Origin: Streptomyces sp. NBC_00286
GTDB lineage: Bacteria; Actinomycetota; Actinomycetes; Streptomycetales; Streptomycetaceae
Length of the DNA stretch: 64,000 nucleotides
Direction: 5' to 3'
Assembly: GCF_036173125.1 (NCBI RefSeq)
Contig: NZ_CP108054.1
Location: 4,960,001-5,024,000, forward strand
Positions 1 to 64,000 of the stretch are shown here, piece by piece; position 1 is the first letter of the stretch; every line of letters starts with the position of its first letter. The notes under the pieces were generated by a model. The model was not told the DNA's origin. It saw nothing but the letters and a program-made list of their open reading frames with translations, and did no database searches. Position numbers and translations under genes: made by a program.

Positions 1-237
1 CTCACCAACATCGCCAAACACAGCCACGCCCAGCACGCCACCGTCACCGTCCACAGCCACGACGGCCGACTGAACCTGCGCATCAGGGACGACGGCCGGG
101 GCGGCGCGGACGAAACCGGCGGCTCCGGCCTGACCGGCATGCGCCGCCGCATCGCCGCCCACGACGGCACCCTCACCCTCACCAGCCCGCCCGGCGGGCC
201 CACAACCCTCGAGGTGGACCTCCCATGCGGATCGTGA
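1..237 (+). CDS. Sensor histidine kinase, C-terminal end (partial)
   Basis: The reading frame is open from the first base and ends at TGA 235-237, giving the last 78 residues. It holds the end of a HATPase_c domain of the NarL/DesK kinase class: an N-box-like start (LTNIAKHSHA), a G1 motif (DDGRGG) and a G2 motif (GSGLTGMRRRI). The kinase would autophosphorylate at the membrane and pass phosphate to the regulator encoded next. The two genes overlap by 13 bases, so they are translationally coupled. The sensor part lies outside the window. Confidence 0.9.
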   Translation, partial: LTNIAKHSHAQHATVTVHSHDGRLNLRIRDDGRGGADETGGSGLTGMRRRIAAHDGTLTLTSPPGGPTTLEVDLPCGS

Positions 238-884
238 TCGCCGAGGACGACCCCCTGCTGCGCGAAGGACTCGCCCTGCTGCTGCGGGCGGAGTCGCTGG
301 ACGTGGTGGCCACCGCCGGCACGGCCGACGGGATCCTCGACGCCATCGACGAACACAAGCCCGACGTCGCCATCCTCGACGTACGGATGCCCCCGACCCA
401 CACGGACGAGGGCATCGTCGCGGCCGTCGAGGCCAGATGCCGCCGCCCGGACCTGGCCGTGCTCGTCCTGTCCGCATACGTCGAGCAGAGCTTCGCCCAC
501 GAACTGCTCACCGGCGGCGTAACCGGCCTTGGTTATCTCCTCAAAGAGCGAGTCGGGCGGGTCGAGGAATTCCTGGACGCCCTGCGGCGGGTGGCGGACG
601 GAGGCACCGCCATCGACCCCGAGGTCGTCGCCCAGCTCTTCACCCGCAGCCGCCACGACTCCCGCCTGGAACGCCTCAGCCCCCGCGAACGCGACGTACT
701 GGCCCTCATGGCCGAGGGCCTGGGCAACTCCGCCATTGCCGAACGCCTGGTCGTCACGGACGGCGCCGTCCACAAACACATCCGCAGCATCTTCGCCAAG
801 CTCGACCTGTCCCCCACCGACCAGGTGGACAGACGCGTCGCCGCGGTCCTCCAGTACCTGGAGGACGTACGCCACCGAGCCTGA
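225..884 (+). CDS. NarL/LuxR-family response regulator
   Basis: This is a 219-residue two-domain regulator. The receiver domain (about 1-120) has the acidic pair D8/D9, the likely phospho-acceptor D52 in ILDVRMPP, and K107 in YLLKERV. A LuxR-type HTH follows (about 150-210), beginning LSPRERDVLALMAEG and containing the recognition region VHKHIRSIFAKL. The ATG lies inside the 3' end of the kinase gene, so the two form a cognate pair. The target genes cannot be read from the sequence. Length and motifs are normal. Confidence 0.95.
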   Translation: MRIVIAEDDPLLREGLALLLRAESLDVVATAGTADGILDAIDEHKPDVAILDVRMPPTHTDEGIVAAVEARCRRPDLAVLVLSAYVEQSFAHELLTGGVTGLGYLLKERVGRVEEFLDALRRVADGGTAIDPEVVAQLFTRSRHDSRLERLSPRERDVLALMAEGLGNSAIAERLVVTDGAVHKHIRSIFAKLDLSPTDQVDRRVAAVLQYLEDVRHRA

Positions 885-928
885 GCACCCGTGTCCGGCT
901 AGGCGGCTTGCCGAAGACCGGTGCGGTA

Positions 929-1045
929 CCGCGCCCCTTCAGGGGCGCGGGGCTGTATCAATGTGCGGCTCCGCCGCGATGGGGGTCCCCCCGCTCGAGC
1001 GGAGCCGAGAGTGGGGGAGCGACCAGCCACGACGGACCCGCAGCT
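929..1045 (+). repeat. Intergenic hairpin repeat, copy A (single-arm insert form)
   Basis: This is a member of the intergenic repeat family that recurs across the window. It starts with a GC hairpin (GCGCCCC TTCA GGGGCGC). Next come a GGGGCTGTATCAATGTG block, a GGCTCCGCCGCG palindromic block and an arm insert (TCCCCC ... CCGCTCGAGCGG ... GGGGGA). It ends in GACCAGCCACGACG and a CCCGCAGC tail. It lies directly after the response regulator and can act as a terminator for it. Confidence 0.85.
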
Positions 1046-1070
1046 TCTCACCGCATCTCCAGCGGAGCGC

Positions 1071-2021
1071 CTAGGCAGGCACAGCAACGCCGTTGAACGT
1101 CGTCTCCGGCGTCTGAGGGCTGGTGAACCGCGCGTTGACGAGATACAGCCGGTCGCCCCAACGAGCGGCCGTGGCCGGCACGTCGAACCGGGGATCGGTG
1201 ATCGTCCGCTTCAACGTGGCCGTGGTGACCTTCGCGTCGAGGTCCCAGACACTGATCAGGTTCTGCCGGTTCTGCACGACGTACAAGGTGCGGCCTATAC
1301 GAACCAGCCCGTCGCCGTTGGCGACGTCGGCCTGCCCCTTCAGCGCGATCTTCTTCGCCTCGCCGGTCTTGATGTGGACGTGGTAGAGCTCTCCCGGCGT
1401 GCTCTTGACGACGATCAGCCCCCGGCCGTCAGGGGTGTCGACGATGCCGTTGGCGTTGTTCACGTCGGGCAACTGCACCCAGTCCCCGCCGAGCGGCAGA
1501 CTGCGCACCTCGCCACCCCGGCCACGGGGTACGCCGTACAGCACGGCCTGACGCGAGTCGGTGAACCAGGCGCGATCGCCGAGCAGAATGACGTCGTTGA
1601 CGAACGGCGCGGCGCTGTCGGTCAGTTGATACGTGGCCTTGAGCTTGCCGCTGCGCGAGTCGACGATGCGCGCGGTGCCCCCGGCGCCTCCGGCGAGATA
1701 GAGCAGCCCGTCATGGTCCAGCTTCAGCCCGATGGACGCCGTACCGGCAGCCCCCTCGAACAGAACACCACCCTTGCCGGTCCGCAGATCGGTGCGATAG
1801 ACGGCACCGTTCGCACGGGACCCCATATAGGCGTACGGCTTTCTCCCGATGGTGATGCCCTCGGGCAACCACCCGTCCGGCAACGGAAACTCGTCCGGCC
1901 ACGCACTCTTGACGACCCCGGCAGCGGCACTGGCCGTACCGGCACCAGCAGCCAGCGTGAGAGCGGCGGCAGCCCCGCCGAGAACGGCACGCCGGGACAC
2001 CCGGCCTTGGTTCGGGGACAT
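1071..2021 (-). CDS. Tat-exported SMP-30/gluconolactonase-like beta-propeller protein
   Basis: This 316-residue protein starts with a twin-arginine signal (SRRAVLGG, then an Ala-rich hydrophobic stretch ending near TASAAA), so it should be exported folded through Tat. The rest is a series of short beta-repeats with patterns such as GLLYLAGG and DVNNANGIVDTPDGRGL. These are typical of six-bladed SMP-30/gluconolactonase/NHL-like propellers. The substrate is unknown, and I saw no safe assignment of the metal ligands. Some annotation pipelines call relatives of this protein superoxide dismutase, and nothing here supports that. Confidence 0.75.
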   Translation of the reverse strand: MSPNQGRVSRRAVLGGAAAALTLAAGAGTASAAAGVVKSAWPDEFPLPDGWLPEGITIGRKPYAYMGSRANGAVYRTDLRTGKGGVLFEGAAGTASIGLKLDHDGLLYLAGGAGGTARIVDSRSGKLKATYQLTDSAAPFVNDVILLGDRAWFTDSRQAVLYGVPRGRGGEVRSLPLGGDWVQLPDVNNANGIVDTPDGRGLIVVKSTPGELYHVHIKTGEAKKIALKGQADVANGDGLVRIGRTLYVVQNRQNLISVWDLDAKVTTATLKRTITDPRFDVPATAARWGDRLYLVNARFTSPQTPETTFNGVAVPA

Positions 2022-2238
2022 GGTTCCGTACCTCCATAAAAGCGGCGGTGAAACGCTAAGACCTCAGCAACTCATCAAACTGACACAGCACTTGAGAACG
2101 CTCTGCCCGCTCGAACGCCCCACCCTCGACCAGAGTTCCCCTGTGATTTCCCTGTGTACCGCCTGTGGCCCACAGCATGACCAGACCCCGGCCCTCAGCC
2201 CCCTGCGTGCAGCGATACGGCTCTGACCGCTGTTACGG

Positions 2239-2646
2239 CTATTCGATGACCGCGGTGGCTTCGACCTCGACCAGCAGGTCCGGCTCGCCCAGTGCCGCAA
2301 CGCCCAGCAGAGTGATCGGCTTGACGGGATCGATGCCGAGCTTCGCCGAGGCCCGGCCCACGCCCTCACCAAGCAGCGGCATCTTCTCGGGACTCCAGTC
2401 GACGACGTAGATGGTCAACTTCGCCACGTCGTCGAAGGAGCCGCCGACCCCGGCCAGAGCGGTGGCGACATTGAGATAGCACTGCTCGACCTGAGCAGCG
2501 AAGTCTCCGTCACCGACGGGCCGCCCGTCGGCGTCGCGGGCAACCTGCCCCGCCAGAAACACCAGCTTCGATCCGGTGGCAACCGACAACTGCCGGTAGA
2601 CCTCGGGCTTCGGCAACCCCTCGGGATTCACCAGCGTCACGGACAT
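2239..2646 (-). CDS. RidA/YjgF/UK114-family protein
   Basis: At 135 residues this has the normal size for the Rid family. It shows the family pattern: FLAGQVARDADG near residue 30, LAGVGGSFDDVAKLTIYVVD near 65-85, and the closing VEVEATAVIE. RidA enzymes hydrolyse reactive enamine/imine intermediates and form trimers. In archetypal RidA a conserved Arg lies in a P-x-R-S motif before the last strand. Here that place reads PVKP, so the Arg appears to be Lys, and the protein may belong to a non-deaminase Rid subfamily. It is divergent from the TetR gene at 2727, which may control it. Confidence 0.85.
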   Translation of the reverse strand: MSVTLVNPEGLPKPEVYRQLSVATGSKLVFLAGQVARDADGRPVGDGDFAAQVEQCYLNVATALAGVGGSFDDVAKLTIYVVDWSPEKMPLLGEGVGRASAKLGIDPVKPITLLGVAALGEPDLLVEVEATAVIE

Positions 2647-2698
2647 GATCGGCCTCTTCCTCTTGGCATCAGGGGCGCAGGATCAGCAACCCCTGAAA

Positions 2699-2715
2699 AC
2701 ATAGCAGCGTTATGT
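2699..2715. promoter_or_regulatory. Candidate TetR operator between ridA-like and tetR genes
   Basis: An inverted repeat ACATA-N7-TATGT lies just upstream of the TetR start and in the shared divergent promoter region. The AT-rich stretch stands out in a GC-rich background. Assignment to this TetR is inferred from position only. Confidence 0.4.
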
Positions 2716-2726
2716 AATATGGAGCC

Positions 2727-3380
2727 ATGGCGAGGACGAAAGACCCAGCGGTCCGCTCCCTGCTGCTCGACCGGGCCGCACACATGCTGCGTACGAGGCA
2801 ACCGGTCACCCTCCGCACCCTGGTCGCCGGAACCGGCGTGTCAACGATGGCCGTCTACACCTACTTCGGCGGCATGGACGGTCTGTGGAAGGCACTGCGG
2901 CAAGAAGGCTTTACACGCCTGGCCGCCCAACTCGCAGCCGTCAAAATGACTCCGGACCCGGTACGAGACCTCGCCGCCCTGGGCGCCGCCTACCTGACCA
3001 ACGCCCTGGAGAACCCCGACCTCTACCGCGTCATGTTCGACGCGAGCTTCGACCTCGAAGACACCGGCGCCGCGGACGAAACCCTCGACGGCCTCGTCCG
3101 CGCCGTCAACCGCGCCAAGACGAACAGCCGCTTCCGCGACGAGATCGACCCCCTGGAACTGGCAACACAAAGCTGGACCATCGGCCACGGACTAGCCTCC
3201 CTCATCGCCACAGGCCCCCTGCCACCCCAGGCACTCACGCACGGCGCACCCATGCTGACCGCGCTGTTCACGAGCGCAGGAGACGAACCTGACCGATGCC
3301 GCCAGTCGGTCGAGCGCGGCTGGGGACGGATCCACCGAGCCACGCCCGGTTCTCGCGATCGGAGCGACGGGCCTTCGTAG
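2727..3380 (+). CDS. TetR/AcrR-family transcriptional regulator
   Basis: This is a 217-residue regulator. Residues about 10-55 form a TetR HTH: VTLRTLVAGTGVSTMAVYTYFGGMDGLWKAL, given here from position 27 to 57. The C-terminal half resembles the WHG-type ligand domain (NALENPDLYRVMFDASF, then a helical segment around QSWTIGHGLASL). The last roughly 25 residues are Arg-rich and look like read-through beyond the natural domain end. The gene is divergent from the RidA-like gene, with an AT-rich inverted repeat between them. The effector is unknown. Confidence 0.9.
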   Translation: MARTKDPAVRSLLLDRAAHMLRTRQPVTLRTLVAGTGVSTMAVYTYFGGMDGLWKALRQEGFTRLAAQLAAVKMTPDPVRDLAALGAAYLTNALENPDLYRVMFDASFDLEDTGAADETLDGLVRAVNRAKTNSRFRDEIDPLELATQSWTIGHGLASLIATGPLPPQALTHGAPMLTALFTSAGDEPDRCRQSVERGWGRIHRATPGSRDRSDGPS

Positions 3381-3466
3381 ATCGTGATCTCGCTGGTGGC
3401 GCCTGTGGTCATGGGCCGGTCGATATCGGATCGCGTGAGACAGGTGCACGCTGGCACGCTGCCTGC

Positions 3467-4021
3467 ATGGATCACGCGGAAGTACTGCTCATCGGAGGGC
3501 GGGCCGGAGTCGGCAAGACGACGGTGGGGTGGGAGGTTTCTGCGTTGCTGCGGGCTGCGGTGGTCCCACATGCGGTCATCGACGGTGACTTCATGGGGCA
3601 GGTACATCCGGCCCCGGAGGGGGACCCTCACCGCTCGGAGATCACGGAGAGCAATCTGACTGCGGTGTGGGCGAACTACGCCCAGCGCGGCTACCGCCGA
3701 CTGATCTATACGAACACTCTGAGCGTGCTGCCCGAGTCGACGGGGATGTTCGAGCGCGCCTTGGGCCCGGGGGTGCGGATCGTACGGGTCCTCCTCACCG
3801 CCTCCGACGCCACCACCCGCGAGCGCCTGGTACGCCGGGAACTGGGCTCGGAACTGGAACACGAGCTGGCGGGCAGTGCCCGCAAGGCGCGACGGCTGGA
3901 CCAGCGGGCCCCCGCGGACACCGTGCGGTTGGTGACGGACGGGCGGTCTGTCGTGGACATCGCCCGCGAAGTGGTGGCCGCCACCGACTGGACCGGGCGG
4001 CACTCCGCGAGTAATCCGTGA
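3467..4021 (+). CDS. P-loop NTP-binding kinase-like protein (AAA_33 type)
   Basis: From the ATG at 3467 the product is 184 residues. A Walker A motif GGRAGVGKTT sits at residues 10-19. An acidic VIDGDFMGQ follows near residue 38, as in small-molecule kinases of the shikimate/adenylylsulfate kinase-like and AAA_33 groups. A basic lid-like segment (TTRERLVRRELGSELEHEL) fits phosphoryl transfer. The substrate is unknown. The open frame continues upstream to 3296, but that part overlaps the tetR gene and has no family similarity, so I chose the internal ATG. Confidence 0.8.
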   Translation: MDHAEVLLIGGRAGVGKTTVGWEVSALLRAAVVPHAVIDGDFMGQVHPAPEGDPHRSEITESNLTAVWANYAQRGYRRLIYTNTLSVLPESTGMFERALGPGVRIVRVLLTASDATTRERLVRRELGSELEHELAGSARKARRLDQRAPADTVRLVTDGRSVVDIAREVVAATDWTGRHSASNP

Positions 4022-4041
4022 TCGTGCCGACGGGCCCACCG

Positions 4042-4941
4042 TCAGGCGAAACTCAGCGCAAGCGGCGTTCCGCGATCAATACGCCCATTTCTCTGCAGCA
4101 GGATGAGGTCACCCACGGTTGCGCTTTTACCGAGCCCGAGTTCTTGAATCGGAACAGTCCCAGGCAGCCGCGTGGCGGCGATCGGCGTCAGGTGAAGCTC
4201 ACCCTCTGGCGAAATTGCAGCCAGAGCCCCGGACAGCTCCTCAGGGCCAAGCTGCTCGACCACCTTACTCAATGGATCAAGCAAAACCGAGCAGACCACC
4301 TTGAGGCGGTGACTGTCCTTTCGCGGCAAAGCCTGCAACCGATCAAGGAAATCACGGTCCTGAACCGCCTCACCGAGGAGATGCATCACGGCCATCCGGT
4401 CATTGACGCGTTCGTCCTGCTCAGCCACAACCTCGAGCGCAGGCCGACCCTGCTGCATGGCCTGCAACGACTGAGAAACAAGGAGGTCGATCATCAGAGC
4501 TTCATCACGTTTTGGACGGTTAACCCCGTCACCGAGCCCTTGAGTTTCCAACCACTCATTCACTTCCGCCCAGCGCCAAACAAGGGACCGCCCAACAACC
4601 CCTTCGCTTGCGGGAAAACTCGACCCATCGCCTTTATGCCGCACACCCCTGACCCATTGATCAACATTCTGACGCGTCCTCTCAACCCGAGCCGCAATGT
4701 CAGACACACCAACCAAATCGCCGTCAATCCGCAACACGGAGATTTGCGGGAAGTCATTCTTGAGTGAATTGATCAGACCGTGGGCGGCAATGACACTATT
4801 AGGCCCTTCCCCGGTAACCACAAGGACCACTCTCCCCGACTGCGCCAGAAGAAGAGCGTCATAATTCTCATATAGCGCACTCACCGCGCTTTCATCATCG
4901 ACCGAGATGCCGTCGACGATAAAGCTGAATTCGAATTCCAT
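4042..4941 (-). CDS. HTH protein with excisionase/MerR-like domain, unknown function (lower GC)
   Basis: This codes for about 299 residues from the ATG at 4941; an upstream in-frame start at 4959 is possible. Residues about 1-75 form an alpha/beta segment (FIVDGISVDDE ... VVLVVTGEG). A likely winged HTH follows, as in small excisionase/AlpA-like binders: LVGVSDIAARVERTRQNVDQ, then a basic linker and SLVWRWAEVNEWLETQ. The C-terminal 150 residues are not recognised. The DNA is clearly less GC-rich than its neighbours, and codon use differs, which suggests recent transfer. A perfect 22-bp palindrome lies about 57 bases upstream and may be its operator. Its role is unknown. Confidence 0.7.
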   Translation of the reverse strand: MEFEFSFIVDGISVDDESAVSALYENYDALLLAQSGRVVLVVTGEGPNSVIAAHGLINSLKNDFPQISVLRIDGDLVGVSDIAARVERTRQNVDQWVRGVRHKGDGSSFPASEGVVGRSLVWRWAEVNEWLETQGLGDGVNRPKRDEALMIDLLVSQSLQAMQQGRPALEVVAEQDERVNDRMAVMHLLGEAVQDRDFLDRLQALPRKDSHRLKVVCSVLLDPLSKVVEQLGPEELSGALAAISPEGELHLTPIAATRLPGTVPIQELGLGKSATVGDLILLQRNGRIDRGTPLALSFA

Positions 4942-5363
4942 CGCCGTCGCTCCCACCACACTCGGCGCCCCAGAGTGCCAGTCTTGGGCAGCGAGCTCCT
5001 GTTGTCAATTGACAACAGGCCTCACGGTCCGGCGTGGATCACCGTCCGGGAGGGGGCAGCGACTGGCCGCCTGGGCGATACGTCGGGCCGCGTTGCCGGG
5101 GTTCTTGGGGGTGCCGGGCAACTCAACCTGCCCAAAAGCTGTCGGCTACGGCAGAACAAGTCGCCTGCGCCAGAAGCTAGTTGTTGCGAGAGACCGAAGG
5201 CGGTCGTGGTGCCATATCGGCGCACCTATGCGCCCGCCCTGCAAGGCACGTCAACTCAGGATGGGTGACGCAGGTCACAACCGCCCGTGTCATACGGAAA
5301 GTCCTCCCCCGTCGTGTCCCCTGCGCAAGGCACACCCGGTCAACGACCAACGGGGAGAAGCAC
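4942..5363. other. Intergenic region between divergent genes
   Basis: This stretch of about 420 bases has no convincing gene. It holds the 22-bp palindrome (4998-5019), the promoter region of the HTH gene, and the leader of the secreted-protein gene at 5364, whose Shine-Dalgarno sequence is GGGGAGAAG. No tRNA or riboswitch pattern was seen. Confidence 0.6.
4998..5019. promoter_or_regulatory. Perfect 22-bp palindrome, candidate operator
   Basis: Each half-site is CCTGTTGTCAA, with no central gap, so the core reads TTGTCAATTGACAA. It lies upstream of the lower-GC HTH gene. Palindromes of this form are typical of dimeric repressors, including GntR-type ones. That the HTH protein itself binds here is inferred from position. 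Confidence 0.6.
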
Positions 5364-5750
5364 ATGAAGGTACGTACCGCACTTGCCGGCGCGGCAGCCG
5401 GCGCTGCGCTCCTGGCCGGTTCCGTCGCCGCGGCAGGGCCCGCCGCCGCGGCCGACACGGGCGCCCAGGCCACCTTCACCGTCTGGGCCACGGACGTGAA
5501 CGTCCGTGACAACCCGAACGACGTCGCCACCTGCGACAACAACCCGTCGACCGCCAACTGCCCGCGTGTCGTCGGGAAGTTGCAGCCGAACCAGCCGTTC
5601 GAGGCGGTCTGCCAGAACCAGGGGCAGGTCGTGGGCGGCAACGAGTGGTGGGTGCTCGTCGAGCGCGGCGACATGCTCGGCTGGATGGCGAGCTACTACG
5701 TCGATCACCCGGACAACAAGCTGCCGAACGTTCCGGAATGCGGGATGTAA
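5364..5750 (+). CDS. Small secreted SH3-like protein
   Basis: The ATG at 5364, preceded by GGGGAGAAG, gives 128 residues. A classical Sec signal peptide covers about 1-30 (MKVRTALAGAAAG ... GPAAAA). The mature part (TFTVWATDVNVRDNPNDVA ... NEWWVLVERGDMLGWMASYY) matches bacterial SH3-like domains, which often bind cell-wall material. Four Cys residues in the mature part could form two disulfides. The next gene encodes a relative, so the two probably arose by duplication. The binding target is unknown. Confidence 0.8.
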   Translation: MKVRTALAGAAAGAALLAGSVAAAGPAAAADTGAQATFTVWATDVNVRDNPNDVATCDNNPSTANCPRVVGKLQPNQPFEAVCQNQGQVVGGNEWWVLVERGDMLGWMASYYVDHPDNKLPNVPECGM

Positions 5751-5789
5751 GCGAAGAGCGAAGCAAGAACGAAGCAAGAACGAAGGGGG

Positions 5790-6248
5790 ATGAGCACCCT
5801 GAAGACACGCACTGCACGCACTGCACGCACTGCACGCACTGCACGCACTGCACGCACTGCACGCACTGCACGCACCAAGGGAACCCTCGGCCGCAAGGCC
5901 GCCGTCACGGCGGGGATCGCCGCCGCGGGGGCGCTGACCCTGACCGGCCCGCAGGCCATCGCCGCGGACACCCGGCCGGCGTCCGCCGAGGCCAAGGAGG
6001 TCTACGTCTGGGCGACGAACGTCCGCCTGCACGTGGAGCCCTACGTCAACTCGCCCTCGCCGGCGAAGGTGTCCCAAGAGACGCTGGTCGGCTTCTGCCA
6101 GAAGCAGGGCGACACGGTCACCGAACCGGGCCAGGGGACCAGCAGTTGGTGGACGCTCGTCGAGAAGCCGGGCGGCAGCGACAGCCTGTTCATCAGCAAC
6201 GTCTACCTGGTGGGCGGCGAAAAGAGCGAGGGCATCCCCGACTGCTGA
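5790..6248 (+). CDS. Secreted SH3-like paralogue with TAR-repeat N-terminus
   Basis: This 152-residue product is a paralogue of the upstream gene (EVYVWATNVRLHVEPYVNSP ... SSWWTLVEK). The oddity is the N-terminus. Between MSTLKTR and the signal-peptide core (about 34-60) lie seven copies of Thr-Ala-Arg encoded by a 9-bp tandem repeat. They extend the positively charged n-region by 21 residues. Repeat units are whole codons, so slippage would change length without breaking the frame. The mature domain keeps two Cys (GFCQK and the terminal PDC). Starts further in, such as at an internal GTG, cannot be excluded. Confidence 0.75.
   Translation: MSTLKTRTARTARTARTARTARTARTARTKGTLGRKAAVTAGIAAAGALTLTGPQAIAADTRPASAEAKEVYVWATNVRLHVEPYVNSPSPAKVSQETLVGFCQKQGDTVTEPGQGTSSWWTLVEKPGGSDSLFISNVYLVGGEKSEGIPDC
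5811..5873 (+). repeat. 9-bp tandem repeat, seven perfect copies, inside a gene
   Basis: The unit ACTGCACGC repeats seven times without mismatch and encodes Thr-Ala-Arg each time. It sits in the n-region of a secreted protein. Confidence 0.95.
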
Positions 6249-6303
6249 CCGCCTGACAGGCACGCATAGACGAGTAGACGAGACATAGACCGAGAAGACG
6301 AGA

Positions 6304-6329
6304 AGCGGGATCCGGCTACGGGTCCCGCT
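6304..6329 (+). terminator. Hairpin terminator after secreted-protein pair
   Basis: AGCGGGATCC and GGGTCCCGCT form a 10-bp stem with one G-T pair around a six-base loop. It lies 56 bases after the stop of the second SH3-like gene. There is no strong U-tract, as is usual in this type of genome. Confidence 0.6.
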
Positions 6330-6493
6330 GCTCTCATGCGGTGCCGGGACACCGGCCCCGGCACCCGCCGCCCCAAATCTTCGCCAAGCACGCCGCCCCG
6401 AGCCCGCCTTAACTTGCTTAACTAAATCAACGTACTTACATTTTATCCAACCGCGCATACCGACCGCACCGCCGCTCACCCGGAGGCCCGACC

Positions 6494-7999
6494 ATGTCCC
6501 ACGCCCAACCCCGCACCGCCGCCCCCGGCGCGGCAGCGCCCCCGCGGCCGAACGTCGTCGTGGCGGTGCTGGCCTTCGGCGGGATCGTGGTCTCGCTGAT
6601 GCAGACCCTTGTCATTCCGATCGTTCCGGAGCTGCCCAGCCTCCTGAACGCCCCGGCGTCCGACACCGCCTGGGCCGTCACCGCCACCCTGCTCGCCGCC
6701 GCCGTCGCGACGCCGATGATGGGGCGGCTCGGCGACATGTACGGCAAGCGCCGGATGCTGCTGGTCAGCGTGGTGATGCTGGTGGCGGGGTCGGTCACGG
6801 CGGCGCTCAGCGAGTCCCTGGCCCCGATGATCGTGGGGCGCGCGTTGCAGGGTCTGTCGGCCGGTGTCATCCCGCTCGGCATCAGCATCATGCGCGACGA
6901 ACTGCCCGCCGAACGGCTCGGCTCCGCCACCGCGCTGATGAGCGCCTCCCTCGGCGTCGGCGGCGCCCTCGGCCTGCCCGCCGCCGCGCTCATCGCCGAC
7001 AACTTCGACTGGCACGTACTGTTCTGGGCCTCGGCCGGCATGGGTGTCGTCGCCCTGTTGCTCGTACTGGCCCTCGTACCGGAGTCCAAGGTGCGCACGG
7101 GAGGACGGTTCGACCTGGTCGGTGCGGTCGGGATGGCGGCGGGGCTGGTGTGCCTGCTGCTGGCGATCTCCAAGGGTGGGGACTGGGGCTGGGGCAGCGG
7201 CACCATCCTCGGCCTGTTCGGTGCGGCTGTCGTGATCCTGCTGGTGTGGGGCGTCTTCGAGCTGCGTACCAAGCAGCCGCTGGTCGATCTGCGGACCACC
7301 GCGCGTCGTCAGGTGCTGTTCACCAACCTCGCCTCGATAGCCGTCGGCTTCGCGATGTTCGCGATGTCCCTCGTCATTCCGCAGCTCCTGCAGTTGCCTG
7401 AGGCGACCGGATACGGTCTGGGTCAGTCGCTGCTCGCCGCCGGTCTGGTCATGGCACCGTCTGGCCTGGTGATGATGGCCCTGGCCCCGGTCTCCGCGGC
7501 CGTCTCCAAGGCCAAGGGCCCGAAGGTGACGCTGATGATCGGCTCCCTGATCGTGGCCGGCGGCTACGGGCTGAACATCGTGCTGATGGACGAGGTCTGG
7601 CACTTCATCCTGGTGTCCTGCGTCATCGGCGCCGGTATCGGCTTCACGTACGGTTCGATGCCCGCGCTGATCATGAGCGCCGTACCGATGTCCGAGACGG
7701 GCGCCGCGAACAGCCTCAACACCCTGATGCGGTCCATCGGTACGTCGGTCGCCAGCGCGGTCGCCGGCGTCATCCTGGCGCAGATGACCACCACCTTCGG
7801 CTCCACCGCCCTCCCCTCCGAGGACGGCTTCAAGGCGGTCCTGGCGATCGGTGTCGGCGCGGCCCTTCTCGCGTTCCTGCTCGCCTCGTTCCTTCCGCGG
7901 CGGCAGCCGGTCGCGGCCGAGACGTCCGGGACATCGGCCGGGGAGGTGGACGGGGGCACCGGCGACGCCGCCCTCGCGGCCATTCCCCGCCGACGCTGA
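6494..7999 (+). CDS. MFS drug exporter, DHA2/EmrB-QacA type
   Basis: This is a 501-residue inner-membrane protein with about 14 hydrophobic segments, the size and layout of proton-driven DHA2 exporters. Motif A appears as GRLGDMYGKRRM near residue 75. The antiporter motif C region appears as LGVGGALGLPAAALIADNFD near 155. The soluble C-terminal tail after about 470 is hydrophilic. No regulator gene is adjacent. The roughly 100 bases upstream are unusually AT-rich (6410-6450) and probably hold the promoter and operator. Substrate unknown. Confidence 0.92.
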   Translation: MSHAQPRTAAPGAAAPPRPNVVVAVLAFGGIVVSLMQTLVIPIVPELPSLLNAPASDTAWAVTATLLAAAVATPMMGRLGDMYGKRRMLLVSVVMLVAGSVTAALSESLAPMIVGRALQGLSAGVIPLGISIMRDELPAERLGSATALMSASLGVGGALGLPAAALIADNFDWHVLFWASAGMGVVALLLVLALVPESKVRTGGRFDLVGAVGMAAGLVCLLLAISKGGDWGWGSGTILGLFGAAVVILLVWGVFELRTKQPLVDLRTTARRQVLFTNLASIAVGFAMFAMSLVIPQLLQLPEATGYGLGQSLLAAGLVMAPSGLVMMALAPVSAAVSKAKGPKVTLMIGSLIVAGGYGLNIVLMDEVWHFILVSCVIGAGIGFTYGSMPALIMSAVPMSETGAANSLNTLMRSIGTSVASAVAGVILAQMTTTFGSTALPSEDGFKAVLAIGVGAALLAFLLASFLPRRQPVAAETSGTSAGEVDGGTGDAALAAIPRRR

Positions 8000-8006
8000 C
8001 GCCGAC

Positions 8007-8229
8007 TCAGGCGCGCCGGTCACCGTTCCGCGGCCCCGCCGACCTCTGGACAAGGCGACTCTGGGCGACGACGGTACGGGACTCGCCCACGACGGCGATT
8101 AGTTCGGCCGGCCGCGACGGCGAACGGACCGCCGACGCCAGGTCGAGCAGGTCCTTGATCTCGCCGGAACAACTCAGGGGAGTCGTCCAGCCACCAGAGG
8201 ACCACATGGGTGTCGAGCAGCAGTCGCAT
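8007..8229 (-). pseudogene. Broken PIN-domain toxin (VapC-like)
   Basis: The gene starts with the typical PIN N-terminus MRLLLDTHVVLWWLDDSPEL, whose D6 is the first catalytic acid. Its ATG overlaps the antitoxin stop. After about 20 residues the PIN-like text continues in another frame (EIKDLLDLASAV), and the rest (GESRTVVAQSRLV) is only a remnant. Full VapC proteins have about 125-135 residues and three more acidic active-site residues, which are missing here. A frameshift and an internal deletion have therefore inactivated the toxin. Confidence 0.8.
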
Positions 8230-8471
8230 CAGTGCATCCCGAAAGCGTCGGCAATGTCGTCGGGCAGTTCATCGAAGTCATCGGGGATGTGGATCTGCCC
8301 CCGAAGCGAGCCCCGGCCGGTCCGCTTCACCTTGGGGCGCAGCGGCACCACCTTGGCCACCGGCTCCCCCGCCTTGCTGATCACGATCTCCTCACCGGTC
8401 GCGACCTGCTCCAGGATCCGTGAGAAGTGCGTCTTTGCTTCATGAACGTTGTACTGCCGTGCTGCTTCCAT
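8229..8471 (-). CDS. Type II antitoxin, Phd/YefM (VapB-like) family
   Basis: The 80-residue product begins with the Phd/YefM fold: YNVHEAKTHFSRILEQVATG, then EEIVISKAGEPVAKVVPL. The C-terminus carries an acidic tail (DDFDELPDDIADAF) of the kind that wraps the toxin. The stop overlaps the start of the PIN-toxin remnant, the normal coupled arrangement. The antitoxin looks intact while the toxin is broken, so this may be an orphan that still binds its promoter or counters a related toxin elsewhere. Confidence 0.9.
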   Translation of the reverse strand: MEAARQYNVHEAKTHFSRILEQVATGEEIVISKAGEPVAKVVPLRPKVKRTGRGSLRGQIHIPDDFDELPDDIADAFGMH

Positions 8472-8524
8472 GGCCGCCTCTCCACACGATCACCAGGTGG
8501 ACTAAGCATCGGACTAGGAGTAGC

Positions 8525-10489
8525 TCACCGCGCGGCCGTGGTCGCGGCGATGCGCAGGGCCTCTACCAGGTCGCGGTAGAGGGTGTCCGTCGTCAGGAGG
8601 TCCTCGTGGGTGCCTCGGGTTCGGATTCGGCCCTCCTCCATCACCACGATGGTGTCCGCGTCGATCACGGTCGACAGGCGGTGGGCGATCGTGACCACGG
8701 CGCCCGTGGCGGCGCGGGAGCGGATGCAGTCGTGGACGGCGGCTTCGGTGAGGCCGTCGAGTTGGGCGGTTGCCTCGTCCAGGAGGAGGACGTCGGGGGT
8801 GCGGAGCAGGGCTCGGGCCAGGGCGATGCGCTGGCGTTCGCCGCCCGAGACGGTCGTGGACGACAAGAGGGTGTCGAGGCCCTCGTCGAGGGTGTCGATC
8901 TTCTCGGCCAGGCGGACGTCGTGCAGGACCCGGCGTAGTTCGTCGTCCGTCGCGTCGGGGCGGGAGAGCAGCAGGTTGTCGCGGATCGTGCCGGGGACGA
9001 TCGGGGTGTCCTGCTCGACGTACGCCAGTCGCGCCCGGATGTCGTCGTGGGTGTGGTCGCGGTACGGGCGGCCGTCCAGGAGGAGTTCGCCGCCCGTCGG
9101 TTCCAGGAAGCGCAGGATGAGGGAGAAGAGGGTCGTTTTGCCCGCGCCCGAGGGGCCGACGATCGCGGTGTGCCCGTGTCGGGGGACGGCCAGGTCGACG
9201 CCCCGTACAGCGGGCTCGACGTCGGGGCCGTAGGCGGCGGTGACCTGCCTCAGTTCCAGTACGGGGATGTCGTCACCGTCCCCAAGCCTCTGACCGGAGG
9301 ACCGCACATCCCCGGTCCGCAGGCTCTCGGTCCGCAGGCTCTCGGTCCGCAGGCTCTCGGCCCGCAAGCTCTCGGCCCGCAAGCTCTCGGCCCGCAAGCT
9401 CTCGGCCCGCAAGCTCTCGGCCCGCAAGCTCTCGGCCCGCAAGCTCTCGGCCCGCAAGCTCTCGGTCTGCAAGTCGTCCGTCTCGCGGATGCGTTCCGCG
9501 GCGGCGATGCCGGACTGGAGTGCGGTGAGGTTCTGGCTGAGTTCGGTGATGGGTTCCATGAGGCCGAACGCGTACAGCAGGAAAGCGATCAGGCTGGACA
9601 CCTCCAGCTGCCCCTCGCCGACCCGCCAGGCGCCCACCGCCAGAATCGCGATGATCGCCAACTGGATGCCCGACCACGAGATCGTCCAGGCCAGCGCCTC
9701 GCGGCGGACCGCGCGTACGCCGTACTCGGCCGACGAGCGCGCGTCGGCCACGATCCGCTCGGCCGTACGTTCCTCTGCGCGGCTCACCTTCACCGTACGG
9801 ATGGCCCGCAGCGTGCCCTCCAGTACGCCGCCGAGCCGCCCGATGTGCTCCTGGGCCCGCTGCTGTGCCGTGGCGATCCCCGGCATGAGGACCGCGAACA
9901 GTACGGCGATCACGGCGACCGCCGCCACGGTCGTGCCGAGCAGTACGAGGTCGAGTACGCCCATCAGGACCAGGGTCCCCATCAGCATGATCGTGCCGTT
10001 GATCAGGCCGATCGGCACATTGGTGGCGGCCTCGCGCAGCAGCACCGTGTCGGAGGTGACGCGGGTGACCAGTTCGCCGGTCGGGCGCCGGGTGACGGCG
10101 GGCACCGTGGCCCGCAGGAAACGCCGCACCATCGACTCGCGGGCCTCCAGCACCACGCGCTCCCCCAGCGCGCCGAGCATGGACCACTGCCAGTACCCGA
10201 CGGCGCCGCCGACCGCGAGCAGCACCAGCAGGACGACGACAGGGCCGGTCAGCGACGCCGAGTCGTCCAGCGCGTCGAGCACCCACTTGGTGACCATCGG
10301 CGTGGCAAGGCCCATCGCCGAACCGACCAGAGCCAGTAAAAGTCCTCGTACGAGGGCGGCTCGGTGGGGCCGGGCGAACGACCACAGCACACGCAGGCGG
10401 GGCGCGACCGCGTCCCGCTGAGTCGAGTGCGGAGTGGCTTGCTCCGCGGCTTGCTCCGTGGATTCCTCAGTGGTTTTGGGAACAGTCAT
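8525..10489 (-). CDS. ABC exporter, fused membrane and ATPase domains, with pentapeptide-repeat linker
   Basis: This is a 654-residue half-transporter that should work as a homodimer. An N-terminal membrane domain with six helices covers about 40-330. The ATPase domain (about 415-640) shows Walker A GPSGAGKTT, signature VSGGERQ, Walker B VLLLDEAT and the H-loop IAHRLS. Between the two, at about 338-390, sits a linker of ten tandem ESLR(A/T) pentapeptides that is not a family feature. The gene is divergent from a TetR gene, with an inverted repeat 8 bases before its ATG, so it is probably repressed by that TetR. Substrate unknown, probably a drug or lipid. Confidence 0.9.
   Translation of the reverse strand: MTVPKTTEESTEQAAEQATPHSTQRDAVAPRLRVLWSFARPHRAALVRGLLLALVGSAMGLATPMVTKWVLDALDDSASLTGPVVVLLVLLAVGGAVGYWQWSMLGALGERVVLEARESMVRRFLRATVPAVTRRPTGELVTRVTSDTVLLREAATNVPIGLINGTIMLMGTLVLMGVLDLVLLGTTVAAVAVIAVLFAVLMPGIATAQQRAQEHIGRLGGVLEGTLRAIRTVKVSRAEERTAERIVADARSSAEYGVRAVRREALAWTISWSGIQLAIIAILAVGAWRVGEGQLEVSSLIAFLLYAFGLMEPITELSQNLTALQSGIAAAERIRETDDLQTESLRAESLRAESLRAESLRAESLRAESLRAESLRAESLRTESLRTESLRTGDVRSSGQRLGDGDDIPVLELRQVTAAYGPDVEPAVRGVDLAVPRHGHTAIVGPSGAGKTTLFSLILRFLEPTGGELLLDGRPYRDHTHDDIRARLAYVEQDTPIVPGTIRDNLLLSRPDATDDELRRVLHDVRLAEKIDTLDEGLDTLLSSTTVSGGERQRIALARALLRTPDVLLLDEATAQLDGLTEAAVHDCIRSRAATGAVVTIAHRLSTVIDADTIVVMEEGRIRTRGTHEDLLTTDTLYRDLVEALRIAATTAAR
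9322..9471 (-). repeat. 15-bp tandem repeat, ten copies, in ABC linker
   Basis: Ten units of the type GCTCTCGGCCCGCAA (plus strand) encode ESLRA or ESLRT on the minus strand. Most central copies are identical, while the outer ones carry one or two changes. This suggests recent expansion from the middle. Confidence 0.95.
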
Positions 10490-10496
10490 GACACCG

Positions 10497-10518
10497 AGTG
10501 GAACACTCTTGTTCCACT
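10497..10518. promoter_or_regulatory. Candidate TetR operator upstream of ABC exporter
   Basis: A perfect inverted repeat AGTGGAAC-N6-GTTCCACT lies between the divergent ABC exporter (start 10489) and TetR gene (start 10565). The position over the ABC start region fits repression. Confidence 0.65.
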
Positions 10519-10564
10519 AAGGGCAAGCGAGTTTCACTCCGGAATGGGGCGCTACCGTATGGGC

Positions 10565-11140
10565 ATGAGTGACGACCGCACCGCGGTGACCGAGAGCGGG
10601 ACGCGCGCGCGAACCCGGCGTGCCATCCTCGACGCCGCCGTCTCGCTCCTGTCCACCGACCAGTCCGCGTCGCTCGCCGACGTCGCGGCCGCCGCCGGTG
10701 TGGGGCGTACCACCGTTCATCGCTACTTCCCCGAGCGGTCCGCCCTGCTGGCGGCCATCGGCACGGACGTCCTCGACAGTGTCGCGGTCGCCACCGAGCG
10801 GGCCCGGCTCGAAGACGGCCCGGCCCTCAAGGCCCTGGAACGGCTCTGCCAGCAGCTCTTCGAGCTCGGCGACCGCCTCATGCTGCTGTTCGACATGCCG
10901 CAGTTCAGGAACTGGTCCGGCTGGGAGGAGGAGACCCCCGCCGACAAGGCGCTCCTACGCCTGATCCGCCGCGGCCAGGAGGAGGGCACGCTCGACCCCG
11001 AACCCGACGCCTACTGGATCCAGAACGTCCTGTGGGCCCTGCTCTACACGGCCTGGGAACAGTCCCGCGACTACGAAACCCCCAGGCATACGGCCCTGAC
11101 CCTGTGCCTGCACACACTCCGCAAGGCCGTATCCCCGTGA
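10565..11140 (+). CDS. TetR-family regulator of the ABC exporter
   Basis: The ATG at 10565 gives 191 residues. The HTH (about 18-60) reads RARTRRAILDAAVSLLS, then LADVAAAAGVGRTTVHRYFP. The C-terminal half is helical and Leu-rich (KALERLCQQLFELGDRLMLLF), as in ligand-binding domains. The neighbouring exporter and the inverted repeat between the genes suggest that it represses the exporter until a ligand binds. The open frame extends upstream into the ABC promoter, but that part has no HTH-family similarity. Confidence 0.9.
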   Translation: MSDDRTAVTESGTRARTRRAILDAAVSLLSTDQSASLADVAAAAGVGRTTVHRYFPERSALLAAIGTDVLDSVAVATERARLEDGPALKALERLCQQLFELGDRLMLLFDMPQFRNWSGWEEETPADKALLRLIRRGQEEGTLDPEPDAYWIQNVLWALLYTAWEQSRDYETPRHTALTLCLHTLRKAVSP

Positions 11141-11159
11141 TCCGCAAGGGGCCCGCTCC

Positions 11160-12002
11160 TCAGTAGCCGTACCGACTCTTCAGATGGCGCCAGAAGTCGC
11201 GGAACATCCACTTGTCGAACTCCGTGATCTGGCCGGCGCTGCCCGCCTTCATCAGGAAGCAGCACTGGCCGGTCGGAGTCCAGTCGTAGAAGTCGTCGAG
11301 GCCGAAGGTGTGGCCGACCTCGTGCAGGTAGACGTGGATGTTCTCCTGGTCCAGGGCGCCGGTGAAGTACTCCTGGCCGACGCGCTGCCCCCAGTCACCG
11401 CCGGCCCCGCCCTGGAAGCCCTTGGTCAGCCACAGTGACTGGTCGTAGTGGCGGGCGGGGCCGCCGGGGCACTGTGAGTAGTCGCCGTCCTGGTGGAAGA
11501 AGCGGCCGCAGCCGGGCGCGCACTGCGGGGCTCCGCCCTCGTCCAGGATTCCGGTGTAGATGTCGACGGAGTTGTCGCTCCACTGGAGGGTGGAGCGGTC
11601 CTTGACGGCCCAGCCGACGATGTTGACGGGAACCTCGGTGTACGGCCAGGCATTGTGTCCCGTACCGCCTTCGACCATGGCGGCCATCCACTTGCCGAAC
11701 TGCTTCTTCAGCGCGCCGTGGATCCGGTCGCGCAGCGCGGCGCTGACGGGGGCGTCGGACTCCCAGCGGACGCAGTAGTTGACGCTCCCCTTGTTGGCCA
11801 TGATCTGGTCCCACCCGTAATTACGGAAGCCGTACAGGTCGGGATAGGTCGACTCGACGTGCTTCCACACCTCATCCAGTGGCTGCACCAGTTCCGCGGG
11901 CGGATCCCACTCCTCGGCGGCCTCGGTACGCGGAGCGAACGCACCGGCCGCCGCGACCAGCACGGCTAACAAGGTGACCAGACGAGCAAGGTACTTGCCC
12001 AT
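11160..12002 (-). CDS. Secreted zinc metalloprotease-like protein
   Basis: The ATG at 12002, with GGAGGAA upstream, gives 280 residues. A Sec signal covers about 1-28 (LARLVTLLAVLVAAAGAFA). At residue 227 lies HEVGHTFGLDD, the extended zinc motif HExxHxxGxxD of metzincin/snapalysin-like proteases. It is followed by a candidate Met-turn (CFLMKAG, about 248-254). The rest is unlike classical snapalysin: it is longer and Trp- and Cys-rich (NYCVRWES, CAPGCGRFF, TGQCCF). Extracellular proteolysis is likely but the substrate is unknown. Confidence 0.8.
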   Translation of the reverse strand: MGKYLARLVTLLAVLVAAAGAFAPRTEAAEEWDPPAELVQPLDEVWKHVESTYPDLYGFRNYGWDQIMANKGSVNYCVRWESDAPVSAALRDRIHGALKKQFGKWMAAMVEGGTGHNAWPYTEVPVNIVGWAVKDRSTLQWSDNSVDIYTGILDEGGAPQCAPGCGRFFHQDGDYSQCPGGPARHYDQSLWLTKGFQGGAGGDWGQRVGQEYFTGALDQENIHVYLHEVGHTFGLDDFYDWTPTGQCCFLMKAGSAGQITEFDKWMFRDFWRHLKSRYGY

Positions 12003-12095
12003 GGTGATTCCTCCCGGTGGGGGACGGGGGTTCACACAGGGGTCGCCGCCGGGGCGGGCAAGGTTGCCCGCCCCGAAGCTCGGTCTTGCCGCCCG

Positions 12096-12611
12096 TCAGG
12101 CCGTCGCGCGGGCGAAGCGGAGGGTGGTGGTGACGGTGGTCAGGCCGCGCATCATGCCCAGCTGGTTCCAGGTCATGCCGAACTCGGCGCGGTCGACGGT
12201 CAGTTCGGCGGCCAGGGTGACCGCGTCGGCCGACGAGTCGGTGACGCGGGCGGTGAAGGACACGGGGCGGCTGATGCCGCGTACGGTCAGCTGGCCGGAG
12301 ACCTCGGCGGTGTCGTCCGTACGCGGGGCGCAGCTGCGTACCGCGAAGGTGATGGCGGGGTGCCGGTCCACGTCGAAGAAGTCGGCGGAGCGCAGGTGCT
12401 TGTCGCGCTTGGTGTGCTTGGTGTCCAGGGAGGCGGCGTCGATGGTCACCGTGCCACTGGCGGAACCGTCGGGACGGACCTCGCCGTCGCCCGTGACGCC
12501 CGCGAAGGTGCCGTTGACGGTGACCATGCCCCACATCGTCTTCTGCCGGACGGCGACGGTGGAGCGGGCGGGGTCGAGCTGCCAGAGGCCGGTTTCGACT
12601 GCGACGGACAT
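12096..12611 (-). CDS. YceI-family lipocalin-like protein
   Basis: This has 171 residues from the ATG at 12611, preceded by AGGAGA. The YceI pattern is clear: WQLDPARSTVAVRQKTMWG at the start, FAGVTGDGEVRPDGSASG, LRSADFFDVDRHPAITF, and LTVRGISRPVSF. The fold is a lipocalin-like barrel that binds isoprenoid-type lipids in known members. No signal peptide is present, so it should be cytoplasmic. It is divergent from a marR gene with two operator-like palindromes between them. Confidence 0.9.
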   Translation of the reverse strand: MSVAVETGLWQLDPARSTVAVRQKTMWGMVTVNGTFAGVTGDGEVRPDGSASGTVTIDAASLDTKHTKRDKHLRSADFFDVDRHPAITFAVRSCAPRTDDTAEVSGQLTVRGISRPVSFTARVTDSSADAVTLAAELTVDRAEFGMTWNQLGMMRGLTTVTTTLRFARATA

Positions 12612-12658
12612 GACGTTTCTCCTGACGGGGCGTGTGTAACGGAAAGGGGCGATGGTTA

Positions 12659-12703
12659 TCCAAATTTGGACAGCCACACGCTAGCGCGTAATCCAAAATT
12701 GGA
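12659..12703. promoter_or_regulatory. Two MarR-type operator sites
   Basis: Two near-identical palindromes, TCCAAATTTGGA (12659-12670, perfect) and TCCAAAATTGGA (12692-12703), lie 33 bp apart, about three helical turns. They sit between the divergent yceI-like and marR genes, and both are followed by CA. This is the expected arrangement for a MarR dimer pair controlling both genes. Confidence 0.75.
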
Positions 12704-12729
12704 CAACCAGTCGGATAGAGTGGAGCATC

Positions 12730-13287
12730 ATGGCCGACTCCACCGCTCCCACGGACCTGTCCGACCTGCCCGAGCCCTCGGGTGAGCAGCCCTCGGGCTG
12801 TCTCGCCGGTGACAGCGGGCTGCTGCCGGCGGAGCTCCGCGCCTGGATGCACCTGCTCGCCGCGGCCGGCGCGGTCGAGCAGCAGCTGCGCGCCCGCGTC
12901 AAGGACGCCCTCGGGATCTCGCACGACGAGTTCCTGATCGTGTGCCTGCTGGCCGACCAGCCCGGAGGCGGCCTGCGCATGACCCGCATCGCCGAACTCC
13001 TCGGCCGCCCCAAAACCCGGCTGACCTACCAGGTCGCCTGCCTCCAGCACGCCGGACTGGTCACCAAGGGGTCGGTCTGCGGCGACCGGCGCGGCATCGA
13101 AGTGACCCTCACCGAGAAGGCACGCCGGCTCCTGAACGACGCCTCGCCCCCACTCGCCCACGCCATCACCGACGCCGTCACCCGCGCCCTCGGCCCCGAG
13201 CAACGCGCCGCCCTGTGCGGCCTGCTGCCGGGCATCGCGGACGACGACCAGCAGCCCGCCGAGTCGCCGGACAGGAGCGCCCCGTGA
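12730..13287 (+). CDS. MarR-family transcriptional regulator
   Basis: The 185-residue product has a MarR winged helix in about 45-150. Recognition-helix text is RMTRIAELLGRPKTRLTYQV, and a wing follows (GSVCGDRRGIEVTLTEKA). The first 35 residues are an acidic, Pro-rich extension. It overlaps the CoA-transferase gene by GTGA, so regulator and enzyme are coupled. Two operator-like palindromes precede it, suggesting autoregulation and control of the divergent YceI gene. Two Cys residues (VACLQ, SVCGD) could sense oxidation, but this is only a possibility. Confidence 0.92.
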   Translation: MADSTAPTDLSDLPEPSGEQPSGCLAGDSGLLPAELRAWMHLLAAAGAVEQQLRARVKDALGISHDEFLIVCLLADQPGGGLRMTRIAELLGRPKTRLTYQVACLQHAGLVTKGSVCGDRRGIEVTLTEKARRLLNDASPPLAHAITDAVTRALGPEQRAALCGLLPGIADDDQQPAESPDRSAP

Positions 13288-14483
13288 CCGGTCACTGCGC
13301 ACCGCTCCCGCTCACCGGCATCACCGTCGTGAGCGTCGAGCAGGCCGTCGCCGCCCCGTTCGCCACGCGCCAGCTGGCCGATCTCGGGGCGCGGGTCATC
13401 AAGGTGGAGCGGCCGGGGGAGGGGGACTTCGCGCGGCGGTACGACACCACGGTCGACGGAGAGTCCAGCTACTTCGTGTGGCTCAACCGCTCCAAGGAAT
13501 CCCTGACCCTCGACCTGAAGTCGGCACAGGGGCGGGAGATCCTGGAGCAACTGCTCGGCGGCGCCGACGTGTTCGTACAGAATCTGGCCCCGGGCGCGGC
13601 CGCCCGGCTGGGCCTCGGCGCGGCGGACCTGGCCGAACGGCACCCCTCCCTCATCCCCTGCTCCATCTCCGGTTACGGGAGCAGCGGGCCGTGGGCGCAC
13701 CGAAAGGCGTACGACCTGCTCGTACAGTGCCAGACCGGCCTTGTCTCACTCACCGGGAACGAGCACGGGGCGGCCCGCGCGGGGGTGTCCGTCGCCGATA
13801 TCGCCGCCGGGATGTACGCGTACTCGGGCATCCTCACCGCCCTCTACACCCGCGCGACCACCGGCGCCGCCCGCGCCGTGGAGGTCTCCCTCTTCGAAGC
13901 GCTGGCCGAGTGGATGAGCCAGCCCGCCTACTACACGCGTCACAGCGGAACCCAGCCGCCCCGCATCGGCACCCAGCACGCCACCATCGCCCCGTACGGC
14001 GCCTTCACCGCGGCCGACGGCAAGGACGTACTGTTCTCGATCCAGAACGAACGCGAGTGGGTCGCGCTGTGCGAGCGCTTCCTGGAGCGCCCGGAACTCG
14101 TCGACGATCCGCGCTTCGCCACCGGCTCGGACCGGGTGGCGCACCGCGACGAGATCAACGCGATCGTCGCCGAACGCTTCGGCCGCTCGGACAGCCGCGA
14201 GGTGGAGAAGCTGCTGGACGAGGCGGGCATCGCGAACGCCGGGGTCAATGACGTAGAGGAGTTCCTCGCCCATCCCGTACTCGCCGCGCGCGGGCGGTGG
14301 CAGGACGTACGCCTGCCCGGCGGGGGCGCGGTGCCGGCACTCCTGCCGCCGGTGGACCTGGCCGGGGCCCCGGCCCGTATGGACCCGGTGCCCGCGGTCG
14401 GGGAGCACACGGAGGGGATCCTGGCGGAGCTTGGGCACAGCGCGGAGGCTGTTGATGACCTTCGCATTGCGGGGGTCATCTGA
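13284..14483 (+). CDS. CaiB/BaiF-type class III CoA-transferase
   Basis: The GTG at 13284 gives 399 residues, the usual family size. Family blocks include FATRQLADLGARVIKVERP (about 26-44), FVWLNRSKESLTLDLKS (64-80) and SGYGSSGPWA (129-138). The segment SVADIAAGMYAYSGIL carries the likely catalytic Asp, D172. Class III enzymes move CoA between carboxylic acids through an aspartyl-CoA intermediate. The acyl substrate is unknown. It is translated together with the upstream MarR, which suggests that its substrate or product is the MarR ligand. Confidence 0.92.
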   Translation: MTGHCAPLPLTGITVVSVEQAVAAPFATRQLADLGARVIKVERPGEGDFARRYDTTVDGESSYFVWLNRSKESLTLDLKSAQGREILEQLLGGADVFVQNLAPGAAARLGLGAADLAERHPSLIPCSISGYGSSGPWAHRKAYDLLVQCQTGLVSLTGNEHGAARAGVSVADIAAGMYAYSGILTALYTRATTGAARAVEVSLFEALAEWMSQPAYYTRHSGTQPPRIGTQHATIAPYGAFTAADGKDVLFSIQNEREWVALCERFLERPELVDDPRFATGSDRVAHRDEINAIVAERFGRSDSREVEKLLDEAGIANAGVNDVEEFLAHPVLAARGRWQDVRLPGGGAVPALLPPVDLAGAPARMDPVPAVGEHTEGILAELGHSAEAVDDLRIAGVI

Positions 14484-14751
14484 CCGGGGGCTGCGCCCCC
14501 AGGCCCCCCGCCAGGGGGTGGTGGGTGACACTGCGTGTCGCGGCTGCGGGTGCATTGTGGCTGGTCGCGCAGTTCCCCGCGCCCCTGAAAGCCTGCGGCT
14601 CCACTCAGCCATGGTCACGACGAACCCCGCAGCTCCCCGCAGCCCGCGCCCACCACGCACCCAAGGGGCGCGGGGCTGTGTCAATGTGCAGCTCCGCCGC
14701 GTGGGCGCGAGCAACCACGACGGCGCCGCAGCCGACAACGAACCCAACCGC
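14484..14751. repeat. Two intergenic repeat copies in opposite orientation
   Basis: A short-type copy on the minus strand (about 14543-14590: GCGGGTGCATTGTGG, then GGTCGCGCAGTTCCCCGCG) is followed by a long-type copy on the plus strand (about 14666-14740: GGGGCGCGGGGCTGTG ... CTCCGCCGCGTGGGCGCG). This copy has no arm insert. The pair lies between convergent genes. Confidence 0.8.
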
Positions 14752-15795
14752 TCAACCGCCGGAGGTACCCGCCGCTGCCGGGCGGACCATCACGCAGTCG
14801 AACTCAACGACCCGGCCCGTAGCCGGTTCGCGGGTCACCGGGTACATGCCTGTGATCTCGAAGCCGGCCTCCTCGTACAGGGCGACTGCCTCGTGCATGC
14901 GGGGGCTGCCCTCGTAGAGCTGGAGGAGGGCGACCTCCGACTGCATGCCTACGAAGTCGTCGACTCGTTTGCCGGCGCCTGCGAAGACCTCCAGGTCGTA
15001 GCCCTGGGTGTCCATCTTGAGGTAGGGGCGGGGGTCGGTGAGGCCGTCCAGGGCCTCGTCCATCACCGCGTCGAGGCGGCGGATCTCGATCTGCTCCATG
15101 GTCGCCTTGGCGAACCGCTTGTAGCGGCCCTTGCCGTACTCGGTGGGCGGGAGCAGGGAGTTCATGGAGTTCCAGTTGGCGTGGATCTCCATGGTGGCTT
15201 CTTCACGGCCGAGGCCGAAGTTGTAGACGTGCCAGTCCGGATCGTTCTCCGCCTTCTTCTGGAGCTTGGCGAAGTGCTCGGCGGTCGGCTCGAAGGAGAC
15301 GATGCGGCCGGTGTAACCGTGACGGCGCAGGCGCCTGCCGTACTGGCCGGCGTTGGCGCCCACGTCGAAGACGCAGTTCACCTGGTACTTGTCCAGCACC
15401 GCGTTCACATGGTGGGCGCACAGGTAATCGGCGGCGGCCAGCTGGAGGACGCGCTCGTCGCCCTTCGTCGCCTCCGGGTCGAACAGCAGGTGCGCCCCGG
15501 TCTGCCCGAGCGCGGCGCTCTTCCACTTCGCCGGCTTCGGCTTGGCCTTGGACCCCTCGGTGCGACCGCGGGCCACCAGCCACGCGTCCTCGCCCACGGA
15601 CGTCACCGTGTAACCGCTACTTCGGCGGGCCAGCAGATCAGTGCCCGCCTCGAGAGAGATCGGAGCACGCCCACGTCGACGGGAAACCAACGCCTCTCCC
15701 GGACCAAGATCGAGCACCTGCACGCCGAGCTTGGGAAGCAGCTTGAGTAGTCGCCTGTAAAGGGTCTGCATCCAGACACCCTTACATGCGAGCAC
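14752..15795 (-). CDS. FkbM-family SAM-dependent methyltransferase
   Basis: This has 347 residues from 15795, or 339 from the ATG at 15771, which starts MQTLYRRLLKLLPKLG and looks more natural. The SAM-binding start is VNCVFDVGANAGQYGRRLRR near 130, then GRIVSFEPTAEHFAKL. Family motifs RRLDAVMDEAL and LKMDTQGYDLEVFAGAG follow near 240-260. FkbM enzymes O-methylate sugars or polyketides. No biosynthetic genes are adjacent, so the substrate is unknown. Confidence 0.9.
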   Translation of the reverse strand: MLACKGVWMQTLYRRLLKLLPKLGVQVLDLGPGEALVSRRRGRAPISLEAGTDLLARRSSGYTVTSVGEDAWLVARGRTEGSKAKPKPAKWKSAALGQTGAHLLFDPEATKGDERVLQLAAADYLCAHHVNAVLDKYQVNCVFDVGANAGQYGRRLRRHGYTGRIVSFEPTAEHFAKLQKKAENDPDWHVYNFGLGREEATMEIHANWNSMNSLLPPTEYGKGRYKRFAKATMEQIEIRRLDAVMDEALDGLTDPRPYLKMDTQGYDLEVFAGAGKRVDDFVGMQSEVALLQLYEGSPRMHEAVALYEEAGFEITGMYPVTREPATGRVVEFDCVMVRPAAAGTSGG

Positions 15796-15968
15796 CCGTT
15801 CGTTGAAGCGATCGCAGAACTTCCTGCTCCAGTAACGTCCCGTTCACGCGGGTACCGGAACCGAGCCGCGCAGGCGCTCACGCAGGGCCCTCACGCAGGA
15901 CGCCAACACAGGGTGCTCGCGCCCTGGCGCCCGCATGCCCACTCCGCAGTCCCTCAGTCCCCACAACG

Positions 15969-17201
15969 TCAAGCCCCCGGCCCCCGCCCCGCCGGCTCCG
16001 GCGCCCCCTCCGCCTCGGGCGGCGTCGCGGCCCGCTGACGACGGACGACCGCCGTCAGGCGCGTACCCACCGGCTCCGTGAAGCGAGCCGTCAGCGGCCC
16101 GATCACCACCAGGATCAGCACATACGCCGTGGCCAGCGGCCCGAGCGACGGTTCGATGCCCGCCGTGACCGCGAGCCCGGCGATCACGATCGAGAACTCG
16201 CCGCGCGCCACCAGCGTGCCGCCCGCCCGCCAGCGCCCCTTCGTCGAGATCCCGGCCCGCCCGGCGGCCCAGTAACCCGTGGCGATCTTCGTGACGGCGG
16301 TGACCACGGCCAGCGCGAGCGCGGGCAGCAGCACCGGCGGAATGCTGGCCGGGTCGGTGTGCAGGCCGAAGAAGACGAAGAACACGGCGGCGAACAGATC
16401 CCGGAGCGGGGAGAGCAGATTGTGCGCGCCCTCCGCCACCTCCCCGGACAGCGCGATGCCGACCAGGAACGCGCCCACCGCCGCCGACACCTGGAGCTGC
16501 TGGGCGAGCCCGGCGACCAACAGGGTCAGACCGAGGACGACCAGGAGCAGCTTCTCGGGGTCGTCGCTGGAGACGAAACGGGAGATGAGGCGCCCGTACC
16601 GCACAGCGACGACGAGTACGAGCGCCGCCGCGCCGAGCGCGATGGCCAGCGTGAGGCTGCCCGAGGCGAGGCCCGCGCCGGCCACCAGGGCGGTGACGAT
16701 CGGCAGATAGACGGCCATCGCCAGGTCTTCGAGGACCAGGATGCTGAGGATCACGGGAGTCTCACGGTTGCCGAGCCGCCCCAGGTCGCCGAGGACCTTG
16801 GCGATGACTCCGGAGGACGAGATCCAGGTGACTCCGGCGAGGACCACGGCGGCCACCGGACCCCAGCCGAGCAGCAGCGCCATGGCCGCGCCGGGCAGGG
16901 CGTTCAGGGCGGCGTCGACCAGGCCCGCCGGGTACTGGGTCTTGAGGTTGGTGACCAGATCGCTCGCCGTGTACTCGAGCCCCAGCATGAGCAGCAGTAG
17001 TACGACCCCGATCTCGGCGCCGATCGCCACGAACTCCTCGCTGGTGCCCAGCGGCAGCAACCCGCCTTCCCCGAAGGCCAGTCCGGCGAGCAGATACAGC
17101 GGGATGGGCGAGAACGAAAAACGGCCGGCGATACGGCCCAGCAGCCCCAGGCCGAGGATGATGGCGCCGAACTCGATCAGAAAGACCGCGGAACCGTGCA
17201 C
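15969..17201 (-). CDS. CPA2 cation:proton antiporter, KhtU-like
   Basis: This 410-residue protein has about 12 membrane helices and the CPA2 signature regions (ILGLGLLGRIAGRF, ITALGxx-like GVTWISSSGVIAKVLGDLG near 130, EDLAMAVYLPI near 160). It lacks a C-terminal RCK domain. The regulatory part is instead the separate protein encoded 7 bases upstream (17209-17694). This two-gene arrangement is that of KhtTU, a K+/H+ antiporter that exports K+. The start is GTG at 17201. Function by analogy: potassium efflux and pH or electrophile stress. Confidence 0.88.
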   Translation of the reverse strand: MHGSAVFLIEFGAIILGLGLLGRIAGRFSFSPIPLYLLAGLAFGEGGLLPLGTSEEFVAIGAEIGVVLLLLMLGLEYTASDLVTNLKTQYPAGLVDAALNALPGAAMALLLGWGPVAAVVLAGVTWISSSGVIAKVLGDLGRLGNRETPVILSILVLEDLAMAVYLPIVTALVAGAGLASGSLTLAIALGAAALVLVVAVRYGRLISRFVSSDDPEKLLLVVLGLTLLVAGLAQQLQVSAAVGAFLVGIALSGEVAEGAHNLLSPLRDLFAAVFFVFFGLHTDPASIPPVLLPALALAVVTAVTKIATGYWAAGRAGISTKGRWRAGGTLVARGEFSIVIAGLAVTAGIEPSLGPLATAYVLILVVIGPLTARFTEPVGTRLTAVVRRQRAATPPEAEGAPEPAGRGPGA

Positions 17202-17208
17202 GTCCGGA

Positions 17209-17694
17209 TCACTCCCGTCCGAGTATCGTCGCCGCCGTTTCCACGCCCTCGCGGGTGCCGATCACGATGAGGGTGTCCCCGCCGGCCAGCCGGAAATCCG
17301 GCGGGGGCGAGGGGATCGCCTCCGCCCGGCGCAGCACGGCGACGATCGACGCGCCGGTCTCGGTACGCATCTTGGTCTCGCCGAGCAGCCGTCCGTTCCA
17401 GTACGAGGTGCCGGCCAGTTCGAGGCGTTCGGCCACCAGGCCCAGTTCGGTGGTGGACAGCAGATTCGGGCTGTGGTGCGTGGGCAGCAGGGCGTCGACG
17501 AGGGCCGCCGCCTCCTTCGGCGTCAGATGCACGGACAGGGAGCAGGCGTCCGGGTCATCCGTGCGGTACGCGCTGAACGTCCGGTCACCGTCCCGGTGCG
17601 CGACCACCGAGAGGCGGCGCCGCTCACGTGTCGTCATGTCGTAGCGCACCCCGATCCCCGGCAACGGCGTACTGCTCAGGCGTGGTGTGCCCAT
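17209..17694 (-). CDS. TrkA-C/RCK_C regulatory subunit, KhtT-like
   Basis: At 161 residues this is close to Bacillus KhtT in length. The N-terminal half (PLPGIGVRYDMTTRERRRLSV) is the KhtT-type region. The C-terminal 75 residues are a TrkA-C domain (VAERLELAGTSYWNGRLLGE ... GASIVAVLRRAEAIPSPPPD ... GGDTLIVIGTREGVE) that binds small ligands and gates the antiporter. It is first in a two-gene operon with the transporter. Confidence 0.9.
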   Translation of the reverse strand: MGTPRLSSTPLPGIGVRYDMTTRERRRLSVVAHRDGDRTFSAYRTDDPDACSLSVHLTPKEAAALVDALLPTHHSPNLLSTTELGLVAERLELAGTSYWNGRLLGETKMRTETGASIVAVLRRAEAIPSPPPDFRLAGGDTLIVIGTREGVETAATILGRE

Positions 17695-17776
17695 GGCTGA
17701 TCCCCTGTCCGATCCGTACGTACGTGTCCACGGGGCATACTCAGCCCCACATGCGCACCGTACGCAACCCGCATGA

Positions 17777-17806
17777 AGGCCGGCGCCCCTGGGCGGACGC
17801 CGGCCT
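17777..17806 (-). terminator. Hairpin after flotillin gene
   Basis: AGGCCGGCG and CGCCGGCCT form a perfect 9-bp stem around a 12-base loop, 30 bases beyond the flotillin stop. Nearby, a 15-bp direct repeat GGTCAGCCGGTCACT occurs twice (from 17811 and overlapping the stop codon). Confidence 0.65.
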
Positions 17807-17835
17807 CCACGGTCAGCCGGTCACTCGGTCCTCGG

Positions 17836-19254
17836 TCAGCCGGTCACTTCGATCTTCCCGTTGGCCGCCTCCGCGGGTACGGCCGTCTTGCCCGCCGTGA
17901 TCCCCTTCAGCAGCTCGGCCAGGTCAACTCCCGTGGTGGAGCTGAGGAGTTCCATGCCCTGCGCGACGTTGTCGGCGACGGTACGGGACAGTTGGCTGGC
18001 GCCGTCCGTAGAGATCACCGTCATCTTGTCCACTGCGCTGAGCGGCTCGGACGCCTTGGCGACGACCTGCGGCAGCACCTCGACGAGCATCTGGAGCACG
18101 GCCGCGTCGCCGTACTGCGCGAACGCGTCCGCCTTCTTCCGCATGGCCTCAGCCTCGGCGGCACCCTTCGCACCGATCGCGGCGGCCTCGGACTCGCCCT
18201 CGATGCGCACCGCGTCGGCGAGAGCGGCGCGGTGCGCCTTCTCACCCTCACCGGTCAGCCGGGACCGCTGCGCATCCGCCTCGGCCTGCTTGACCAGGGC
18301 GATACGGCGGGCTTCGGCCTCCTGCTCGGCCTGGTAGCGGGCGGCGTCGGCGGGCTTGCGGACCTTGGTGTCCAATTCACGGTCGGTCAGCGCGGCCTGC
18401 CGCTCGGCGACCTTCTCCTGCTCGCTCAGGACCTCCTGGCTGCGCGCGGCCTCGGCCAGCGGACCCGCGGCAGCGGCACGTGCGGCGGCCTCGTCGGTCT
18501 CCGCCTTGATCTCGGCCTGCTTGAGCGCGAACGTCCGCTGGGCGATCGCGATCTCCTCCTCCGCCTTCAGCCGCGCCTGCTCGGCGGCCCGCCGGGCCAC
18601 CGCCTCCGCGATGTCGGCCTCCTGCTTGGCCCGCGCGGCCTCCGGGCGGCCCAGGTCCTCCAGGTAGGAGCCCTCGGTGGTGATGTCCTGGATCTGGAAG
18701 GCGTCGAGCACCAGGCCCTGCCCGGACAGGCTGGCCTCGGCCTCCTCCGCGACCTGCCCCGCGAACGCGGCCCGGTCCCGGATGATGTCCTCCACCGACA
18801 TCCGGCCCACGATGGACCTGAGCGCGCCGGACAGCACCTCCTGGGTGAAGCCGACGATCCCGCCCTGCTGCATCAGGAACCGCTGCGCCGCCGCCCGGAT
18901 CGAGTCCTCGGAACCGCCGACCTTGACGATGGCCACGCCTTCGAGGTTGGCCTTGACGCCGCGCAGCGTGACCGCGCCGCGGACCGCGATCGGGATGTGC
19001 CGCGAGGACAGATCGAGGGTGAACTTCTGCTGCACGAACGGCACGACGAACACGCCGCCGCCGACCACGACCTTCTGCCCGCTGTTGTCGGTGAACACCC
19101 GCCCGGTCGACGGATCGGTGGCCTTCTTGCCACGCCGCCCGGTGACGATGAACGCCTCGCTCGGCCCGGCCACCTTGTACCGGGTGACGACGACGAGCGC
19201 GAGCAACACGAGGAGTACGACGACTCCGACGACGGCGATGAGGACTGGACTCAT
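17836..19254 (-). CDS. Flotillin/SPFH-domain membrane scaffold protein
   Basis: This 472-residue protein has one N-terminal membrane segment (VLIAVVGVVVLLVLLALVVV). An SPFH/band-7 domain covers about 30-200 (VPFVQQKFTLDLSSRHIPI, SVEDIIRDRAAFAGQVAEEA). A long Ala/Glu coiled coil covers about 200-390 (QEADIAEAVARRAAEQARLK and on). The tail ends GVDLAELLKGITAG. Flotillins oligomerise and organise membrane microdomains. It is transcribed after an NfeD-like membrane gene, its usual partner. Confidence 0.93.
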   Translation of the reverse strand: MSPVLIAVVGVVVLLVLLALVVVTRYKVAGPSEAFIVTGRRGKKATDPSTGRVFTDNSGQKVVVGGGVFVVPFVQQKFTLDLSSRHIPIAVRGAVTLRGVKANLEGVAIVKVGGSEDSIRAAAQRFLMQQGGIVGFTQEVLSGALRSIVGRMSVEDIIRDRAAFAGQVAEEAEASLSGQGLVLDAFQIQDITTEGSYLEDLGRPEAARAKQEADIAEAVARRAAEQARLKAEEEIAIAQRTFALKQAEIKAETDEAAARAAAAGPLAEAARSQEVLSEQEKVAERQAALTDRELDTKVRKPADAARYQAEQEAEARRIALVKQAEADAQRSRLTGEGEKAHRAALADAVRIEGESEAAAIGAKGAAEAEAMRKKADAFAQYGDAAVLQMLVEVLPQVVAKASEPLSAVDKMTVISTDGASQLSRTVADNVAQGMELLSSTTGVDLAELLKGITAGKTAVPAEAANGKIEVTG

Positions 19255-19357
19255 GGTGACTTCCCCCTTGCCGTCTCAGGGGACGGCAGATCGGTACGTA
19301 CGAATGATGTGCGGGGTGTGCTGTACGGGCGGTGCCGTACGAGGTCTGAGGTGTGGG

Positions 19358-19873
19358 TCACCGTTCGACCTGGCGGACCGTCACCGACGTCGTCGACAAG
19401 GTGCCCTCGACCCAGATCTCGGCGCCCCGCGGGATCGCAGCGGCGCTCTTGGCCGCGTACTTCACCGGCTGGCCCGCGAGATACAGCAGCACCTCGCCAT
19501 AGCCGTCGGCCGGGATCGCGGTGACCACGGAGCCGGAGGAGCCCACCAGGTCCTCGCTACGCGGCGTGACGGCGGGTTCGTCCCGCATCAGGGCCCGGCT
19601 GAGCCTCCAGGTCAGCCAGCCCGCCCCGGCACCCGCGCCGACGCCGACGGCGGTAGCAGGTCCGGCTCCGAGGCCCGTCGTGCCGAGCACGATCGCCCCG
19701 CCGAAGCCGAGCATCGAGATGAACCCGGCAATAACCGGCAGCGACAGCAGCCCGTCGAACAGCCCGTCCAGGACCCCGGCCCCGCCGAACAGCCCTTCCA
19801 GCACCCCGTCGAAGACGAGCGCCAGGACGAGCAGGACGATCCCCGCGATGCCGAGACCGAGAAAGAAGGTCAT
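19358..19873 (-). CDS. NfeD-like membrane protein, flotillin partner
   Basis: This is a 171-residue protein. Hydrophobic N-terminal segments cover about 1-90 (FFLGLGIAGIVLLVLALVF, LLSLPVIAGFISMLGFGG, LGAGPATAVGVGAGAGAG). A C-terminal beta-rich domain follows (DLVGSSGSVVTAIPADGYGE ... AAIPRGAEIWVEG ... TVRQVER), which fits the OB fold of NfeD/YuaF proteins. These proteins sit in the membrane next to flotillin. It is first in a two-gene operon with the flotillin gene, which follows after about 100 bases. Confidence 0.85.
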   Translation of the reverse strand: MTFFLGLGIAGIVLLVLALVFDGVLEGLFGGAGVLDGLFDGLLSLPVIAGFISMLGFGGAIVLGTTGLGAGPATAVGVGAGAGAGWLTWRLSRALMRDEPAVTPRSEDLVGSSGSVVTAIPADGYGEVLLYLAGQPVKYAAKSAAAIPRGAEIWVEGTLSTTSVTVRQVER

Positions 19874-20296
19874 GCGGTACGCCTCCCCGTGTCCCCCGTG
19901 TATGCCGATTCACCTCGGCGTGCAGGGATCCTCTCACGCGGGTGACCCCCCACACATTGCCGTACTCCGGCAGTCTTTACACCGCCTTGATGCCGGTTCC
20001 GGGCCATGCGCCGGGGCGCGACCGCGGGCCACGATGGCCGGGCAGGAAAAGGAGAGCACGGGGGAGCTACGGGGGACGGATACGGGCCCCGGTGCCGGAG
20101 CGTCGAGGGGGAAGACACCGGCACCGGGGCCCAGTCATGTGCGCTGTCCGGTGCGCCGTCCCGTGCCTGTCCCGTGCCTGTCCCGTGCCTGTCTCGGCAG
20201 TGAACCACTCCCTGGCGGTCCGCCCCAGCCGTTTATGCGTTAGAAAGGCGTCAAGAGCTGATGACGTATGGGCTGATGACGTATCAAGGGGCGCTG
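19874..20296. other. Intergenic region with short direct repeats
   Basis: About 420 bases separate the NfeD-like and PucR-like genes, which are divergent. No gene is supported. It holds three copies of a 10-bp unit (GTGCCTGTCC, 20163-20193). Just before the PucR start is a 15-bp duplication of ATGACGTATGGGCTG type at 20261 and 20276, which creates two alternative ATG codons. Confidence 0.6.
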
Positions 20297-21358
20297 ATGG
20301 CGGGGCGGGACGTACCCGAGGAGTATCTGGACGGTTTCGCCGTCATCCTCGCGGACGCCTCGGCGACCGGCCGCCGGCTGACCCGCGACGAACTCGACTC
20401 CCGCCGGGCGCTGGGCGAACGTGCCGCCGAGGCCGGCTACGGGCTCCGTGCCCTCGTCGGCGCGCATCTGGCCGCCGCCCGCGTGCACGGGACGGCCGCG
20501 GGCCTCACCTCCGCGGACAGTGTGCTCGCCGCCGTCGAGCAGACCGTCGACGCCTTCGCGGAGGGGTACGAGCGGGCCCAGCGCCAGGCCGTACGCCAAG
20601 AGGAGGCGGTGCGCCGGGAGTTCATCGACGATCTGCTGTACGGACGCAGCGACCTGGGCCGGCTCGCCGAACGCGCCGAACGCTTCGGGCTGCGCCTGTC
20701 TCACGCGCACGCCGTCGCCGTGGCGCAAGGCAAGGCAGGGTACGACGAGGGCGACGCCGTCTCCCGCGAGGTGGAGCGCGCGCTGATCGGCCGGTTCGGC
20801 GACCGCAGCATCCTGGTCACCACCAAGGACGGCCGCCTCGTCTGCATCGCCCCCGGCGACCAGGACGAGGTCGTCACCTTCTTCGCCAAGCAGGCGTACG
20901 CGGCGACCGACGGCGGCCAGGTCGCCATCGGCCGCCCGCAGCCCGGCCCCGGCGGGGTCGTCCAGTCGTACGAGGAGGCCCTGAACGCCCTCGACCTCGC
21001 CGAACGCCTCGAGCTCGACGCCCCCGTACTCCGCGCCGCCGACCTCCTCGTCTACCCCGTCCTCACCCGCGACCGCCAGGCCATGGCGGACCTGGTGCGC
21101 AGCGCCCTCGGCCCGCTCCGGCAGGCCCGTGGCGGAGCCCGGCCCCTCCTCGACACCCTCACCGAGTACTTCGCCGCGGGCTGCGTAGCCGCGGAGGCGG
21201 CCCGCCGGCTGTCACTGAGCGTGCGGGCCCTCACGTACCGCCTGGACCGGATCCACCGCCTGACCGGCGCGAATCCGGCGGACCCGGTACACCGGTACAC
21301 GCTGCAGACGGCGGTGATCGGGGCACGGCTGCTGGACTGGCCGGAGAAGGACTTCTGA
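20297..21358 (+). CDS. PucR/CdaR-type transcriptional regulator
   Basis: This has 353 residues from the ATG at 20297, preceded by AAGGGG; two upstream ATGs at 20261 and 20276 come from a duplicated 15-mer. The central part (about 120-260) resembles the GGDEF-derived domain of this family (AVAVAQGKAGYDE, VQSYEEALNALDLAERL). The C-terminal PucR HTH is clear: LLDTLTEYFAAGCVAAEAAR, then LSLSVRALTYRLDRIHRLTG. Members sense small metabolites and often activate neighbouring catabolic genes. The adjacent flotillin operon is divergent, but a link is unproven. Confidence 0.88.
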   Translation: MAGRDVPEEYLDGFAVILADASATGRRLTRDELDSRRALGERAAEAGYGLRALVGAHLAAARVHGTAAGLTSADSVLAAVEQTVDAFAEGYERAQRQAVRQEEAVRREFIDDLLYGRSDLGRLAERAERFGLRLSHAHAVAVAQGKAGYDEGDAVSREVERALIGRFGDRSILVTTKDGRLVCIAPGDQDEVVTFFAKQAYAATDGGQVAIGRPQPGPGGVVQSYEEALNALDLAERLELDAPVLRAADLLVYPVLTRDRQAMADLVRSALGPLRQARGGARPLLDTLTEYFAAGCVAAEAARRLSLSVRALTYRLDRIHRLTGANPADPVHRYTLQTAVIGARLLDWPEKDF

Positions 21359-21388
21359 GCTGAGCGCTCCGCTGGAAGCACAGTGAAC

Positions 21389-21515
21389 CCGCGGGCCGTT
21401 GGGGGCGGGTCGCTCCCCCACTCTCGGCCCCGCCCGAGCAGGGGCCCCATCGCGGCGGAGCCGCGTTTGTCATGGCCCCGCGCCCCTTGTGGGGGGGCGC
21501 GATGCCGCACCGGAC
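21389..21515 (-). repeat. Intergenic hairpin repeat, copy B (single-arm insert form)
   Basis: A minus-strand copy: TCGCTCCCCCACTCTCGG, then GAGCAGGGGCCCC, GCGGCGGAGCCGC and GCCCCGCGCCCCTTG. One arm unit is present on each side. It lies between the PucR gene and the next response regulator. Confidence 0.8.
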
Positions 21516-21608
21516 TTCACCAAGGCTGCTCAGAGGTCTGAGCTGGAGTTCGGGGCACAGCTCGAGGGGAGTCACCGCCCCTCATCCCCATGCGGCAGGA
21601 TTCGGGCC

Positions 21609-22319
21609 ATGACCGAGCGAGCCACGACCGAGCGCGACCGCCCCATCCGCGTTCTGATCGCCGACGATCAGGACATGGTGCGTACCGGGTTCCGTTTCTT
21701 CCTGGACGCGCAGCCTGACATCACTGTGGTCGCCGAGGCGGCGGACGGGGAGCAGGCCGTCGCGCTGGCGCGTGAGGCGCGGCCGGACGTGTGCCTGCTG
21801 GACATCCGTATGCCGAAGATGGACGGGCTGGAGGCGACGCGGTTGCTGGCGGGTCCGGAGGTTCCGGACCCGATGCGGGTCGTCGTGGTGACGACCTTCG
21901 ACCTCGACGAGTACGTCTATGGCGCCCTGCGCGGAGGAGCCTGCGGCTTCCTCCTGAAGGACTCCGGCCCCACGCTCCTCGCGGAAGCGGTCCGTGCCGC
22001 CGCGGCCGGCGACTCCCTGGTGTCCCCCTCCATCACGGTCCGCCTCCTCAAACACGTAACGGCCCCCACGGCGACCCCCACACCGGCCGCGCCACCTCCG
22101 GCCCAGCCCCAAGAACCGCTCACGGACCGCGAGTTGGACGTAGTACGCCTGGTCGCGCTGGGCCGCACGAACGCCGAGATCGCCGCGGACCTGTACGTGT
22201 CCCTGTCCACGGTCAAGACCCACTTGGCCAGCGTTCAAATCAAACTGGCGGCGAGGAATCGCGTGGAGATCGCGGCGTGGGCGTGGCAGACGGGCAACGC
22301 GCATGCCTCCGGCGGTTGA
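21609..22319 (+). CDS. Orphan NarL/LuxR-family response regulator
   Basis: The ATG at 21609 gives 236 residues. The receiver domain has the acidic pair D19/D20, phospho-acceptor D65 (VCLLDIRMPK) and Lys in CGFLLKDSG. A Pro/Ala/Thr linker (TAPTATPTPAAPPPAQPQ) precedes the LuxR HTH (LTDRELDVVRLVALGRTNAE ... SLSTVKTHLASV). No kinase gene is adjacent, since intergenic repeats flank it on both sides. It is therefore an orphan regulator, perhaps separated from its partner. Confidence 0.93.
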   Translation: MTERATTERDRPIRVLIADDQDMVRTGFRFFLDAQPDITVVAEAADGEQAVALAREARPDVCLLDIRMPKMDGLEATRLLAGPEVPDPMRVVVVTTFDLDEYVYGALRGGACGFLLKDSGPTLLAEAVRAAAAGDSLVSPSITVRLLKHVTAPTATPTPAAPPPAQPQEPLTDRELDVVRLVALGRTNAEIAADLYVSLSTVKTHLASVQIKLAARNRVEIAAWAWQTGNAHASGG

Positions 22320-22356
22320 GCGGTTGGGGCCGTGGGGTTTGGGGTGCGTGTTTCGA

Positions 22357-22440
22357 CTGCGGGTGCGTCGTGGCTGGTCGCGCCCACGCGGCGGAGCCGC
22401 ATATTGATACAGCCCCGCGCCCCTGAAGGGCGCTCCCGGA
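22357..22440 (-). repeat. Intergenic hairpin repeat, copy C (no insert)
   Basis: Minus-strand copy with GCGGGTGCGTCGTGG, CGCCCACGCGGCGGAGCCGC, TTGATACAG and the hairpin CCCCGCGCCCCTGAAGGGCG. Confidence 0.85.
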
Positions 22441-22539
22441 ACCGCCAGCCACAAGGCTCAGCAGCCACCGTGTTCGCCAGCCACCACGTGCCCGGCCCCC
22501 TGCTACCCGCAGCTTCCCGTCGGCGGGAGGGGACGTGGG

Positions 22540-22641
22540 CCGGTGCGTCCTATGCCCGTCGCTTAGCTTCGGTCTGGGCACAGCTTCGCCCTGTGGGAGC
22601 AAGGGGCCGTATGCCCTGTTGGCGACGGGCTGACGCACCGG
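22540..22641. repeat. Nested inverted-repeat element
   Basis: Outer arms CCGGTGCGTC (22540-22549) and GACGCACCGG (22632-22641) match perfectly. Inner arms GCCCGTCGC (22554-22562) and GCGACGGGC (22622-22630) also match. The 59-base centre contains a further small hairpin (CACAG ... CTGTG). It could fold into one long branched hairpin, and its nature is unknown. Confidence 0.6.
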
Positions 22642-22737
22642 ACCGCGGCCCCGCACCCACCAACCACCCAAGGGGCGCGGGGAACTGCGCGAGCAACCAC
22701 AACGCACCCGCACCCGCCCAACCGCCGGAGGCACCCC

Positions 22738-22837
22738 GCGGGGCGGTGTCAATTTGCGGCTCCGCCGCGATGGGGGTCCCCCCGCTCGAGCGGAGTCGAG
22801 AGTGGGGGAGCGACCAGCCACAACGGCGCCGCAGCCG
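22738..22837 (+). repeat. Intergenic hairpin repeat, copy D (single-arm insert form)
   Basis: Plus-strand copy: GTGTCAATTTGCGGCTCCGC, TCCCCCCGCTCGAGCGGA, GAGTGGGGGAGCGACC and a GCGCCGCAGCCG tail. It lacks a good 5' hairpin. Confidence 0.8.
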
Positions 22838-22953
22838 AAAACGAACCCAACCGCCCAACCGCGTCGGCGTAACTCTGGTGAATTCGCCCTAAATTTCAGT
22901 AAGTTGACCGCACTTCACCCGCACCACCCCACCCCGCCAAGGGAGCCGCACCC

Positions 22954-23898
22954 ATGCCCCAGCAGCCGAAGACCTTTCGTGCCATCGACATCGGTGACGG
23001 CACCGACGGGATCTGGGCCGCTCATACGCAGGCCCTGTGGCCGGCCGCCGACAAGTGGCTGACCGAGGAGAGCAAGACTCCAAAAGGGGCCGCCCGGGCG
23101 CGGGAGTTGTTCGAGGCTCATATGCCGGAACTGGTGCCGGTACTCGACCGGTTGGCGGCCCAACTCGACCGGCCCCGAGGCGAAACCTTCCTCACCCTCG
23201 CCGGTATACGGCCGTTCTACGCGGGCTGCAGCCAGATCGGCGTCGGCGGCACCCTGCTGCGCAACTACGACTTCGACCCGGCCGACTGCGAAGGCACCAT
23301 CGTCGCCTCGCACTTCCTCCGGCCCGTGATCGGTATGCAGGACGCCGGCTGGGGCCTGCTGGACGGTATGAACGACGCCGGCCTCGCCGTGTCGCTCACC
23401 TTCGGCGGACGCTTCGTGCACGGGCCCGGGTTCGCGATCCTCCTCGTGCTGCGGTACCTCCTCGAGACCTGCGAGACGGTCGACGAGGCCGTGGACAGGC
23501 TGCGTACGATCCCGATCGGCATCCCGCAGAACGTCACCCTCGTGGACGCCGACCGCGCCACGACCGTGTACGTCGGCCCCGACATCCCCCTCACCGAAGC
23601 CCCGGACGCCTGCGCCACCAACCACCAGCACCTGCCGGTCCCGGACGAGCAGGAACAGCAGAGCCGCACCCAGGAACGCCTGGCCACGGTCCGGGCGGCG
23701 GGCCTGGATCTCGCGGCACTGCTGAAGCCACCGCTGTACAACTCCGCGTACGAGTCGGGCTTGGGCACCCTGTACACCGCCCACTACCGCCCCACCGAGG
23801 GCCAGGTCACCTACCACTGGCCCACCGAAAGCTGGCACCAGTCCTTCGCGGACTTCACCCCGGGCACACGCACGGTGACCATGGGACGGTCGGAGTAA
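22954..23898 (+). CDS. C45-type acyltransferase/amidohydrolase (Ntn fold)
   Basis: This is a 314-residue protein of the AAT/choloylglycine-hydrolase-like Ntn group. The motif FYAGCSQIGVGGTLLRNYDF near residue 88-107 carries the likely nucleophile C92, which would become N-terminal after self-cleavage. Further family blocks are GLLDGMNDAGLAVSLTFGG (133-151) and LVDADRATTVYVGP. Later NHQHLP and YNSAYESGLGTLYTAHYRP complete the fold. Reactions in this family include amide hydrolysis and acyl transfer. The substrate is unknown, and there is no signal peptide. Confidence 0.82.
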   Translation: MPQQPKTFRAIDIGDGTDGIWAAHTQALWPAADKWLTEESKTPKGAARARELFEAHMPELVPVLDRLAAQLDRPRGETFLTLAGIRPFYAGCSQIGVGGTLLRNYDFDPADCEGTIVASHFLRPVIGMQDAGWGLLDGMNDAGLAVSLTFGGRFVHGPGFAILLVLRYLLETCETVDEAVDRLRTIPIGIPQNVTLVDADRATTVYVGPDIPLTEAPDACATNHQHLPVPDEQEQQSRTQERLATVRAAGLDLAALLKPPLYNSAYESGLGTLYTAHYRPTEGQVTYHWPTESWHQSFADFTPGTRTVTMGRSE

Positions 23899-23955
23899 GG
23901 ACTACCGACCGCGTCAGCCGTCACCGTCGGGTTCGGGCGACAGCCTCACCACGTC

Positions 23956-24849
23956 CTAGGCGGGGAACTTCACGCCGGTGAGGTTCTCGGAGACTGTCCA
24001 CAGGCGTTGCTGGACTGTGCGGTCGTAGGACTCCGGGCTGGACTCGACGAGCTTCGGGTGGCCTCGGGAGCCGCCCATGCCGTCGGGGCCGTAGTACTGG
24101 GCGCCGTGGACGGCGGGGTCGGTGGCGGCGCGCAGGGTCGGTAGTGCGCCCATCTCCGGCTTCTGGCTCATCAAGGGCGCGATCACGGGGCTGATCACCC
24201 GCATCGCGGCCGGGAGGTTGCGCATGAGATCGGTGTTGGCCAGACCCGGGTGTGCGGCCACCGAGATCGTGGTGCCGCGCGAGGCGAGGCGGTGTTGCAG
24301 CTCGTAGGTGAACATCAGGTTCGCCAGCTTCGACTGCCCGTAGGCCGCTACGCGGCTGTAGGACCGCTCCGACTGCAGGTCGTCGAAGTGGATGCCGGCC
24401 CGTACGCGGTGGGCGAGGCTGCTGACCGTCACCACGCGCGAGCCCGGCACGGGGAGCAGCAGGTCCAGCACCAGCCCGGTGAACGCGAAGTGGCCGAGAT
24501 GGTTGGTGCCGAACTGCAGCTCGAAGCCGTCACGCGTGGTCTGCTTCGGCGGGTACATCACACCGGCGTTGTTGATCAGCAGGTCGATCCCCGTGTGCGT
24601 TCCGTGCAGGTCGGCCGCGGCGGTGCGGATCGACTCCAGTGACGTCAGGTCCAGCTGCTGCACGGTGACGTCGCCGGACATGCGGGCGGCCGCCTGCCTG
24701 CCCTTCTCGACGTCCCGCACGGCCAGCACCACCGTCGCTCCGCGTTCCGCCAGGGCACGGGCGGTCTCGAAGCCAAGGCCGGTGTTGGCGCCGGTCACCA
24801 CCGCCACCCGCCCCTTCTGATCGGGGATGTCGCGCTCGGTCCACTTCAT
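23956..24849 (-). CDS. Short-chain dehydrogenase/reductase
   Basis: This 297-residue classical SDR has the cofactor motif VTGANTGLGFETARALAERG near residue 19, NNAGVMY near 92, the catalytic Ser in VVTVSSLAHRV near 138, and YGQSKLAN (Tyr-x-x-x-Lys) near 170. It resembles retinol-dehydrogenase/protochlorophyllide-reductase-like SDRs. It is divergent from the TetR gene at 24944 with three operator-like repeats between them, so that TetR very likely represses it. Substrate unknown. Confidence 0.93.
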   Translation of the reverse strand: MKWTERDIPDQKGRVAVVTGANTGLGFETARALAERGATVVLAVRDVEKGRQAAARMSGDVTVQQLDLTSLESIRTAAADLHGTHTGIDLLINNAGVMYPPKQTTRDGFELQFGTNHLGHFAFTGLVLDLLLPVPGSRVVTVSSLAHRVRAGIHFDDLQSERSYSRVAAYGQSKLANLMFTYELQHRLASRGTTISVAAHPGLANTDLMRNLPAAMRVISPVIAPLMSQKPEMGALPTLRAATDPAVHGAQYYGPDGMGGSRGHPKLVESSPESYDRTVQQRLWTVSENLTGVKFPA

Positions 24850-24863
24850 GACAGTCTCCTTAT

Positions 24864-24930
24864 AGACCGTTGGTCTGTTATGACTCGACGGTAAGAGACC
24901 GGTGGTCTACTGTCAAGAGACCGCTGGTTT
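24864..24930. promoter_or_regulatory. Triple TetR operator in SDR/tetR intergenic region
   Basis: Three copies of AGACC-N3-GGTCT type palindromes occur: 24864-24876 (perfect), 24896-24908 (perfect) and 24918-24930 (one mismatch, ending GGTTT). They fill the 94-base gap between the divergent genes. The pattern strongly suggests binding by the adjacent TetR. Confidence 0.8.
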
Positions 24931-24943
24931 GTAAACTGGGCGC

Positions 24944-25609
24944 ATGACATTCCAGCGGGCGCGCAGCAAGGAGCAGCGCGAGATCCGGCGCCAGACGATC
25001 CTGGACACGGCGGCGGCGATGCTCGACGAGATGCCGGTGGCCGACCTGAGCCTCAACGAGCTGAGCCGTCGGGTCGGGCTGGCCAAGTCGAACGTGCTGC
25101 GTTACTTCGAGTCCCGTGAGGCGGTGCTGTTCGAACTGCTGGAGCGCGCCATGGCGAGATGCCTGGCGGAGCTGCCGGACGAACTGACCAAGGGCGTCGA
25201 CCCACACCTGTCGGCGCGCGAACGCGGTGACCAGGTGGCCGCGGTACTCGGCGCGTCCCTCGCCCGCCACACGGTGCTGCTCGATCTCATCAACGCGCAG
25301 CCCAATGTGCTGGAGCACAACGTGTCCGTCGACGTGGTGGTGCGCCACAAGCGGTCGGCCATCGCCGGCCTCACGAACACGGCCGACCTCATCCGCCAGT
25401 ACGTGCCGGAACTCGGCGACGACGCCCGGACGGTGGCCATGATGACGATGATCCTGGCCGGCGCCCTCTCGGCCTACTGCCGGCCCTCCGCCAGCGCTGC
25501 CGCCGCCTACGAAGCCGACCCCGCCGTGAGCGTGCTCCGCCTGGACCTGCGCACCACCCTGGAACACGCCACCGCCACGCTGATCGCGGGCACACTGGCA
25601 CGCCCCTGA
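24944..25609 (+). CDS. TetR-family repressor of the divergent SDR gene
   Basis: The 221-residue product starts with a TetR HTH (about 12-58): KEQREIRRQTILDTAAAMLD, then LSLNELSRRVGLAKSNVLRY and FESREAVLFELLERAM. The ligand domain matches the TetR_C_17-like group by eye (LLDLINAQPNVLEHNVSVDV). Spacing to the divergent SDR gene and the three shared palindromes suggest autoregulation and control of the reductase. Confidence 0.93.
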   Translation: MTFQRARSKEQREIRRQTILDTAAAMLDEMPVADLSLNELSRRVGLAKSNVLRYFESREAVLFELLERAMARCLAELPDELTKGVDPHLSARERGDQVAAVLGASLARHTVLLDLINAQPNVLEHNVSVDVVVRHKRSAIAGLTNTADLIRQYVPELGDDARTVAMMTMILAGALSAYCRPSASAAAAYEADPAVSVLRLDLRTTLEHATATLIAGTLARP

Positions 25610-25695
25610 CACCAAGGCACCGAGGCGCCGAGGAGCCCGCACAGCGGTACCGGTTAATCTGCCCGGAGCGTACGGAGGTACGGACGTACGACCGG

Positions 25696-26742
25696 GTGAG
25701 GCGGGAAGCAAGGGGCGTGGAGGAGAGAGGGAGTCTGGAGGAGAGAGGGAGTCTGGCCGACGGTGCGCGGTTGGTCGCGCGGGGGGTTGTGTATCTCGTC
25801 GTGGGCGGGGTCGCCCTCGTGGCGATCGTCACCGTCGGGTCCGTGCTCGGGCCGATGTTCGCGCTCGATCTCGCTACGCCTGCCATGGCGGCCTGGTGGA
25901 CCGTGTTCACGTCCATCGCCGTGCAGGCGATGCCCTTTCTGCTGCTGGGGACGGCGGTGTCCGCGGGGATCGGGGCGTTCGTGCCGGAGCGGGTCTTCAG
26001 CCGCGTACTGCCCAAGAAACCGGCACTCGCCGTGCCCGTCGCGGGGGCGGCCGGGGTCGTGCTGCCCGGGTGTGAGTGCGCCTCCGTGCCCGTGGCCGAC
26101 AGTCTGATGCGGCGCGGAGTCGCGCCCGCCGCCGCGCTCGCCTTTCTGCTGTCCGCGCCCGCCATCAATCCCGTCGTACTCGTCGCCACCTCCATCGCCT
26201 TCCCGGGCAACCCGGCCATGGTCGGCGCCCGGCTCGTCGCCTCGCTCGGCACCGCCGTGGTGATGGGGTGGCTGTGGGTCCGGTTCGGGAAGGAGGAGTG
26301 GCTGCCCCAGCGGCGTACGACCGGAAAGGGCTCGTCCCCTACCGGGTGGCGCGGCTTCCGGGACGGGTTCCAGCACGACTTTCTGCACGCGGGCGGCTTC
26401 CTCGTACTGGGCGCGGCCGCCGCGGCGACCTTCAACATCCTCGTCCCGCGTTCCGTGCTCGACGTCTTCACCGACTCCCCGTGGCTGTCGGTGCTGCTAC
26501 TCGCCGTACTCGCCGTCATCCTGTGCGTCTGCTCCGAGGCAGACGCCTTCGTCGCGGCCTCGCTGACCGGGTTCTCGCCCACCGCGCGGCTCACCTTCAT
26601 GGTGGTCGGACCGATGGTCGACCTGAAACTGTTCGCCCTCCAGGCAGGTACCTTCGGGCGGGCCTTCGCCATCCGGTTCTCGTCCGTGACCTGGGTCGTG
26701 GCCGTGGCGAGCAGTGTGGGCGTGGGGTGGTGGCTGCTATGA
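25696..26742 (+). CDS. UPF0718/DUF318-type permease
   Basis: This 348-residue protein, from a GTG start, has about eight membrane segments. The core motif GVVLPGCECASVPVADSLMR with nearby LLSAPAINPVVL is the DUF318 permease signature. The PGCECAS cysteines are a candidate metal or sulfur site. A second half repeats the pattern (ILCVCSEADAFVAASL). The first 20 residues contain an 18-bp duplication (EERGSL twice), so the true start may lie further in. It overlaps the next gene by ATGA. Such permease/TIGR03943 pairs are often linked to metal handling. Confidence 0.85.
   Translation: MRREARGVEERGSLEERGSLADGARLVARGVVYLVVGGVALVAIVTVGSVLGPMFALDLATPAMAAWWTVFTSIAVQAMPFLLLGTAVSAGIGAFVPERVFSRVLPKKPALAVPVAGAAGVVLPGCECASVPVADSLMRRGVAPAAALAFLLSAPAINPVVLVATSIAFPGNPAMVGARLVASLGTAVVMGWLWVRFGKEEWLPQRRTTGKGSSPTGWRGFRDGFQHDFLHAGGFLVLGAAAAATFNILVPRSVLDVFTDSPWLSVLLLAVLAVILCVCSEADAFVAASLTGFSPTARLTFMVVGPMVDLKLFALQAGTFGRAFAIRFSSVTWVVAVASSVGVGWWLL
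25719..25754 (+). repeat. 18-bp tandem duplication near permease start
   Basis: The unit GGAGGAGAGAGGGAGTCT occurs twice in tandem. It encodes a repeated EERGSL in the N-terminal tail, if the upstream GTG start is used. Confidence 0.9.
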
Positions 26743-27515
26743 GGTTCCGTACGCAGGGGGTGTTGCTGCTTCTGTGCGGGGCGGCGCTGCTGAGGGTGGC
26801 CCTCTTCAGCGAGCTGTATCTGCGGTATGTGAAAGAGGGGCTGCGGCCCTATCTGGTCATCTCGGGCGTGCTGCTGCTCGTGCTCGGCGTGCTGGGCCTC
26901 GTCAGGCGTGAGAACGGCGACGGGGACAGTCGTGATCACGGCGAGCGCGACAGTCGTGATCAGGATGGCGGCGACCACGGGCACGATGACCGTCCAGGTC
27001 ACGGCCACGGCCATGACCACACCCGCAGCCCCCGTATCGCCTGGCTCCTCGCCGCCCCCGCCCTCGCCCTCCTCATCTACCCGCCCCCCGCCCTCGGCTC
27101 GTACAGCGCCGAGCGCGAGGCGGCGAAGGTCGCGGCGCAGAGCGTCGGCACCTTCCCCAAGCTCCCGGCGGGGGATCCGGTCGAGCTGACGCTGGGCGCG
27201 TTCGCGTCGCGTGCGCAGTTCGACAGCGGCGCCTCCATGAAGGGGCGCACCCTCCGGCTGACCGGTTTCGTGACGAAGGACGACGACGGCAAGTGGTACG
27301 TCGCCCGCCTCTTCGTCAACTGCTGCGCCGCCGACGCCGCGCCCCTGAAGGTCCAGGTCCGCGGCGCCAAGGCCCCCGCCCGCGACACCTGGGTCACCGT
27401 CACAGGCACCTGGCACCGCACCGGCAAACCCGGCTCGGACGAGGCCCGCCCGGTCCTGAACGCCACCTCGGTGGAACGCGTCGACCAGCCGTCGAACCCG
27501 TACGAGAAGCGCTGA
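26739..27515 (+). CDS. TIGR03943/DUF1980 family membrane protein with His-rich linker
   Basis: The ATG at 26739 overlaps the permease stop and gives 258 residues. Two N-terminal membrane helices (GVLLLLCGAALLRVALF, YLVISGVLLLVLGVLGLV) are followed by a Asp/His-rich stretch (about 62-97: DGGDHGHDDRPGHGHGHDHT). That stretch looks like a metal-binding loop. A third helix comes next (IAWLLAAPALALLIYP). The C-terminal domain (LTGFVTKDDDGKWYVARLFV, NCCAADAAPLKVQVRG) is the OB-like DUF1980 domain with its CC pair. Coupling to the DUF318 permease suggests one metal-related membrane system. Confidence 0.88.
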   Translation: MRFRTQGVLLLLCGAALLRVALFSELYLRYVKEGLRPYLVISGVLLLVLGVLGLVRRENGDGDSRDHGERDSRDQDGGDHGHDDRPGHGHGHDHTRSPRIAWLLAAPALALLIYPPPALGSYSAEREAAKVAAQSVGTFPKLPAGDPVELTLGAFASRAQFDSGASMKGRTLRLTGFVTKDDDGKWYVARLFVNCCAADAAPLKVQVRGAKAPARDTWVTVTGTWHRTGKPGSDEARPVLNATSVERVDQPSNPYEKR

Positions 27516-27585
27516 ACCCTGGCCGGCCCCTGCCTGACTCCTTACTGACTCTCGGTCAACTACGGTGTTGTGCTTCGATGTACGC

Positions 27586-27645
27586 GACCCAGGGACCCGT
27601 AAACCCGACCCAGGGACCCGTAAACCCGACCCAGGGACCCGTGAA
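27586..27645 (+). repeat. 21-bp tandem repeat upstream of ECF sigma gene
   Basis: The unit GACCCAGGGACCCGTAAACC (plus C) repeats three times, the last copy ending GTGAAC. It lies 40-100 bases before the sigma-factor start, where the promoter is expected. GGGACCC is itself palindromic in each unit. Confidence 0.85.
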
Positions 27646-27686
27646 CAACCCGTCCCCGACCCGTACACACGGCAGAGACGACCGGG

Positions 27687-28229
27687 TTGCACGGCGTCCC
27701 GCAGACTCCGGCGGGGGGCATGACCGAGGAAGAGTTCGACGCGTTCTACGCCGCCGCGTTCCCGCGGCTGACCGGCCAGCTCTACGCCTTCACCGGGGAT
27801 CACGGCGAGGCACAGGACGTCGTCCAGGAGGCGTTCGTACGTGCCTGGGACCGGCGGCGGGAGTTCCTGGCCGAGGGGGCTCCCGAGGCGTGGATCCGCA
27901 CCGTCGCGATGCGGCTCGCGGTGAGCCGCTGGCGGCGGGCGAGGCGTTGGCTGGAACTGGTGCGCCGCACCGCGCCGCCGGAGCACATGCCGGGGCCGGG
28001 TCCCGAGCGCACCGCGCTGGTCCAGGCCTTGCGGGAGCTGCCCGAGGTGCAGCGCCAAGCCGTCGTACTTCACCATCTGTGCGACCTCAGTGTCGAACAG
28101 GTAGCCTCCGAAACCGGTGCGCCCGTGGGCACGGTCAAGGCCCGGCTGTCCCGTGGCCGCGCGGCGCTGGCGCGGTGGCTGAGCGAGGCCGATGAACTGG
28201 CTGAGAGGGAGGACGACCGTGTCCGATGA
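27687..28229 (+). CDS. ECF RNA polymerase sigma factor
   Basis: This has 180 residues from 27687, or 169 from the ATG at 27720 (MTEEEFDAFYAAAFPR), which is the more usual beginning. Region 2 covers about 15-80 (FTGDHGEAQDVVQEAFVRAW, PEAWIRTVAMRLAVSRWRRA). Region 4 covers about 110-165 (LVQALRELPEVQRQAVVLHH, LCDLSVEQVASETGAPVGTV, KARLSRGRAALARW). The SigE/SigM-like group fits. The next gene overlaps and encodes a membrane protein that should be its anti-sigma factor. Confidence 0.93.
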   Translation: MHGVPQTPAGGMTEEEFDAFYAAAFPRLTGQLYAFTGDHGEAQDVVQEAFVRAWDRRREFLAEGAPEAWIRTVAMRLAVSRWRRARRWLELVRRTAPPEHMPGPGPERTALVQALRELPEVQRQAVVLHHLCDLSVEQVASETGAPVGTVKARLSRGRAALARWLSEADELAEREDDRVR

Positions 28230-28956
28230 CCCCCGGCCCGCCGAGTCCCACCGCGCACTGGCCGGCGCCCTCCGCAAGTGGGCCGACGATCACGAGAGTC
28301 CGCCGCCCGTCCCGGGCGCCGAGATCCGCCGTCGTGCCGTACGCCGCCGACGTCGCCGTCACGCCTCCCTGGCCGCCGTCGGCACCAGTGTGGTGGCGGC
28401 CGTGTCGGTGGTCCTGAGCATGGCGTTCACCGGCGGGAAGGAGGGCCCCCACCACTCCAGGCCACCCGCGGCCACCCTCAAGGCACCGGGGCCGCCGTCC
28501 GCCGCCGGCTCGGTTCCCGCCGCGACCGTGAACCTCTCCCGGCGTGAACTGGTCGTCGGAGGGCGCGTCCTGCCCATCTCCACGGGGTCGGCCAAGACGC
28601 CGACGCCGACCGGCCGTATGACGGTCACCGGCAAGTACAAGGTCGCCGCGCTGCCCACCGACATGTTCGGACTCGAGCGTCGGTACGAGATGAAGGCGCC
28701 GTGGGTGATCCAGCTCCGTACGCCCCAGAACCGTACGAACTACATCGTCGCCTTCACCCCGGACGAGAAGGCTCCCGGCAACTACGACAGCACGACGGGA
28801 TGGATCGGGCTCCGCCGCGGCGACGCGGAGTGGCTGTACCGGCGGCTCGATCGGGGTGCGGTGGTGGCCGTGGTGGGAGCGGCGCCCACGCCGACGCCGG
28901 TACCCGCGACACCCGCGCCGGTGCGGACGACGATGCCGCGCGGTTCGACGTCGTGA
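28219..28956 (+). CDS. Membrane protein with degenerate YkuD (L,D-transpeptidase) domain, likely anti-sigma factor
   Basis: The GTG at 28219 overlaps the sigma-factor stop and gives 245 residues. A cytoplasmic segment (about 1-45) precedes an Arg block (RRRAVRRRRRRHAS) and one membrane helix (LAAVGTSVVAAVSVVLSMAF, about 52-72). The outside part resembles a YkuD domain: LPISTGSAKTPTPTGRMTV near 120-140 and GLRRGDAEWLYRRLDRGAVV near 200-220. The catalytic SHGCIRL motif of active enzymes is replaced by STTGWIGL, so the Cys and His are missing. This suggests a sensor rather than an enzyme. Anti-sigma function is inferred from position and topology. Confidence 0.75.
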   Translation: MSDDPRPAESHRALAGALRKWADDHESPPPVPGAEIRRRAVRRRRRRHASLAAVGTSVVAAVSVVLSMAFTGGKEGPHHSRPPAATLKAPGPPSAAGSVPAATVNLSRRELVVGGRVLPISTGSAKTPTPTGRMTVTGKYKVAALPTDMFGLERRYEMKAPWVIQLRTPQNRTNYIVAFTPDEKAPGNYDSTTGWIGLRRGDAEWLYRRLDRGAVVAVVGAAPTPTPVPATPAPVRTTMPRGSTS

Positions 28957-29052
28957 CGTCCGCCGTGTCGGTACGTACGCCTGTGACGGATACGTACGTC
29001 TCTGTCCGTACGAACCTCTGTGGCCGTACGAACCTCTGTGCCCATGCGTACG
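28957..29052 (+). repeat. Imperfect repeats rich in GTACG
   Basis: After the stop, the DNA holds three imperfect copies of an 18-base unit (CTCTGTCCGTACGAAC type) and several TACGTACG palindromes. No gene is supported. Confidence 0.6.
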
Positions 29053-29505
29053 TCAGTGCCCGTGCCCGTGGGGCATGAGCCGGTCGACCATGCGGCGGGC
29101 CGCTCCCGGACGGGCGGCGGGGACGGGGGGCAGTTCGGCCGGGCGTTCCCAGTCGCAGGGCGGGGAGGGGCGGCTCCGGGCGTCCCCGCCGGCATCCTCG
29201 CTGTGTTCCTTCAGGGCGACGCTCACGAGGCCCAGCAGGAGTTCGACGTCGGCGTCGCAGTCGAGGAGGACGGTGATCCAGGAGGCGCCAGGGCGTGCGC
29301 GGATGGCGCTGTTGTGGCGGAGCTGGGGGAGCAGGCGTTCGACCGCCGTGCGCGTGAGGTGGAGGTCGGCGGAATCGGCGGTGTGGAAATGGACGATCTC
29401 GTGTCCCGCCGAAGCGAAGGCCTGCCCAACGGTGCACTTGGGCGGGCCACTTACCAGGTTCGGCCAGCTCTCCAGGAGAGTCATGGCGCGATGGGCCGCG
29501 GTCAT
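29053..29505 (-). CDS. Luciferase-domain family protein (non-flavin), unknown function
   Basis: From the likely ATG at 29505 (MTAAHRAMTLLESWPNL) the product is 150 residues; an upstream start at 29523 is possible. The core matches small proteins annotated as luciferase domain-containing: GHEIVHFHTADSADLHLTRT, AVERLLPQLRHNSAIRARPG and WITVLLDCDADVELLLGLVS. The name comes from weak similarity and does not imply light production. The C-terminus is basic and His-rich (PHGHGH). No operon partner. Confidence 0.65.
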   Translation of the reverse strand: MTAAHRAMTLLESWPNLVSGPPKCTVGQAFASAGHEIVHFHTADSADLHLTRTAVERLLPQLRHNSAIRARPGASWITVLLDCDADVELLLGLVSVALKEHSEDAGGDARSRPSPPCDWERPAELPPVPAARPGAARRMVDRLMPHGHGH

Positions 29506-29593
29506 AACCACATACTTACGCACTCGTCACTTGGAAGACCACCCCCCGCTTCCGCCGGTTCGGCCGATCACCCGGTGGGCGGAGCCGGAAAGC

Positions 29594-30646
29594 CTAGGCG
29601 GAGAGCTTCTTCGATGTCCGCACCGCCGCCGCGAGCCGTTCGACCACCGGGGCCCAGCCCGCGTAACTGAAGCGCTCCTCCATCGACCACGGCGTGGTCT
29701 GTCCGGCCTTGATGGCGGGCAGCTCGCGCCAAGTCGGCTTCCTGTTGAGTTCCTTGGCGGGGAGGGCGTGTGAGCGGTTGTCGACCATGATCAGGTCGGC
29801 GTGGTGCTTGTCGGCGTTCTCCCAGCTCAGGAACTCCCAGAAGCCCCACTCGTCGGACTTCCTCCCCTCGACGAACTCGACGCCGAGGCTCTTGAAGTAG
29901 TTGAGGTCGCAGTACGAGTCGGGGACGGCGACGTACATCTGCTGGTCGTCCCCCGTCATCGCCATGACCTTGAGCCCGCCGTTCGCCTCGGCGGCCGCCT
30001 TCAAGGTCTCCACGGCCTTGTCGAAGCGGGCCTTCGCGTCGGTGGCCTTCTTCACCTTCAGATCCGCGCCGAGCGCCTCGGCGAGTTCAGCGGTACGCCT
30101 CAGGGGGTCGAGGAGCGAGGTGCGGGCGACGTTGATGCCCACGGTGGGTGCGAGGGCCTCGATCTTGTCCTTGCTCTCCTCGGGTACGTACCAGAGGTCG
30201 GGCGCCGGGAACATGTTGCTGATCAGCAGGTCCGGCTTCAGCGTCGCGTACTTCTCGATGTTGAACTCGCCGAACGCCGTGCCGAGGCTGGTCAGCTTCG
30301 ATACGTCCATCTCGCCGGCCTGCGCATTGGGCTTGCCCCCGACCGGTTTGCTGGGCCCGAAGATGCCCTCGCACTCGATGCCGTAGTCGTAGAGCGCGGC
30401 TGCGGTACTCACGAACGCGACGAGCCGCTCCGGCGCTTTGTCGAGCTCGACGTTCTTCCCCCGGTCGTCCTTGAACGTCCAGGGCCCGCCGCTTCCGCTG
30501 TTCCCGGCCTGCGAGGGTTCGCCGTCGTCCCCACCGCAGGCGGCGACCAGCGGACCGAGGGCGAGTACGCCGCCGACTGCGAGAAGCCGCCGACGGGAAA
30601 TGCTGTGCGGAGTCAGGGGGTTGCGTGAAGGGACGACACTGCGCAT
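29594..30646 (-). CDS. Iron-siderophore ABC transporter substrate-binding lipoprotein
   Basis: This 350-residue protein begins with a Tat-like SRRRLLAVGG and a lipobox LVAAC (Cys near residue 37). It is therefore exported and lipid-anchored. The mature part is a Fhu/FepB-like binding protein (ERLVAFVSTAAALYDYGIEC, KYATLKPDLLISNMFPAPDL, KVMAMTGDDQQMYVAVPDSY). No permease or ATPase genes are adjacent, so it must share a transporter elsewhere. A DmdR/IdeR iron box begins exactly at the start codon. No other plausible start exists downstream, which points to a leaderless transcript. Confidence 0.93.
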   Translation of the reverse strand: MRSVVPSRNPLTPHSISRRRLLAVGGVLALGPLVAACGGDDGEPSQAGNSGSGGPWTFKDDRGKNVELDKAPERLVAFVSTAAALYDYGIECEGIFGPSKPVGGKPNAQAGEMDVSKLTSLGTAFGEFNIEKYATLKPDLLISNMFPAPDLWYVPEESKDKIEALAPTVGINVARTSLLDPLRRTAELAEALGADLKVKKATDAKARFDKAVETLKAAAEANGGLKVMAMTGDDQQMYVAVPDSYCDLNYFKSLGVEFVEGRKSDEWGFWEFLSWENADKHHADLIMVDNRSHALPAKELNRKPTWRELPAIKAGQTTPWSMEERFSYAGWAPVVERLAAAVRTSKKLSA

Positions 30647-30664
30647 TAGGTGAGGCTAACCTAA
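30646..30664 (-). promoter_or_regulatory. DmdR/IdeR (DtxR-family) iron box
   Basis: TTAGGTGAGGCTAACCTAA matches the 19-bp DtxR/IdeR box with one change from the perfect palindrome. It touches the start codon of the siderophore-binding protein, so an iron-loaded repressor would block transcription start directly. Confidence 0.93.
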
Positions 30665-30747
30665 GGGCCCTGCTGCCCAACAGTCCCCGGGAAGGGCGAT
30701 GGGAACCCAGCCGGGATCACAGCCGCGCCCCCCGGATCGGAGTCGTG

Positions 30748-32091
30748 TCAGAGCGGCGGGTGCGCCGGTGCCGGCCCCAGCGTCGTGGTCCCCGGCGCGG
30801 TCTGGTGGCCCAGACCCGTCCGGTACGCGTCCAGCGCCGCCTCCACCCGGCCCGTACGCCGGAACAGGTCGCCCAGCATCCGGCACAGGTCCGCCAGATC
30901 CCCCGCCGCGCCCGCCCGCTCCAACAGGCTCAGCGCCCGCACATAGTGCTCCTCGGCCGACTCCGTGTCCCCCGCGTCCTCGGCGATGATCCCCAGCAGC
31001 CGATGAGCCGCCGCCGCATGAACGGCACCCCGCTCCGAGTTGAGATCCCCCAGCACATCGCGCAGCAGTTCCGCCGCCTCGGTCGATTTGCCCCGCCGGT
31101 GCAGGACGTCGGCCAGTTCCACCACCACCTGGCTGGTGTAGAGCGTCGCGCGCTTCGCGGCGAGGATCGCACGGGCCTCACGCAACTCGCTCTCGGCGCG
31201 GTCCAGTTGGCCGTTCTGGGCGTATACGTAGCCGCGCATCCAGTGGCAGTTGGCGAGTTCCGTACGGGTCTGGAGCTGGCGGTACAGTTCCGCCGCCTTC
31301 GCCAGGGATGCGTCCGCCTCCGCGATCCTGCCTTCGGCGAGCAGCGTACGGGCGACCGAGCGGTGCATACGGGCCACCAGTGCCGGATCCTCCACCTGCG
31401 GAGCCAGCGCCAGGGCGAACTCCGCGGCCTGGGCGGCGCGCGCGTGGGCGCCCATGTCCATGTACGGCCCGATCACGCTCGCGTAGAGGAGGACCAGGGC
31501 GCCGGGGTCGTGCAGGCCGGTGCGGTTGAGTTCGTCGAGGGCGGACTCCAACAGGTAGCAGGCGTACCGGAGTTCGCCCGCCAGGTAGTGGGCGACCGCC
31601 CGTCCGCGCAGGGCCGGCACCCGGATCGGTAACGGTGCGTCCGCGAGCCGTTTCTCCGCCTCCTCGAACCGGAGCCGGCCGGCGACCAGATCGCCGGACT
31701 CCAGGGCGCACTCGCCGAGCCCCAGCAGCGCGGCGGCGCACTCGGCGTCGAGCCCGTGCGCCTCTGCCTCCATCAGCAGCGCCGCGTACTGCTCTGCCGC
31801 GGCCTCCGCCTCCCCGGTGGCGAGGGTGCGCTGCGCGTCGGTGAGCCGCAGCCGCAGGGTCGTGGCGAGGTGGGCGGGACGGCCGGTGGCCAGTTCCTCG
31901 TACGCGACGCCGAGCCGGGCGGCGATATGCCGCAACGCCTCCTCCGAGGGCCGTACGCGCCCCGCCTCCAGCGTGGAGATGTAGGCCGGCGTGTACTTTC
32001 CCTCCGCCAACTGCTTCTGGGTCAGCCCACGTTCGGTACGCAGCTGCTGGACTCGGCGCCCGATGATTCCCGGGTCGTCACGCTCGGCCAT
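30748..32091 (-). CDS. XRE-family regulator with TPR-like repeats
   Basis: From the ATG at 32091 the product is 447 residues. An XRE HTH covers about 10-65 (IIGRRVQQLRTERGLTQKQL, YTPAYISTLEAGRVRPSEEA). Many TPR-like helical pairs follow from about 90 to 430 (EQYAALLMEAEAHGLDAECA, AAEFALALAPQVEDPALVAR, AAELLRDVLGDLNSE). HTH-TPR proteins often respond to peptides or act in signalling hubs. The upstream region holds a perfect 14-bp palindrome (32107-32120). The Pro-rich end GPAPAHPPL is probably disordered. Confidence 0.9.
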   Translation of the reverse strand: MAERDDPGIIGRRVQQLRTERGLTQKQLAEGKYTPAYISTLEAGRVRPSEEALRHIAARLGVAYEELATGRPAHLATTLRLRLTDAQRTLATGEAEAAAEQYAALLMEAEAHGLDAECAAALLGLGECALESGDLVAGRLRFEEAEKRLADAPLPIRVPALRGRAVAHYLAGELRYACYLLESALDELNRTGLHDPGALVLLYASVIGPYMDMGAHARAAQAAEFALALAPQVEDPALVARMHRSVARTLLAEGRIAEADASLAKAAELYRQLQTRTELANCHWMRGYVYAQNGQLDRAESELREARAILAAKRATLYTSQVVVELADVLHRRGKSTEAAELLRDVLGDLNSERGAVHAAAAHRLLGIIAEDAGDTESAEEHYVRALSLLERAGAAGDLADLCRMLGDLFRRTGRVEAALDAYRTGLGHQTAPGTTTLGPAPAHPPL

Positions 32092-32106
32092 GGCCCAAGC
32101 ATGCCA

Positions 32107-32120
32107 GTAAGTCGACTTAC
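32107..32120. promoter_or_regulatory. Perfect 14-bp palindrome upstream of XRE-TPR gene
   Basis: GTAAGTCGACTTAC lies 15 bases before the regulator start, and TACTGGTAAC follows. It is a good candidate for an autoregulatory operator, by position only. Confidence 0.55.
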
Positions 32121-32290
32121 CTCTACTGGTAACCCAACTTCCGTTCGTAACAAGCCAGTTAGTGCTCATGGAAAGCGGGCAGGAGAACTCCGATACCTCT
32201 TGCCCCACGGCCCGTTCCGCTCTACGTTAAGCGGCGCGTTAAACCTACGATTGCCCCCACTTAACGCACTGACGATGCGAGGTTGTCGCC

Positions 32291-32467
32291 GTGTTTCGAC
32301 GCATGTCCACGCGCTATGTCTCGGCGCTTCACGTCACGGTCCGCCACGTCTCGACCCGCCACCTCTCGGCCCGCGATCTTTCCGTCCGCTACCTCCCGGC
32401 CCTGTGCGCCGCGATCGTCGCCTGCGCGGCGCTGATCAGCGCGGGGGCGGCGGGGGCGCATCACTGA
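32291..32467 (+). CDS. Short repetitive membrane peptide (58 residues), tentative
   Basis: A GTG at 32291, with GCGAGG about ten bases upstream, opens a 58-codon frame. The first 37 residues repeat a loose motif (STRYVSALHV, TVRHVSTRHL, SARDLSVRYL), basic and beta/helix-amphipathic. A hydrophobic segment follows (LPALCAAIVACAALISAGAA), ending GAHH. It may be a small secreted or membrane peptide. The frame lacks known homologues to my knowledge, and evidence is codon pattern, ribosome site and hydrophobic end only. Confidence 0.45.
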   Translation: MFRRMSTRYVSALHVTVRHVSTRHLSARDLSVRYLPALCAAIVACAALISAGAAGAHH

Positions 32468-32510
32468 CGGTTCGCCGGCCGATCGACTCGGACCGATCGG
32501 CTCAGTCCGG

Positions 32511-32546
32511 TTCGGACCGTCCGGACCGTTCGGACCGTTCGGACCG
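32511..32546. repeat. 9-bp tandem repeat, four copies
   Basis: The unit TTCGGACCG occurs four times (second copy TCCGGACCG) in the gap between the short peptide and the RibD-like gene. Confidence 0.85.
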
Positions 32547-32643
32547 ATGAGTTTCCGCTCGGCATACGGTCTGAGGGAACGGGCGCGGATTGCGTCCCCT
32601 GCCGAAATGCGAATGCCGGATGCCGAAGCGGGAGTGATGCGTG

Positions 32644-33255
32644 ATGAAACTGGTACTGCAGGAGTTTCTGTCGCTGGACGGTGTCTCCCAGGGGCCGGGC
32701 GCCCCGGACGAGGACACGAGTGACGGATTCACGCGGGGCGGATGGTTCGTACCGCATCTGGACGAGACGTTCGAGCGGTTGGCCGGTACGTGGATCGAGC
32801 AGGCGGACGCGTTTCTGTTCGGCCGCCGTACGTATCTGAACTTCGCGCGGGACTGGCCGAAGATGACCGAGCACCCGGCCGCCGCCATCCTGAACGGCCG
32901 GCCGAAATACGTGGCCTCCCACACCCTCACCCGAGCCGACTGGAACCCCACCACGATCCTCTCCGGCGACGTCTCCGCCCAGGTCGCCGAACTGAAACGC
33001 CAACCCGGCCGCGACCTCCAGATCCACGGCAGCGCCCGCCTCGGCCAGTCACTCCTGGCCGCCGGCCTGATCGACGAACTCCGCCTCGCGATCGCCCCCG
33101 TCGTCGTGGGCACCGGCCGCCGCCTGTTCCCGGACGGCGGCGCCCCGGCAGGCTTCCGCCTGGTGAGCAACGAGACGACACCGGGCGGCCTGACGATCCT
33201 GGTCCTGGAAGCGACGGGGCTTCCGGAGTACGGAACGTACGGGGCTGAGGGGTAG
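32644..33255 (+). CDS. RibD C-terminal/dihydrofolate-reductase-like protein
   Basis: The ATG at 32644, with GGGAG upstream, gives 203 residues. The RibD_C pattern is present: MKLVLQEFLSLDGVSQGPGA at the start, FLFGRRTYLNFARDW near 59-73, and KYVASHTLTRADWNPTTILS near 87-106. DLQIHGSARLGQSLLAAGLI and ELRLAIAPVVVGTGRRLFPD follow. Such proteins bind NADPH; the substrate is unknown. Standing alone outside riboflavin genes is common for this group in actinomycetes. Confidence 0.9.
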   Translation: MKLVLQEFLSLDGVSQGPGAPDEDTSDGFTRGGWFVPHLDETFERLAGTWIEQADAFLFGRRTYLNFARDWPKMTEHPAAAILNGRPKYVASHTLTRADWNPTTILSGDVSAQVAELKRQPGRDLQIHGSARLGQSLLAAGLIDELRLAIAPVVVGTGRRLFPDGGAPAGFRLVSNETTPGGLTILVLEATGLPEYGTYGAEG

Positions 33256-33287
33256 GGGGGTAGGGGGGTGCGGGGGCTGTTGCGAGA

Positions 33288-33321
33288 AAATGTGACACTC
33301 GGTGGGTCGAGTGTCACATTT
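33288..33321. terminator. Bidirectional terminator, perfect 14-bp stem
   Basis: AAATGTGACACTCG and CGAGTGTCACATTT pair perfectly around a six-base loop. The element lies between convergent genes (RibD-like and DUF397), with A-runs on one side and T-runs on the other. It can stop transcription from both directions. Confidence 0.85.
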
Positions 33322-33343
33322 CCGTGACTACGTGCCTGGGGGG

Positions 33344-33532
33344 CTAGAGGGAGGTGACGAAGGCGGCGAAGGCGTCCGGGGTGACGGTGAAGGCGCCGGC
33401 TTCGGGGTTCTTGGAGTCGCGGACGGCGATGTGGGGGGTGAGGTCGGCGACCTCCACGCATTCGCCACCGGTGTTGCCGCTGTAACTCGACTTACGCCAC
33501 CGCGTGTTGGTCACGCCCTCGCTGGTCTCCAT
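33344..33532 (-). CDS. DUF397 protein
   Basis: The 62-residue product shows the whole DUF397 pattern: TRWRKSSYSGNTGGECVEVA, then HIAVRDSKNPEAGAFTVTPD and AFAAFVTSL. In Streptomyces these small proteins are encoded next to XRE-DUF5753 regulators such as WhiJ and probably modulate them. Its start overlaps the end of the regulator gene by 41 bases, so the two are co-translated. Confidence 0.95.
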   Translation of the reverse strand: METSEGVTNTRWRKSSYSGNTGGECVEVADLTPHIAVRDSKNPEAGAFTVTPDAFAAFVTSL

Positions 33533-34340
33533 AGCGTTCCTCCATTACGCGGGTGATCAGTGCCGCCGAGTTCTCCACGGAGAGGGCGGCACCCTGCAGG
33601 TGAGCGTAACGGGGTGCGGCTTCCCGGACAGTCTCCGGGTTGGCAGTCATGTGCCCCGAGATCAGGTCTTCCGTGTAGATGATGTCCGGGTCATCCTCGA
33701 AGCGCATGCTCGTGAACGATCCGATGAGGCTTGCGTGTTCACCAGCCTCGTACGGCAGCACCTGGATTCGCACCCACCGGCGGTCGATGCAGCCCAACAA
33801 GTGGGCGAGTTGGTTGCGCATGACCGTCCGGCCACCGATCGGCCGGTGCAGTGCGGCCTCGTCCAGTACGACCCAAGTCAGCGGCGGGTGCTCCCGGGAC
33901 AGGGTGCGCTGGCGTTCCATGCGGGCCGCCACCAGCTCCTCGAGCTTGCTCGGCATGCCCGTTGCCAGCACCGCGCGGGCGTACTCCTCCGTTTGCAGGA
34001 GCCCGTACACCAACTGCGCCTGGTACGTGCAGATGTAGGAGGCCCGCGCCTCCATGTCGGCGAACGGCTGGAACCAACTCGGCAGTTGCGACCGCAGCAC
34101 CAGCCCAACCAACCGCGAGAAGGCGCCCTCCGTCTCGAGGGCCACGTCCACCCGTTCGCTGAACTCCCGCGTCGGGACCTTGTGCGCCGTTTCGATCTGC
34201 CCGATCAGGGACCCGGTGCAGAACACGGCGGCGCCCAACTGCTTCTGGCTGAGCCCGGCGGCCTCGCGGTAGCGGCGGAGTTCCGCGCCGTAGTAGTCCA
34301 GCGGGCTCGCGCTGGGGTCGAGGTGGCGGATATTCACCAT
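33492..34340 (-). CDS. XRE-family regulator with DUF5753 domain (WhiJ-like)
   Basis: From the ATG at 34340 the product is 282 residues. An HTH covers about 15-75 (YYGAELRRYREAAGLSQKQL, FCTGSLIGQIETAHKVPTRE). The DUF5753 domain covers about 95-265 (LPSWFQPFADMEARASYICT, YQAQLVYGLLQTEEYARAVL, RPIGGRTVMRNQLAHLLGCI, VRIQVLPYEAGEHASLIGSF). It pairs with the overlapping DUF397 gene, and in intact loci also with a divergent RsbW-like ATPase. Here that ATPase (34440-34861) is broken. Confidence 0.95.
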   Translation of the reverse strand: MVNIRHLDPSASPLDYYGAELRRYREAAGLSQKQLGAAVFCTGSLIGQIETAHKVPTREFSERVDVALETEGAFSRLVGLVLRSQLPSWFQPFADMEARASYICTYQAQLVYGLLQTEEYARAVLATGMPSKLEELVAARMERQRTLSREHPPLTWVVLDEAALHRPIGGRTVMRNQLAHLLGCIDRRWVRIQVLPYEAGEHASLIGSFTSMRFEDDPDIIYTEDLISGHMTANPETVREAAPRYAHLQGAALSVENSAALITRVMEERYGDQRGRDQHAVA

Positions 34341-34439
34341 GTGGCGCCAACTCTCAAGTGCACACGGCACATCGTTTCGTTCCGGGTGTAGCCGAGCGTA
34401 ATCGGATCACTCCACTCTGGTGACGTTAATCACGCAACT

Positions 34440-34861
34440 GACCTTCAAGAGGCGGGTCTTGGCGCCAGGTATGGCGGCAACTTCACCGTCGGTGACCACT
34501 CGGCCCGGCACCTGCGCCGCATCCTCCGGGCGTATCTCATGGCATGGGAGATGCCCGAACTGATCGACGCGGCGGGCCTCGCGCTCACGGAACTGATCGC
34601 GAACGTCGTACGGCACGTACCGGGGCGGCGCTGCTCGCTGCTGATGCTGCGGACACCCGAGGGGCTGCGGGTCGAGGTGACGGACACGTGCCCTCCGCCA
34701 GTTCGTCGTCCACAGCTGTGGACGACGAACTGGCGGAGGGCGGCCGGGGCCTGCTGATCACCGAGGCGGTCACGGACCGCTGGGGCTGGCTGCCGCTGAC
34801 GGGCGGCGGCCGTACCGGGAAGACCGTGTGGTTCGAGTGCGACGCCAAGGCGAACGCCTGA
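34440..34861 (+). pseudogene. RsbW-like ATP-binding protein, frameshifted at a perfect palindrome
   Basis: The text is that of an anti-sigma-type HATPase: FTVGDHSARHLRRILRAYLM, LIDAAGLALTELIANVVRHV (N-box region) and LRVEVTDTCPP. It then continues in another frame as VDDELAEGGRGLLITEAVTD and RTGKTVWFECDAKANA. The frame change coincides with a 52-bp perfect palindrome (34690-34741). No good start codon exists in the first frame upstream of an internal ATG at 34539, so the 5' end may also be damaged. The intact relative would be about 140 residues and would complete the WhiJ-like trio. Confidence 0.8.
34690..34741. repeat. Perfect 52-bp palindrome inside the broken ATPase gene
   Basis: Arms of 26 bases with no loop. 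Each arm runs from GCCCTCCGCCAGTTCG to TCGTCCACAG at the centre, where CAG meets CTG. The right arm encodes the normal protein text (VDDELAEGG), so the left arm is the inverted extra copy. Confidence 0.95.
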
Positions 34862-34904
34862 CCGGCACGGTGGGGGCCGTGAACCGGTGGGCGACTGCAA
34901 GCGC

Positions 34905-34985
34905 GCCCGTCAGGAGCGCGGGGCTGTGTCAATTGGCGGCTCCGCCGCGTGGGCGGGACCAGCCACAACGAACCCGCAGCCGAGG
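34905..34985 (+). repeat. Intergenic hairpin repeat, copy E (no insert)
   Basis: GAGCGCGGGGCTGTGTCAAT, GGCTCCGCCGCGTGGGCGGG and ACCAGCCACAACG with an ACCCGCAGCCG tail. The reading frame of the next gene stays open through it, which tempts gene callers to start too early. Confidence 0.85.
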
Positions 34986-35063
34986 TATGACCTCTTAATG
35001 CGGGCCTGGGGCGCAGCCCCAGAAAACCTGCCCCGCCCCGGGGGGACCCGTACGCTGCCATTC

Positions 35064-36308
35064 GTGACCTCTGCCGCCGCCCGTACCGCGCTGGACCTCA
35101 CCGCCGACCTCCCGCTCCCGGCGCTAGAGGACTTCTACCGTGACCTGCACCGCCATCCGGAGCTGTCGCTCGCCGAGCACCGCACGGCGGGGCGGCTCGC
35201 GGAGCGGCTGCGGGCGGCGGGGTACGAGACGGTCGAGGGCGTCGGCGGTACGGGTGTGGTGGGGCTGCTGCGCAACGGCGACGGCCCGACCGTACTGCTG
35301 CGCGGCGACATGGACGCGCTGCCGGTCGCCGAGGAGACCGGGCTGCCGTACGCCTCCGAGGCTCCCGGCGTCATGCACGCCTGCGGACACGATCTGCACG
35401 TCACCTGGCTGGCGGGCGCCGCGTCCGCGCTGGCGGACGGGCGGGACACCTGGTCCGGCACGCTGCTCGTGGTGGGCCAGCCCGCCGAGGAGACGGGCGA
35501 GGGGGCGGCGGCGATGGTCGGGGACGGGTTGTACGAACGTTTCCCGCGCCCCGACGTCCTGCTCGCGCAGCACGCGACGCCCGGGCCTGCCGGGCTGTAC
35601 GCGCACTCGCCCGGCCTGATCATGTCCGCCGCGACGGACGTCGACATCGTGGTGCACGGGGTGGGCGGCCACGGGTCCCGGCCGGAGGCGACGGTCGATC
35701 CGGTGGTGACGGCCGCGTACATCGTGACGCGCCTCCAGACCGTCGTATCAAGGGAGTTGGCGGCCCGGGAGTCCGCCGTCCTGACGGTGGGCAAGATCGA
35801 GGCCGGCACCCGGCACAACATCATCCCGTCCGAGGCGCACATCGCCCTCAACCTCCGTACGCAGTCCGCCGCCGTACGCGACCAGATGCTCGCCGCGATC
35901 CGCCGCGTCGCGGCGGGCGAATGCGCGGCAGCGGGCTGCCCGACCGAACCCACGATCACGATCGGCAGCAGCTTCCCGGTCACCGTGAACGACCTGGAAA
36001 CCGACCGCCGCGTAGCCGCCGTCCACGGCGAGGTCTTCGGCCCGGACACGATCCTCGACTTCGGCCCCGTCATGGGCAGCGAGGACTTCCCCGTCCTCGC
36101 CGACGGCAACCTCCCCTACGCGTACTGGTTCGTGACCAGCACCCCCACCGACGTCTGGAACGAGGCATCCAAGGCCGGCGACCTACTGCAACAACTCGCA
36201 GAGGTCCCCAGCAACCACAGCCCCCACTTCGCCCCAGACCTGACGACGGTGGGTCCGGGCGTACGGACGCTGGTCTCGGGGGCACTGGAGATGCTGGCGG
36301 ACCGGTGA
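35064..36308 (+). CDS. M20-family amidohydrolase/carboxypeptidase
   Basis: The GTG at 35064 gives 414 residues. The family blocks are LEDFYRDLHRHPELSLAEHR (start), VLLRGDMDALPVAEETGLPY, MHACGHDLHVTWLAGAA (metal site), GQPAEETGEGAAAMV (catalytic Glu region), VHGVGGHGSRPEATVDPVV (dimerisation domain) and MGSEDFPV near the end. These enzymes cleave N-acyl amino acids or similar amides with two metal ions, in the cytoplasm. A longer frame starting at 34887 exists only because the intergenic repeat upstream lacks stops. Confidence 0.92.
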   Translation: MTSAAARTALDLTADLPLPALEDFYRDLHRHPELSLAEHRTAGRLAERLRAAGYETVEGVGGTGVVGLLRNGDGPTVLLRGDMDALPVAEETGLPYASEAPGVMHACGHDLHVTWLAGAASALADGRDTWSGTLLVVGQPAEETGEGAAAMVGDGLYERFPRPDVLLAQHATPGPAGLYAHSPGLIMSAATDVDIVVHGVGGHGSRPEATVDPVVTAAYIVTRLQTVVSRELAARESAVLTVGKIEAGTRHNIIPSEAHIALNLRTQSAAVRDQMLAAIRRVAAGECAAAGCPTEPTITIGSSFPVTVNDLETDRRVAAVHGEVFGPDTILDFGPVMGSEDFPVLADGNLPYAYWFVTSTPTDVWNEASKAGDLLQQLAEVPSNHSPHFAPDLTTVGPGVRTLVSGALEMLADR

Positions 36309-36423
36309 TTCGACCAGCTTTCCCTGGGATCGCTTCCGTCGTTGCCACAGACCCGGTGATGAGTTTTCGCGCCCGCGCCCGTCACACGTACGACGGGACA
36401 CGACGAGGCGGAAGGATGACGTG

Positions 36424-37422
36424 ATGAGTGCGGACACGTGGGTGGAGGAGCTGGGCGGGAGCGGGCTGGGGGAGGTCGATGAGGCGGCGTTCTCGGGGCT
36501 GGCGGAGCGGCATCGGCGGGAGCTGCATGTGCACTGCTACCGGATGCTCGGGTCGTTCGACGACGCCGAGGACACCGTGCAGGAGACGTTCCTGCGTGCC
36601 TGGCGGCGGCGGGAGACCTTCGAGGGGCGGTCGACGTTCCGGGCCTGGCTGTACCGGATCGCCACCAACGCCTGCCTGGACCTGATCGCCAAGGGCCGCC
36701 CGGAGCCCGCGACCGGCGGCGAGGTGCTGTGGCTGCAGCCCTACCCGGACCGGCTGCTCGACGAGCTGCCCGCGGGCGACGCGGACGAGCCGGAGAGCGT
36801 CGCCGTCGCGCGGGAGACGATCGAGCTGGCGTACCTGGTCGCGGTCCAGCACCTCGCGCCGCGCCCGCGGGCCGTGCTCATCCTGCGGGACGTGCTCGGC
36901 TGGCGGGCGAAGGACGTCGCGGAAGCCCTCGGGGTCTCCGTCAACTCCGTGAACAGCGCGCTGCAGCGGGCCCGCGCCGGCCTGCGGGAGCACCTGCCCG
37001 CCGACCGGCAGGACTGGACCGGCGGCGAGGAGGACGCCGGGACGCGCGAGCTGGTACGCCGCTACACCGACGCCAGCGTGGCCACGGACATCCCGGCGCT
37101 CACCGCGATGCTGCGGGACGACGTCCGCTGCTCGATGCCGCCCACGCCGGGCCTGCACGTCGGCCGCGACGCGGTGGTGAACGACTGGGTCGAGGGCGGC
37201 TTCGAGGGCATGAAGGGCCTGCGCGCCGTCCTCACCTCCGTGAACCGGCAGCCCGCCGCCGCCTTCTACCTCTGGCAGAAGCAGGAGGGCGCGTACCTGC
37301 CGCTGACGATCGACGTCCTGCGCGTCACCGGCGGGGCGATCACAGAGATCGTCACGTTCCATGACGACCAGTTCCCGCGCCTCGGGCTGCCGGAGCGCCT
37401 GCCGGCGGACGGCACGGAGTAG
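36424..37422 (+). CDS. ECF sigma factor with C-terminal NTF2-like (SnoaL) domain
   Basis: From the ATG at 36424 the product is 332 residues. Region 2 reads ELHVHCYRMLGSFDDAEDTV, QETFLRAWRR, FRAWLYRIATNACLDLI. Region 4 reads LAPRPRAVLILRDVLGWRAK, DVAEALGVSVNSVNSALQRA. From about 205 a SnoaL/NTF2-like domain follows (LVRRYTDASVATDIPALTAM, LHVGRDAVVNDWV). In this sigma group the extra domain regulates activity in place of a separate anti-sigma factor, and none is encoded nearby. It resembles actinobacterial SigG/SigX5-type proteins. Confidence 0.92.
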   Translation: MSADTWVEELGGSGLGEVDEAAFSGLAERHRRELHVHCYRMLGSFDDAEDTVQETFLRAWRRRETFEGRSTFRAWLYRIATNACLDLIAKGRPEPATGGEVLWLQPYPDRLLDELPAGDADEPESVAVARETIELAYLVAVQHLAPRPRAVLILRDVLGWRAKDVAEALGVSVNSVNSALQRARAGLREHLPADRQDWTGGEEDAGTRELVRRYTDASVATDIPALTAMLRDDVRCSMPPTPGLHVGRDAVVNDWVEGGFEGMKGLRAVLTSVNRQPAAAFYLWQKQEGAYLPLTIDVLRVTGGAITEIVTFHDDQFPRLGLPERLPADGTE

Positions 37423-37599
37423 TCCCGGTAGTCCAGGCGCGGACGCTCGCGCTGTGCGGGGGGGCGAGCCCGGGCCGGTCCTCGGACTCGGCGCCGGGTA
37501 CTGGTTCCGCGGCACGGGCGTCCGCGCCCTGCGGAACCCCGGCCGCCGCAGGGCGAGCGTGCGCATCGTCACCCCAACAGCCAGGACGGTCACGTCCCG

Positions 37600-39525
37600 C
37601 TAGTCGGCGATGTCGACCCCGTATCCGCGTGCCAGGGCGCCGAGCCCGTGGTCATAGCCCTGGCCGACGGCGCGCAGCCGCCAGAGCGGGCCCCTGCGGT
37701 AGATCTCCGCGAGCAGCATGGTGCGTTCGGTTGTCGCGGCGTCCAGGGTGGCCCGGGCGAGTGGTGCCCCGCTGCTGCCTAGGGCCGCACCGATCTGGAT
37801 CGCGCCGACCGTACCGAAGGTGGCGGCGCTGTCGATGGCCGCGGCGACGACGACCTTGCGGGTCGCGGGCGGCATGGACGCCAGGTCGAGGGCGATGGTC
37901 TGTTCGGCCGGGCCGCCGGTGAGGAGCCGTACTGTGCCGGAGGGGCTCTCGGGAGCGCCGTAGAAGATGAAGTCCTCGTCGAAGGTGACCTGTTCGTCCT
38001 CGTCGAGGATGAAGGCGACGACGTCGATCTCGCAGTCGGCCTGCGGGGCCCAGCTCGCGGTGACGTAGCACTCGGGCGCGGGTGCGCCGTTCTGGATGGG
38101 CAGGTCGATGACGCCGCCCCTCGGCACGACCTGTGGTTCCTGCGCCCGGACGGCCGCCGTGCCCTGGTCGGCCACTGTCGGTGCGGTGAGCCAGTGTGCG
38201 TCGTGTACGGGGAGCTCAAGGGCGGTGATGCGGTTCATGCGGCGGTCCTTGGGGCCGCCGACGAGAAGGACGACATCGGTGACGCTCGCCGACAGGTTGA
38301 TGGCCGCGGATCCGCCCAGTTCGACGACGCGGGTACGGGCCGCGACGGCGTCGGTATGGACACCGCCGACGACGAGGACCCGGCGGCCCTTCAGCGGCTC
38401 ATCCGACGTACTCACCGGGCTCGCGGGCGGGCGGGGAGCGGGAACGGACCCGCTGGGTGAGAGCACCGGGAGGACAGGCTCGACCGGTGTGGATGTGGCA
38501 GAGCCCGTGGGGGATACGGGCGCGTCGGCCGGGGCTTGTGGCGTCACCGGCTCCGTCACCGGTGCGAGCACTGCAGCGGCTGTGGCTGTGGCAGCCGTCG
38601 CCTCATGCGCTGTCCCGGTTCGTACGTCGGTCAGCAGGCGCAGGAAGGTGGGCTCATCGATGACCGGTACGCCGTCGGCGATCGCGCGTCGGGCCTTTGC
38701 CGAATCGGACGTCGGGGCGTTGGTGACCAGTGCGCTGGTGTGCCGGCTGACGGACTGCATCATGTTCAGCCCGGCGGAGACAGCCCGACCGACCAACTCC
38801 GCCCGGGCGAGGGCGGTCTCCCCGGTGATCGCGATCTTCATCCCCTGCTGGAGAGGTCCGCCGGGAACGAGCCGTCCCGGGTTCCGGTACGCGCAGGGCG
38901 TCTTGGGCGGCTGCGGCGTGAACGTGGATTCTGCCCGCGGCGGGCAGCTCACCAGCGGCAACGGCAGATCGAGCCGTGCCGCCTCGCGCAGAGTCGCCCG
39001 CAGGATTCCCGCCAGCACGCGGGTGTCGTCGAGTGCGTCGTGCGCCCGCAGCTGCGGTACGCCGTAGTGAGCGGCGAGGGTGCCCAGTTTCATGTCCGCC
39101 GTCGGCGGATCCACCTGGCGATTGAGGGCCAGGGTGCACAACCGCCGTGACACCGGCAGCCACATCCGGGCACGGGCGAACTCGTAGGCCAGGAAGTCGT
39201 AGTCGAACTGGGCGTTGTGGGCGACCAGGACCCGGTCCTGGAGCATCGCGCCGATTCGCCCGGCGACCTGGTCGAAGGTCGGTGCACCCCGCAGCCGCTC
39301 AGGCGTCAGCCCGTGCACGTCCACCGGTCCCGGGTCGCATCCGGGGTTGAGCAGCGTGGAGAACTCCCCCGTCTGCTCGCCGTCCGGACCGATCGTCACC
39401 ACCGCGACGGACAGCACCCGGTCCCGCCGAGGAGTGAGTCCGGAGGTCTCCACGTCGACCAGGGCCCAGTCGTGGGCGTAGTCGCCCATAGCGCGTGCGT
39501 CGAACGACGCGGAGGCGAGAGTCAT
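37600..39525 (-). CDS. DnaQ-like exonuclease fused to BRCT-like and TerD domains
   Basis: This is a 641-residue multidomain protein. Residues about 15-185 form a DEDD exonuclease: ALVDVETSGLTPRRDRV (Exo I), VLVAHNAQFDYDFLAYEF (Exo II) and RAHDALDDTRVLAGIL (Exo III, DEDDh type). A BRCT-like domain (about 225-300) begins GGPLQQGMKIAITGETA, and a Pro/Thr/Ala linker follows. A second BRCT-like unit covers about 375-450 (KGRRVLVVGGVHTDAVAART). The C-terminal 175 residues are TerD: DCEIDVVAFILDEDEQVTFD, then EDFIFYGAPESP. TerD domains bind calcium and belong to stress systems. The fusion suggests nucleic-acid processing under Ter control. Confidence 0.88.
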   Translation of the reverse strand: MTLASASFDARAMGDYAHDWALVDVETSGLTPRRDRVLSVAVVTIGPDGEQTGEFSTLLNPGCDPGPVDVHGLTPERLRGAPTFDQVAGRIGAMLQDRVLVAHNAQFDYDFLAYEFARARMWLPVSRRLCTLALNRQVDPPTADMKLGTLAAHYGVPQLRAHDALDDTRVLAGILRATLREAARLDLPLPLVSCPPRAESTFTPQPPKTPCAYRNPGRLVPGGPLQQGMKIAITGETALARAELVGRAVSAGLNMMQSVSRHTSALVTNAPTSDSAKARRAIADGVPVIDEPTFLRLLTDVRTGTAHEATAATATAAAVLAPVTEPVTPQAPADAPVSPTGSATSTPVEPVLPVLSPSGSVPAPRPPASPVSTSDEPLKGRRVLVVGGVHTDAVAARTRVVELGGSAAINLSASVTDVVLLVGGPKDRRMNRITALELPVHDAHWLTAPTVADQGTAAVRAQEPQVVPRGGVIDLPIQNGAPAPECYVTASWAPQADCEIDVVAFILDEDEQVTFDEDFIFYGAPESPSGTVRLLTGGPAEQTIALDLASMPPATRKVVVAAAIDSAATFGTVGAIQIGAALGSSGAPLARATLDAATTERTMLLAEIYRRGPLWRLRAVGQGYDHGLGALARGYGVDIAD

Positions 39526-39672
39526 GGCGCCAAGGATGATGGGCTATTCACCACTCCTTCAACCTGTATGCCGTTTTGCCCTGGTCCGGTGCGACGTTGT
39601 GCTTCTTACGGAGCCGTGACGTGTTGGGCGCGGAACCGCCGTTCCGGCGGTTGGCGGGCCTAGCGTTTTCGT

Positions 39673-40677
39673 ATGCGAGTACTGGTCACCGGCGGAGCCG
39701 GGTTCATCGGGTCGGCGATCGTGGCCGCGCTTCGGGCGCGGGGGCATGAGGGGGTGGTGTACGACCTCGTGTCCGGGGGCGATGTGCGGGATCGGGACGC
39801 CGTGGGGCGGTCGCTCGACGGGATCGACGCCGTGTGTCATCAGGCGGCGATGGTGGGGCTGGGGAAGGGGTTCGAGGACGCGGCCGCGTATGTGAGCAGC
39901 AATGATCTCGGTACCGCTGTGCTGTTGTCGGCCATGGCGGACGCGGGGGTGCGGGGGCTGGTGCTCGCGGGGTCGATGGTGGTGTACGGGGAGGGGCGGT
40001 ACGAGTGCGGGCGGCATGGGGTCGTACGGCCCGGTCCGCGGGATGTCGCCGACCTGGACGCCGGACGCTTCGAGCCCAACTGCCCTGTGTGCGGGGATGA
40101 ATTGGCACCTGGGCTGGTGAGTGAGGGCGCCCCCGTCGATCCGCGGAACGTGTACGCCACGACCAAGCTCGCCCAAGAGCATCTGGCCGCCTCCTGGGCT
40201 CGGGCGGTGGACGGGCGGACGGTTTCGCTTCGGTACCACAACGTGTACGGGCCGGGGATGCCGCGGGACACCCCGTACGCCGGGGTCGCCTCCTTCTTCC
40301 GTTCCGCGCTGGCACGCGGGGAATCGCCGCGGGTCTTCGAGGACGGGGGCCAGCGCCGGGACTTCGTACACGTACGCGATGTGGCTGCCGCCAATGTGCT
40401 GGCACTGGAGGCCCTTTCGGACGCGGCCCCGTTCCGCGCGTACAACGTCGGCAGCGGCGATCCACACACGGTCGGCGACCTGGCCGAAACACTGGCCGCC
40501 GCCCACGGCGGACCCGCGCCCGTCGTCACCGGTGAGTACCGGCTAGGCGACGTCCGGCACATCACGGCCGATTCGGCGCGCGTGCGCGGGGAGTTGGGCT
40601 GGAAGCCGGAGGTGGGTTTCGAGGAGGGGGTGCGGGAATTCGCGACGGCGGCGGGGCTGAGGGGGTGCGCCCCGTAA
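39673..40677 (+). CDS. NAD-dependent sugar-nucleotide epimerase/dehydratase
   Basis: This 334-residue extended SDR has VTGGAGFIGSAIVAALRARG at residue 5, catalytic Tyr/Lys in VYATTKLAQEHLA near 160, and KPEVGFEEGVREFATAA at the end. A loop near 135-150 contains FEPNCPVCGDELAPGL, a CxxC pair that may bind a structural metal. A similar insertion is known in some dTDP-rhamnose epimerase-like enzymes. The substrate is not proven. It stands alone, convergent with no operon. Confidence 0.9.
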   Translation: MRVLVTGGAGFIGSAIVAALRARGHEGVVYDLVSGGDVRDRDAVGRSLDGIDAVCHQAAMVGLGKGFEDAAAYVSSNDLGTAVLLSAMADAGVRGLVLAGSMVVYGEGRYECGRHGVVRPGPRDVADLDAGRFEPNCPVCGDELAPGLVSEGAPVDPRNVYATTKLAQEHLAASWARAVDGRTVSLRYHNVYGPGMPRDTPYAGVASFFRSALARGESPRVFEDGGQRRDFVHVRDVAAANVLALEALSDAAPFRAYNVGSGDPHTVGDLAETLAAAHGGPAPVVTGEYRLGDVRHITADSARVRGELGWKPEVGFEEGVREFATAAGLRGCAP

Positions 40678-40765
40678 GAGGCGCCGGGGGGTGCGCCTCG
40701 TAAGAGGCGCCGGGGGGTGCGCCCCGTAAGGGGCGCGGGGAACTGCGCGCCCAGCCACAACGCAC
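40662..40765 (+). repeat. Tandem 26-bp hairpin units leading into short-type intergenic repeat
   Basis: Three units of period 26 (GGTGCGCCCCGTAAGAGGCG type) each form a small hairpin. The last runs into the short-type repeat GGGGCGCGGGGAACTGCGCG, then CCCAGCCACAACGCACC. The first unit overlaps the epimerase stop codon. Together they form a stack of possible terminators. Confidence 0.8.
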
Positions 40766-40864
40766 CGTCAGCCGAGATACAACGCCCAAGGGGGGCCTGG
40801 GGGCGCAGCCCCCAGTTTCGGGAAGGGGCGGGGCTGGGGAAAGAAACCCCGCCCCCGGCGAAGC

Positions 40865-42811
40865 TCAGCCCACTCGCTGAGCAGCCCGAAGCTGCTCCAG
40901 ACGCTGGTGCACATGCTCGAGCGCCCCCTCACGACGCCCCGGCACGCGGCCCCGCAACTCGACCAGGGCGCCACCCAGTTCGCGAGCAGCACCCGCGTCG
41001 GCGATACGCCCCCACTGGTGATGGGCCCGGTCGACAGCCGCCTCGACGGCGGGGGCGTCAGAAGACTGCCCCGCCCCGAGCCGCGCATCGGCCACGGCCA
41101 TCCACGTCCGACAACTACGCACGGCATCCCCCGCGAACATGGCCAGATCAGCCCGCACCTCCATCCAGTGCACAACCTCATCCGACCCCGCCCCGTACAC
41201 CCGCAACGCATCCTGCTCCCAACGAGCGGCCAGCCCATCGGCGTCCCCATGCCGCCCGTCCTCCACGGCGAAGGCAATCTCGACATGGGGGTCGGAGGAG
41301 ACGGACGCCTCCGGCGATGCGGCGGAAGAAACGGAGGGCGCGGACGCCTCCGGCGGCACGGCGGGGACGAACGGCGCGGGCACCTTCGGCGGTGAGGCAG
41401 CCGAGGCAAGACCCGCGGGTGACTCCGGCCGCGAGCCGGCGCGTACGAACGGCGCAGGCACCTCTCCAGGTGACGCGGTGTGGACCGCCGACTCAGACTC
41501 CTCCCGCGATGCGGCAGCCGGGGCAAGGGATACGGGCGACTCCGTCGGCGAGCCGGCAGGGACGAACGGCGCAGGCACCTCCCCTGGCGCGGCAGCGTGG
41601 CCCGCCGACGCAGACGCCTCCCGCGGCGCAGACGCCTCCCGCGGCGCGGCCGCCGGAGCCAGGGATGCGGACGTCACCGACCGCGAGCCGGCAGGGACGA
41701 ACGGCCCAGACGCCTCCCCCGACGCGCCAGCGTGAACCGCCGACACAGACCCCTCCCCCGACGCGGCCGCCGGAGCCAGGGATGCGGACGTCACCGACCG
41801 CGAGCCGGCAGGGACGAACGGCCCAGACGCCTCCCCCGACGCGGCAGCGTGAACCGCCGACGCAGACCCCTCCCCCGACGCGGCCGCCGGAGCCAGGGAT
41901 GCGGACGTCACCGACCGCGAGCCGGCAGGGACGAACGGCCCAGACGCCTCCCCCGACGCGGCAGCGTGAACCGCCGACACAGACCCCTCCCCCGGTGAGC
42001 CGACGGGTACGGCCGACGCAGGCGCGTCCCGTGCCGGGGCGGCGTGGACCGTCGACGCAGACCCCTCCCGCGGTGAGCCGACGGGTACGGCCGACGCAGG
42101 CGCGCCCCCCGCCGGGACGGCGTAGGCGGCCCGCGCCGCCTCCGCGAACGGCGCCGCAGCCGCAGCCCCCGACGACTCCACCGCCAGCACAAGGTCCCGC
42201 CGGACGGCGTCCGGCTCCTCGCCGGCCACCCGTGTCAGCGCCTGCTGGTGCAACTCGTGCGGCGCCGGACGGTGGCCGCTGCGCAGGATCGTGGCGACGG
42301 ACTTCATGTACGTCGGCAGGGCGAGCGTCCGCCGGGGCGGGGGCGGGGCGACCCGGCCGTACAGCCGGACCCCCGGCCCGACGGCGAGCGGCTGCGTGAC
42401 CAGGTGCTGCCAGGTCTCCGCGTCGGCGTGCAGGTCGGCGAAGACCGTCGTACCGCCTGGCGCCCGCAGCCGAAGCTCCTCGCGGATCCAGTGCCAGGGG
42501 AAGCCGGTGTAGCGGACGGTCGACGGGGTCGTACGGGCCAGGGCCAGGTGCGGAAGCCGTTGGCGGCGGTCGAGTTGGAGCTGGCCGGTGACGAAGACCG
42601 TCAGCGGGCCGGGGGCCGTGGCGGCGGCGCGCAGGCGGGTCAGGACGGCCTGGGGCTCCAGAGGGTCGGCGAGTTCGACAACGTTCGCGGTGTCCGTGCC
42701 GGAGAGCACCGCGGGCGCCACCGCCGCGAGCACGGGAAGCACCGACGCCGCGTCCACCAGAGACCTCTTGCCCACCGGCGCGGCCGCCAGCAGCAGCACG
42801 GTTCCCGGCAT
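40865..42811 (-). CDS. Repeat-rich protein with possible degenerate caspase-like N-terminal domain
   Basis: From the ATG at 42811 the product is 648 residues. Residues about 1-175 form an alpha/beta domain: VLLLAAAPVGKRSLVDAASV, LTVFVTGQLQLDRRQRLPHL, GGTTVFADLHADAETW. The order resembles caspase-like folds, but the usual His (GHG) and Cys (DCC) positions read TGQ and ADLHA, so it would be inactive. Helical text follows to 235. A low-complexity Ala/Ser/Pro region covers about 240-500 and contains three 39-residue repeats. The C-terminal 140 residues are helical (WEQDALRVYGAGSDEVVHWM). Function unknown; the caspase link is inference. Confidence 0.6.
   Translation of the reverse strand: MPGTVLLLAAAPVGKRSLVDAASVLPVLAAVAPAVLSGTDTANVVELADPLEPQAVLTRLRAAATAPGPLTVFVTGQLQLDRRQRLPHLALARTTPSTVRYTGFPWHWIREELRLRAPGGTTVFADLHADAETWQHLVTQPLAVGPGVRLYGRVAPPPPRRTLALPTYMKSVATILRSGHRPAPHELHQQALTRVAGEEPDAVRRDLVLAVESSGAAAAAPFAEAARAAYAVPAGGAPASAVPVGSPREGSASTVHAAPARDAPASAVPVGSPGEGSVSAVHAAASGEASGPFVPAGSRSVTSASLAPAAASGEGSASAVHAAASGEASGPFVPAGSRSVTSASLAPAAASGEGSVSAVHAGASGEASGPFVPAGSRSVTSASLAPAAAPREASAPREASASAGHAAAPGEVPAPFVPAGSPTESPVSLAPAAASREESESAVHTASPGEVPAPFVRAGSRPESPAGLASAASPPKVPAPFVPAVPPEASAPSVSSAASPEASVSSDPHVEIAFAVEDGRHGDADGLAARWEQDALRVYGAGSDEVVHWMEVRADLAMFAGDAVRSCRTWMAVADARLGAGQSSDAPAVEAAVDRAHHQWGRIADAGAARELGGALVELRGRVPGRREGALEHVHQRLEQLRAAQRVG
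41646..41996 (-). repeat. 117-bp tandem repeat, three copies, inside a gene
   Basis: The three copies encode GEASGPFVPAGSRSVTSASL-type units of 39 residues and are nearly identical at DNA level. More diverged half-units continue on both sides (41400-41640 and 41997-42110). Confidence 0.9.
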
Positions 42812-43036
42812 AACTCCCGCCCCCTCTCCATCGACCAGCACGTCAGCACCGTAACCGCTGCGCGTGCAAAGCGGGGACAGGGCAGGGACAGAGCAGGGAC
42901 GGATGGAGCCATGGGAGTCCGAAGACGGTGGATTCGAGCAAGTGGACGAAGTCGCTCACCCTACCTACGGGTACGTGTGACCATGGGTGCGCCTGTGAAG
43001 CTTTGAGGTCTCAAAAAGTCAGCAAAGGAACAGGAC
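42812..43036. other. Intergenic region, no gene seen
   Basis: These 225 bases separate divergent genes and should hold both promoters. No clear operator, hairpin or repeat copy was found. The ribosome site of the OmpR-type gene (AAAGGAA) lies at the right edge. Confidence 0.5.
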
Positions 43037-43783
43037 ATGACCAAGCCTGTCCCCAACTCCCGTACAACCGCTGTCTCCTCGCCCTCCACTCCCTCGGGCG
43101 CCGCCCCCGCCACCCATCTCCTCGTGGTGGAGGACGACGTCGGAGTCCGCGACGTGCTTGCCACGGCCCTGGAATTCATCGGCTTCGAGGTGACCTGCGC
43201 AGCCACCGGCCACCAGGCCCTGCGCCTCGTCACACGGCGCATCCCCGACCTCGTCCTGCTCGACGTCAACCTCCCCGACCTCGACGGCTTCGAGGTATGC
43301 CGGACCCTGCGCGAACGGGACCTCACCATGCCCGTGCTGTTCCTCTCCGGGCGCAGCGGGGTCGACGACCGGGTGCACGGACTGGACGTGGGTGGTGATG
43401 ACTTCGTCACCAAGCCGTTCGAGCTGAAGGAGGTGGCGGCCCGTATCCGCGCCCTGCTGCGCCGCACCGCCGAACGGCCCACGCCGCGCCGCTGCCTGAG
43501 CGTCGGTCATGTACAACTCGATCCCGACGCACACCAGGTGTGGGCGGCCGGGCGCCCGGTCCGGCTCACTCCCACCGAATTCGCCCTGCTGCGCTACCTG
43601 TTGGAGAACTCCGACCGGGTACTGACCCGCTCCCAGATACAGGAGCGCGTCTGGAACCACCGCGACGAGAGTTCCGGCATCGTGGACACCTGTGTCTACT
43701 ACCTGCGGCGCAAGCTGGGCGACCAGGACCAGTCACTCATCCGTACCGTCCGCGGGGTGGGCTACCGGATGTCCGCGGTCTGA
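43037..43783 (+). CDS. OmpR-family response regulator
   Basis: This 248-residue protein has an N-terminal Ser/Pro tail of 26 residues. The receiver domain follows (LLVVEDDVGVRDVLATALEF, LVLLDVNLPDLDGFEV with the phospho-Asp, FVTKPFELKEVAARIRAL with Lys). The winged-helix domain has VRLTPTEFALLRYLLENSDR, VLTRSQIQERVW and VYYLRRKLG. No kinase gene is adjacent. The two-component pair at 44.8-46.7 kb has its own regulator, so this one is an orphan or is served by another kinase. Confidence 0.93.
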   Translation: MTKPVPNSRTTAVSSPSTPSGAAPATHLLVVEDDVGVRDVLATALEFIGFEVTCAATGHQALRLVTRRIPDLVLLDVNLPDLDGFEVCRTLRERDLTMPVLFLSGRSGVDDRVHGLDVGGDDFVTKPFELKEVAARIRALLRRTAERPTPRRCLSVGHVQLDPDAHQVWAAGRPVRLTPTEFALLRYLLENSDRVLTRSQIQERVWNHRDESSGIVDTCVYYLRRKLGDQDQSLIRTVRGVGYRMSAV

Positions 43784-43950
43784 CCGTCAGCGTCCGGTAG
43801 CCCGGACCGCCGAAGTCCATGTCGCGCCGCAACCTTCATCAAATCCTTATCCCGTACGGAGCGGTTCCGGATCCGCGCTCGCTTCACTGAGGCCGCGGCC
43901 TCCGCTCGGGGCTGCCCCTTCTTTCCCACCCCCACAGGGAGCACAGCAAC

Positions 43951-44565
43951 ATGTACTCCGTACGGAAGAAAATCGCGGCCGCCCTGGGCTCCGCGATCAC
44001 CCTGGCCGCCCTCGTCGTGGCCACCCCCGGCACCGCCATGGCCGACCACGAGGAGCAGCCGACCGTCGCGCAGCTCCTCGAGCAGTGCAACAACGGCACG
44101 GACCGGTGCGAGTTCCACGTCGAGTCGGTCGAGAAGTACCTCGGCCCGGAGAAGCGGGTCACCTCCGACGCGTACAACTGCACGAGCGTCAACCAGAACC
44201 TGTCCAAGACGTGGTCGGACACCACGTCGACCGGCACCTCGACGACCCAGACCATAGAGTTCGGCGGCGCCTTCGAGGCCTTCACCGCCGGGTTCAGCAG
44301 CGCCACCGGGAAGACCTGGGAGAAGTCCCACACCGAGACGCACACCGAGAGCCTGTGGATCGGCCCGCAGAAGAAGGGCTGGCTCACCCACCGGGCGCAC
44401 ATGGTCAGGTCGCACGGCTACTACCAGCTCAACTTCGGCGACCGTTACTACGGCCACTACATCTGGTACGTCAACGACGTGACGATGACCGGCATCGACC
44501 CCGACAACACGTACGGCGAGAGCCCCGTGTTCCGCGAGGCGGCGACGGGCTCCGGCGACTGCTGA
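43951..44565 (+). CDS. Secreted protein, possible aerolysin-like (ETX/MTX2-type) fold
   Basis: This 204-residue protein has a Sec signal (about 1-31, KKIAAALGSAITLAALVVAT ... AMA). The mature part contains a Ser/Thr-rich stretch with alternating polar and hydrophobic residues (SDTTSTGTSTTQTIEFGGAF, then FSSATGKTWEKSHTETHTES). LWIGPQKKGWLTHRAHMVRS follows. Such amphipathic Ser/Thr tracts followed by a GPQ/KKGW strand are common in aerolysin-type beta-pore proteins. Four Cys residues are present. No database support was available, so the fold is a suggestion. It may instead be an unrelated secreted beta-protein. Confidence 0.55.
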   Translation: MYSVRKKIAAALGSAITLAALVVATPGTAMADHEEQPTVAQLLEQCNNGTDRCEFHVESVEKYLGPEKRVTSDAYNCTSVNQNLSKTWSDTTSTGTSTTQTIEFGGAFEAFTAGFSSATGKTWEKSHTETHTESLWIGPQKKGWLTHRAHMVRSHGYYQLNFGDRYYGHYIWYVNDVTMTGIDPDNTYGESPVFREAATGSGDC

Positions 44566-44589
44566 GCCGGCGGGCGAGATGCCAGTTCC

Positions 44590-44787
44590 CGCGCCCCTGT
44601 GAGGGGCGCGGGGCTGTGTCGATGTGCGGCTCCGCCGCGATGGGGGTCCCCCCGCTCATGGGGGTCCTCCCGCTCATGGGGGTCCCCCCGCTCGAGCGAA
44701 GCCGAGAGTGGGGGAGGAGCCGAGAGTGGGGGAGGAGCCGAGAGTGGGGGAGCGACCAGCCACAGCGCACCCGCAGCGTCAATCCCA
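44590..44787 (+). repeat. Intergenic hairpin repeat, copy F (triple-arm insert, 3/3)
   Basis: After the hairpin CCGCGCCCC TGTGA GGGGCGCGG and the GGCTCCGCCGCG block, the left-arm unit TGGGGGTCCCCCCGCTCA occurs three times. Beyond the central CGCTCGAGCG, the right-arm unit AGCCGAGAGTGGGGGAGG occurs three times. Both units are 18 bp. The copy lies between convergent genes. Confidence 0.95.
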
Positions 44788-44799
44788 CCTGCGGAAGCG

Positions 44800-45939
44800 C
44801 TACACCTCCACGGTCGGCAACGTCACCTCAAACCGACAGCCCCCGGACACGTTCCGTACGATCGCCCGGCCCCGGTGGGCTTCCACAATCCCGCGCACAA
44901 TCGCGAGCCCCAGCCCCGCCCCCGCCGGAGGCGTCCGCGCGTGCGTACCGCGCCACCCCGTGTCGAACACGCGAGGCAGATCCTCCTCAGGAATCCCCCC
45001 ACAACTGTCCGTAACGGACAACACAACCCCCTCCGGCGACCGGTGCGCCGAAACGGCCACCGTCCCATCGGACGGCGTCCGCCGAATCGCGTTGACCAGC
45101 AGATTCCCCAGTACGCGACTCATCTCCTTGCCGTCCACCTCCACCGGCACCGGTTCGATCCCGGCCCCCACCAGCCGCACGCCGTGCTCACGGGCCAGTG
45201 CGTCCGCCCCCGCCAGCGCGTCCCCGACGAGGTCGTACACCGACATCCGCGAGGGGTTCAGCGCCAGCGCGCCGGCGTGGATGCGGGACAGTTCGAAGAG
45301 GTCGCCGACCATGTCGTTGAGCCGCTCGACCTCGGTACGGATCTGCCGCAGATACCGGTGCGGATCCGCCGCGACGCCGTCCTCCAGCGCCTCCGACATC
45401 GCGCGCAGTCCGGCCAACGGGGTGCGCAGGTCGTGCGAGATCCAGGCGACGAGTTCGCGCCGGGAGGTCTCCAGGGCGCGCTCACGTTCCCGGGACTCAT
45501 GGAGCTTCGCGCTGGTGGCCGCCAACTCCCGGCTCAGCGCGGCGAGTTCGGCGGTTCCGCCACCGGCGGGGGCGGCGAAGTCACCGCCGTCGCCGAAAGA
45601 GCGGGCGGCGATCGTGAGCTCCCGGCTGCGGGCGACCACCCAGCGGCCCAGGAGCATCGCCGTCGGCACGGAGACCAGGGCCGCCATCGCGACGACGGTC
45701 GTCACGACGGCGAGGTCGTGCTCGTTCAGGAACATCCCCTGCGCGACCATGAGCGTCCCGGCCAGCATCGCGGTGACGGCCACGAACACCACGACGTGCA
45801 GCGAGACCGTGAGCGACCGGTGCCGGACCAGTCTCAGTACGAAGGCCCCCAACAGGCCTGCGACCACGGCACCCAGAAGGGCGCAGGCCGCGATGAGGAG
45901 CATGTCCTGCATGGGGGGTATTTCCTCCATGGCGATCAC
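44800..45939 (-). CDS. Sensor histidine kinase
   Basis: A GTG start at 45939, overlapping the regulator stop by GTGA, gives 379 residues. N-terminal membrane segments are LLIAACALLGAVVAGLLGAF, SLHVVVFVAVTAMLAGTLMV and VVTTVVAMAALVSVPTAMLL. A HAMP-like stretch follows. HisKA has the phospho-His in VAWISHDLRTPLAGLRAMSE near 166. HATPase motifs are MSRVLGNLLVNAIRRTP (N), SVTDSCGGIPEEDL (G1) and AGAGLGLAIVRGIVEAHRG (G2). It forms a pair with the OmpR-type regulator upstream. Confidence 0.95.
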   Translation of the reverse strand: MIAMEEIPPMQDMLLIAACALLGAVVAGLLGAFVLRLVRHRSLTVSLHVVVFVAVTAMLAGTLMVAQGMFLNEHDLAVVTTVVAMAALVSVPTAMLLGRWVVARSRELTIAARSFGDGGDFAAPAGGGTAELAALSRELAATSAKLHESRERERALETSRRELVAWISHDLRTPLAGLRAMSEALEDGVAADPHRYLRQIRTEVERLNDMVGDLFELSRIHAGALALNPSRMSVYDLVGDALAGADALAREHGVRLVGAGIEPVPVEVDGKEMSRVLGNLLVNAIRRTPSDGTVAVSAHRSPEGVVLSVTDSCGGIPEEDLPRVFDTGWRGTHARTPPAGAGLGLAIVRGIVEAHRGRAIVRNVSGGCRFEVTLPTVEV

Positions 45940-46697
45940 CGGTCCTCCCCTCCTTCCCCTTCGGAAACACCGGCCGCGTCAGCACCGGCCGTGTCGAACC
46001 GGTATCCCACGCCCCACACCGTCTGGATCAGCGCGGGCCGCGCCGGATCGGTCTCGATCTTGGCGCGCAGTCTTCGGACGTGGACGGTGACCGTGGAGAG
46101 GTCGCCGAAGTCCCAGCCCCAGACCTCGCGCATCAGCTCTTCGCGGCTGTACGCGTGTCCGGGGTTCCGGAGGAAGAAGGCGAGGAGGTCGAACTCGCGG
46201 ACGGTGAGGGCGAGTTCCGTACCGTCCTTGGTGGCGCGGCGGCCCTCCGGGTCCACGCTGAGGCCGGCCGCGCGCAGCTGTCCGCGCGGTTCGGCGGAGG
46301 GTCGGCTCCGGCGCAGTACGGACTCGACGCGCAGTACCAGCTCGCGCGGGCTGAACGGCTTGGTGACGTAGTCGTCGGCGCCCACCTCGAGGCCGAGGAT
46401 CCGGTCGTCCTCGTCGCCGCGGGCGGTCAGCATGATCACGGGTACGGGGCCCCGCCCGCGCATCCGGCGGCACACCTCCAGGCCGTCCATGCCGGGCAGC
46501 ATCAGGTCCAGTACGACCAGGTCGGGCCAGTGCGCGGTGGCCTGCGCCAGCGCGGACGGGCCGTCGACGGCCCGGTCCACGACGTAACCGGCCCGGTCGA
46601 GATAACCCGAGACGATCTCGGCGACGGTGGGGTCGTCGTCGACGACGAGAACACGGGTGCCGGAGGTGTCGTACGGCTGCGGCTGCTGCTGGTGCAT
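45936..46697 (-). CDS. OmpR-family response regulator (pair of the adjacent kinase)
   Basis: The ATG at 46697 gives 253 residues. The receiver domain begins TRVLVVDDDPTVAEIVSGYL and has phospho-Asp in LVVLDLMLPGMDGLEV and Lys in DDYVTKPFSPRELVLRVESV. The winged helix follows (LALTVREFDLLAFFLRNPGH, AYSREELMREVWGW, TVTVHVRRLRAKIE). The open frame runs 84 codons further upstream, but that part is translated intergenic repeat. It is transcribed together with the kinase, divergent from the envelope cluster, which it may control. Confidence 0.95.
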   Translation of the reverse strand: MHQQQPQPYDTSGTRVLVVDDDPTVAEIVSGYLDRAGYVVDRAVDGPSALAQATAHWPDLVVLDLMLPGMDGLEVCRRMRGRGPVPVIMLTARGDEDDRILGLEVGADDYVTKPFSPRELVLRVESVLRRSRPSAEPRGQLRAAGLSVDPEGRRATKDGTELALTVREFDLLAFFLRNPGHAYSREELMREVWGWDFGDLSTVTVHVRRLRAKIETDPARPALIQTVWGVGYRFDTAGADAAGVSEGEGGEDR

Positions 46698-47071
46698 GTC
46701 GCCAGGGTCGCACTGCGGGCGCGCGGATGTCCTGCGTCCGGGGGGTGGAGGGCTCGGGCGTCCTTGATTCGTAAGGAGACGGGGCGCTCCGCTGGGGTGC
46801 GGGATTTGTTCGGTCGGTTCGACGCTGCGGGTTCGTTGTGGCTGGTCGCTCCCCCACTCTCGGCTCCTCCCCCACTCTCGGCTTCGCTCGAGCTGGGGGA
46901 CCCCCATGAGCGGGGGGACCTCCATCGCGGCGGAGCCGCAAATTGACACAGCCCCGCGCCCCTAAAGGGGGCGATCCGAACCCGGCAGAAGGCGGGTGTA
47001 CCGAGGCGGTGGACCGACGTCCGCGTTTCGTAAGGACGCACCGTCCGTTATGTCCGCTTCACGTTCGTACT
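46698..47071. other. Divergent promoter region containing an intergenic repeat
   Basis: These 374 bases separate the two-component operon from the glycosyltransferase operon and contain no gene. The centre (46825-46975) is a repeat copy, so this family is not restricted to gene ends. The 90 bases before the GTG at 47072 should hold the glycosyltransferase promoter. Confidence 0.7.
46825..46975 (-). repeat. Intergenic hairpin repeat, copy G (double-arm insert, 2/2)
   Basis: Minus-strand copy. CTCCCCCACTCTCGGCTC-type units occur twice and GAGCGGGGGGACC/CTGGGGGACCCCCAT-type units occur twice around a central CGCTCGAG. The core GCGGCGGAGCCGC and the hairpin block GCCCCGCGCCCCTAAAGGGG follow. Confidence 0.92.
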
Positions 47072-47995
47072 GTGAAAGCCGTGTACCCGAATCCCACCAC
47101 GAAACCCGACGTCGATGTCGTCCTGCCGTGCCTGAACGAAGCCGCCGCGCTCCCCTGGGTGCTGGCCCTCATCCCCGAGGGCTGGCGCGCGCTGGTCGTG
47201 GACAACGGTTCCACCGACGGCTCCGCCGACGTGGCCCGTGACCTCGGCGCGACCGTCATCCACGAGGAGCGGCGCGGCTTCGGCGCGGCCTGCCACGCGG
47301 GGCTGCTCGCCGCCACCGCGGACATCGTCTGCTTCTGCGACTGCGACGCCTCGCTGGACCCGTCCCTGCTGGTGCCCTTCGTGCGCGAGATCCGTGACGG
47401 CGAGGCCGATCTGGTGCTCGGGCGGCGGCGCCCGCAGGGCCGTGGCGCCTGGCCGGCACATGCCCGCGCGGGCAATCTCGCGCTGTCCCGGATGCTCCGC
47501 CGCCGCACCGGCGTACGCCTCCACGACCTCGGCCCCCTGCGCGCCGCCCGCCGCGAGGCCCTGCTCGGCCTCGGCCTCACGGACCGCCGCAGCGGTTACC
47601 CCCTGCAGATGGTCGTCCGCGCCGCCGACGCCGGCTGGCACATCGCCGAACACGACGTCCCGTACCTGCCACGCACCGGCACCTCCAAGGTCACCGGCAC
47701 CTGGCGTGGCACGTGGCACGCGGTACGGGACATGCGCCGGGTGCTGACGGAGCCGGCGTACGCCACCGGGCGGGGAACCGGGCCGGGCGCCGGCCAAGTC
47801 CCTGGCCCGCACGTCGGCCGAAGCCTCGGCCAAGGTCCCGGCCCGGACGCCGGCCAAGTCCCTGGCCCGCACGTCGGCCGAAGCCTCGGCCAAGGTCCCG
47901 GCCCGGACGCCGGCCAAGGTCCCGGCCCCGCAACCGACCAAAGCCCCGGCCAAGGAACCGCCCCCGGACCCGTCCAAGGAGGAGCCCACCGATGA
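47072..47995 (+). CDS. Family 2 glycosyltransferase
   Basis: The GTG at 47072 gives 307 residues. GT2 features are VDVVLPCLNEAAALPWVLAL, ALVVDNGSTDGSADVARDLG, GFGAACHAGLLAA and the DxD-like CFCDCDASLDPSLLVPFVRE. This is close to polyprenyl-phosphate sugar transferases. The last 75 residues are a disordered tail with two 20-residue repeats (GQVPGPHVGRSLGQGPGPDA). It overlaps the next gene by ATGA. Likely action: sugar transfer to a lipid carrier at the membrane. Confidence 0.9.
   Translation: MKAVYPNPTTKPDVDVVLPCLNEAAALPWVLALIPEGWRALVVDNGSTDGSADVARDLGATVIHEERRGFGAACHAGLLAATADIVCFCDCDASLDPSLLVPFVREIRDGEADLVLGRRRPQGRGAWPAHARAGNLALSRMLRRRTGVRLHDLGPLRAARREALLGLGLTDRRSGYPLQMVVRAADAGWHIAEHDVPYLPRTGTSKVTGTWRGTWHAVRDMRRVLTEPAYATGRGTGPGAGQVPGPHVGRSLGQGPGPDAGQVPGPHVGRSLGQGPGPDAGQGPGPATDQSPGQGTAPGPVQGGAHR
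47789..47908 (+). repeat. 60-bp tandem repeat, two copies, in glycosyltransferase tail
   Basis: Two exact 60-bp copies beginning CGCCGGCCAAGTCCCTGGCC encode a Gly/Pro-rich 20-residue unit. A partial third copy follows to 47926. Confidence 0.93.
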
Positions 47996-48732
47996 CCACC
48001 CTGCTCGTCATCGCCAAGGAACCGCGACCCGGGCGCGTGAAGACGCGGCTGACCCCGCCGTTCACGCCCGAGGAGGCGGCGGCGCTCGCGGAGGCCGCGC
48101 TGGCGGACACCTTGAGCGCGGTGCTCGCGACGCCCGCCGACCGGCGGGTCCTGGTGCTCGACGGGGCGCCGGGGCCGTGGCTGCCGCCCGGCGTCGAGGT
48201 GGTCCCGCAGTGCGCGGGCGGGCTCGACGAACGGCTGGCCGCGGCGTTCGCGGACTGCACGGGACCGACGCTGCTCATCGGCATGGACACGCCTCAGGTG
48301 ACCGCCGAACTCCTCACGTTCGGGGCCGACTTCACGGACTGCGACGCCTGGTTCGGGCCCGCGGAGGACGGCGGCTTCTGGGCGCTGGGGCTCGCCGAGC
48401 CCGACCCCGCCCTGCTGCGTGGCGTGCCGATGTCGACGCCCACGACAGGAGCCCTGCAACGGGACCGGCTCACGGGCGCCGGACTACGCGTGCGCGATCT
48501 GCCGCGGCTGCGGGACGTAGACACGGCGTATGACGCCTGGCTGGTCGCCGAGCAGGTCATGGTTCAGGGGCAGGGGGGCAGGTTCGCGGCGGAGTTCGAC
48601 CGGCTGGCGGCGGGCGTACGGCGGTCGGACGTGGAGAAATCCGTCGCCGACCGATCTGCCGTCGAGCAGTCCGTCGCCGCGCGATCCGTCGCCGAAGGTT
48701 CCGTCGTCGAGCGCTCGGTCGTGGGGCGATGA
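47992..48732 (+). CDS. TIGR04282/DUF2064 glycosyltransferase-like protein
   Basis: The ATG at 47992 gives 246 residues. Family text: LLVIAKEPRPGRVKTRLTPP at the start, then ADTLSAVLATPADRRVLVLD, PTLLIGMDTPQVTAELLTFG and WFGPAEDGGFWALGLAEPDP. The fold is GT-A/nucleotidyltransferase-like. The last 30 residues are a repetitive tail (SVADRSAVEQSVAARSVAEG). It is coupled to the GT2 gene before it and the methyltransferase after it by ATGA overlaps. Confidence 0.9.
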   Translation: MTTLLVIAKEPRPGRVKTRLTPPFTPEEAAALAEAALADTLSAVLATPADRRVLVLDGAPGPWLPPGVEVVPQCAGGLDERLAAAFADCTGPTLLIGMDTPQVTAELLTFGADFTDCDAWFGPAEDGGFWALGLAEPDPALLRGVPMSTPTTGALQRDRLTGAGLRVRDLPRLRDVDTAYDAWLVAEQVMVQGQGGRFAAEFDRLAAGVRRSDVEKSVADRSAVEQSVAARSVAEGSVVERSVVGR

Positions 48733-49541
48733 GCACGGCGAGTACGGCGAGCGCGACGGATACAGATGCGAGTACGGGTACGGGGGCGGCGTCCGAGTGG
48801 TGCGTCGACCCGTACGCCGACGCCCTCCGCGACGGACGCGGTCCGCTCTTCCTGCGCCGTAACGACGGCTGGCTGCTCCCGCTCGAGGTCGAGCGGTGGT
48901 GCGCACGAGCCGACGCCGCCGATCTGTCGGCGCTGCGGCAGTGCGAAGGGGCCGTACTGGATGTGGGCTGCGGGCCCGGTCGGCTGGTCGCGGCCCTCGC
49001 CTTACAGGGCCGACCGGTCCTCGGGATAGACATCAGCGAGGCGGCCGTCAACCACACCGTGGAGCTCGGCGGACAGGCGCTGCGCCGCTCGGTGTTCGAC
49101 CCGTTGCCGGGGGAGGGCCGCTGGAACACGGCGCTGCTCATCGACGGCAACATCGGCATCGGCGGCGACCCGGACGCCCTGCTGCGCCGTATCGCCCAAC
49201 TCCTCGCCCCAGGCGGCCTGTTGATCGCCGAGACCGCGCCCGTGGACGTCGACGAGCAGGTCCAGGTGCACGTCACCGACGCCCAGGGCGCCGCCGGAAC
49301 CCCGTTCCCCTGGGCCCGGCTCGGCAGCCGCGCCCTCCTGAGGCGCGCCCGCCGGCTCGGCTGGCGTACGGACGGTACAGACAGTCAGTGGACGGCGGAC
49401 GGCCGCTGCTTCGTGGCCCTGCGCCGCGCCCGTACCGAACGGATCAACATCCACAGCGCCGACACCCCGAACAGCACCGCCGTCATCAGCAGCCAGCGCC
49501 CCAGGAACACATCGCCGGACGAGCCGGTGGACGCCTCGTAA
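48729..49541 (+). CDS. Class I SAM-dependent methyltransferase
   Basis: The 270-residue product has a Ser/Thr/Ala N-terminal tail, then FLRRNDGWLLPLEVERWCAR. The SAM motif I is AVLDVGCGPGRLVAALALQG near 75, followed by VLGIDISEAAVNHTVELGG and LAPGGLLIAETAPVDVDEQV. The last 50 residues overlap the convergent membrane-protein gene by about 157 bases and look unlike methyltransferases. Their presence may result from loss of an earlier stop. It is third in the coupled operon with the two glycosyltransferases. Confidence 0.88.
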   Translation: MSTASTASATDTDASTGTGAASEWCVDPYADALRDGRGPLFLRRNDGWLLPLEVERWCARADAADLSALRQCEGAVLDVGCGPGRLVAALALQGRPVLGIDISEAAVNHTVELGGQALRRSVFDPLPGEGRWNTALLIDGNIGIGGDPDALLRRIAQLLAPGGLLIAETAPVDVDEQVQVHVTDAQGAAGTPFPWARLGSRALLRRARRLGWRTDGTDSQWTADGRCFVALRRARTERINIHSADTPNSTAVISSQRPRNTSPDEPVDAS

Positions 49542-49900
49542 CGCCGCTCGACCCGCCCGCTGATCAGCGGAAACCACACCAGCAGCAGCAGTCCGGACAG
49601 GGCCGCCGGGACACGCACGAACATCAGCCACTCCCGGCGCCCGACCGCCCCGAGCACGGCCCGGACGAGCCGGTCGGCAGCGGCGTACAACGGCAGCAGC
49701 ACGAGATCGTGCAACAGCGCCGCCCCGACGATCCACATCAGCACGCCCCACCAGTCCCCCGCGAGCAGCTGTACGCCGGCATACGCGACGAGCGCGAACG
49801 AGCAGGCCAGCAGCAGGAGTTGGAGGGGACTCTCGCCGTACCAGCGCCGCCACCGGTTCCGTACGCTCGTCATTCGCCCGCTCGTCCTCCGTACGCGCAT
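49385..49900 (-). CDS. Small polytopic membrane protein, unknown function
   Basis: From an ATG at 49900 the product is 171 residues (an ATG at 49873 gives 162). Four membrane segments: LQLLLLACSFALVAYAGVQL, WWGVLMWIVGAALLHDLVLL, VRVPAALSGLLLLVWFPLIS and LGRWLLMTAVLFGVSALWML. The loop between the third and fourth carries RVERRYEASTGSSGDV. It is 23 bases after the molybdopterin oxidoreductase gene on the same strand and probably belongs to its operon. Its 3' end overlaps the methyltransferase gene. Confidence 0.8.
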   Translation of the reverse strand: MRVRRTSGRMTSVRNRWRRWYGESPLQLLLLACSFALVAYAGVQLLAGDWWGVLMWIVGAALLHDLVLLPLYAAADRLVRAVLGAVGRREWLMFVRVPAALSGLLLLVWFPLISGRVERRYEASTGSSGDVFLGRWLLMTAVLFGVSALWMLIRSVRARRRATKQRPSAVH

Positions 49901-49923
49901 CACAGGGCTCTTCATAGGGCTCC

Positions 49924-51177
49924 TCACAGGTCTCCGAACGTCAACCGGGACACCCACTTGGTGTTCAGCACTCCGGGTGCGGCGGGAACGATGATGCGCG
50001 CCGGGTAGCCGTGGTCGGGGGTCAGCGGCTCGCCGTTGACGTACAGGGCGAGCAGCGAGCGCGGGTCGCGGACCTGGTTGTCGCGCAGGGCGGCCCGCCG
50101 GAAGGAACCCGCACGCTGGAGCGACTCCACGAACAGATCGGGCTCCTGGCCGTGCTCGTACCCCGCCAACTCCGCCAGATCCCGCAGCCGTACGCCCCGC
50201 CACCACTGGTCGCCCGTCGACCAGCCCTCCACGCAGGCGATGGGCAACGCGGCGCTGTACAGCGGCAGTTCGTGCAGCTCCTCCCGGCTGAGCCGGACCG
50301 TACGACGCCCCTCGACGACGAGCCGCCATGCCTCGTCACTCGTCTCATCCGCCTTGATCCCCACCGCCGCAGCCGTCTTGTTGATCTGGAAGCCGCCGGG
50401 TCCCGAGCCGGGCTCCGGACCGCCGTGCGGCGCGAGAATCGCCGTCCGGCGCAGGGGGCCGTCGAAGTTCTGCCCCGCGGTCGTGGCGAACAGGAACAGC
50501 GAAGAGCCGCCGACGAGTTGGAGCGCGCCGCGCCGGGAGACGGTGGGCGGGTCGGACGTTGGCGCTTCGGGCCGGGGTTCGACCAACTCCCCTGCCTCTC
50601 CGCCTCGTTCGCGTCGGATATTGCGCAGGACCGTCGGCGTCTTCAGCGCCACGTGCGCTGCGAAGGCGGCGAAGAACACCCAGGCCCCGTAGAAGTGCAG
50701 GGGATAGAAGGAGCCGGGGAAGACGTAGTCGAGCTGGACGTTCAGCACGCCCGTCACGAACTCGAACAGCGCGCTTCCGACCAGTACGAGCAGCGAGAGC
50801 CGCTCCAGCGCGTGCCCGAGCGAGCGCGCGGGCGGCAGCTCGAACAGCTTCGGGATGACCGACCACAGCTTGGCGAGGAGTACGGGGATCAGGGCGATGC
50901 CGAGCGTGACGTGCGTGCCCTGGTTGAGGCGGTACAGCCAGGGCGGGTCGGTGGGCCAGGCGAAGAGGTAGAAGCCGAGGAGGCCCTTGTCCGGCGTCTT
51001 GTCGTTCACGGACGAGAGGTTCGGGTTGTACGCGGCGTACGACACGAGGCCCGTCACGAACAGGACGGTGATCCCGGCGAGCAGCACGACACCGAGCAGC
51101 GAGGTGAGCCGAGGGCCACGCAGAGGGCTGCGCCAGAAGGCGGGGGAGGTGGGGGAGATGGGGAGCCGTTCGCTCAT
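49924..51177 (-). CDS. Membrane molybdopterin-dependent oxidoreductase
   Basis: From the ATG at 51177 the product is 417 residues. The N-terminal half has about five membrane helices with conserved His (GTHVTLGIALIPVLLAKLWS, PLHFYGAWVFFAAFAAHVAL), like a cytochrome-b-type unit. A twin-arginine-like VSRRGALQLVG near 215 marks the border to a sulfite-oxidase-type Moco domain. LPIACVEGWSTGDQWWRGVR carries the likely Mo-ligating Cys. GYPARIIVPAAPGVLNTKWV closes the fold. It should act at the outer membrane face. Substrate unknown. Confidence 0.9.
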   Translation of the reverse strand: MSERLPISPTSPAFWRSPLRGPRLTSLLGVVLLAGITVLFVTGLVSYAAYNPNLSSVNDKTPDKGLLGFYLFAWPTDPPWLYRLNQGTHVTLGIALIPVLLAKLWSVIPKLFELPPARSLGHALERLSLLVLVGSALFEFVTGVLNVQLDYVFPGSFYPLHFYGAWVFFAAFAAHVALKTPTVLRNIRRERGGEAGELVEPRPEAPTSDPPTVSRRGALQLVGGSSLFLFATTAGQNFDGPLRRTAILAPHGGPEPGSGPGGFQINKTAAAVGIKADETSDEAWRLVVEGRRTVRLSREELHELPLYSAALPIACVEGWSTGDQWWRGVRLRDLAELAGYEHGQEPDLFVESLQRAGSFRRAALRDNQVRDPRSLLALYVNGEPLTPDHGYPARIIVPAAPGVLNTKWVSRLTFGDL

Positions 51178-51291
51178 GCCCCGACCGTAGGCCGGTACGG
51201 GCGGGCCGAGGGCGGCTCGACTCATGACGAAAGGCTGACGTTCGTGCTGGCCGGGACGCCGAGGCGTGGCCCCGGCCCTAGCGTTTCCGCT

Positions 51292-52935
51292 GTGAACCGT
51301 GACCTTCTCCGGGACCTCGGCCAAAAGCGGAACCAGGACGACGACCGGCACCGAGACGACTGCGACGGTCGCGGCGGCCGCGACGGTCGCGGCGGCCGCC
51401 GCCCTGAGGACCGTACCGGCCGTCCTGACGACCGTGCCGGCCTGCCTGACGACCGTACCGGCGTGCCCGACGACCTCGGCCGGGACATCGGCCTGGAAAC
51501 CGGCCAGGATGTCGGGCAGTCCGTCGACTCAGGCAACGGGCAGGACGCCGGCCGCGGCTCCCGCGGCTCCCGTGCCGCCCGCCGAGGCCTTCGTCCTGAC
51601 CTGTACGCCGCCGGAACCGCCGTCCTCCTCTTCGCCACAGCCGCCGTCGTCGGCCACATCCTCGAGAACACCTACGGCAACCTTCACCTCGCCTGGGCGC
51701 CGCTGTACGCCTGGTGGTCACCGCAGGTGGGACCCGGCACTCCGGCCGCGATCACGGTGGCCGTGGCGGTGATCGCGTACGGCCCCTCACTCGCGGCCCG
51801 CCTGCCATGGCGAGCGCTGGTCCCGCTGACCTGGTTCGTGGCCATGGCCTGGACGTGGTCGCTCGCCCTGATCGACGGCTGGTACTACGGCATCGAGCGG
51901 CGCCTCACCACCCGCTACGAGTACCTGACCGTCATCGACCGCTTCGACAACATCGGCGCGACCCTGCGCGGCTTCACCCAGCACATCCTGCTCGACTCCC
52001 TCGACCACTGGCCCCCGCACATCGCCGGCCACCCACCGGCCGCGACCCTCACCTTCGTCTGGCTGGACCGGATCGGCCTCGGGGGCGGAGGCTGGGCGGG
52101 CGTCTTCTGCATCACGGTCGGCGCTTCGGCCGCCGCGGCGGTACTCATCGCCGTTCGTTCCCTCGCCGACGAAACGCTGGCCCGCCGGGCCGCGCCGTTC
52201 GTCGCCCTGGCCCCCGCGGCGATCTGGGTCGGGGCCTCGGCGGACGGCTACTTCGCGGGGGTGACGGCATGGGCGGTGGCGCTGCTGGCACTGGCGGCGA
52301 CGGGTGGCCGCAGGGTTCCGGCCTTCACGTACGGCTTCGGCTCCGGCCTGCTACTGGGCTTCACCGTCTATCTCTCCTACGGCCTGACCCTGTTCGCGAT
52401 CATCGCCGCAGCCGTGCTCCTGCTGACCTGGCGCCGGTGGCCACCCACGCTCCTCCTCCCCCTGCTGGCGGGCGCGGCCGTAGCCCCCGTCGCCTTCACC
52501 CTCGCGGGCTTCAACTGGTGGGAGGCGTACCACCTGTTGGTCGAGCGCTACTACCAGGGCGCGGCTTCCATCCGCCCGTACTGGTACTTCGTGTGGGCCA
52601 ACCTCGCCTGCACGGTGCTGCTCGTGGGGCTGGCGGGAGTGACGGGCCTGCGCCGCACGCTGGCCACCGTCCCGTCCGCTTTCCGCCGGCTCCGCACCGG
52701 CACCGTGACCTCCACCGACCGTCTCCTCGGCCTGGTCCTCGCCGGTTTCCTCATGGTCCTGGTCGCCGACCTCTCCGGCATGAGCAAGGCGGAGACGGAA
52801 CGCATCTGGCTCCCCTTCGCCTTCTGGCTCCTGCCCGCGACGGCGCTGCTGCCGCGGGGCGGACAGCGGGCGTGGCTGGCCGCCCAGGTGACGGTGGCGC
52901 TTACGGTCAACCATCTGTTCCACACGGGGTGGTGA
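51292..52935 (+). CDS. Polytopic membrane protein, possible GT-C-type glycosyltransferase
   Basis: The GTG at 51292 gives 547 residues. The first 105 are hydrophilic and contain three 7-residue repeats (PDDRTG type). About 11 membrane segments follow. The loop after the second helix has YEYLTVIDRFDNIGATLRGF and then HPPAATLTFVWLDRIGLGGG. The HPP motif in that place is typical of GT-C proteins that use lipid-linked sugars. Its position beside two glycosyltransferases and a methyltransferase supports a role in envelope glycans, but the fold is inferred. Confidence 0.75.
   Translation: MNRDLLRDLGQKRNQDDDRHRDDCDGRGGRDGRGGRRPEDRTGRPDDRAGLPDDRTGVPDDLGRDIGLETGQDVGQSVDSGNGQDAGRGSRGSRAARRGLRPDLYAAGTAVLLFATAAVVGHILENTYGNLHLAWAPLYAWWSPQVGPGTPAAITVAVAVIAYGPSLAARLPWRALVPLTWFVAMAWTWSLALIDGWYYGIERRLTTRYEYLTVIDRFDNIGATLRGFTQHILLDSLDHWPPHIAGHPPAATLTFVWLDRIGLGGGGWAGVFCITVGASAAAAVLIAVRSLADETLARRAAPFVALAPAAIWVGASADGYFAGVTAWAVALLALAATGGRRVPAFTYGFGSGLLLGFTVYLSYGLTLFAIIAAAVLLLTWRRWPPTLLLPLLAGAAVAPVAFTLAGFNWWEAYHLLVERYYQGAASIRPYWYFVWANLACTVLLVGLAGVTGLRRTLATVPSAFRRLRTGTVTSTDRLLGLVLAGFLMVLVADLSGMSKAETERIWLPFAFWLLPATALLPRGGQRAWLAAQVTVALTVNHLFHTGW
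51409..51471 (+). repeat. 21-bp tandem repeat, three copies, in cytoplasmic tail
   Basis: Units of the form GACCGTACCGGCCGTCCTGA plus C encode DRTGRPD, DRAGLPD and DRTGVPD in the hydrophilic N-terminus. Confidence 0.9.
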
Positions 52936-53149
52936 GCGCGGAGGGTTTCTTCTCGCGTACGTGAAACCTCAGGTTCTCCTCAGCACTTACGAGAATGCTT
53001 TGCCCCAGCTCAACGCACTGTCATGATCGCAACAGTTGTGAGCGAGTAGTCGGCCGCATCCAGCTCAGCCCAAGGAGGGCGACCTCATAAGTACAACTCG
53101 ACGCTCTACACGCCCCGACGCGCTGGCTGGACCGTGCGGGAGAAGTGAC

Positions 53150-53671
53150 GTGTCCCGGCGAACCCTTGCCGGCCTGAGCTTTGCGGCCGCGCTCATCTCT
53201 CTGACGGCTTGCTCGGCGGAGGACTCCGCGGCGAAGCCCGAGCAGCCGACCCAGTCGTCCAGGCCCAGCCCGGACGCAGCCATCGAGACCCCATCCGTCG
53301 ACTCTGCGCAACCCTCGGTGGATCAGCCTCCGGAGCTGGACGGGACCGAGACTGTTGCTGCCGAGCAGGGTGTGACGTACGGCAGTCGCAGTATCGAGTT
53401 CGACAAGGGGAAGAAAGGCGACGCGCTGATCATCGCGGTGCGGTGTCAGGGCAAGGGGACGATCGACGTCACCGTGCGCCCCGCTGAGGTTTTGTTTCCG
53501 CTGCACTGCCTCGACGACGAGGTGAGCACCGCCTACAACCAGGTCGGCGTCTCCGGAGTCGAGAACGAGGGCACCGTCTCCGTCGAAGCACCCTCGACCG
53601 TGCGCTGGTCCATGACCATCGGCCGAGGTGAACCCGCGGCCGAGGACGACCCTGCTCCGGACGACGTCTGA
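53150..53671 (+). CDS. Secreted lipoprotein, unknown function
   Basis: A GTG start gives 173 residues. The signal ends in a lipobox ISLTACSAED with Cys near 21, so the product should be lipid-anchored outside. A Pro/Ser-rich spacer (about 25-60) precedes a small beta-type domain (SRSIEFDKGKKGDALIIAVR, KGTIDVTVRPAEVLFPLHCL, VSVEAPSTVRWSMTIGRGEP) with two Cys. No known family was recognised. It is not in an obvious operon. Confidence 0.75.
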   Translation: MSRRTLAGLSFAAALISLTACSAEDSAAKPEQPTQSSRPSPDAAIETPSVDSAQPSVDQPPELDGTETVAAEQGVTYGSRSIEFDKGKKGDALIIAVRCQGKGTIDVTVRPAEVLFPLHCLDDEVSTAYNQVGVSGVENEGTVSVEAPSTVRWSMTIGRGEPAAEDDPAPDDV

Positions 53672-53881
53672 ACAAGGACGCACCTGGGCGTGCTCGATGC
53701 CTGTCGGGAGGGGTCCCGTAGGGGCGGCCTACCGTGCTCGTCGGCGTCGACGACGAAGGTGGGCGGGCGATGGTGGGCTTCTCGGTGGCCGTCAAGCGTG
53801 GCTTTACCAAGGCCTTCGACTTGCCCGCCCCGCCCCCCCGGTGTGCTCTGGAGGCAGGGGCGAGGAGAGAGGAGTGGGGTC

Positions 53882-54274
53882 ATGGCTCATGCAGCGCCAC
53901 GTGCCGCTCGGTGGTACGGGAGTCCCGCGCGGGTCGCAACCAAGCTCACCGCCCCCGTGCTCGGAGGGATCGTCTTCGGTCTGTGGGCCGCCGCCATCGG
54001 GCGGGACGCGGGGCCGATCACCGGCTGGAACGTCCTGCTGGGCGTCGTGGCCGCGGTCGCCTTCGTGGTCGCGTACCTCGGGCTGCGCCTGCTCGGTACG
54101 CATCTGCCCCGCGAGCTGCGTGCCGCCGCGTGGGCGGGCTTCGGCGGTGCCGCGGTCGGGTTCCTGCACGGCCTCACCGGCTCGAGCGTCCTGAGGTCGG
54201 CGGCCGTGGCGTTCGCGGTGGCGGCGGGCGTCTTCGCGGTCGTGTTCTACCGCTTCTACACAACGGAGGACTGA
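53882..54274 (+). CDS. Small membrane protein, unknown function
   Basis: The ATG at 53882 gives 130 residues with about four membrane segments: LTAPVLGGIVFGLWAAAIGR, NVLLGVVAAVAFVVAYLGLR, AAWAGFGGAAVGFLHGLTGS and AAVAFAVAAGVFAVVFYRFY. It resembles many small actinomycete membrane proteins. No motif points to a function. The preceding 200 bases contain no supported gene. Confidence 0.7.
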   Translation: MAHAAPRAARWYGSPARVATKLTAPVLGGIVFGLWAAAIGRDAGPITGWNVLLGVVAAVAFVVAYLGLRLLGTHLPRELRAAAWAGFGGAAVGFLHGLTGSSVLRSAAVAFAVAAGVFAVVFYRFYTTED

Positions 54275-54446
54275 CGGAGGACTGACGTCCGCGCGGCGGA
54301 GGACTTAGGCCTCCGGGGCGACCGCGGGACTAGGACAAAAAGCCCAGGACGAATCCAGTGCCGAAATCTACGATGAGTTTGCTGCCCGGTGGGGGTCTAC
54401 ATCTCAACGACAGCTCAGCACTCGTAGAGGACTGGATGGGGCGGAC

Positions 54447-55475
54447 ATGAAAAGCGACCACCTAGCCGGAGGGCCGGCCATCGAGACCGCCGGCCTGGTG
54501 AAGACCTTCGGCGACAACCGCGCCGTGGACGGCGTAGACCTGCGCATCGAGCGGGGCACGGTGTATGGCCTGCTCGGTCCGAACGGCGCGGGCAAGACGA
54601 CCACGGTGCGGATGCTGGCGACCCTGCTCCGCCCCGACGGCGGCGAGGCCCACGTCTTCGGCCACGACGTCGTACGGGAGGCCGACGCGGTCCGCAGCCG
54701 GGTCAGCCTCACCGGACAGTACGCCTCCGTCGACGAGGACCTCACCGGCACCGAGAACCTCGTACTCCTGGGCCGTCTGACGGGGCACAGCAAGAAGGCC
54801 TCGTACGACCGCGCGGCCCAACTCCTCGCCGCATTCGGCCTTTCCGACGCGGCGGGCCGCCAGGTGAAGAACTACTCCGGCGGCATGCGGCGCCGTATCG
54901 ACATCGCCGCGTCGATCCTCAACACCCCGGACCTGCTGTTCCTGGACGAGCCGACGACGGGCCTGGACCCGCGCAGCCGCAACCAGGTCTGGGAGATCGT
55001 ACGAGCGGTCGTCGCTCAAGGCACGACGGTCCTCCTCACGACCCAGTACCTCGACGAGGCCGACCAGCTCGCGTCCCGGATCGCCGTCATCGACAAGGGC
55101 AAGGTCATCGCCGAGGGCACCAAGGGCGAGCTGAAGGCCTCGGTCGGCGCCGGTGCCGTACACGTACGGTTGCGGGACGCGGACAAGCGCCCCGACGCCG
55201 AGCTCCTGCTCAGGCAGGCCCTCGACGCGGACGTACAACTGGAACCCGATCCGGTGGCCCTGACCGCCCGGGTCGGCGGCAACGGCGACATGAACGGCTG
55301 CGGGCCCTCCGAAAAGGCCTCCCGCGCCCTCGCCGAACTCGCCCGCGCGGGCATCATCGTCGACAACTTCTCGCTGGGACAGCCGAGCCTGGACGAGGTG
55401 TTCCTGGCCCTCACCGGCAGCCCGACCGACCACGACCGGACGACCGAGGCACAGACCAAGGAGGCCACGGCATGA
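54447..55475 (+). CDS. ABC transporter ATPase, DrrA type
   Basis: The 342-residue ATPase has Walker [21 protein letters not shown] near 45, the Q-loop in [16 protein letters not shown], signature [18 protein letters not shown], Walker [17 protein letters not shown] and the H-region [12 protein letters not shown]. The C-terminal 90 residues form the DrrA-type extra domain. It matches daunorubicin-resistance ATPases and overlaps the permease gene by ATGA. Together they should export a drug-like or lipid compound. Confidence 0.95.
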
Positions 55476-56323
55476 GCACCGCGACCCAGACCACCGAGAG
55501 CACGGAACTCGCCCCGGTCCGCACCGAAAGCCTGGCCGAATTGCTCGTCGCCAAGGAGCGGCCGCCGCGGCCGAACGCGCTGCAGACCTCGCTGACCTTC
55601 GGCTGGCGGGCGATGCTCAAGATCAAGCACGTACCGGAGCAGCTGTTCGATGTGACGGCGTTCCCGATCATGATGATCCTGATGTACACGTACCTGTTCG
55701 GCGGCGCCCTGGCCGGCTCACCCAGCGAGTACATCCAGTATCTGCTGCCCGGCATCCTCGTGATGTCCGTGTCCATGATCACGATGTATACGGGCCTCGC
55801 GATCAACATCGACATCGAGAAGGGCGTCTTCGACCGCTTCCGTTCCCTGCCGATCTGGCGGCCGTCGACGATGGTCGGCTATCTGCTCGGTGACGCCTTG
55901 CGCTACACGCTCGCGTCGATCGTGATGCTGACGGTCGGCCTGATCATGGGCTTCCGCCCGGACGGCGGCTTCACCGGCGTCGTGGCGGGCGTGGTGCTGC
56001 TGATCATCTTCTGCTTCGCCTTCTCGTGGGTGTGGACGATGGTCGGTCTGCTGATGCGCACGGAGAAGGGCGTGATGAGCGTCAGCATGATGGTGCTGTT
56101 CCCGCTGACGTTCCTCAGCGACATCTTCGTCAAGCCCGAGACGATGCCCGGCTGGCTGCAGGCCTTCGTCAACAACAACCCGATCACCCACGTCGCCTCC
56201 GCGGTCCGCGATCTGATGGCCGGCTCCTGGCCGACCGAGGAGATCGCGTGGACGCTGGGCTGGTCGGCGGTGTTCGTGGCGGTGCTGGGGCCGGTGACGA
56301 TGCGGCTGTACAACCGCAAGTAG
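55472..56323 (+). CDS. ABC-2-type permease, DrrB family
   Basis: This 283-residue protein has six membrane segments ([91 protein letters not shown] and a C-terminal one). The ABC-2 signature [20 protein letters not shown] and [18 protein letters not shown] are present. Start and stop coupling with the DrrA-type gene marks a two-gene exporter operon. A strong terminator follows. Confidence 0.95.
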
Positions 56324-56388
56324 TTCCCAGACAGGTCCTGGGGGGACGGCGTCCCCCGGAAGAACGCAATCCGCGTCCGGATGCAGTC

Positions 56389-56438
56389 ACCCCGGTCGTG
56401 CCCCGATGAATTCGGGGCACGACCGGGGTTCTTTCTTG
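56389..56438 (+). terminator. Strong hairpin terminator after drrAB-type operon
   Basis: ACCCCGGTCGTGCCCCGA and TCGGGGCACGACCGGGGT form a perfect 18-bp stem around TGAAT, followed by TTCTTTCTT. It is a rare factor-independent terminator with a T-rich tail for this GC level. Confidence 0.93.
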
Positions 56439-56442
56439 AGCT

Positions 56443-57372
56443 GTGCACAGAGTCGGTGTTGGGAAACTCGCTGGTCGGAATGTCGGTGTCCGGAAAGTCC
56501 TCTCGGCGGTACTGATCGTCCTCGGCTGTCTTCTCGTGCCGCTCGGCGGGCTCTCGGTGTGGGCGAAGTACGAGATCGGCGACACCCGGCGGTACGTCGC
56601 CACGATGGGGCCGCTCGCCACCGGCCCCGAGGTGCGCGGGGCGGTCGCGGACACCCTCACCCACGGGATCATGACCAAGGTCGAGGCAGGGCGACTCGAC
56701 GGCGAGCTCCGGCAGTTCGTACGCGAGGCGGCGCGGTCCTTCACCAGTACGCCCGCCTTCCGCACCGCCTGGGACACCGCGAACCGGGCCGCCCACGACG
56801 CCGTCCTACGGGCCCTGCGCGGCGAGCGCGACGACGCGGTCACGCTCGACCTCGCGCCCGTCACACAGCAGCTCAGGGACCGGCTGGCCGAGGACCGGGT
56901 GCCGCTGGCGCACCGTATCCCCGTGACGCACACCGAGATCACGGTGCTCGAGGGCCGGGAAGTGGCCGCGCTCCGGAAGGGTTTCCGCATGCTGGAGTTC
57001 GCGAGTTTCTGGCTCCCGGTCGCGGCGCTGGCGCTGGCCGTCGGCGGCATCCTCCTCGCGGTACGCCGCCGCCGCGCGATCATCGCGACGGCCCTGGGCG
57101 CGGCGCTGGGCGCGGCCCTCCTCGCCCTGGCCACGGCGGTGGTCCGCGCCCTGACGCTCGCCGACCTGCCGCCGCACGTCTCCCGCGCCGCGGCGGCCGC
57201 GGTCTACGACGCCCTCACGTCCACCCTCCGCACGGCGACGTGGACGATCCTCGCCCTCGGCCTCACGGTGGCCGCGACGGCCTGGCTCACGGGCCGTGTC
57301 GCGCGACATCGCGCACGATCCGCAGAGCCTCCTCCAGCTCGGGCACGGGAAGAGAGGCGAGCCCGAGCCTGA
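56443..57372 (+). CDS. Membrane protein, unknown function
   Basis: A GTG start at 56443 (or GTG 56488) gives about 309 residues. One membrane helix at the start (VLSAVLIVLGCLLVPLGGLS) precedes an outside domain of about 150 residues (DTRRYVATMGPLATGPEVRG, AVADTLTHGIMTKVEAG). Three more helices follow (FWLPVAALALAVGGILLAV, ALGAALGAALLALATAVVRA, WTILALGLTVAATAWLTG). Streptomyces encodes many proteins of this layout with unknown roles. Its 3' end overlaps the convergent MocR gene by 86 bases. Confidence 0.75.
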   Translation: MHRVGVGKLAGRNVGVRKVLSAVLIVLGCLLVPLGGLSVWAKYEIGDTRRYVATMGPLATGPEVRGAVADTLTHGIMTKVEAGRLDGELRQFVREAARSFTSTPAFRTAWDTANRAAHDAVLRALRGERDDAVTLDLAPVTQQLRDRLAEDRVPLAHRIPVTHTEITVLEGREVAALRKGFRMLEFASFWLPVAALALAVGGILLAVRRRRAIIATALGAALGAALLALATAVVRALTLADLPPHVSRAAAAAVYDALTSTLRTATWTILALGLTVAATAWLTGRVARHRARSAEPPPARAREERRARA

Positions 57373-58732
57373 CGGCGTCCGCCGGGGAGACGGGCGTGGC
57401 GGGCGGCGCGGCGGCCTGCGTGCGTGCAGCGGGTGTGGGTGCGGCCTGCGCGCGCTCGGCCTGGATGCGCTGGGCTTGCGTGCGCTGAGGCTCCACCGCG
57501 AACGCCCGCCCCGGCGTGAGCGCCACCCCGTGCGCCGCCGCCGCGGCCGTGAACGTGTCCGCGCGCCAGGGCGGCGGCAGCTCCCACCAGGTGTAGTACG
57601 CGTACGGATCGGCCCGTACGGCGAACTCCCCCAGCCACTCCCCGACGACCCGCTGCCGCGCCCGCGCGTCCGCCCGCTTGGCCGCGACGAGCCGCTCGAC
57701 CGTCCCGTCGCCGATCCACCGCACCGCGGCCTCCAGCGCGAACCGCCCCGCCGTCCACCCGCCCGACCTCAACGCCTCCGCGACCGCGTCCACCCGCCCC
57801 CGCGGCACGACCAGGAAACCGACCGTGAGCCCGGGCGCGACGCGCTTCGACAGCCCGTCGACGAGGTACGTGCGCTCAGGGGCGTACGAGGCCAGGGGAG
57901 TGGGGTCCATCCGGCCCTCCCGGAGGAAGGACCAGATCCGGTCCTCCACGACCGGAAGATCCAACTCCCTTAGGGCATTGGCCAGTTGACGCCTCCTCCC
58001 GTCCCCCATCGTCACGGAGGTGGGATTGTGGAGCGTCGGCTGGACGTAAAGGGCGGACAGCGGTGCGGCGCGATGGGCGGCGGCGAGGCCATCGGCCCGT
58101 AGCCCCTCCTCATCCATCGCAATCGGTACGAGGGTGATGCCGAGCCGTGCCGCGATCTCCTTGACCAGCGGATACGTGAGCGCCTCCACGCCGACGCGGC
58201 CCCCGGGCCGTACGAGGGAGGCTAGGGCGCCCGCGATGGCCTGCCGGGCGTTCCCGGCGAAGAGGACCCTCTCCCGGTCGGGTCGCCACCCCGGACCGCC
58301 GAGCAGCCCGGCGGCGGCCTCGCGCGCGGCGGGCGTGCCGGTGGCGGGCGCCGTACGCGTCGCCTCCGCGAGCACATCGGCCCGCAACAGCGGCGCGAGC
58401 CCGACGGCGAGCAGCTCCGACTGCCCTTCCGCGAACGGGTAGTTGAGCTCCAGATTGAAACGGGGCCCGGCGGTCTCGCCCTCCCCGTCCCCCTCCTCGG
58501 CCAGCCCCCGCCCCGAAGGCAGCGGTCCCGCCCGTACGAAGGTCCCACGCCCCACCTCGCCGACCACGAGCCCTCTCCGCACCAACTCGGCGTAGACGCG
58601 CCCGGCCGTGGACCCGGCGATACGGCGCCGTCGCGCGAACACCCGCTGCGGCGGCAGCCGTTCACCGGGCTTGAGCCGCCCGGTGAGGATCTCCTCGGCC
58701 AGCCGGTCGGCGATCCGCCGGTAGTCCTCCAC
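57287..58732 (-). CDS. MocR-type GntR regulator fused to aminotransferase fold
   Basis: This is a 481-residue product. A GntR winged helix covers about 1-70 (DYRRIADRLAEEILTGRLKP, FARRRRIAGSTAGRVYAELV). The rest is a fold-type I aminotransferase: VLFAGNARQAIAGALASLV, PTLHNPTSVTMGDGRRRQLA, VVEDRIWSFLRE and the PLP Lys in YLVDGLSKRVAPGLTVGFLV. Near 410-450 an Ala/Gln/Arg-rich insertion (QRTQAQRIQAERAQAAPTPA) interrupts the C-terminal domain and is not a family feature. MocR proteins use PLP to sense metabolites. Two direct repeats lie before the divergent hydrolase gene. Confidence 0.92.
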   Translation of the reverse strand: MEDYRRIADRLAEEILTGRLKPGERLPPQRVFARRRRIAGSTAGRVYAELVRRGLVVGEVGRGTFVRAGPLPSGRGLAEEGDGEGETAGPRFNLELNYPFAEGQSELLAVGLAPLLRADVLAEATRTAPATGTPAAREAAAGLLGGPGWRPDRERVLFAGNARQAIAGALASLVRPGGRVGVEALTYPLVKEIAARLGITLVPIAMDEEGLRADGLAAAHRAAPLSALYVQPTLHNPTSVTMGDGRRRQLANALRELDLPVVEDRIWSFLREGRMDPTPLASYAPERTYLVDGLSKRVAPGLTVGFLVVPRGRVDAVAEALRSGGWTAGRFALEAAVRWIGDGTVERLVAAKRADARARQRVVGEWLGEFAVRADPYAYYTWWELPPPWRADTFTAAAAAHGVALTPGRAFAVEPQRTQAQRIQAERAQAAPTPAARTQAAAPPATPVSPADAVRLGLASLPVPELEEALRIVRDVARHGP

Positions 58733-58759
58733 GAACGCTCATCTCCCCTCACCCTCGGG

Positions 58760-58793
58760 ATTGCACCGAGGGCAAAGTTCTCATTGCACCGAG
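58760..58793. promoter_or_regulatory. MocR operator: two direct repeats
   Basis: ATTGCACCGAG occurs twice (58760-58770 and 58783-58793), 23 bp apart, in the 87-base gap between the mocR gene and the hydrolase. Direct repeats about two helical turns apart are typical for PdxR/GabR-type MocR regulators. Confidence 0.8.
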
Positions 58794-58819
58794 TAGTCGA
58801 TGCCGCCTAGGGTCCACTC

Positions 58820-59608
58820 ATGGCTCCCTACCTCGCATACGAGGACAAAGGCGCGAAACTCTCAAGTCCCCTGCCTCTTGTCCTGATCCACGGCCACCCG
58901 TTCGACCACACGATGTGGACGCCGCAGGTGCGGGCCTACTCCCCGACCCGCCGGGTGATCGCCCCGGACCTACGCGGTTACGGCGCCTCGCCGGTCGTCC
59001 CCGGCGTCACTCAACTCTCCACGTTCGCCGAGGACATAGCGGCCCTCCTGGACGAACTGCACGTTGACCACTTCGTCCTGGCCGGCCTGTCGATGGGCGG
59101 CCAGATCGCCATGGAGTGCTACGCCCAGTTCCCCGACCGCATCCGAGGCCTGATCCTGGCCGACACCTTCGCCTCCCCGGAGACCCCCGCAGGCAAGAAG
59201 TCCCGCAACGACATGGCCGACCGCCTCCTGAAGGAAGGCATGCACGGCTACGCGGACGAGGTCCTCCACAAGATGGTCGCCCCGTACGCCGACGCGTCGG
59301 TGTCCGCCCACGTCCACAACATGATGACCGCCACGCCCCCGGCAGGCGCGGCAGCAGCCCTACGAGGCCGGGCGGAACGCCCCGACTACCGCGACCTCCT
59401 GACCCGGGTCACGGTCCCATCCCTGGTGGTGGTCGGCGAGGACGACGAATACACCCCGGTCTCCGACGCGAAGACAATGGCCGAGACCCTCCCCGACGCC
59501 ACGCTCCAGGTCATCCCGCGAGCGGCCCATATGCCGAACCTGGAACGCCCGGGGGAGTTCAACGAGGCGTTGGCGAGGTTCTTGGGCCGTGTCGACGGCT
59601 CGGCTTGA
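58820..59608 (+). CDS. Alpha/beta hydrolase
   Basis: This 262-residue enzyme has the oxyanion motif LVLIHGHPFDHTMW (20-33), the nucleophile S91 in LAGLSMGGQIAME, an acid in VVVGEDDEYTPV and the catalytic His in IPRAAHMPNLERP near 240. The triad is complete. It belongs to the epoxide-hydrolase/3-oxoadipate-lactonase-like group. Substrate unknown. It is divergent from the MocR gene and probably activated or repressed by it through the direct repeats. Confidence 0.93.
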   Translation: MAPYLAYEDKGAKLSSPLPLVLIHGHPFDHTMWTPQVRAYSPTRRVIAPDLRGYGASPVVPGVTQLSTFAEDIAALLDELHVDHFVLAGLSMGGQIAMECYAQFPDRIRGLILADTFASPETPAGKKSRNDMADRLLKEGMHGYADEVLHKMVAPYADASVSAHVHNMMTATPPAGAAAALRGRAERPDYRDLLTRVTVPSLVVVGEDDEYTPVSDAKTMAETLPDATLQVIPRAAHMPNLERPGEFNEALARFLGRVDGSA

Positions 59609-60004
59609 GCGGTTCCCTTCCCCAGCCCCGCCCCGCCCCTTCCCGAAACGGGGGGGCTGCGCCCCCCCCGGCCCCGCTGCCTCCGGCGGGTGGGCGCCTA
59701 GCGGGGTGGGGCGTTGGCGATTGTGCGCGGGTGCGGGTTGTGTTGGGTTGCTCGCGCAGTTCCCCGCGCCCCTTAAACGCAGGGGCGCGGGGCTGTGTCG
59801 ATTTGCGGCTCCGCCGCGTGGGCGCGACCAGCCACGGACGGCCCGCAGCCGACGCACGACCTCCAGGGGGTCTGGGGGCGGAGCCCCCCACGCGGCGGAG
59901 CCGCAAATTGTTACAGCCGGGAAGGGGCGGGGCCGGGGAAATGAACCCTCCGCCCACCCACCCCGTCTTTGAGGGAGGATTCAGGCAGAACGGAAGGTGC
60001 GGAC
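59609..60004. repeat. Repeat-rich intergenic region
   Basis: No gene is supported in these 396 bases. At 59726-59850 a minus-strand short-type copy (GGTTGCTCGCGCAGTTCCCC) and a plus-strand long-type copy (GGGGCGCGGGGCTGTGTCGA) are joined head to head and share one hairpin (CGCCCCTTAAACGCAGGGGCG). A partial minus-strand copy follows at 59875-59925 (CACGCGGCGGAGCCGC, TTGTTACAG). Confidence 0.85.
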
Positions 60005-61030
60005 TTGAGTACTGCTACCGCTGAGGCAGACGAATGGGCCGACGCGCCGGCGGCCCGGCGCCCCGGGCGCACGGCCGGCGCCTGGATCGCCGCCCTGCTG
60101 CTCCTCGGCGTGAGCATCGTCGTAGGCTGCCGCATCGCCGACACGGACGGCATCACCCCCGTCCCCCAAGTCATCGCATTCCTGCCCTGGCTGCTCGCCC
60201 CCACCGGCCTCGCCCTCCTCCTCGCCGCCCTCGCCCGCTGGCGCGTAGGCCTCGTATGGGGCGTGCTCGCGGCAGCGGCGGTCGCCTGGTTCATCGAGCC
60301 GTACGGGAAGACGAGCGACCCGAAGGGCACCCCGGTCGCGGAGTTGCGCGTGCTGACGTCGAACGTCGAGTACGGCCAGGCCACCGACGAACTGATCGAG
60401 ATCGTACGGAGCGAAAAGCCGGACCTCGTGTTCGTCGAGGAGTGCGAGACGACCTGCGACGAGAAGCTGACGCGGGCCTTCGGCGGCAAGCAAGCGGAGG
60501 GGGCCAGAGGCACGTACCCCTACCGGCAGGCCGTGGAAGGGTACGGCTCGGACGGCTCCGTCATCCTCAGCCGGTACCCCCTCAAGCCCGCCCCCGGCGT
60601 CAAGGGCACCATGGGCATGCCCGGCGCGATCGCCGACGTGAAGGGCCGCGAGGTGCGGGTCCAGCTCGCCCACCCCATGCCCCCGCTCCCGGCCCACGTG
60701 GACGACTGGCAACGGGAACTGCGCGCCCTCCGCGACTACGCCGCCGCCGACAAGACCCGCCCCACCATCCTCGCGGGCGACTTCAACGCCTCCCAGGACC
60801 ACGCCGCGTTCCGCCGCATCCTGGACACGGGCCTGCGCGACGGCGCCCGTCTCACCGGCGACGCCCGCACGCCGACCTGGCCGACCCGAACGGTCCCGGC
60901 GTTCGGCACCCAGATCGACCACATCCTGGTCTCCGAGGACTTCGCGGCGAACAAGGCCCGCTTCCTGGACCTGAAGAACACGGACCACCGCTCGCTCCTC
61001 CTCGACGTGACCCTCCACGAACGTGACTGA
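60005..61030 (+). CDS. Endonuclease/exonuclease/phosphatase-family protein, membrane-anchored
   Basis: A TTG start at 60005, preceded by GGAAGG, gives 341 residues; TTG 59969 is an alternative. Three membrane helices come first (AAWIAALLLLGVSIVVGC-like, VIAFLPWLLAPTGLALLLAA, VGLVWGVLAAAAVAWF). The EEP domain follows outside (RVLTSNVEYGQATDELIEIV, KPDLVFVEECE, VILSRYPL, TILAGDFNASQDHAAF, IDHILVSEDF, NTDHRSLLLDVTL). All core catalytic motifs (Asn, Glu, Asp-x-Asn, Asp-His) are present. A strong terminator follows. Confidence 0.88.
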   Translation: MSTATAEADEWADAPAARRPGRTAGAWIAALLLLGVSIVVGCRIADTDGITPVPQVIAFLPWLLAPTGLALLLAALARWRVGLVWGVLAAAAVAWFIEPYGKTSDPKGTPVAELRVLTSNVEYGQATDELIEIVRSEKPDLVFVEECETTCDEKLTRAFGGKQAEGARGTYPYRQAVEGYGSDGSVILSRYPLKPAPGVKGTMGMPGAIADVKGREVRVQLAHPMPPLPAHVDDWQRELRALRDYAAADKTRPTILAGDFNASQDHAAFRRILDTGLRDGARLTGDARTPTWPTRTVPAFGTQIDHILVSEDFAANKARFLDLKNTDHRSLLLDVTLHERD

Positions 61031-61034
61031 ACGC

Positions 61035-61073
61035 GGTGTGGGCCGCCCCTGTGCAGGAGGGGCGGCCCACACC
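61035..61073 (+). terminator. Hairpin terminator after EEP gene
   Basis: GGTGTGGGCCGCCCCT and AGGGGCGGCCCACACC form a perfect 16-bp stem around a seven-base loop, five bases after the stop codon. Confidence 0.9.
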
Positions 61074-61104
61074 AGTGGGGGGTGGCGACATGCGGTCTCG
61101 AAGC

Positions 61105-61160
61105 TGCGGGTGCGTCGTGGCTGGTCGCGCAGTTCCCCGCGCCCCCGATAGGGGCGCTGA
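61105..61160 (-). repeat. Intergenic hairpin repeat, copy H (short type)
   Basis: GCTGCGGGTGCGTCGTGG, CTGGTCGCGCAGTTCCCC and GCGCCCCCGATAGGGGCGCT on the minus-strand pattern. It lies just after the snapalysin remnant. Confidence 0.85.
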
Positions 61161-61174
61161 TGGAACCGCAGGTC

Positions 61175-61419
61175 CTATTGGCCCTGGTTCACCTTGTGCA
61201 GGGCCTTCGCCAAACCGTTGGCCCAAAGGCGCTCCACCTCGGCGCGCTCGTTCGCGTCGGGGTTGGCGTTGGTGCAGGACGGGCCGGGGCCGCCGCCGGA
61301 CATGAGTTCGCTGCAGGGGCCCTCGTCGTGGTCCGGCAGGCCGAGGACGTGGCCGGTCTCGTGGGCGGTCACGCGGGTGGAGTCGTACTTCTCGTTCTGC
61401 GCGTAATCGAGGAAGAACG
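61175..61419 (-). pseudogene. Snapalysin-like protease, 3' half only
   Basis: The minus strand encodes the last roughly 80 residues of a snapalysin: [20 protein letters not shown], then [20 protein letters not shown] (zinc motif HExxHxxGxxD), [20 protein letters not shown] and [12 protein letters not shown]. The signal peptide and N-terminal domain are missing. Upstream of residue FLDY the frame continues into the antisense of a LysR gene. The gene was therefore cut by a deletion and cannot make a secreted enzyme. Confidence 0.88.
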
Positions 61420-61906
61420 CGAGCCGCAGTTCGTGTCGCTGCCACCGGACCATCCGGCCGCGGCGAAGCCAGAGGTCAGCCTGCGTGATCTGGCCGACGA
61501 CCGCTGGGTGGTCGACCCGACGGTCGACGGGGAGTGGGAGGCCGTGCAGCGGATGTTCCGCGCGGTCGGCGTCAACCCGCATGTCCTGCACGGCGATTAC
61601 TACACGACGGACGCACTGGTCGCCACCGGCGAGGTCGTCGCCGTCTGCCAGCCGACCCACGTCGACGGCCCCACGATGGCGGTACGCCGCATCCACGGCG
61701 ACCCCCTCGGCGTACGGCTGCTCCTCGCGGCCCGTACGCAGGAGGAGCTGGACGCCGTCTATCCGGAACTGGAGGAGGCGTACGAAGAGGTCGCCTTGCA
61801 GGCACCCGGGTATCGGGAGTGGCGGGAAACGACCGGGAAGCCCTCGAACAAAGGGGGGCGCCCCTCCGGAGAGGGGCGCCCCATGCACGTACACGCGAGA
61901 ACTTGA
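61412..61906 (+). pseudogene. LysR-type regulator, 3' half only
   Basis: The plus strand encodes the C-terminal part of a LysR effector domain: [60 protein letters not shown] and [20 protein letters not shown]. The HTH and first half are absent. In intact Streptomyces loci a LysR activator (snpR type) is divergent from the snapalysin gene. Here both genes lack their 5' halves and touch at about 61412-61419. Confidence 0.85.
61855..61882. terminator. Bidirectional hairpin between LysR remnant and PhoX
   Basis: GGGGCGCCCCTC and GAGGGGCGCCCC pair perfectly around CGGA, close to both convergent gene ends. It lies inside the last codons of the open LysR frame. Confidence 0.85.
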
Positions 61907-61909
61907 CGC

Positions 61910-63988
61910 TCAGGCGCCGATGTCGCGGCCGTCCTTGCGGTACACCGCGACCACGGACGGGCGGACGTACGTGCCCGGGCCGTCGGGCCAGGTGCTCGCA
62001 GGGTCCTCGACGGTGGCGCCGTCGATCTCGCCCGGGTGCTGGACCGCGACCAGGACACGGCGTTCCTGGATGATCGGGCCGCAGGTCTCGGCGCCCTTCG
62101 GCATGGTCAGGAACTGCTTCAGCTCACCGCGCCGGTCACCGCGCGTAGCTACGCCGAACAGGCCGTCGTGGTAGCCGAGTTGGGCGCCGTCGGTGGAGAT
62201 CCACAGGTTGCCGTACCGGTCGAAGGCCACGTTGTCCGGGCAGGAGATCGGGCTGACCTTGTCCTTCGGGAAGCCGGCGAAGTAGGTCGCCGGGTCCTTC
62301 GGGTCGCCGGCCACGAGGAACAGCGACCAGGCGAACTTCGTGCTGTCGGCCTTGTTCCAGCGCTCGGTGAGCTCAAGGACGTGGCCGTGCTTGTTGGCGT
62401 TGCGCGGGTTGGCCTCGTCCGCCTTGGCGTTCGTACCGACACCGCGGTTGGTGTTGTTGGTGAGGGCGACGTACACCTTGCCGGTGTGCGGGTTCGGCTC
62501 GATGTCCTCGGGCCGGTCCATCTTCGTGGCGCCGACCTTGTCACCGGCGAGGCGCGTGAAGACGAAGACCTCCTCGGCGGTCATGCCCTCGACGTGCGAG
62601 ACGGCACCCTTCGCCGTGGCGGTGGCCAGCGGGATCCACGTACCGCTGCCGTCGAACTCACCGTCCTTCGGCAGCTTGCCCGTGCCGTCGATCTCGATCG
62701 CCGGGGAGTCGCCGGTGAGCTTGGCGACGTACAGCGTGCCCTCGTCGAGGAGCGTCAGGTTGTGCTCGCGGGCCCGGCGGCTGTGGCCGTGGGCCATCCG
62801 CTTGCTGCCGACGAACTTGTAGAAGTAGTCGAAGCGCTCGTCGTCACCGGAGTAGACGACCGGACGGCCGTCGTGCGTGAGACGGACGGTCGCGCCCTCG
62901 TGCTTGAAGCGGCCGAGCGCGGTGCGCTTGCGGGGCGTGGAGGTGGGGTCGTACGGGTCGAGCTCGACGACATAGCCGAAACGGTGGACCTCGTTCGGCT
63001 CCTTGGCCACGTCGAACCGCTTGTCGAACAGCTCCCACTTGCGCTCGGAGGCGGCGGTGCCGATGCCGTAGCGCTTGTCCGTCGCCCGGCTGCTGTTGGC
63101 GAAGTACTGGTTGAAGTTCTCCTCGCCGTGCAGCGTCGTGCCCCAGGGGGTCTCGCCGCCCGCGCAGTTGTTGAGCGTGCCGAGGACCTTGGTGCCGGTC
63201 GGGTCGGCGGAGGTCTTGAGGAGGTCGGATCCGGCGGCCGGACCGGTCACCTTGAACTCGGTGGTCGCGGTAACGCGCCGGTTCAGGGGGTGACGGGCAA
63301 CGGGGGTGAGCTTGCCGCTCTTCCGCTCCTCCTCCACGACCACGACGGACAGACCGTGCGCGGCCCAGGCGATCTCGACCTGCTCACGGGTGGGCGCGGC
63401 GTCGTCGTACCCCTTGAACATCAGAATCTCGTCGGTGTACTCGTGGTTCGCCACGAGCACCTGACGGCCGCGCTCGCCCGGCAGCGGGAGCAGGCCGAGG
63501 TAGTCGCAGTTGTAGCCGAACTGGCCCGCCTGCGCCTTGGCGCTCTGCTTGTCCGGGTCGAAGGCGGGGGCGCCGCGGAGGATGGGCTCGCCCCAGCGGA
63601 TGACCACGTTCTGGGCGTAGCCCTCGGGGATCGTCACGGTGTCGGCGGTGTTCGGCGCGACGGGCGTGAACCGCAGGCCGCGCGCTCCCTTACCGCCCTT
63701 GTTGTACGCGGCGGGGGCCACGCCTTCGCCGGTCTGCGCGGCGGCCTCCGGGGCACCGGCGCCGACGACCGCACCCCCGGCTGCCGACGCGACCGTCACC
63801 ACGGCGGCGGCCCGCATCATGGAACGGCGGCTGAGCGCACCGGCGATGACATCGCCGACGTACTCGTTGGTGGTGGTGTTGGGCACCTCGTGGAAGCAGG
63901 CGTCACCACACCGGAATCTACAAGTCATCGCAGAACGGCCACCGGGGTGCGATCCGGTGGAGCCGATCAGTGGCAGCAGGTTGCGCAC
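61910..63988 (-). CDS. phoX: PhoX-type Tat-exported alkaline phosphatase (DUF839)
   Basis: A GTG at 63988 with GGGAGGGA just upstream gives 692 residues, about the full family length; an earlier in-frame start would lie outside the window. The N-terminus has CRFRCGDACFHEVPNTT, typical for this group. A twin-arginine signal follows near 55-90 (LSRRSMMRAAAVVTVASAAG). PhoX features include NHEYTDEILMF, NNCAGGETPWGTTLHGEENF, KHEGATVRLTHDGRPVVYSG, DRPEDIEPNPHTGKVYVALT and SCPDNVAFDRYGNLWISTDG. PhoX enzymes are calcium/iron phosphatases exported folded. No clear PHO box is inside the window. Confidence 0.9.
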   Translation of the reverse strand: MRNLLPLIGSTGSHPGGRSAMTCRFRCGDACFHEVPNTTTNEYVGDVIAGALSRRSMMRAAAVVTVASAAGGAVVGAGAPEAAAQTGEGVAPAAYNKGGKGARGLRFTPVAPNTADTVTIPEGYAQNVVIRWGEPILRGAPAFDPDKQSAKAQAGQFGYNCDYLGLLPLPGERGRQVLVANHEYTDEILMFKGYDDAAPTREQVEIAWAAHGLSVVVVEEERKSGKLTPVARHPLNRRVTATTEFKVTGPAAGSDLLKTSADPTGTKVLGTLNNCAGGETPWGTTLHGEENFNQYFANSSRATDKRYGIGTAASERKWELFDKRFDVAKEPNEVHRFGYVVELDPYDPTSTPRKRTALGRFKHEGATVRLTHDGRPVVYSGDDERFDYFYKFVGSKRMAHGHSRRAREHNLTLLDEGTLYVAKLTGDSPAIEIDGTGKLPKDGEFDGSGTWIPLATATAKGAVSHVEGMTAEEVFVFTRLAGDKVGATKMDRPEDIEPNPHTGKVYVALTNNTNRGVGTNAKADEANPRNANKHGHVLELTERWNKADSTKFAWSLFLVAGDPKDPATYFAGFPKDKVSPISCPDNVAFDRYGNLWISTDGAQLGYHDGLFGVATRGDRRGELKQFLTMPKGAETCGPIIQERRVLVAVQHPGEIDGATVEDPASTWPDGPGTYVRPSVVAVYRKDGRDIGA

Positions 63989-64000
63989 GGTCCCTCCCAA

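What the first reader, a model, noticed from the sequence alone, without database searches (positions are those of the whole stretch)
34690..34741. Perfect 52-bp palindrome coincides with a frameshift in an RsbW-like ATPase gene
Seen: 26-base arms pair without loop or mismatch. The right arm encodes normal protein text (VDDELAEGG), and the ATPase reading frame changes exactly here. Known: long perfect palindromes are unstable in bacteria and often arise when replication switches template at a short inverted repeat. Inference: a template switch copied the right arm in reverse and broke the gene. It could also be a reversible on/off switch, or a sequencing fold-back artefact. The gene belongs to a WhiJ-like regulatory trio, so its loss may alter development.
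Basis: partly seen in the sequence, partly recalled or inferred. Interest (0 to 1): 0.72.

Follow-up and report, generated by a model that had tools for sequence, protein, structure and literature searches.

The report
Copying slip at conserved DnaA-like site
In a Streptomyces bacterium, DNA copying seems to have slipped at a small conserved mirror-image site that looks like a landing pad for the replication starter DnaA, turning it into a longer perfect palindrome and breaking the regulatory gene around it.

Summary
The palindrome is real: 26-nt arms, no spacer, 34690-34741, and it breaks an AbaA/RsbW-like HATPase gene (34425-34861). The nearest relative held (94% identical) has an open frame and only 12-nt arms; its strand already folds as an imperfect hairpin. 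Here 10 nt stand for its 8 nt and pair perfectly with the unchanged right arm: a quasipalindrome template-switch mutation, copied from the origin-proximal into the origin-distal arm, as leading-strand snap-back would do. The start codon, ATG or GTG in relatives, reads GTT here, so the gene is probably a pseudogene.

The centre is no accident. TCCACAGCTGTGGA is exact in 15 of 16 relatives, written with rare codons in a variable loop. It reads as two facing DnaA boxes. In 8 of 8 genomes with both on one contig, the gene lies 126-154 kb from dnaA. I infer a conserved origin-proximal DnaA site inside a coding sequence, which seeded the copying error and outlived the gene. DnaA binding is not shown. 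Assembly error cannot be excluded without reads. A switch by inversion is excluded, because inverting a perfect palindrome changes nothing.

The parts
34690..34741 (.). 52-bp perfect palindrome, 26-nt arms, no spacer
   Evidence: folds as one strand at -35.4 kcal/mol, z -9.8
34694..34703 (+). rewritten stretch of the left arm: 10 nt here, 8 nt in the sister; all 10 pair with the unchanged right arm
   Evidence: alignments
34704..34727 (.). 24-bp palindrome shared with the sister species (12-nt arms)
34709..34722 (.). conserved core TCCACAGCTGTGGA, exact in 15 of 16 relatives
34706..34714 (+). DnaA-box-like 9-mer TCGTCCACA
   Evidence: motif match; binding not shown
34717..34725 (-). facing DnaA-box-like 9-mer (TCGTCCACA on the - strand)
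   Evidence: motif match; binding not shown
34425..34861 (+). broken abaA/RsbW-like HATPase gene (probable pseudogene)
   Evidence: frame change, intact relatives; sister product matches PF13581
34425..34427 (+). position of the start codon: GTT here, ATG or GTG in relatives
33492..34370 (-). divergent XRE / DUF5753 (WhiJ-like) regulator gene
   Evidence: PF19054, PF13560
33344..33532 (-). DUF397 (BldB-like) gene
   Evidence: PF04149

Best explanation
The core TCCACAGCTGTGGA is a DNA-level-conserved pair of facing DnaA-box-like sites inside the coding sequence of an origin-proximal abaA-like gene (conservation shown; DnaA as the binder inferred). With its flanks it formed an imperfect hairpin. 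In this lineage a replication strand, most likely the leading strand coming from the origin region about 0.13 Mb away, folded back on the core, copied its own newly made right arm, and returned to the template at the shared GCCC (event type strongly supported; strand inferred). This replaced 8 nt by 10 nt, made the 52-bp palindrome perfect, shifted the reading frame and left both boxes in place. With the lost start codon the gene is now probably a pseudogene, while the DNA site persists.
For: Sister with an open frame, 12-nt arms and an interrupted hairpin. Right arm identical in both; 4 of 12 aligned bases plus a 2-nt gap differ in 34690-34703 against 19 of 411 elsewhere in the gene, P 0.0025 without counting the gap or the direction. 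The rewritten 10 nt all pair with the right arm, chance about 4e-6. 16 of 16 relatives have arms of 12 nt or less and an open aligned frame. Codons TCC, ACA, GCT, GTG kept in 16, 16, 15, 16 of 16 relatives, while ACA is 3.3% of 153 Thr and GCT 0 of 212 Ala codons elsewhere in these genes. DnaA-box match (S. coelicolor box in PMC4285127 Table 1); gene 126-154 kb from dnaA in 8 of 8 genomes with both on one contig; box-like 9-mers 69 in 464 kb near dnaA and 22 in 400 kb far. Quasipalindrome switching makes arms more perfect (PMC7202029, part 1 of 4 read) and is more frequent on the leading strand in E. coli (abstract of PMC6357072).
Against: No reads were available. No binding data for DnaA. Only two box-like sites here, not a cluster, and in the window and sister both are TCGTCCACA, not the TTGTCCACA listed for S. 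coelicolor. Most abaA-like relatives found lack the core. Of 18 other copies of the motif, 6 (7 if G027 is read as linear) lie more than 1 Mb from dnaA, and 4 of 19 genomes searched have no copy. The sister's other strand folds differently. dN 0.027 / dS 0.157 against the sister before the palindrome shows constraint, so any gene loss would be recent.
Confidence: 0.68

Rival explanations
1. Same template switch, but the core is conserved for another DNA-binding factor or as an mRNA hairpin, not for DnaA.
For: The core is palindromic, so many dimeric regulators could bind it; no binding test exists here. It lies beside an XRE regulator gene.
Against: The same motif occurs without an XRE/DUF397 gene in view at six other places looked at: two P450 genes, an FG-GAP gene, an unassigned gene, and two more, one of them in G009 with a third box. 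Motif copies lean towards dnaA.
Confidence: 0.2
2. The long palindrome is an assembly or sequencing artefact and the strain carries short arms.
For: Raw reads were not available; fold-back errors exist.
Against: The genome is one 9.85-Mb contig. The difference is a small replacement that ends in shared bases, not a long inverted copy, and an independent lesion (start codon) sits in the same gene.
Confidence: 0.06
3. A reversible on/off switch of the gene.
For: Frame change inside a repeat structure.
Against: Inversion of a perfect palindrome yields the same sequence. The start codon is also lost. No recombinase was looked for.
Confidence: 0.02
4. The 52-bp palindrome is a selected hairpin, for example a terminator or a stronger binding site, and not a neutral accident of copying.
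For: Long palindromes are common near dnaA in this genome, several around parS.
Against: It is inside a gene, breaks it, and the long form was seen in 0 of 16 relatives.
Confidence: 0.04

Closest known systems
Quasipalindrome-associated template-switch mutation (E. coli reporters; PMC7202029, PMC6357072)
   Same: An imperfect inverted repeat becomes a perfect one by copying one arm into the other, with a small net indel and a frame shift.
   Different: Natural case between species, seeded by a conserved core that looks like a protein-binding site; no experiment.
DnaA boxes outside oriC in Streptomyces (title of the 2006 J. Bacteriol. paper seen in a reference list; clusters H69, H24, D78 recalled)
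   Same: DnaA-box-like sites in the chromosome region around oriC.
   Different: Here only a pair, face to face, inside a coding sequence; identity with a published cluster not tested; binding not shown.
whiJ / bldB (DUF397) / abaA paralogue clusters (PMC10294661, passages)
   Same: HATPase gene next to an XRE (WhiJ-like) and a DUF397 (BldB-like) gene.
   Different: Here the abaA-like member is broken, and in this clade it carries the DnaA-like pair.

Membership tests
Quasipalindrome template-switch mutation | pre-existing imperfect inverted repeat | tested here: met
   sister and 15 further relatives, arms 1-12 nt; interrupted hairpin in the sister on one strand
Quasipalindrome template-switch mutation | change makes the arms more complementary, templated by the other arm | tested here: met
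   10 of 10 rewritten nt pair with the unchanged right arm
Quasipalindrome template-switch mutation | single event during replication, on a defined strand | not testable with these tools
   direction fits leading strand only by inference (for dnaA)
DnaA-box pair | match to the Streptomyces DnaA box | tested here: met
   matches the looser consensus YYVTCCACA (recalled); one base off TTGTCCACA in the window, exact on one side in several relatives
DnaA-box pair | conserved as DNA | tested here: met
   rare codons kept in 15-16 of 16 relatives
DnaA-box pair | near the origin | tested here: met
   126-154 kb from dnaA in 8 of 8 genomes
DnaA-box pair | binds DnaA | not testable with these tools
   no binding data
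Published S. coelicolor DnaA-box clusters | same place and several boxes | not tested
   paper not held
AbaA-like HATPase | HATPase_c_2 domain | tested here: met
   sister's intact product 43.1 bits over cut-off 27.4; the window's own fragment 21.5 bits, below it
AbaA-like HATPase | adjacent XRE/DUF5753 and DUF397 genes | tested here: met

The most novel reading that the evidence does not exclude
Short palindromic sites for replication and segregation proteins around oriC (facing DnaA boxes, parS) act as seeds on which template switching grows long perfect palindromes. In this genome one such growth destroyed the host gene of a conserved intragenic DnaA site, which survives as a replication-control element without its gene.
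Probability: 0.3. Interest if true: 0.7.

Novelty: new member of a known kind. Interest (0 to 1): 0.5.

Why it matters
It gives a clean natural example, with an ancestor-like and a derived state, of template switching breaking a gene. It also points to a conserved candidate DnaA site hidden in a coding sequence near the Streptomyces origin, so the effect of origin-flanking DnaA boxes on replication and development can be tested at one defined 14-bp site.

Tried and rejected
Rejected: on/off switch by inversion (inversion of a perfect palindrome is silent); operator of the neighbouring XRE regulator as the main reason for the core (the motif recurs without such neighbours; kept as part of a rival); pure chance.

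Led nowhere: the 2006 paper on Streptomyces DnaA-box clusters is not held. Paper searches listed no title on DnaA boxes inside coding sequence or on template switching in Streptomyces among the rows shown; I read listings, abstracts and passages, and part 1 of 4 of one paper. That is not proof of absence in print. Whether this is one of the published clusters was not tested.

Faulty or weak steps: one search used a start coordinate 4 nt off, so its codon counts and start-codon column are discarded; replace them. The start-codon pattern could only find NTG codons, so its 13 of 16 was biased, without that bias, finds ATG or GTG at the aligned start in 14 of 16 and, in the other 2 (L121, L124, alignment starts late), an in-frame GTG nearby. 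In one search the dN/dS over both gene halves failed; only the part before the palindrome is quoted. One search used rounded genome lengths; one search repeats it with contig lengths where I had them (G044 and G058 stay rounded): 12 of 18 read as circular, 11 of 18 read as linear. The sites are not independent (the P450 site is shared by G000 and G015), so these P values are optimistic. The codon test ignores shared ancestry. Rows dropped: L054 and L062 as copies of L010 and L120; the window itself was left out of the 16. dnaA was not sought in the draft genomes with the core (G024, G136, G259, G303, G358, G362); in the draft G416 gene and dnaA lie on different contigs. Whether parS palindromes are selected hairpins or template-switch products was not separated.

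Full report
Observation. The window lies in a single-contig 9.85-Mb genome (C1:4960001-5024000). The palindrome at 34690-34741 is exact and folds as one strand at -35.4 kcal/mol, z -9.8. By composition a 26-nt pairing is expected about 9e-8 times per genome. In 864 kb of this genome (464 kb around dnaA including the window, 400 kb far from it) it is the second-longest zero-spacer palindrome.

The gene. The sister's intact product matches HATPase_c_2 (PF13581), and the divergent neighbours are an XRE/DUF5753 and a DUF397 gene. This is the abaA / whiJ / bldB type of cluster described in PMC10294661 (passages read). In the window the N-terminal frame runs out of phase through the left arm, and the C-terminal part continues in another frame from the right arm. 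The start codon reads GTT at 34425; in 14 of 16 relatives the aligned codon is ATG or GTG, and the other 2 have an in-frame GTG nearby. Two lesions suggest a pseudogene. Against an old one: dN 0.027 and dS 0.157 relative to the sister in the part before the palindrome.

How the palindrome arose. A DNA search of 100 relatives and of 392 genomes drawn from the genus gave as nearest G416 (94% identity, locus L114); then the named S. scabichelini HC44 (L039, 87%), then G275 and G306 (80%). L114 has an open 159-aa ORF and L039 an open 142-aa ORF; in 16 of 16 relatives the aligned frame holds no stop. Arm lengths at the same centre are 12, 8, 8, 10, 8, 8, 8, 8, 8, 12, 8, 8, 7, 9, 7 and 1 nt, against 26 here. 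In the sister the coding strand already forms an interrupted hairpin with GCCC and GGGC at its ends paired; the other strand folds differently. Against the sister, 8 nt became 10 nt in the left arm, and all 10 pair with the right arm, which is identical in both. Within 34690-34703, 4 of 12 aligned bases plus a 2-nt gap differ; elsewhere in the gene 19 of 411 (P 0.0025). L039 shares bases with the sister in that stretch and has short arms, so the window is the derived one. This is what quasipalindrome template switching does (PMC7202029, part 1 of 4 read). dnaA lies at C1:5128054-5129094; if oriC is beside it, as usual in this genus (PMC4285127 passage, for the flanking rule), a fork meets the right arm first. 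A leading strand that snapped back after copying it would rewrite the left arm, as seen. The abstract of PMC6357072 reports that in E. coli the leading strand is the more mutable one for such switches and that DNA-protein crosslinks stimulate them. Strand and trigger are inference here.

Why the centre is there. In the abaA-like hits the loop between VEVTD and GGRGL looks highly variable, but one clade carries TCCACAGCTGTGGA there: 15 of the 16 relatives exactly, L122 with one change. The codons TCC, ACA, GCT, GTG are kept in 16, 16, 15 and 16 of 16, while elsewhere in the same genes ACA makes 3.3% of 153 Thr codons and GCT 0 of 212 Ala codons. That is constraint on DNA, not only on protein. 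With its flanks the core reads as two facing DnaA boxes: TTGTCCACA on one side in several relatives, TCGTCCACA on both sides in the window and sister, against the S. coelicolor box TTGTCCACA (PMC4285127 Table 1, passage). The looser consensus YYVTCCACA is recalled. In 8 of 8 genomes with gene and dnaA on one contig (G000, G275, G306, G049, G143, G009, G007, G118) the distance is 126-154 kb, on the same side of dnaA. In G275, G306 and G007 it is the only TCCACANNTGTGGA of the genome.

Is the motif tied to the origin? TCCACANNTGTGGA occurs 4 times in this genome, the backward control 0 times. TCCACAGCTGTGGA occurs in 25 of 61 genomes, the control in 1 of 61. In 19 further-examined genomes TCCACANNTGTGGA occurs in 15, the control in 1. 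Of 18 copies that are not this gene, 12 lie within 1 Mb of dnaA if contigs are read as circular (4.1 expected, P 9e-5) and 11 if read as linear (4.0 expected, P 4e-4); the rest do not (P values optimistic, see Tried and rejected). Box-like 9-mers number 69 in 464 kb around dnaA and 22 in 400 kb far away. TCCACA/TGTGGA pairs at 0-30 bp number 9 near and 0 far when convergent, 4 near and 1 far when divergent. The six other copies that I looked at sit in P450 genes of G000 and G015, an FG-GAP gene, a gene without a Pfam match, a stretch between TetR and DUF2252 genes of G009 with a third box, and a stretch of G015 where the copy is the centre of a palindrome with 17-nt arms. This fits DnaA better than a local operator, but binding is not shown.

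A wider pattern. Of 19 exact parS sites in G000, 7 have arms of at least 13 nt (the core is 7); in G416 6 of 19, in G306 3 of 17, in G275 3 of 19. Of 160 other zero-spacer palindromes with arms of at least 7 nt in the 864 kb, 4 reach 13 nt, the window's own among them (Fisher P 1e-5 for G000 against these). Arm sequences differ on both sides between species, which selection for hairpins, for example terminators, or repeated template switching could both give. The parS word is recalled; PMC7022226 (passage) gives TGTTNCACGTGAAACA. Of the six other DnaA-like pairs looked at, one has long arms and five have arms of 0-9 nt. This makes the seeding idea in the section on the most novel reading worth testing, no more.

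Verdict. The event is a new example of a known mutational kind. The added finding is the conserved, probably DnaA-binding, intragenic core that seeded it. My odds: template switch about 0.9; DnaA as the reason for the core about 0.7; the whole statement 0.68.

Noticed in passing
G000:C1:5043364, 5148963, 5149018, 5167485, 5189149, 5210693, 5237773 (outside the window): Seven of 19 parS sites are the centres of longer perfect palindromes (arms 13-24 nt), with like cases in three related genomes; terminators or template-switch growth.
   Followed up: partly
window 34883-34950: Dispersed repeat downstream of the broken gene: 44 other matching places in this genome, a lower bound as 40 of 517 first-look candidates were scored. 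The sister has no such stretch between the HATPase gene and the M20 peptidase gene.
   Followed up: no
G000:C1:5103941-5103996: A longer zero-spacer perfect palindrome (28-nt arms), no coding-like ORF over it by a simple GC3 test.
   Followed up: no
G000:C1:5108801-5109015: Five DnaA-box-like 9-mers within about 215 bp, some 19 kb from dnaA: a candidate DnaA-box cluster.
   Followed up: no
L166:2063 and L169:1614: The same facing DnaA-like pair lies in P450 genes of two species, there also encoding STAVEEL.
   Followed up: partly
L170:1781: In G015 another TCCACAGCTGTGGA is the centre of a palindrome with 17-nt arms.
   Followed up: no
G027:C1:6766704: A TCCACAGCTGTGGA copy that lies about 135 kb from dnaA if this contig is circular, the same distance as the gene studied here; context not looked at.
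   Followed up: no
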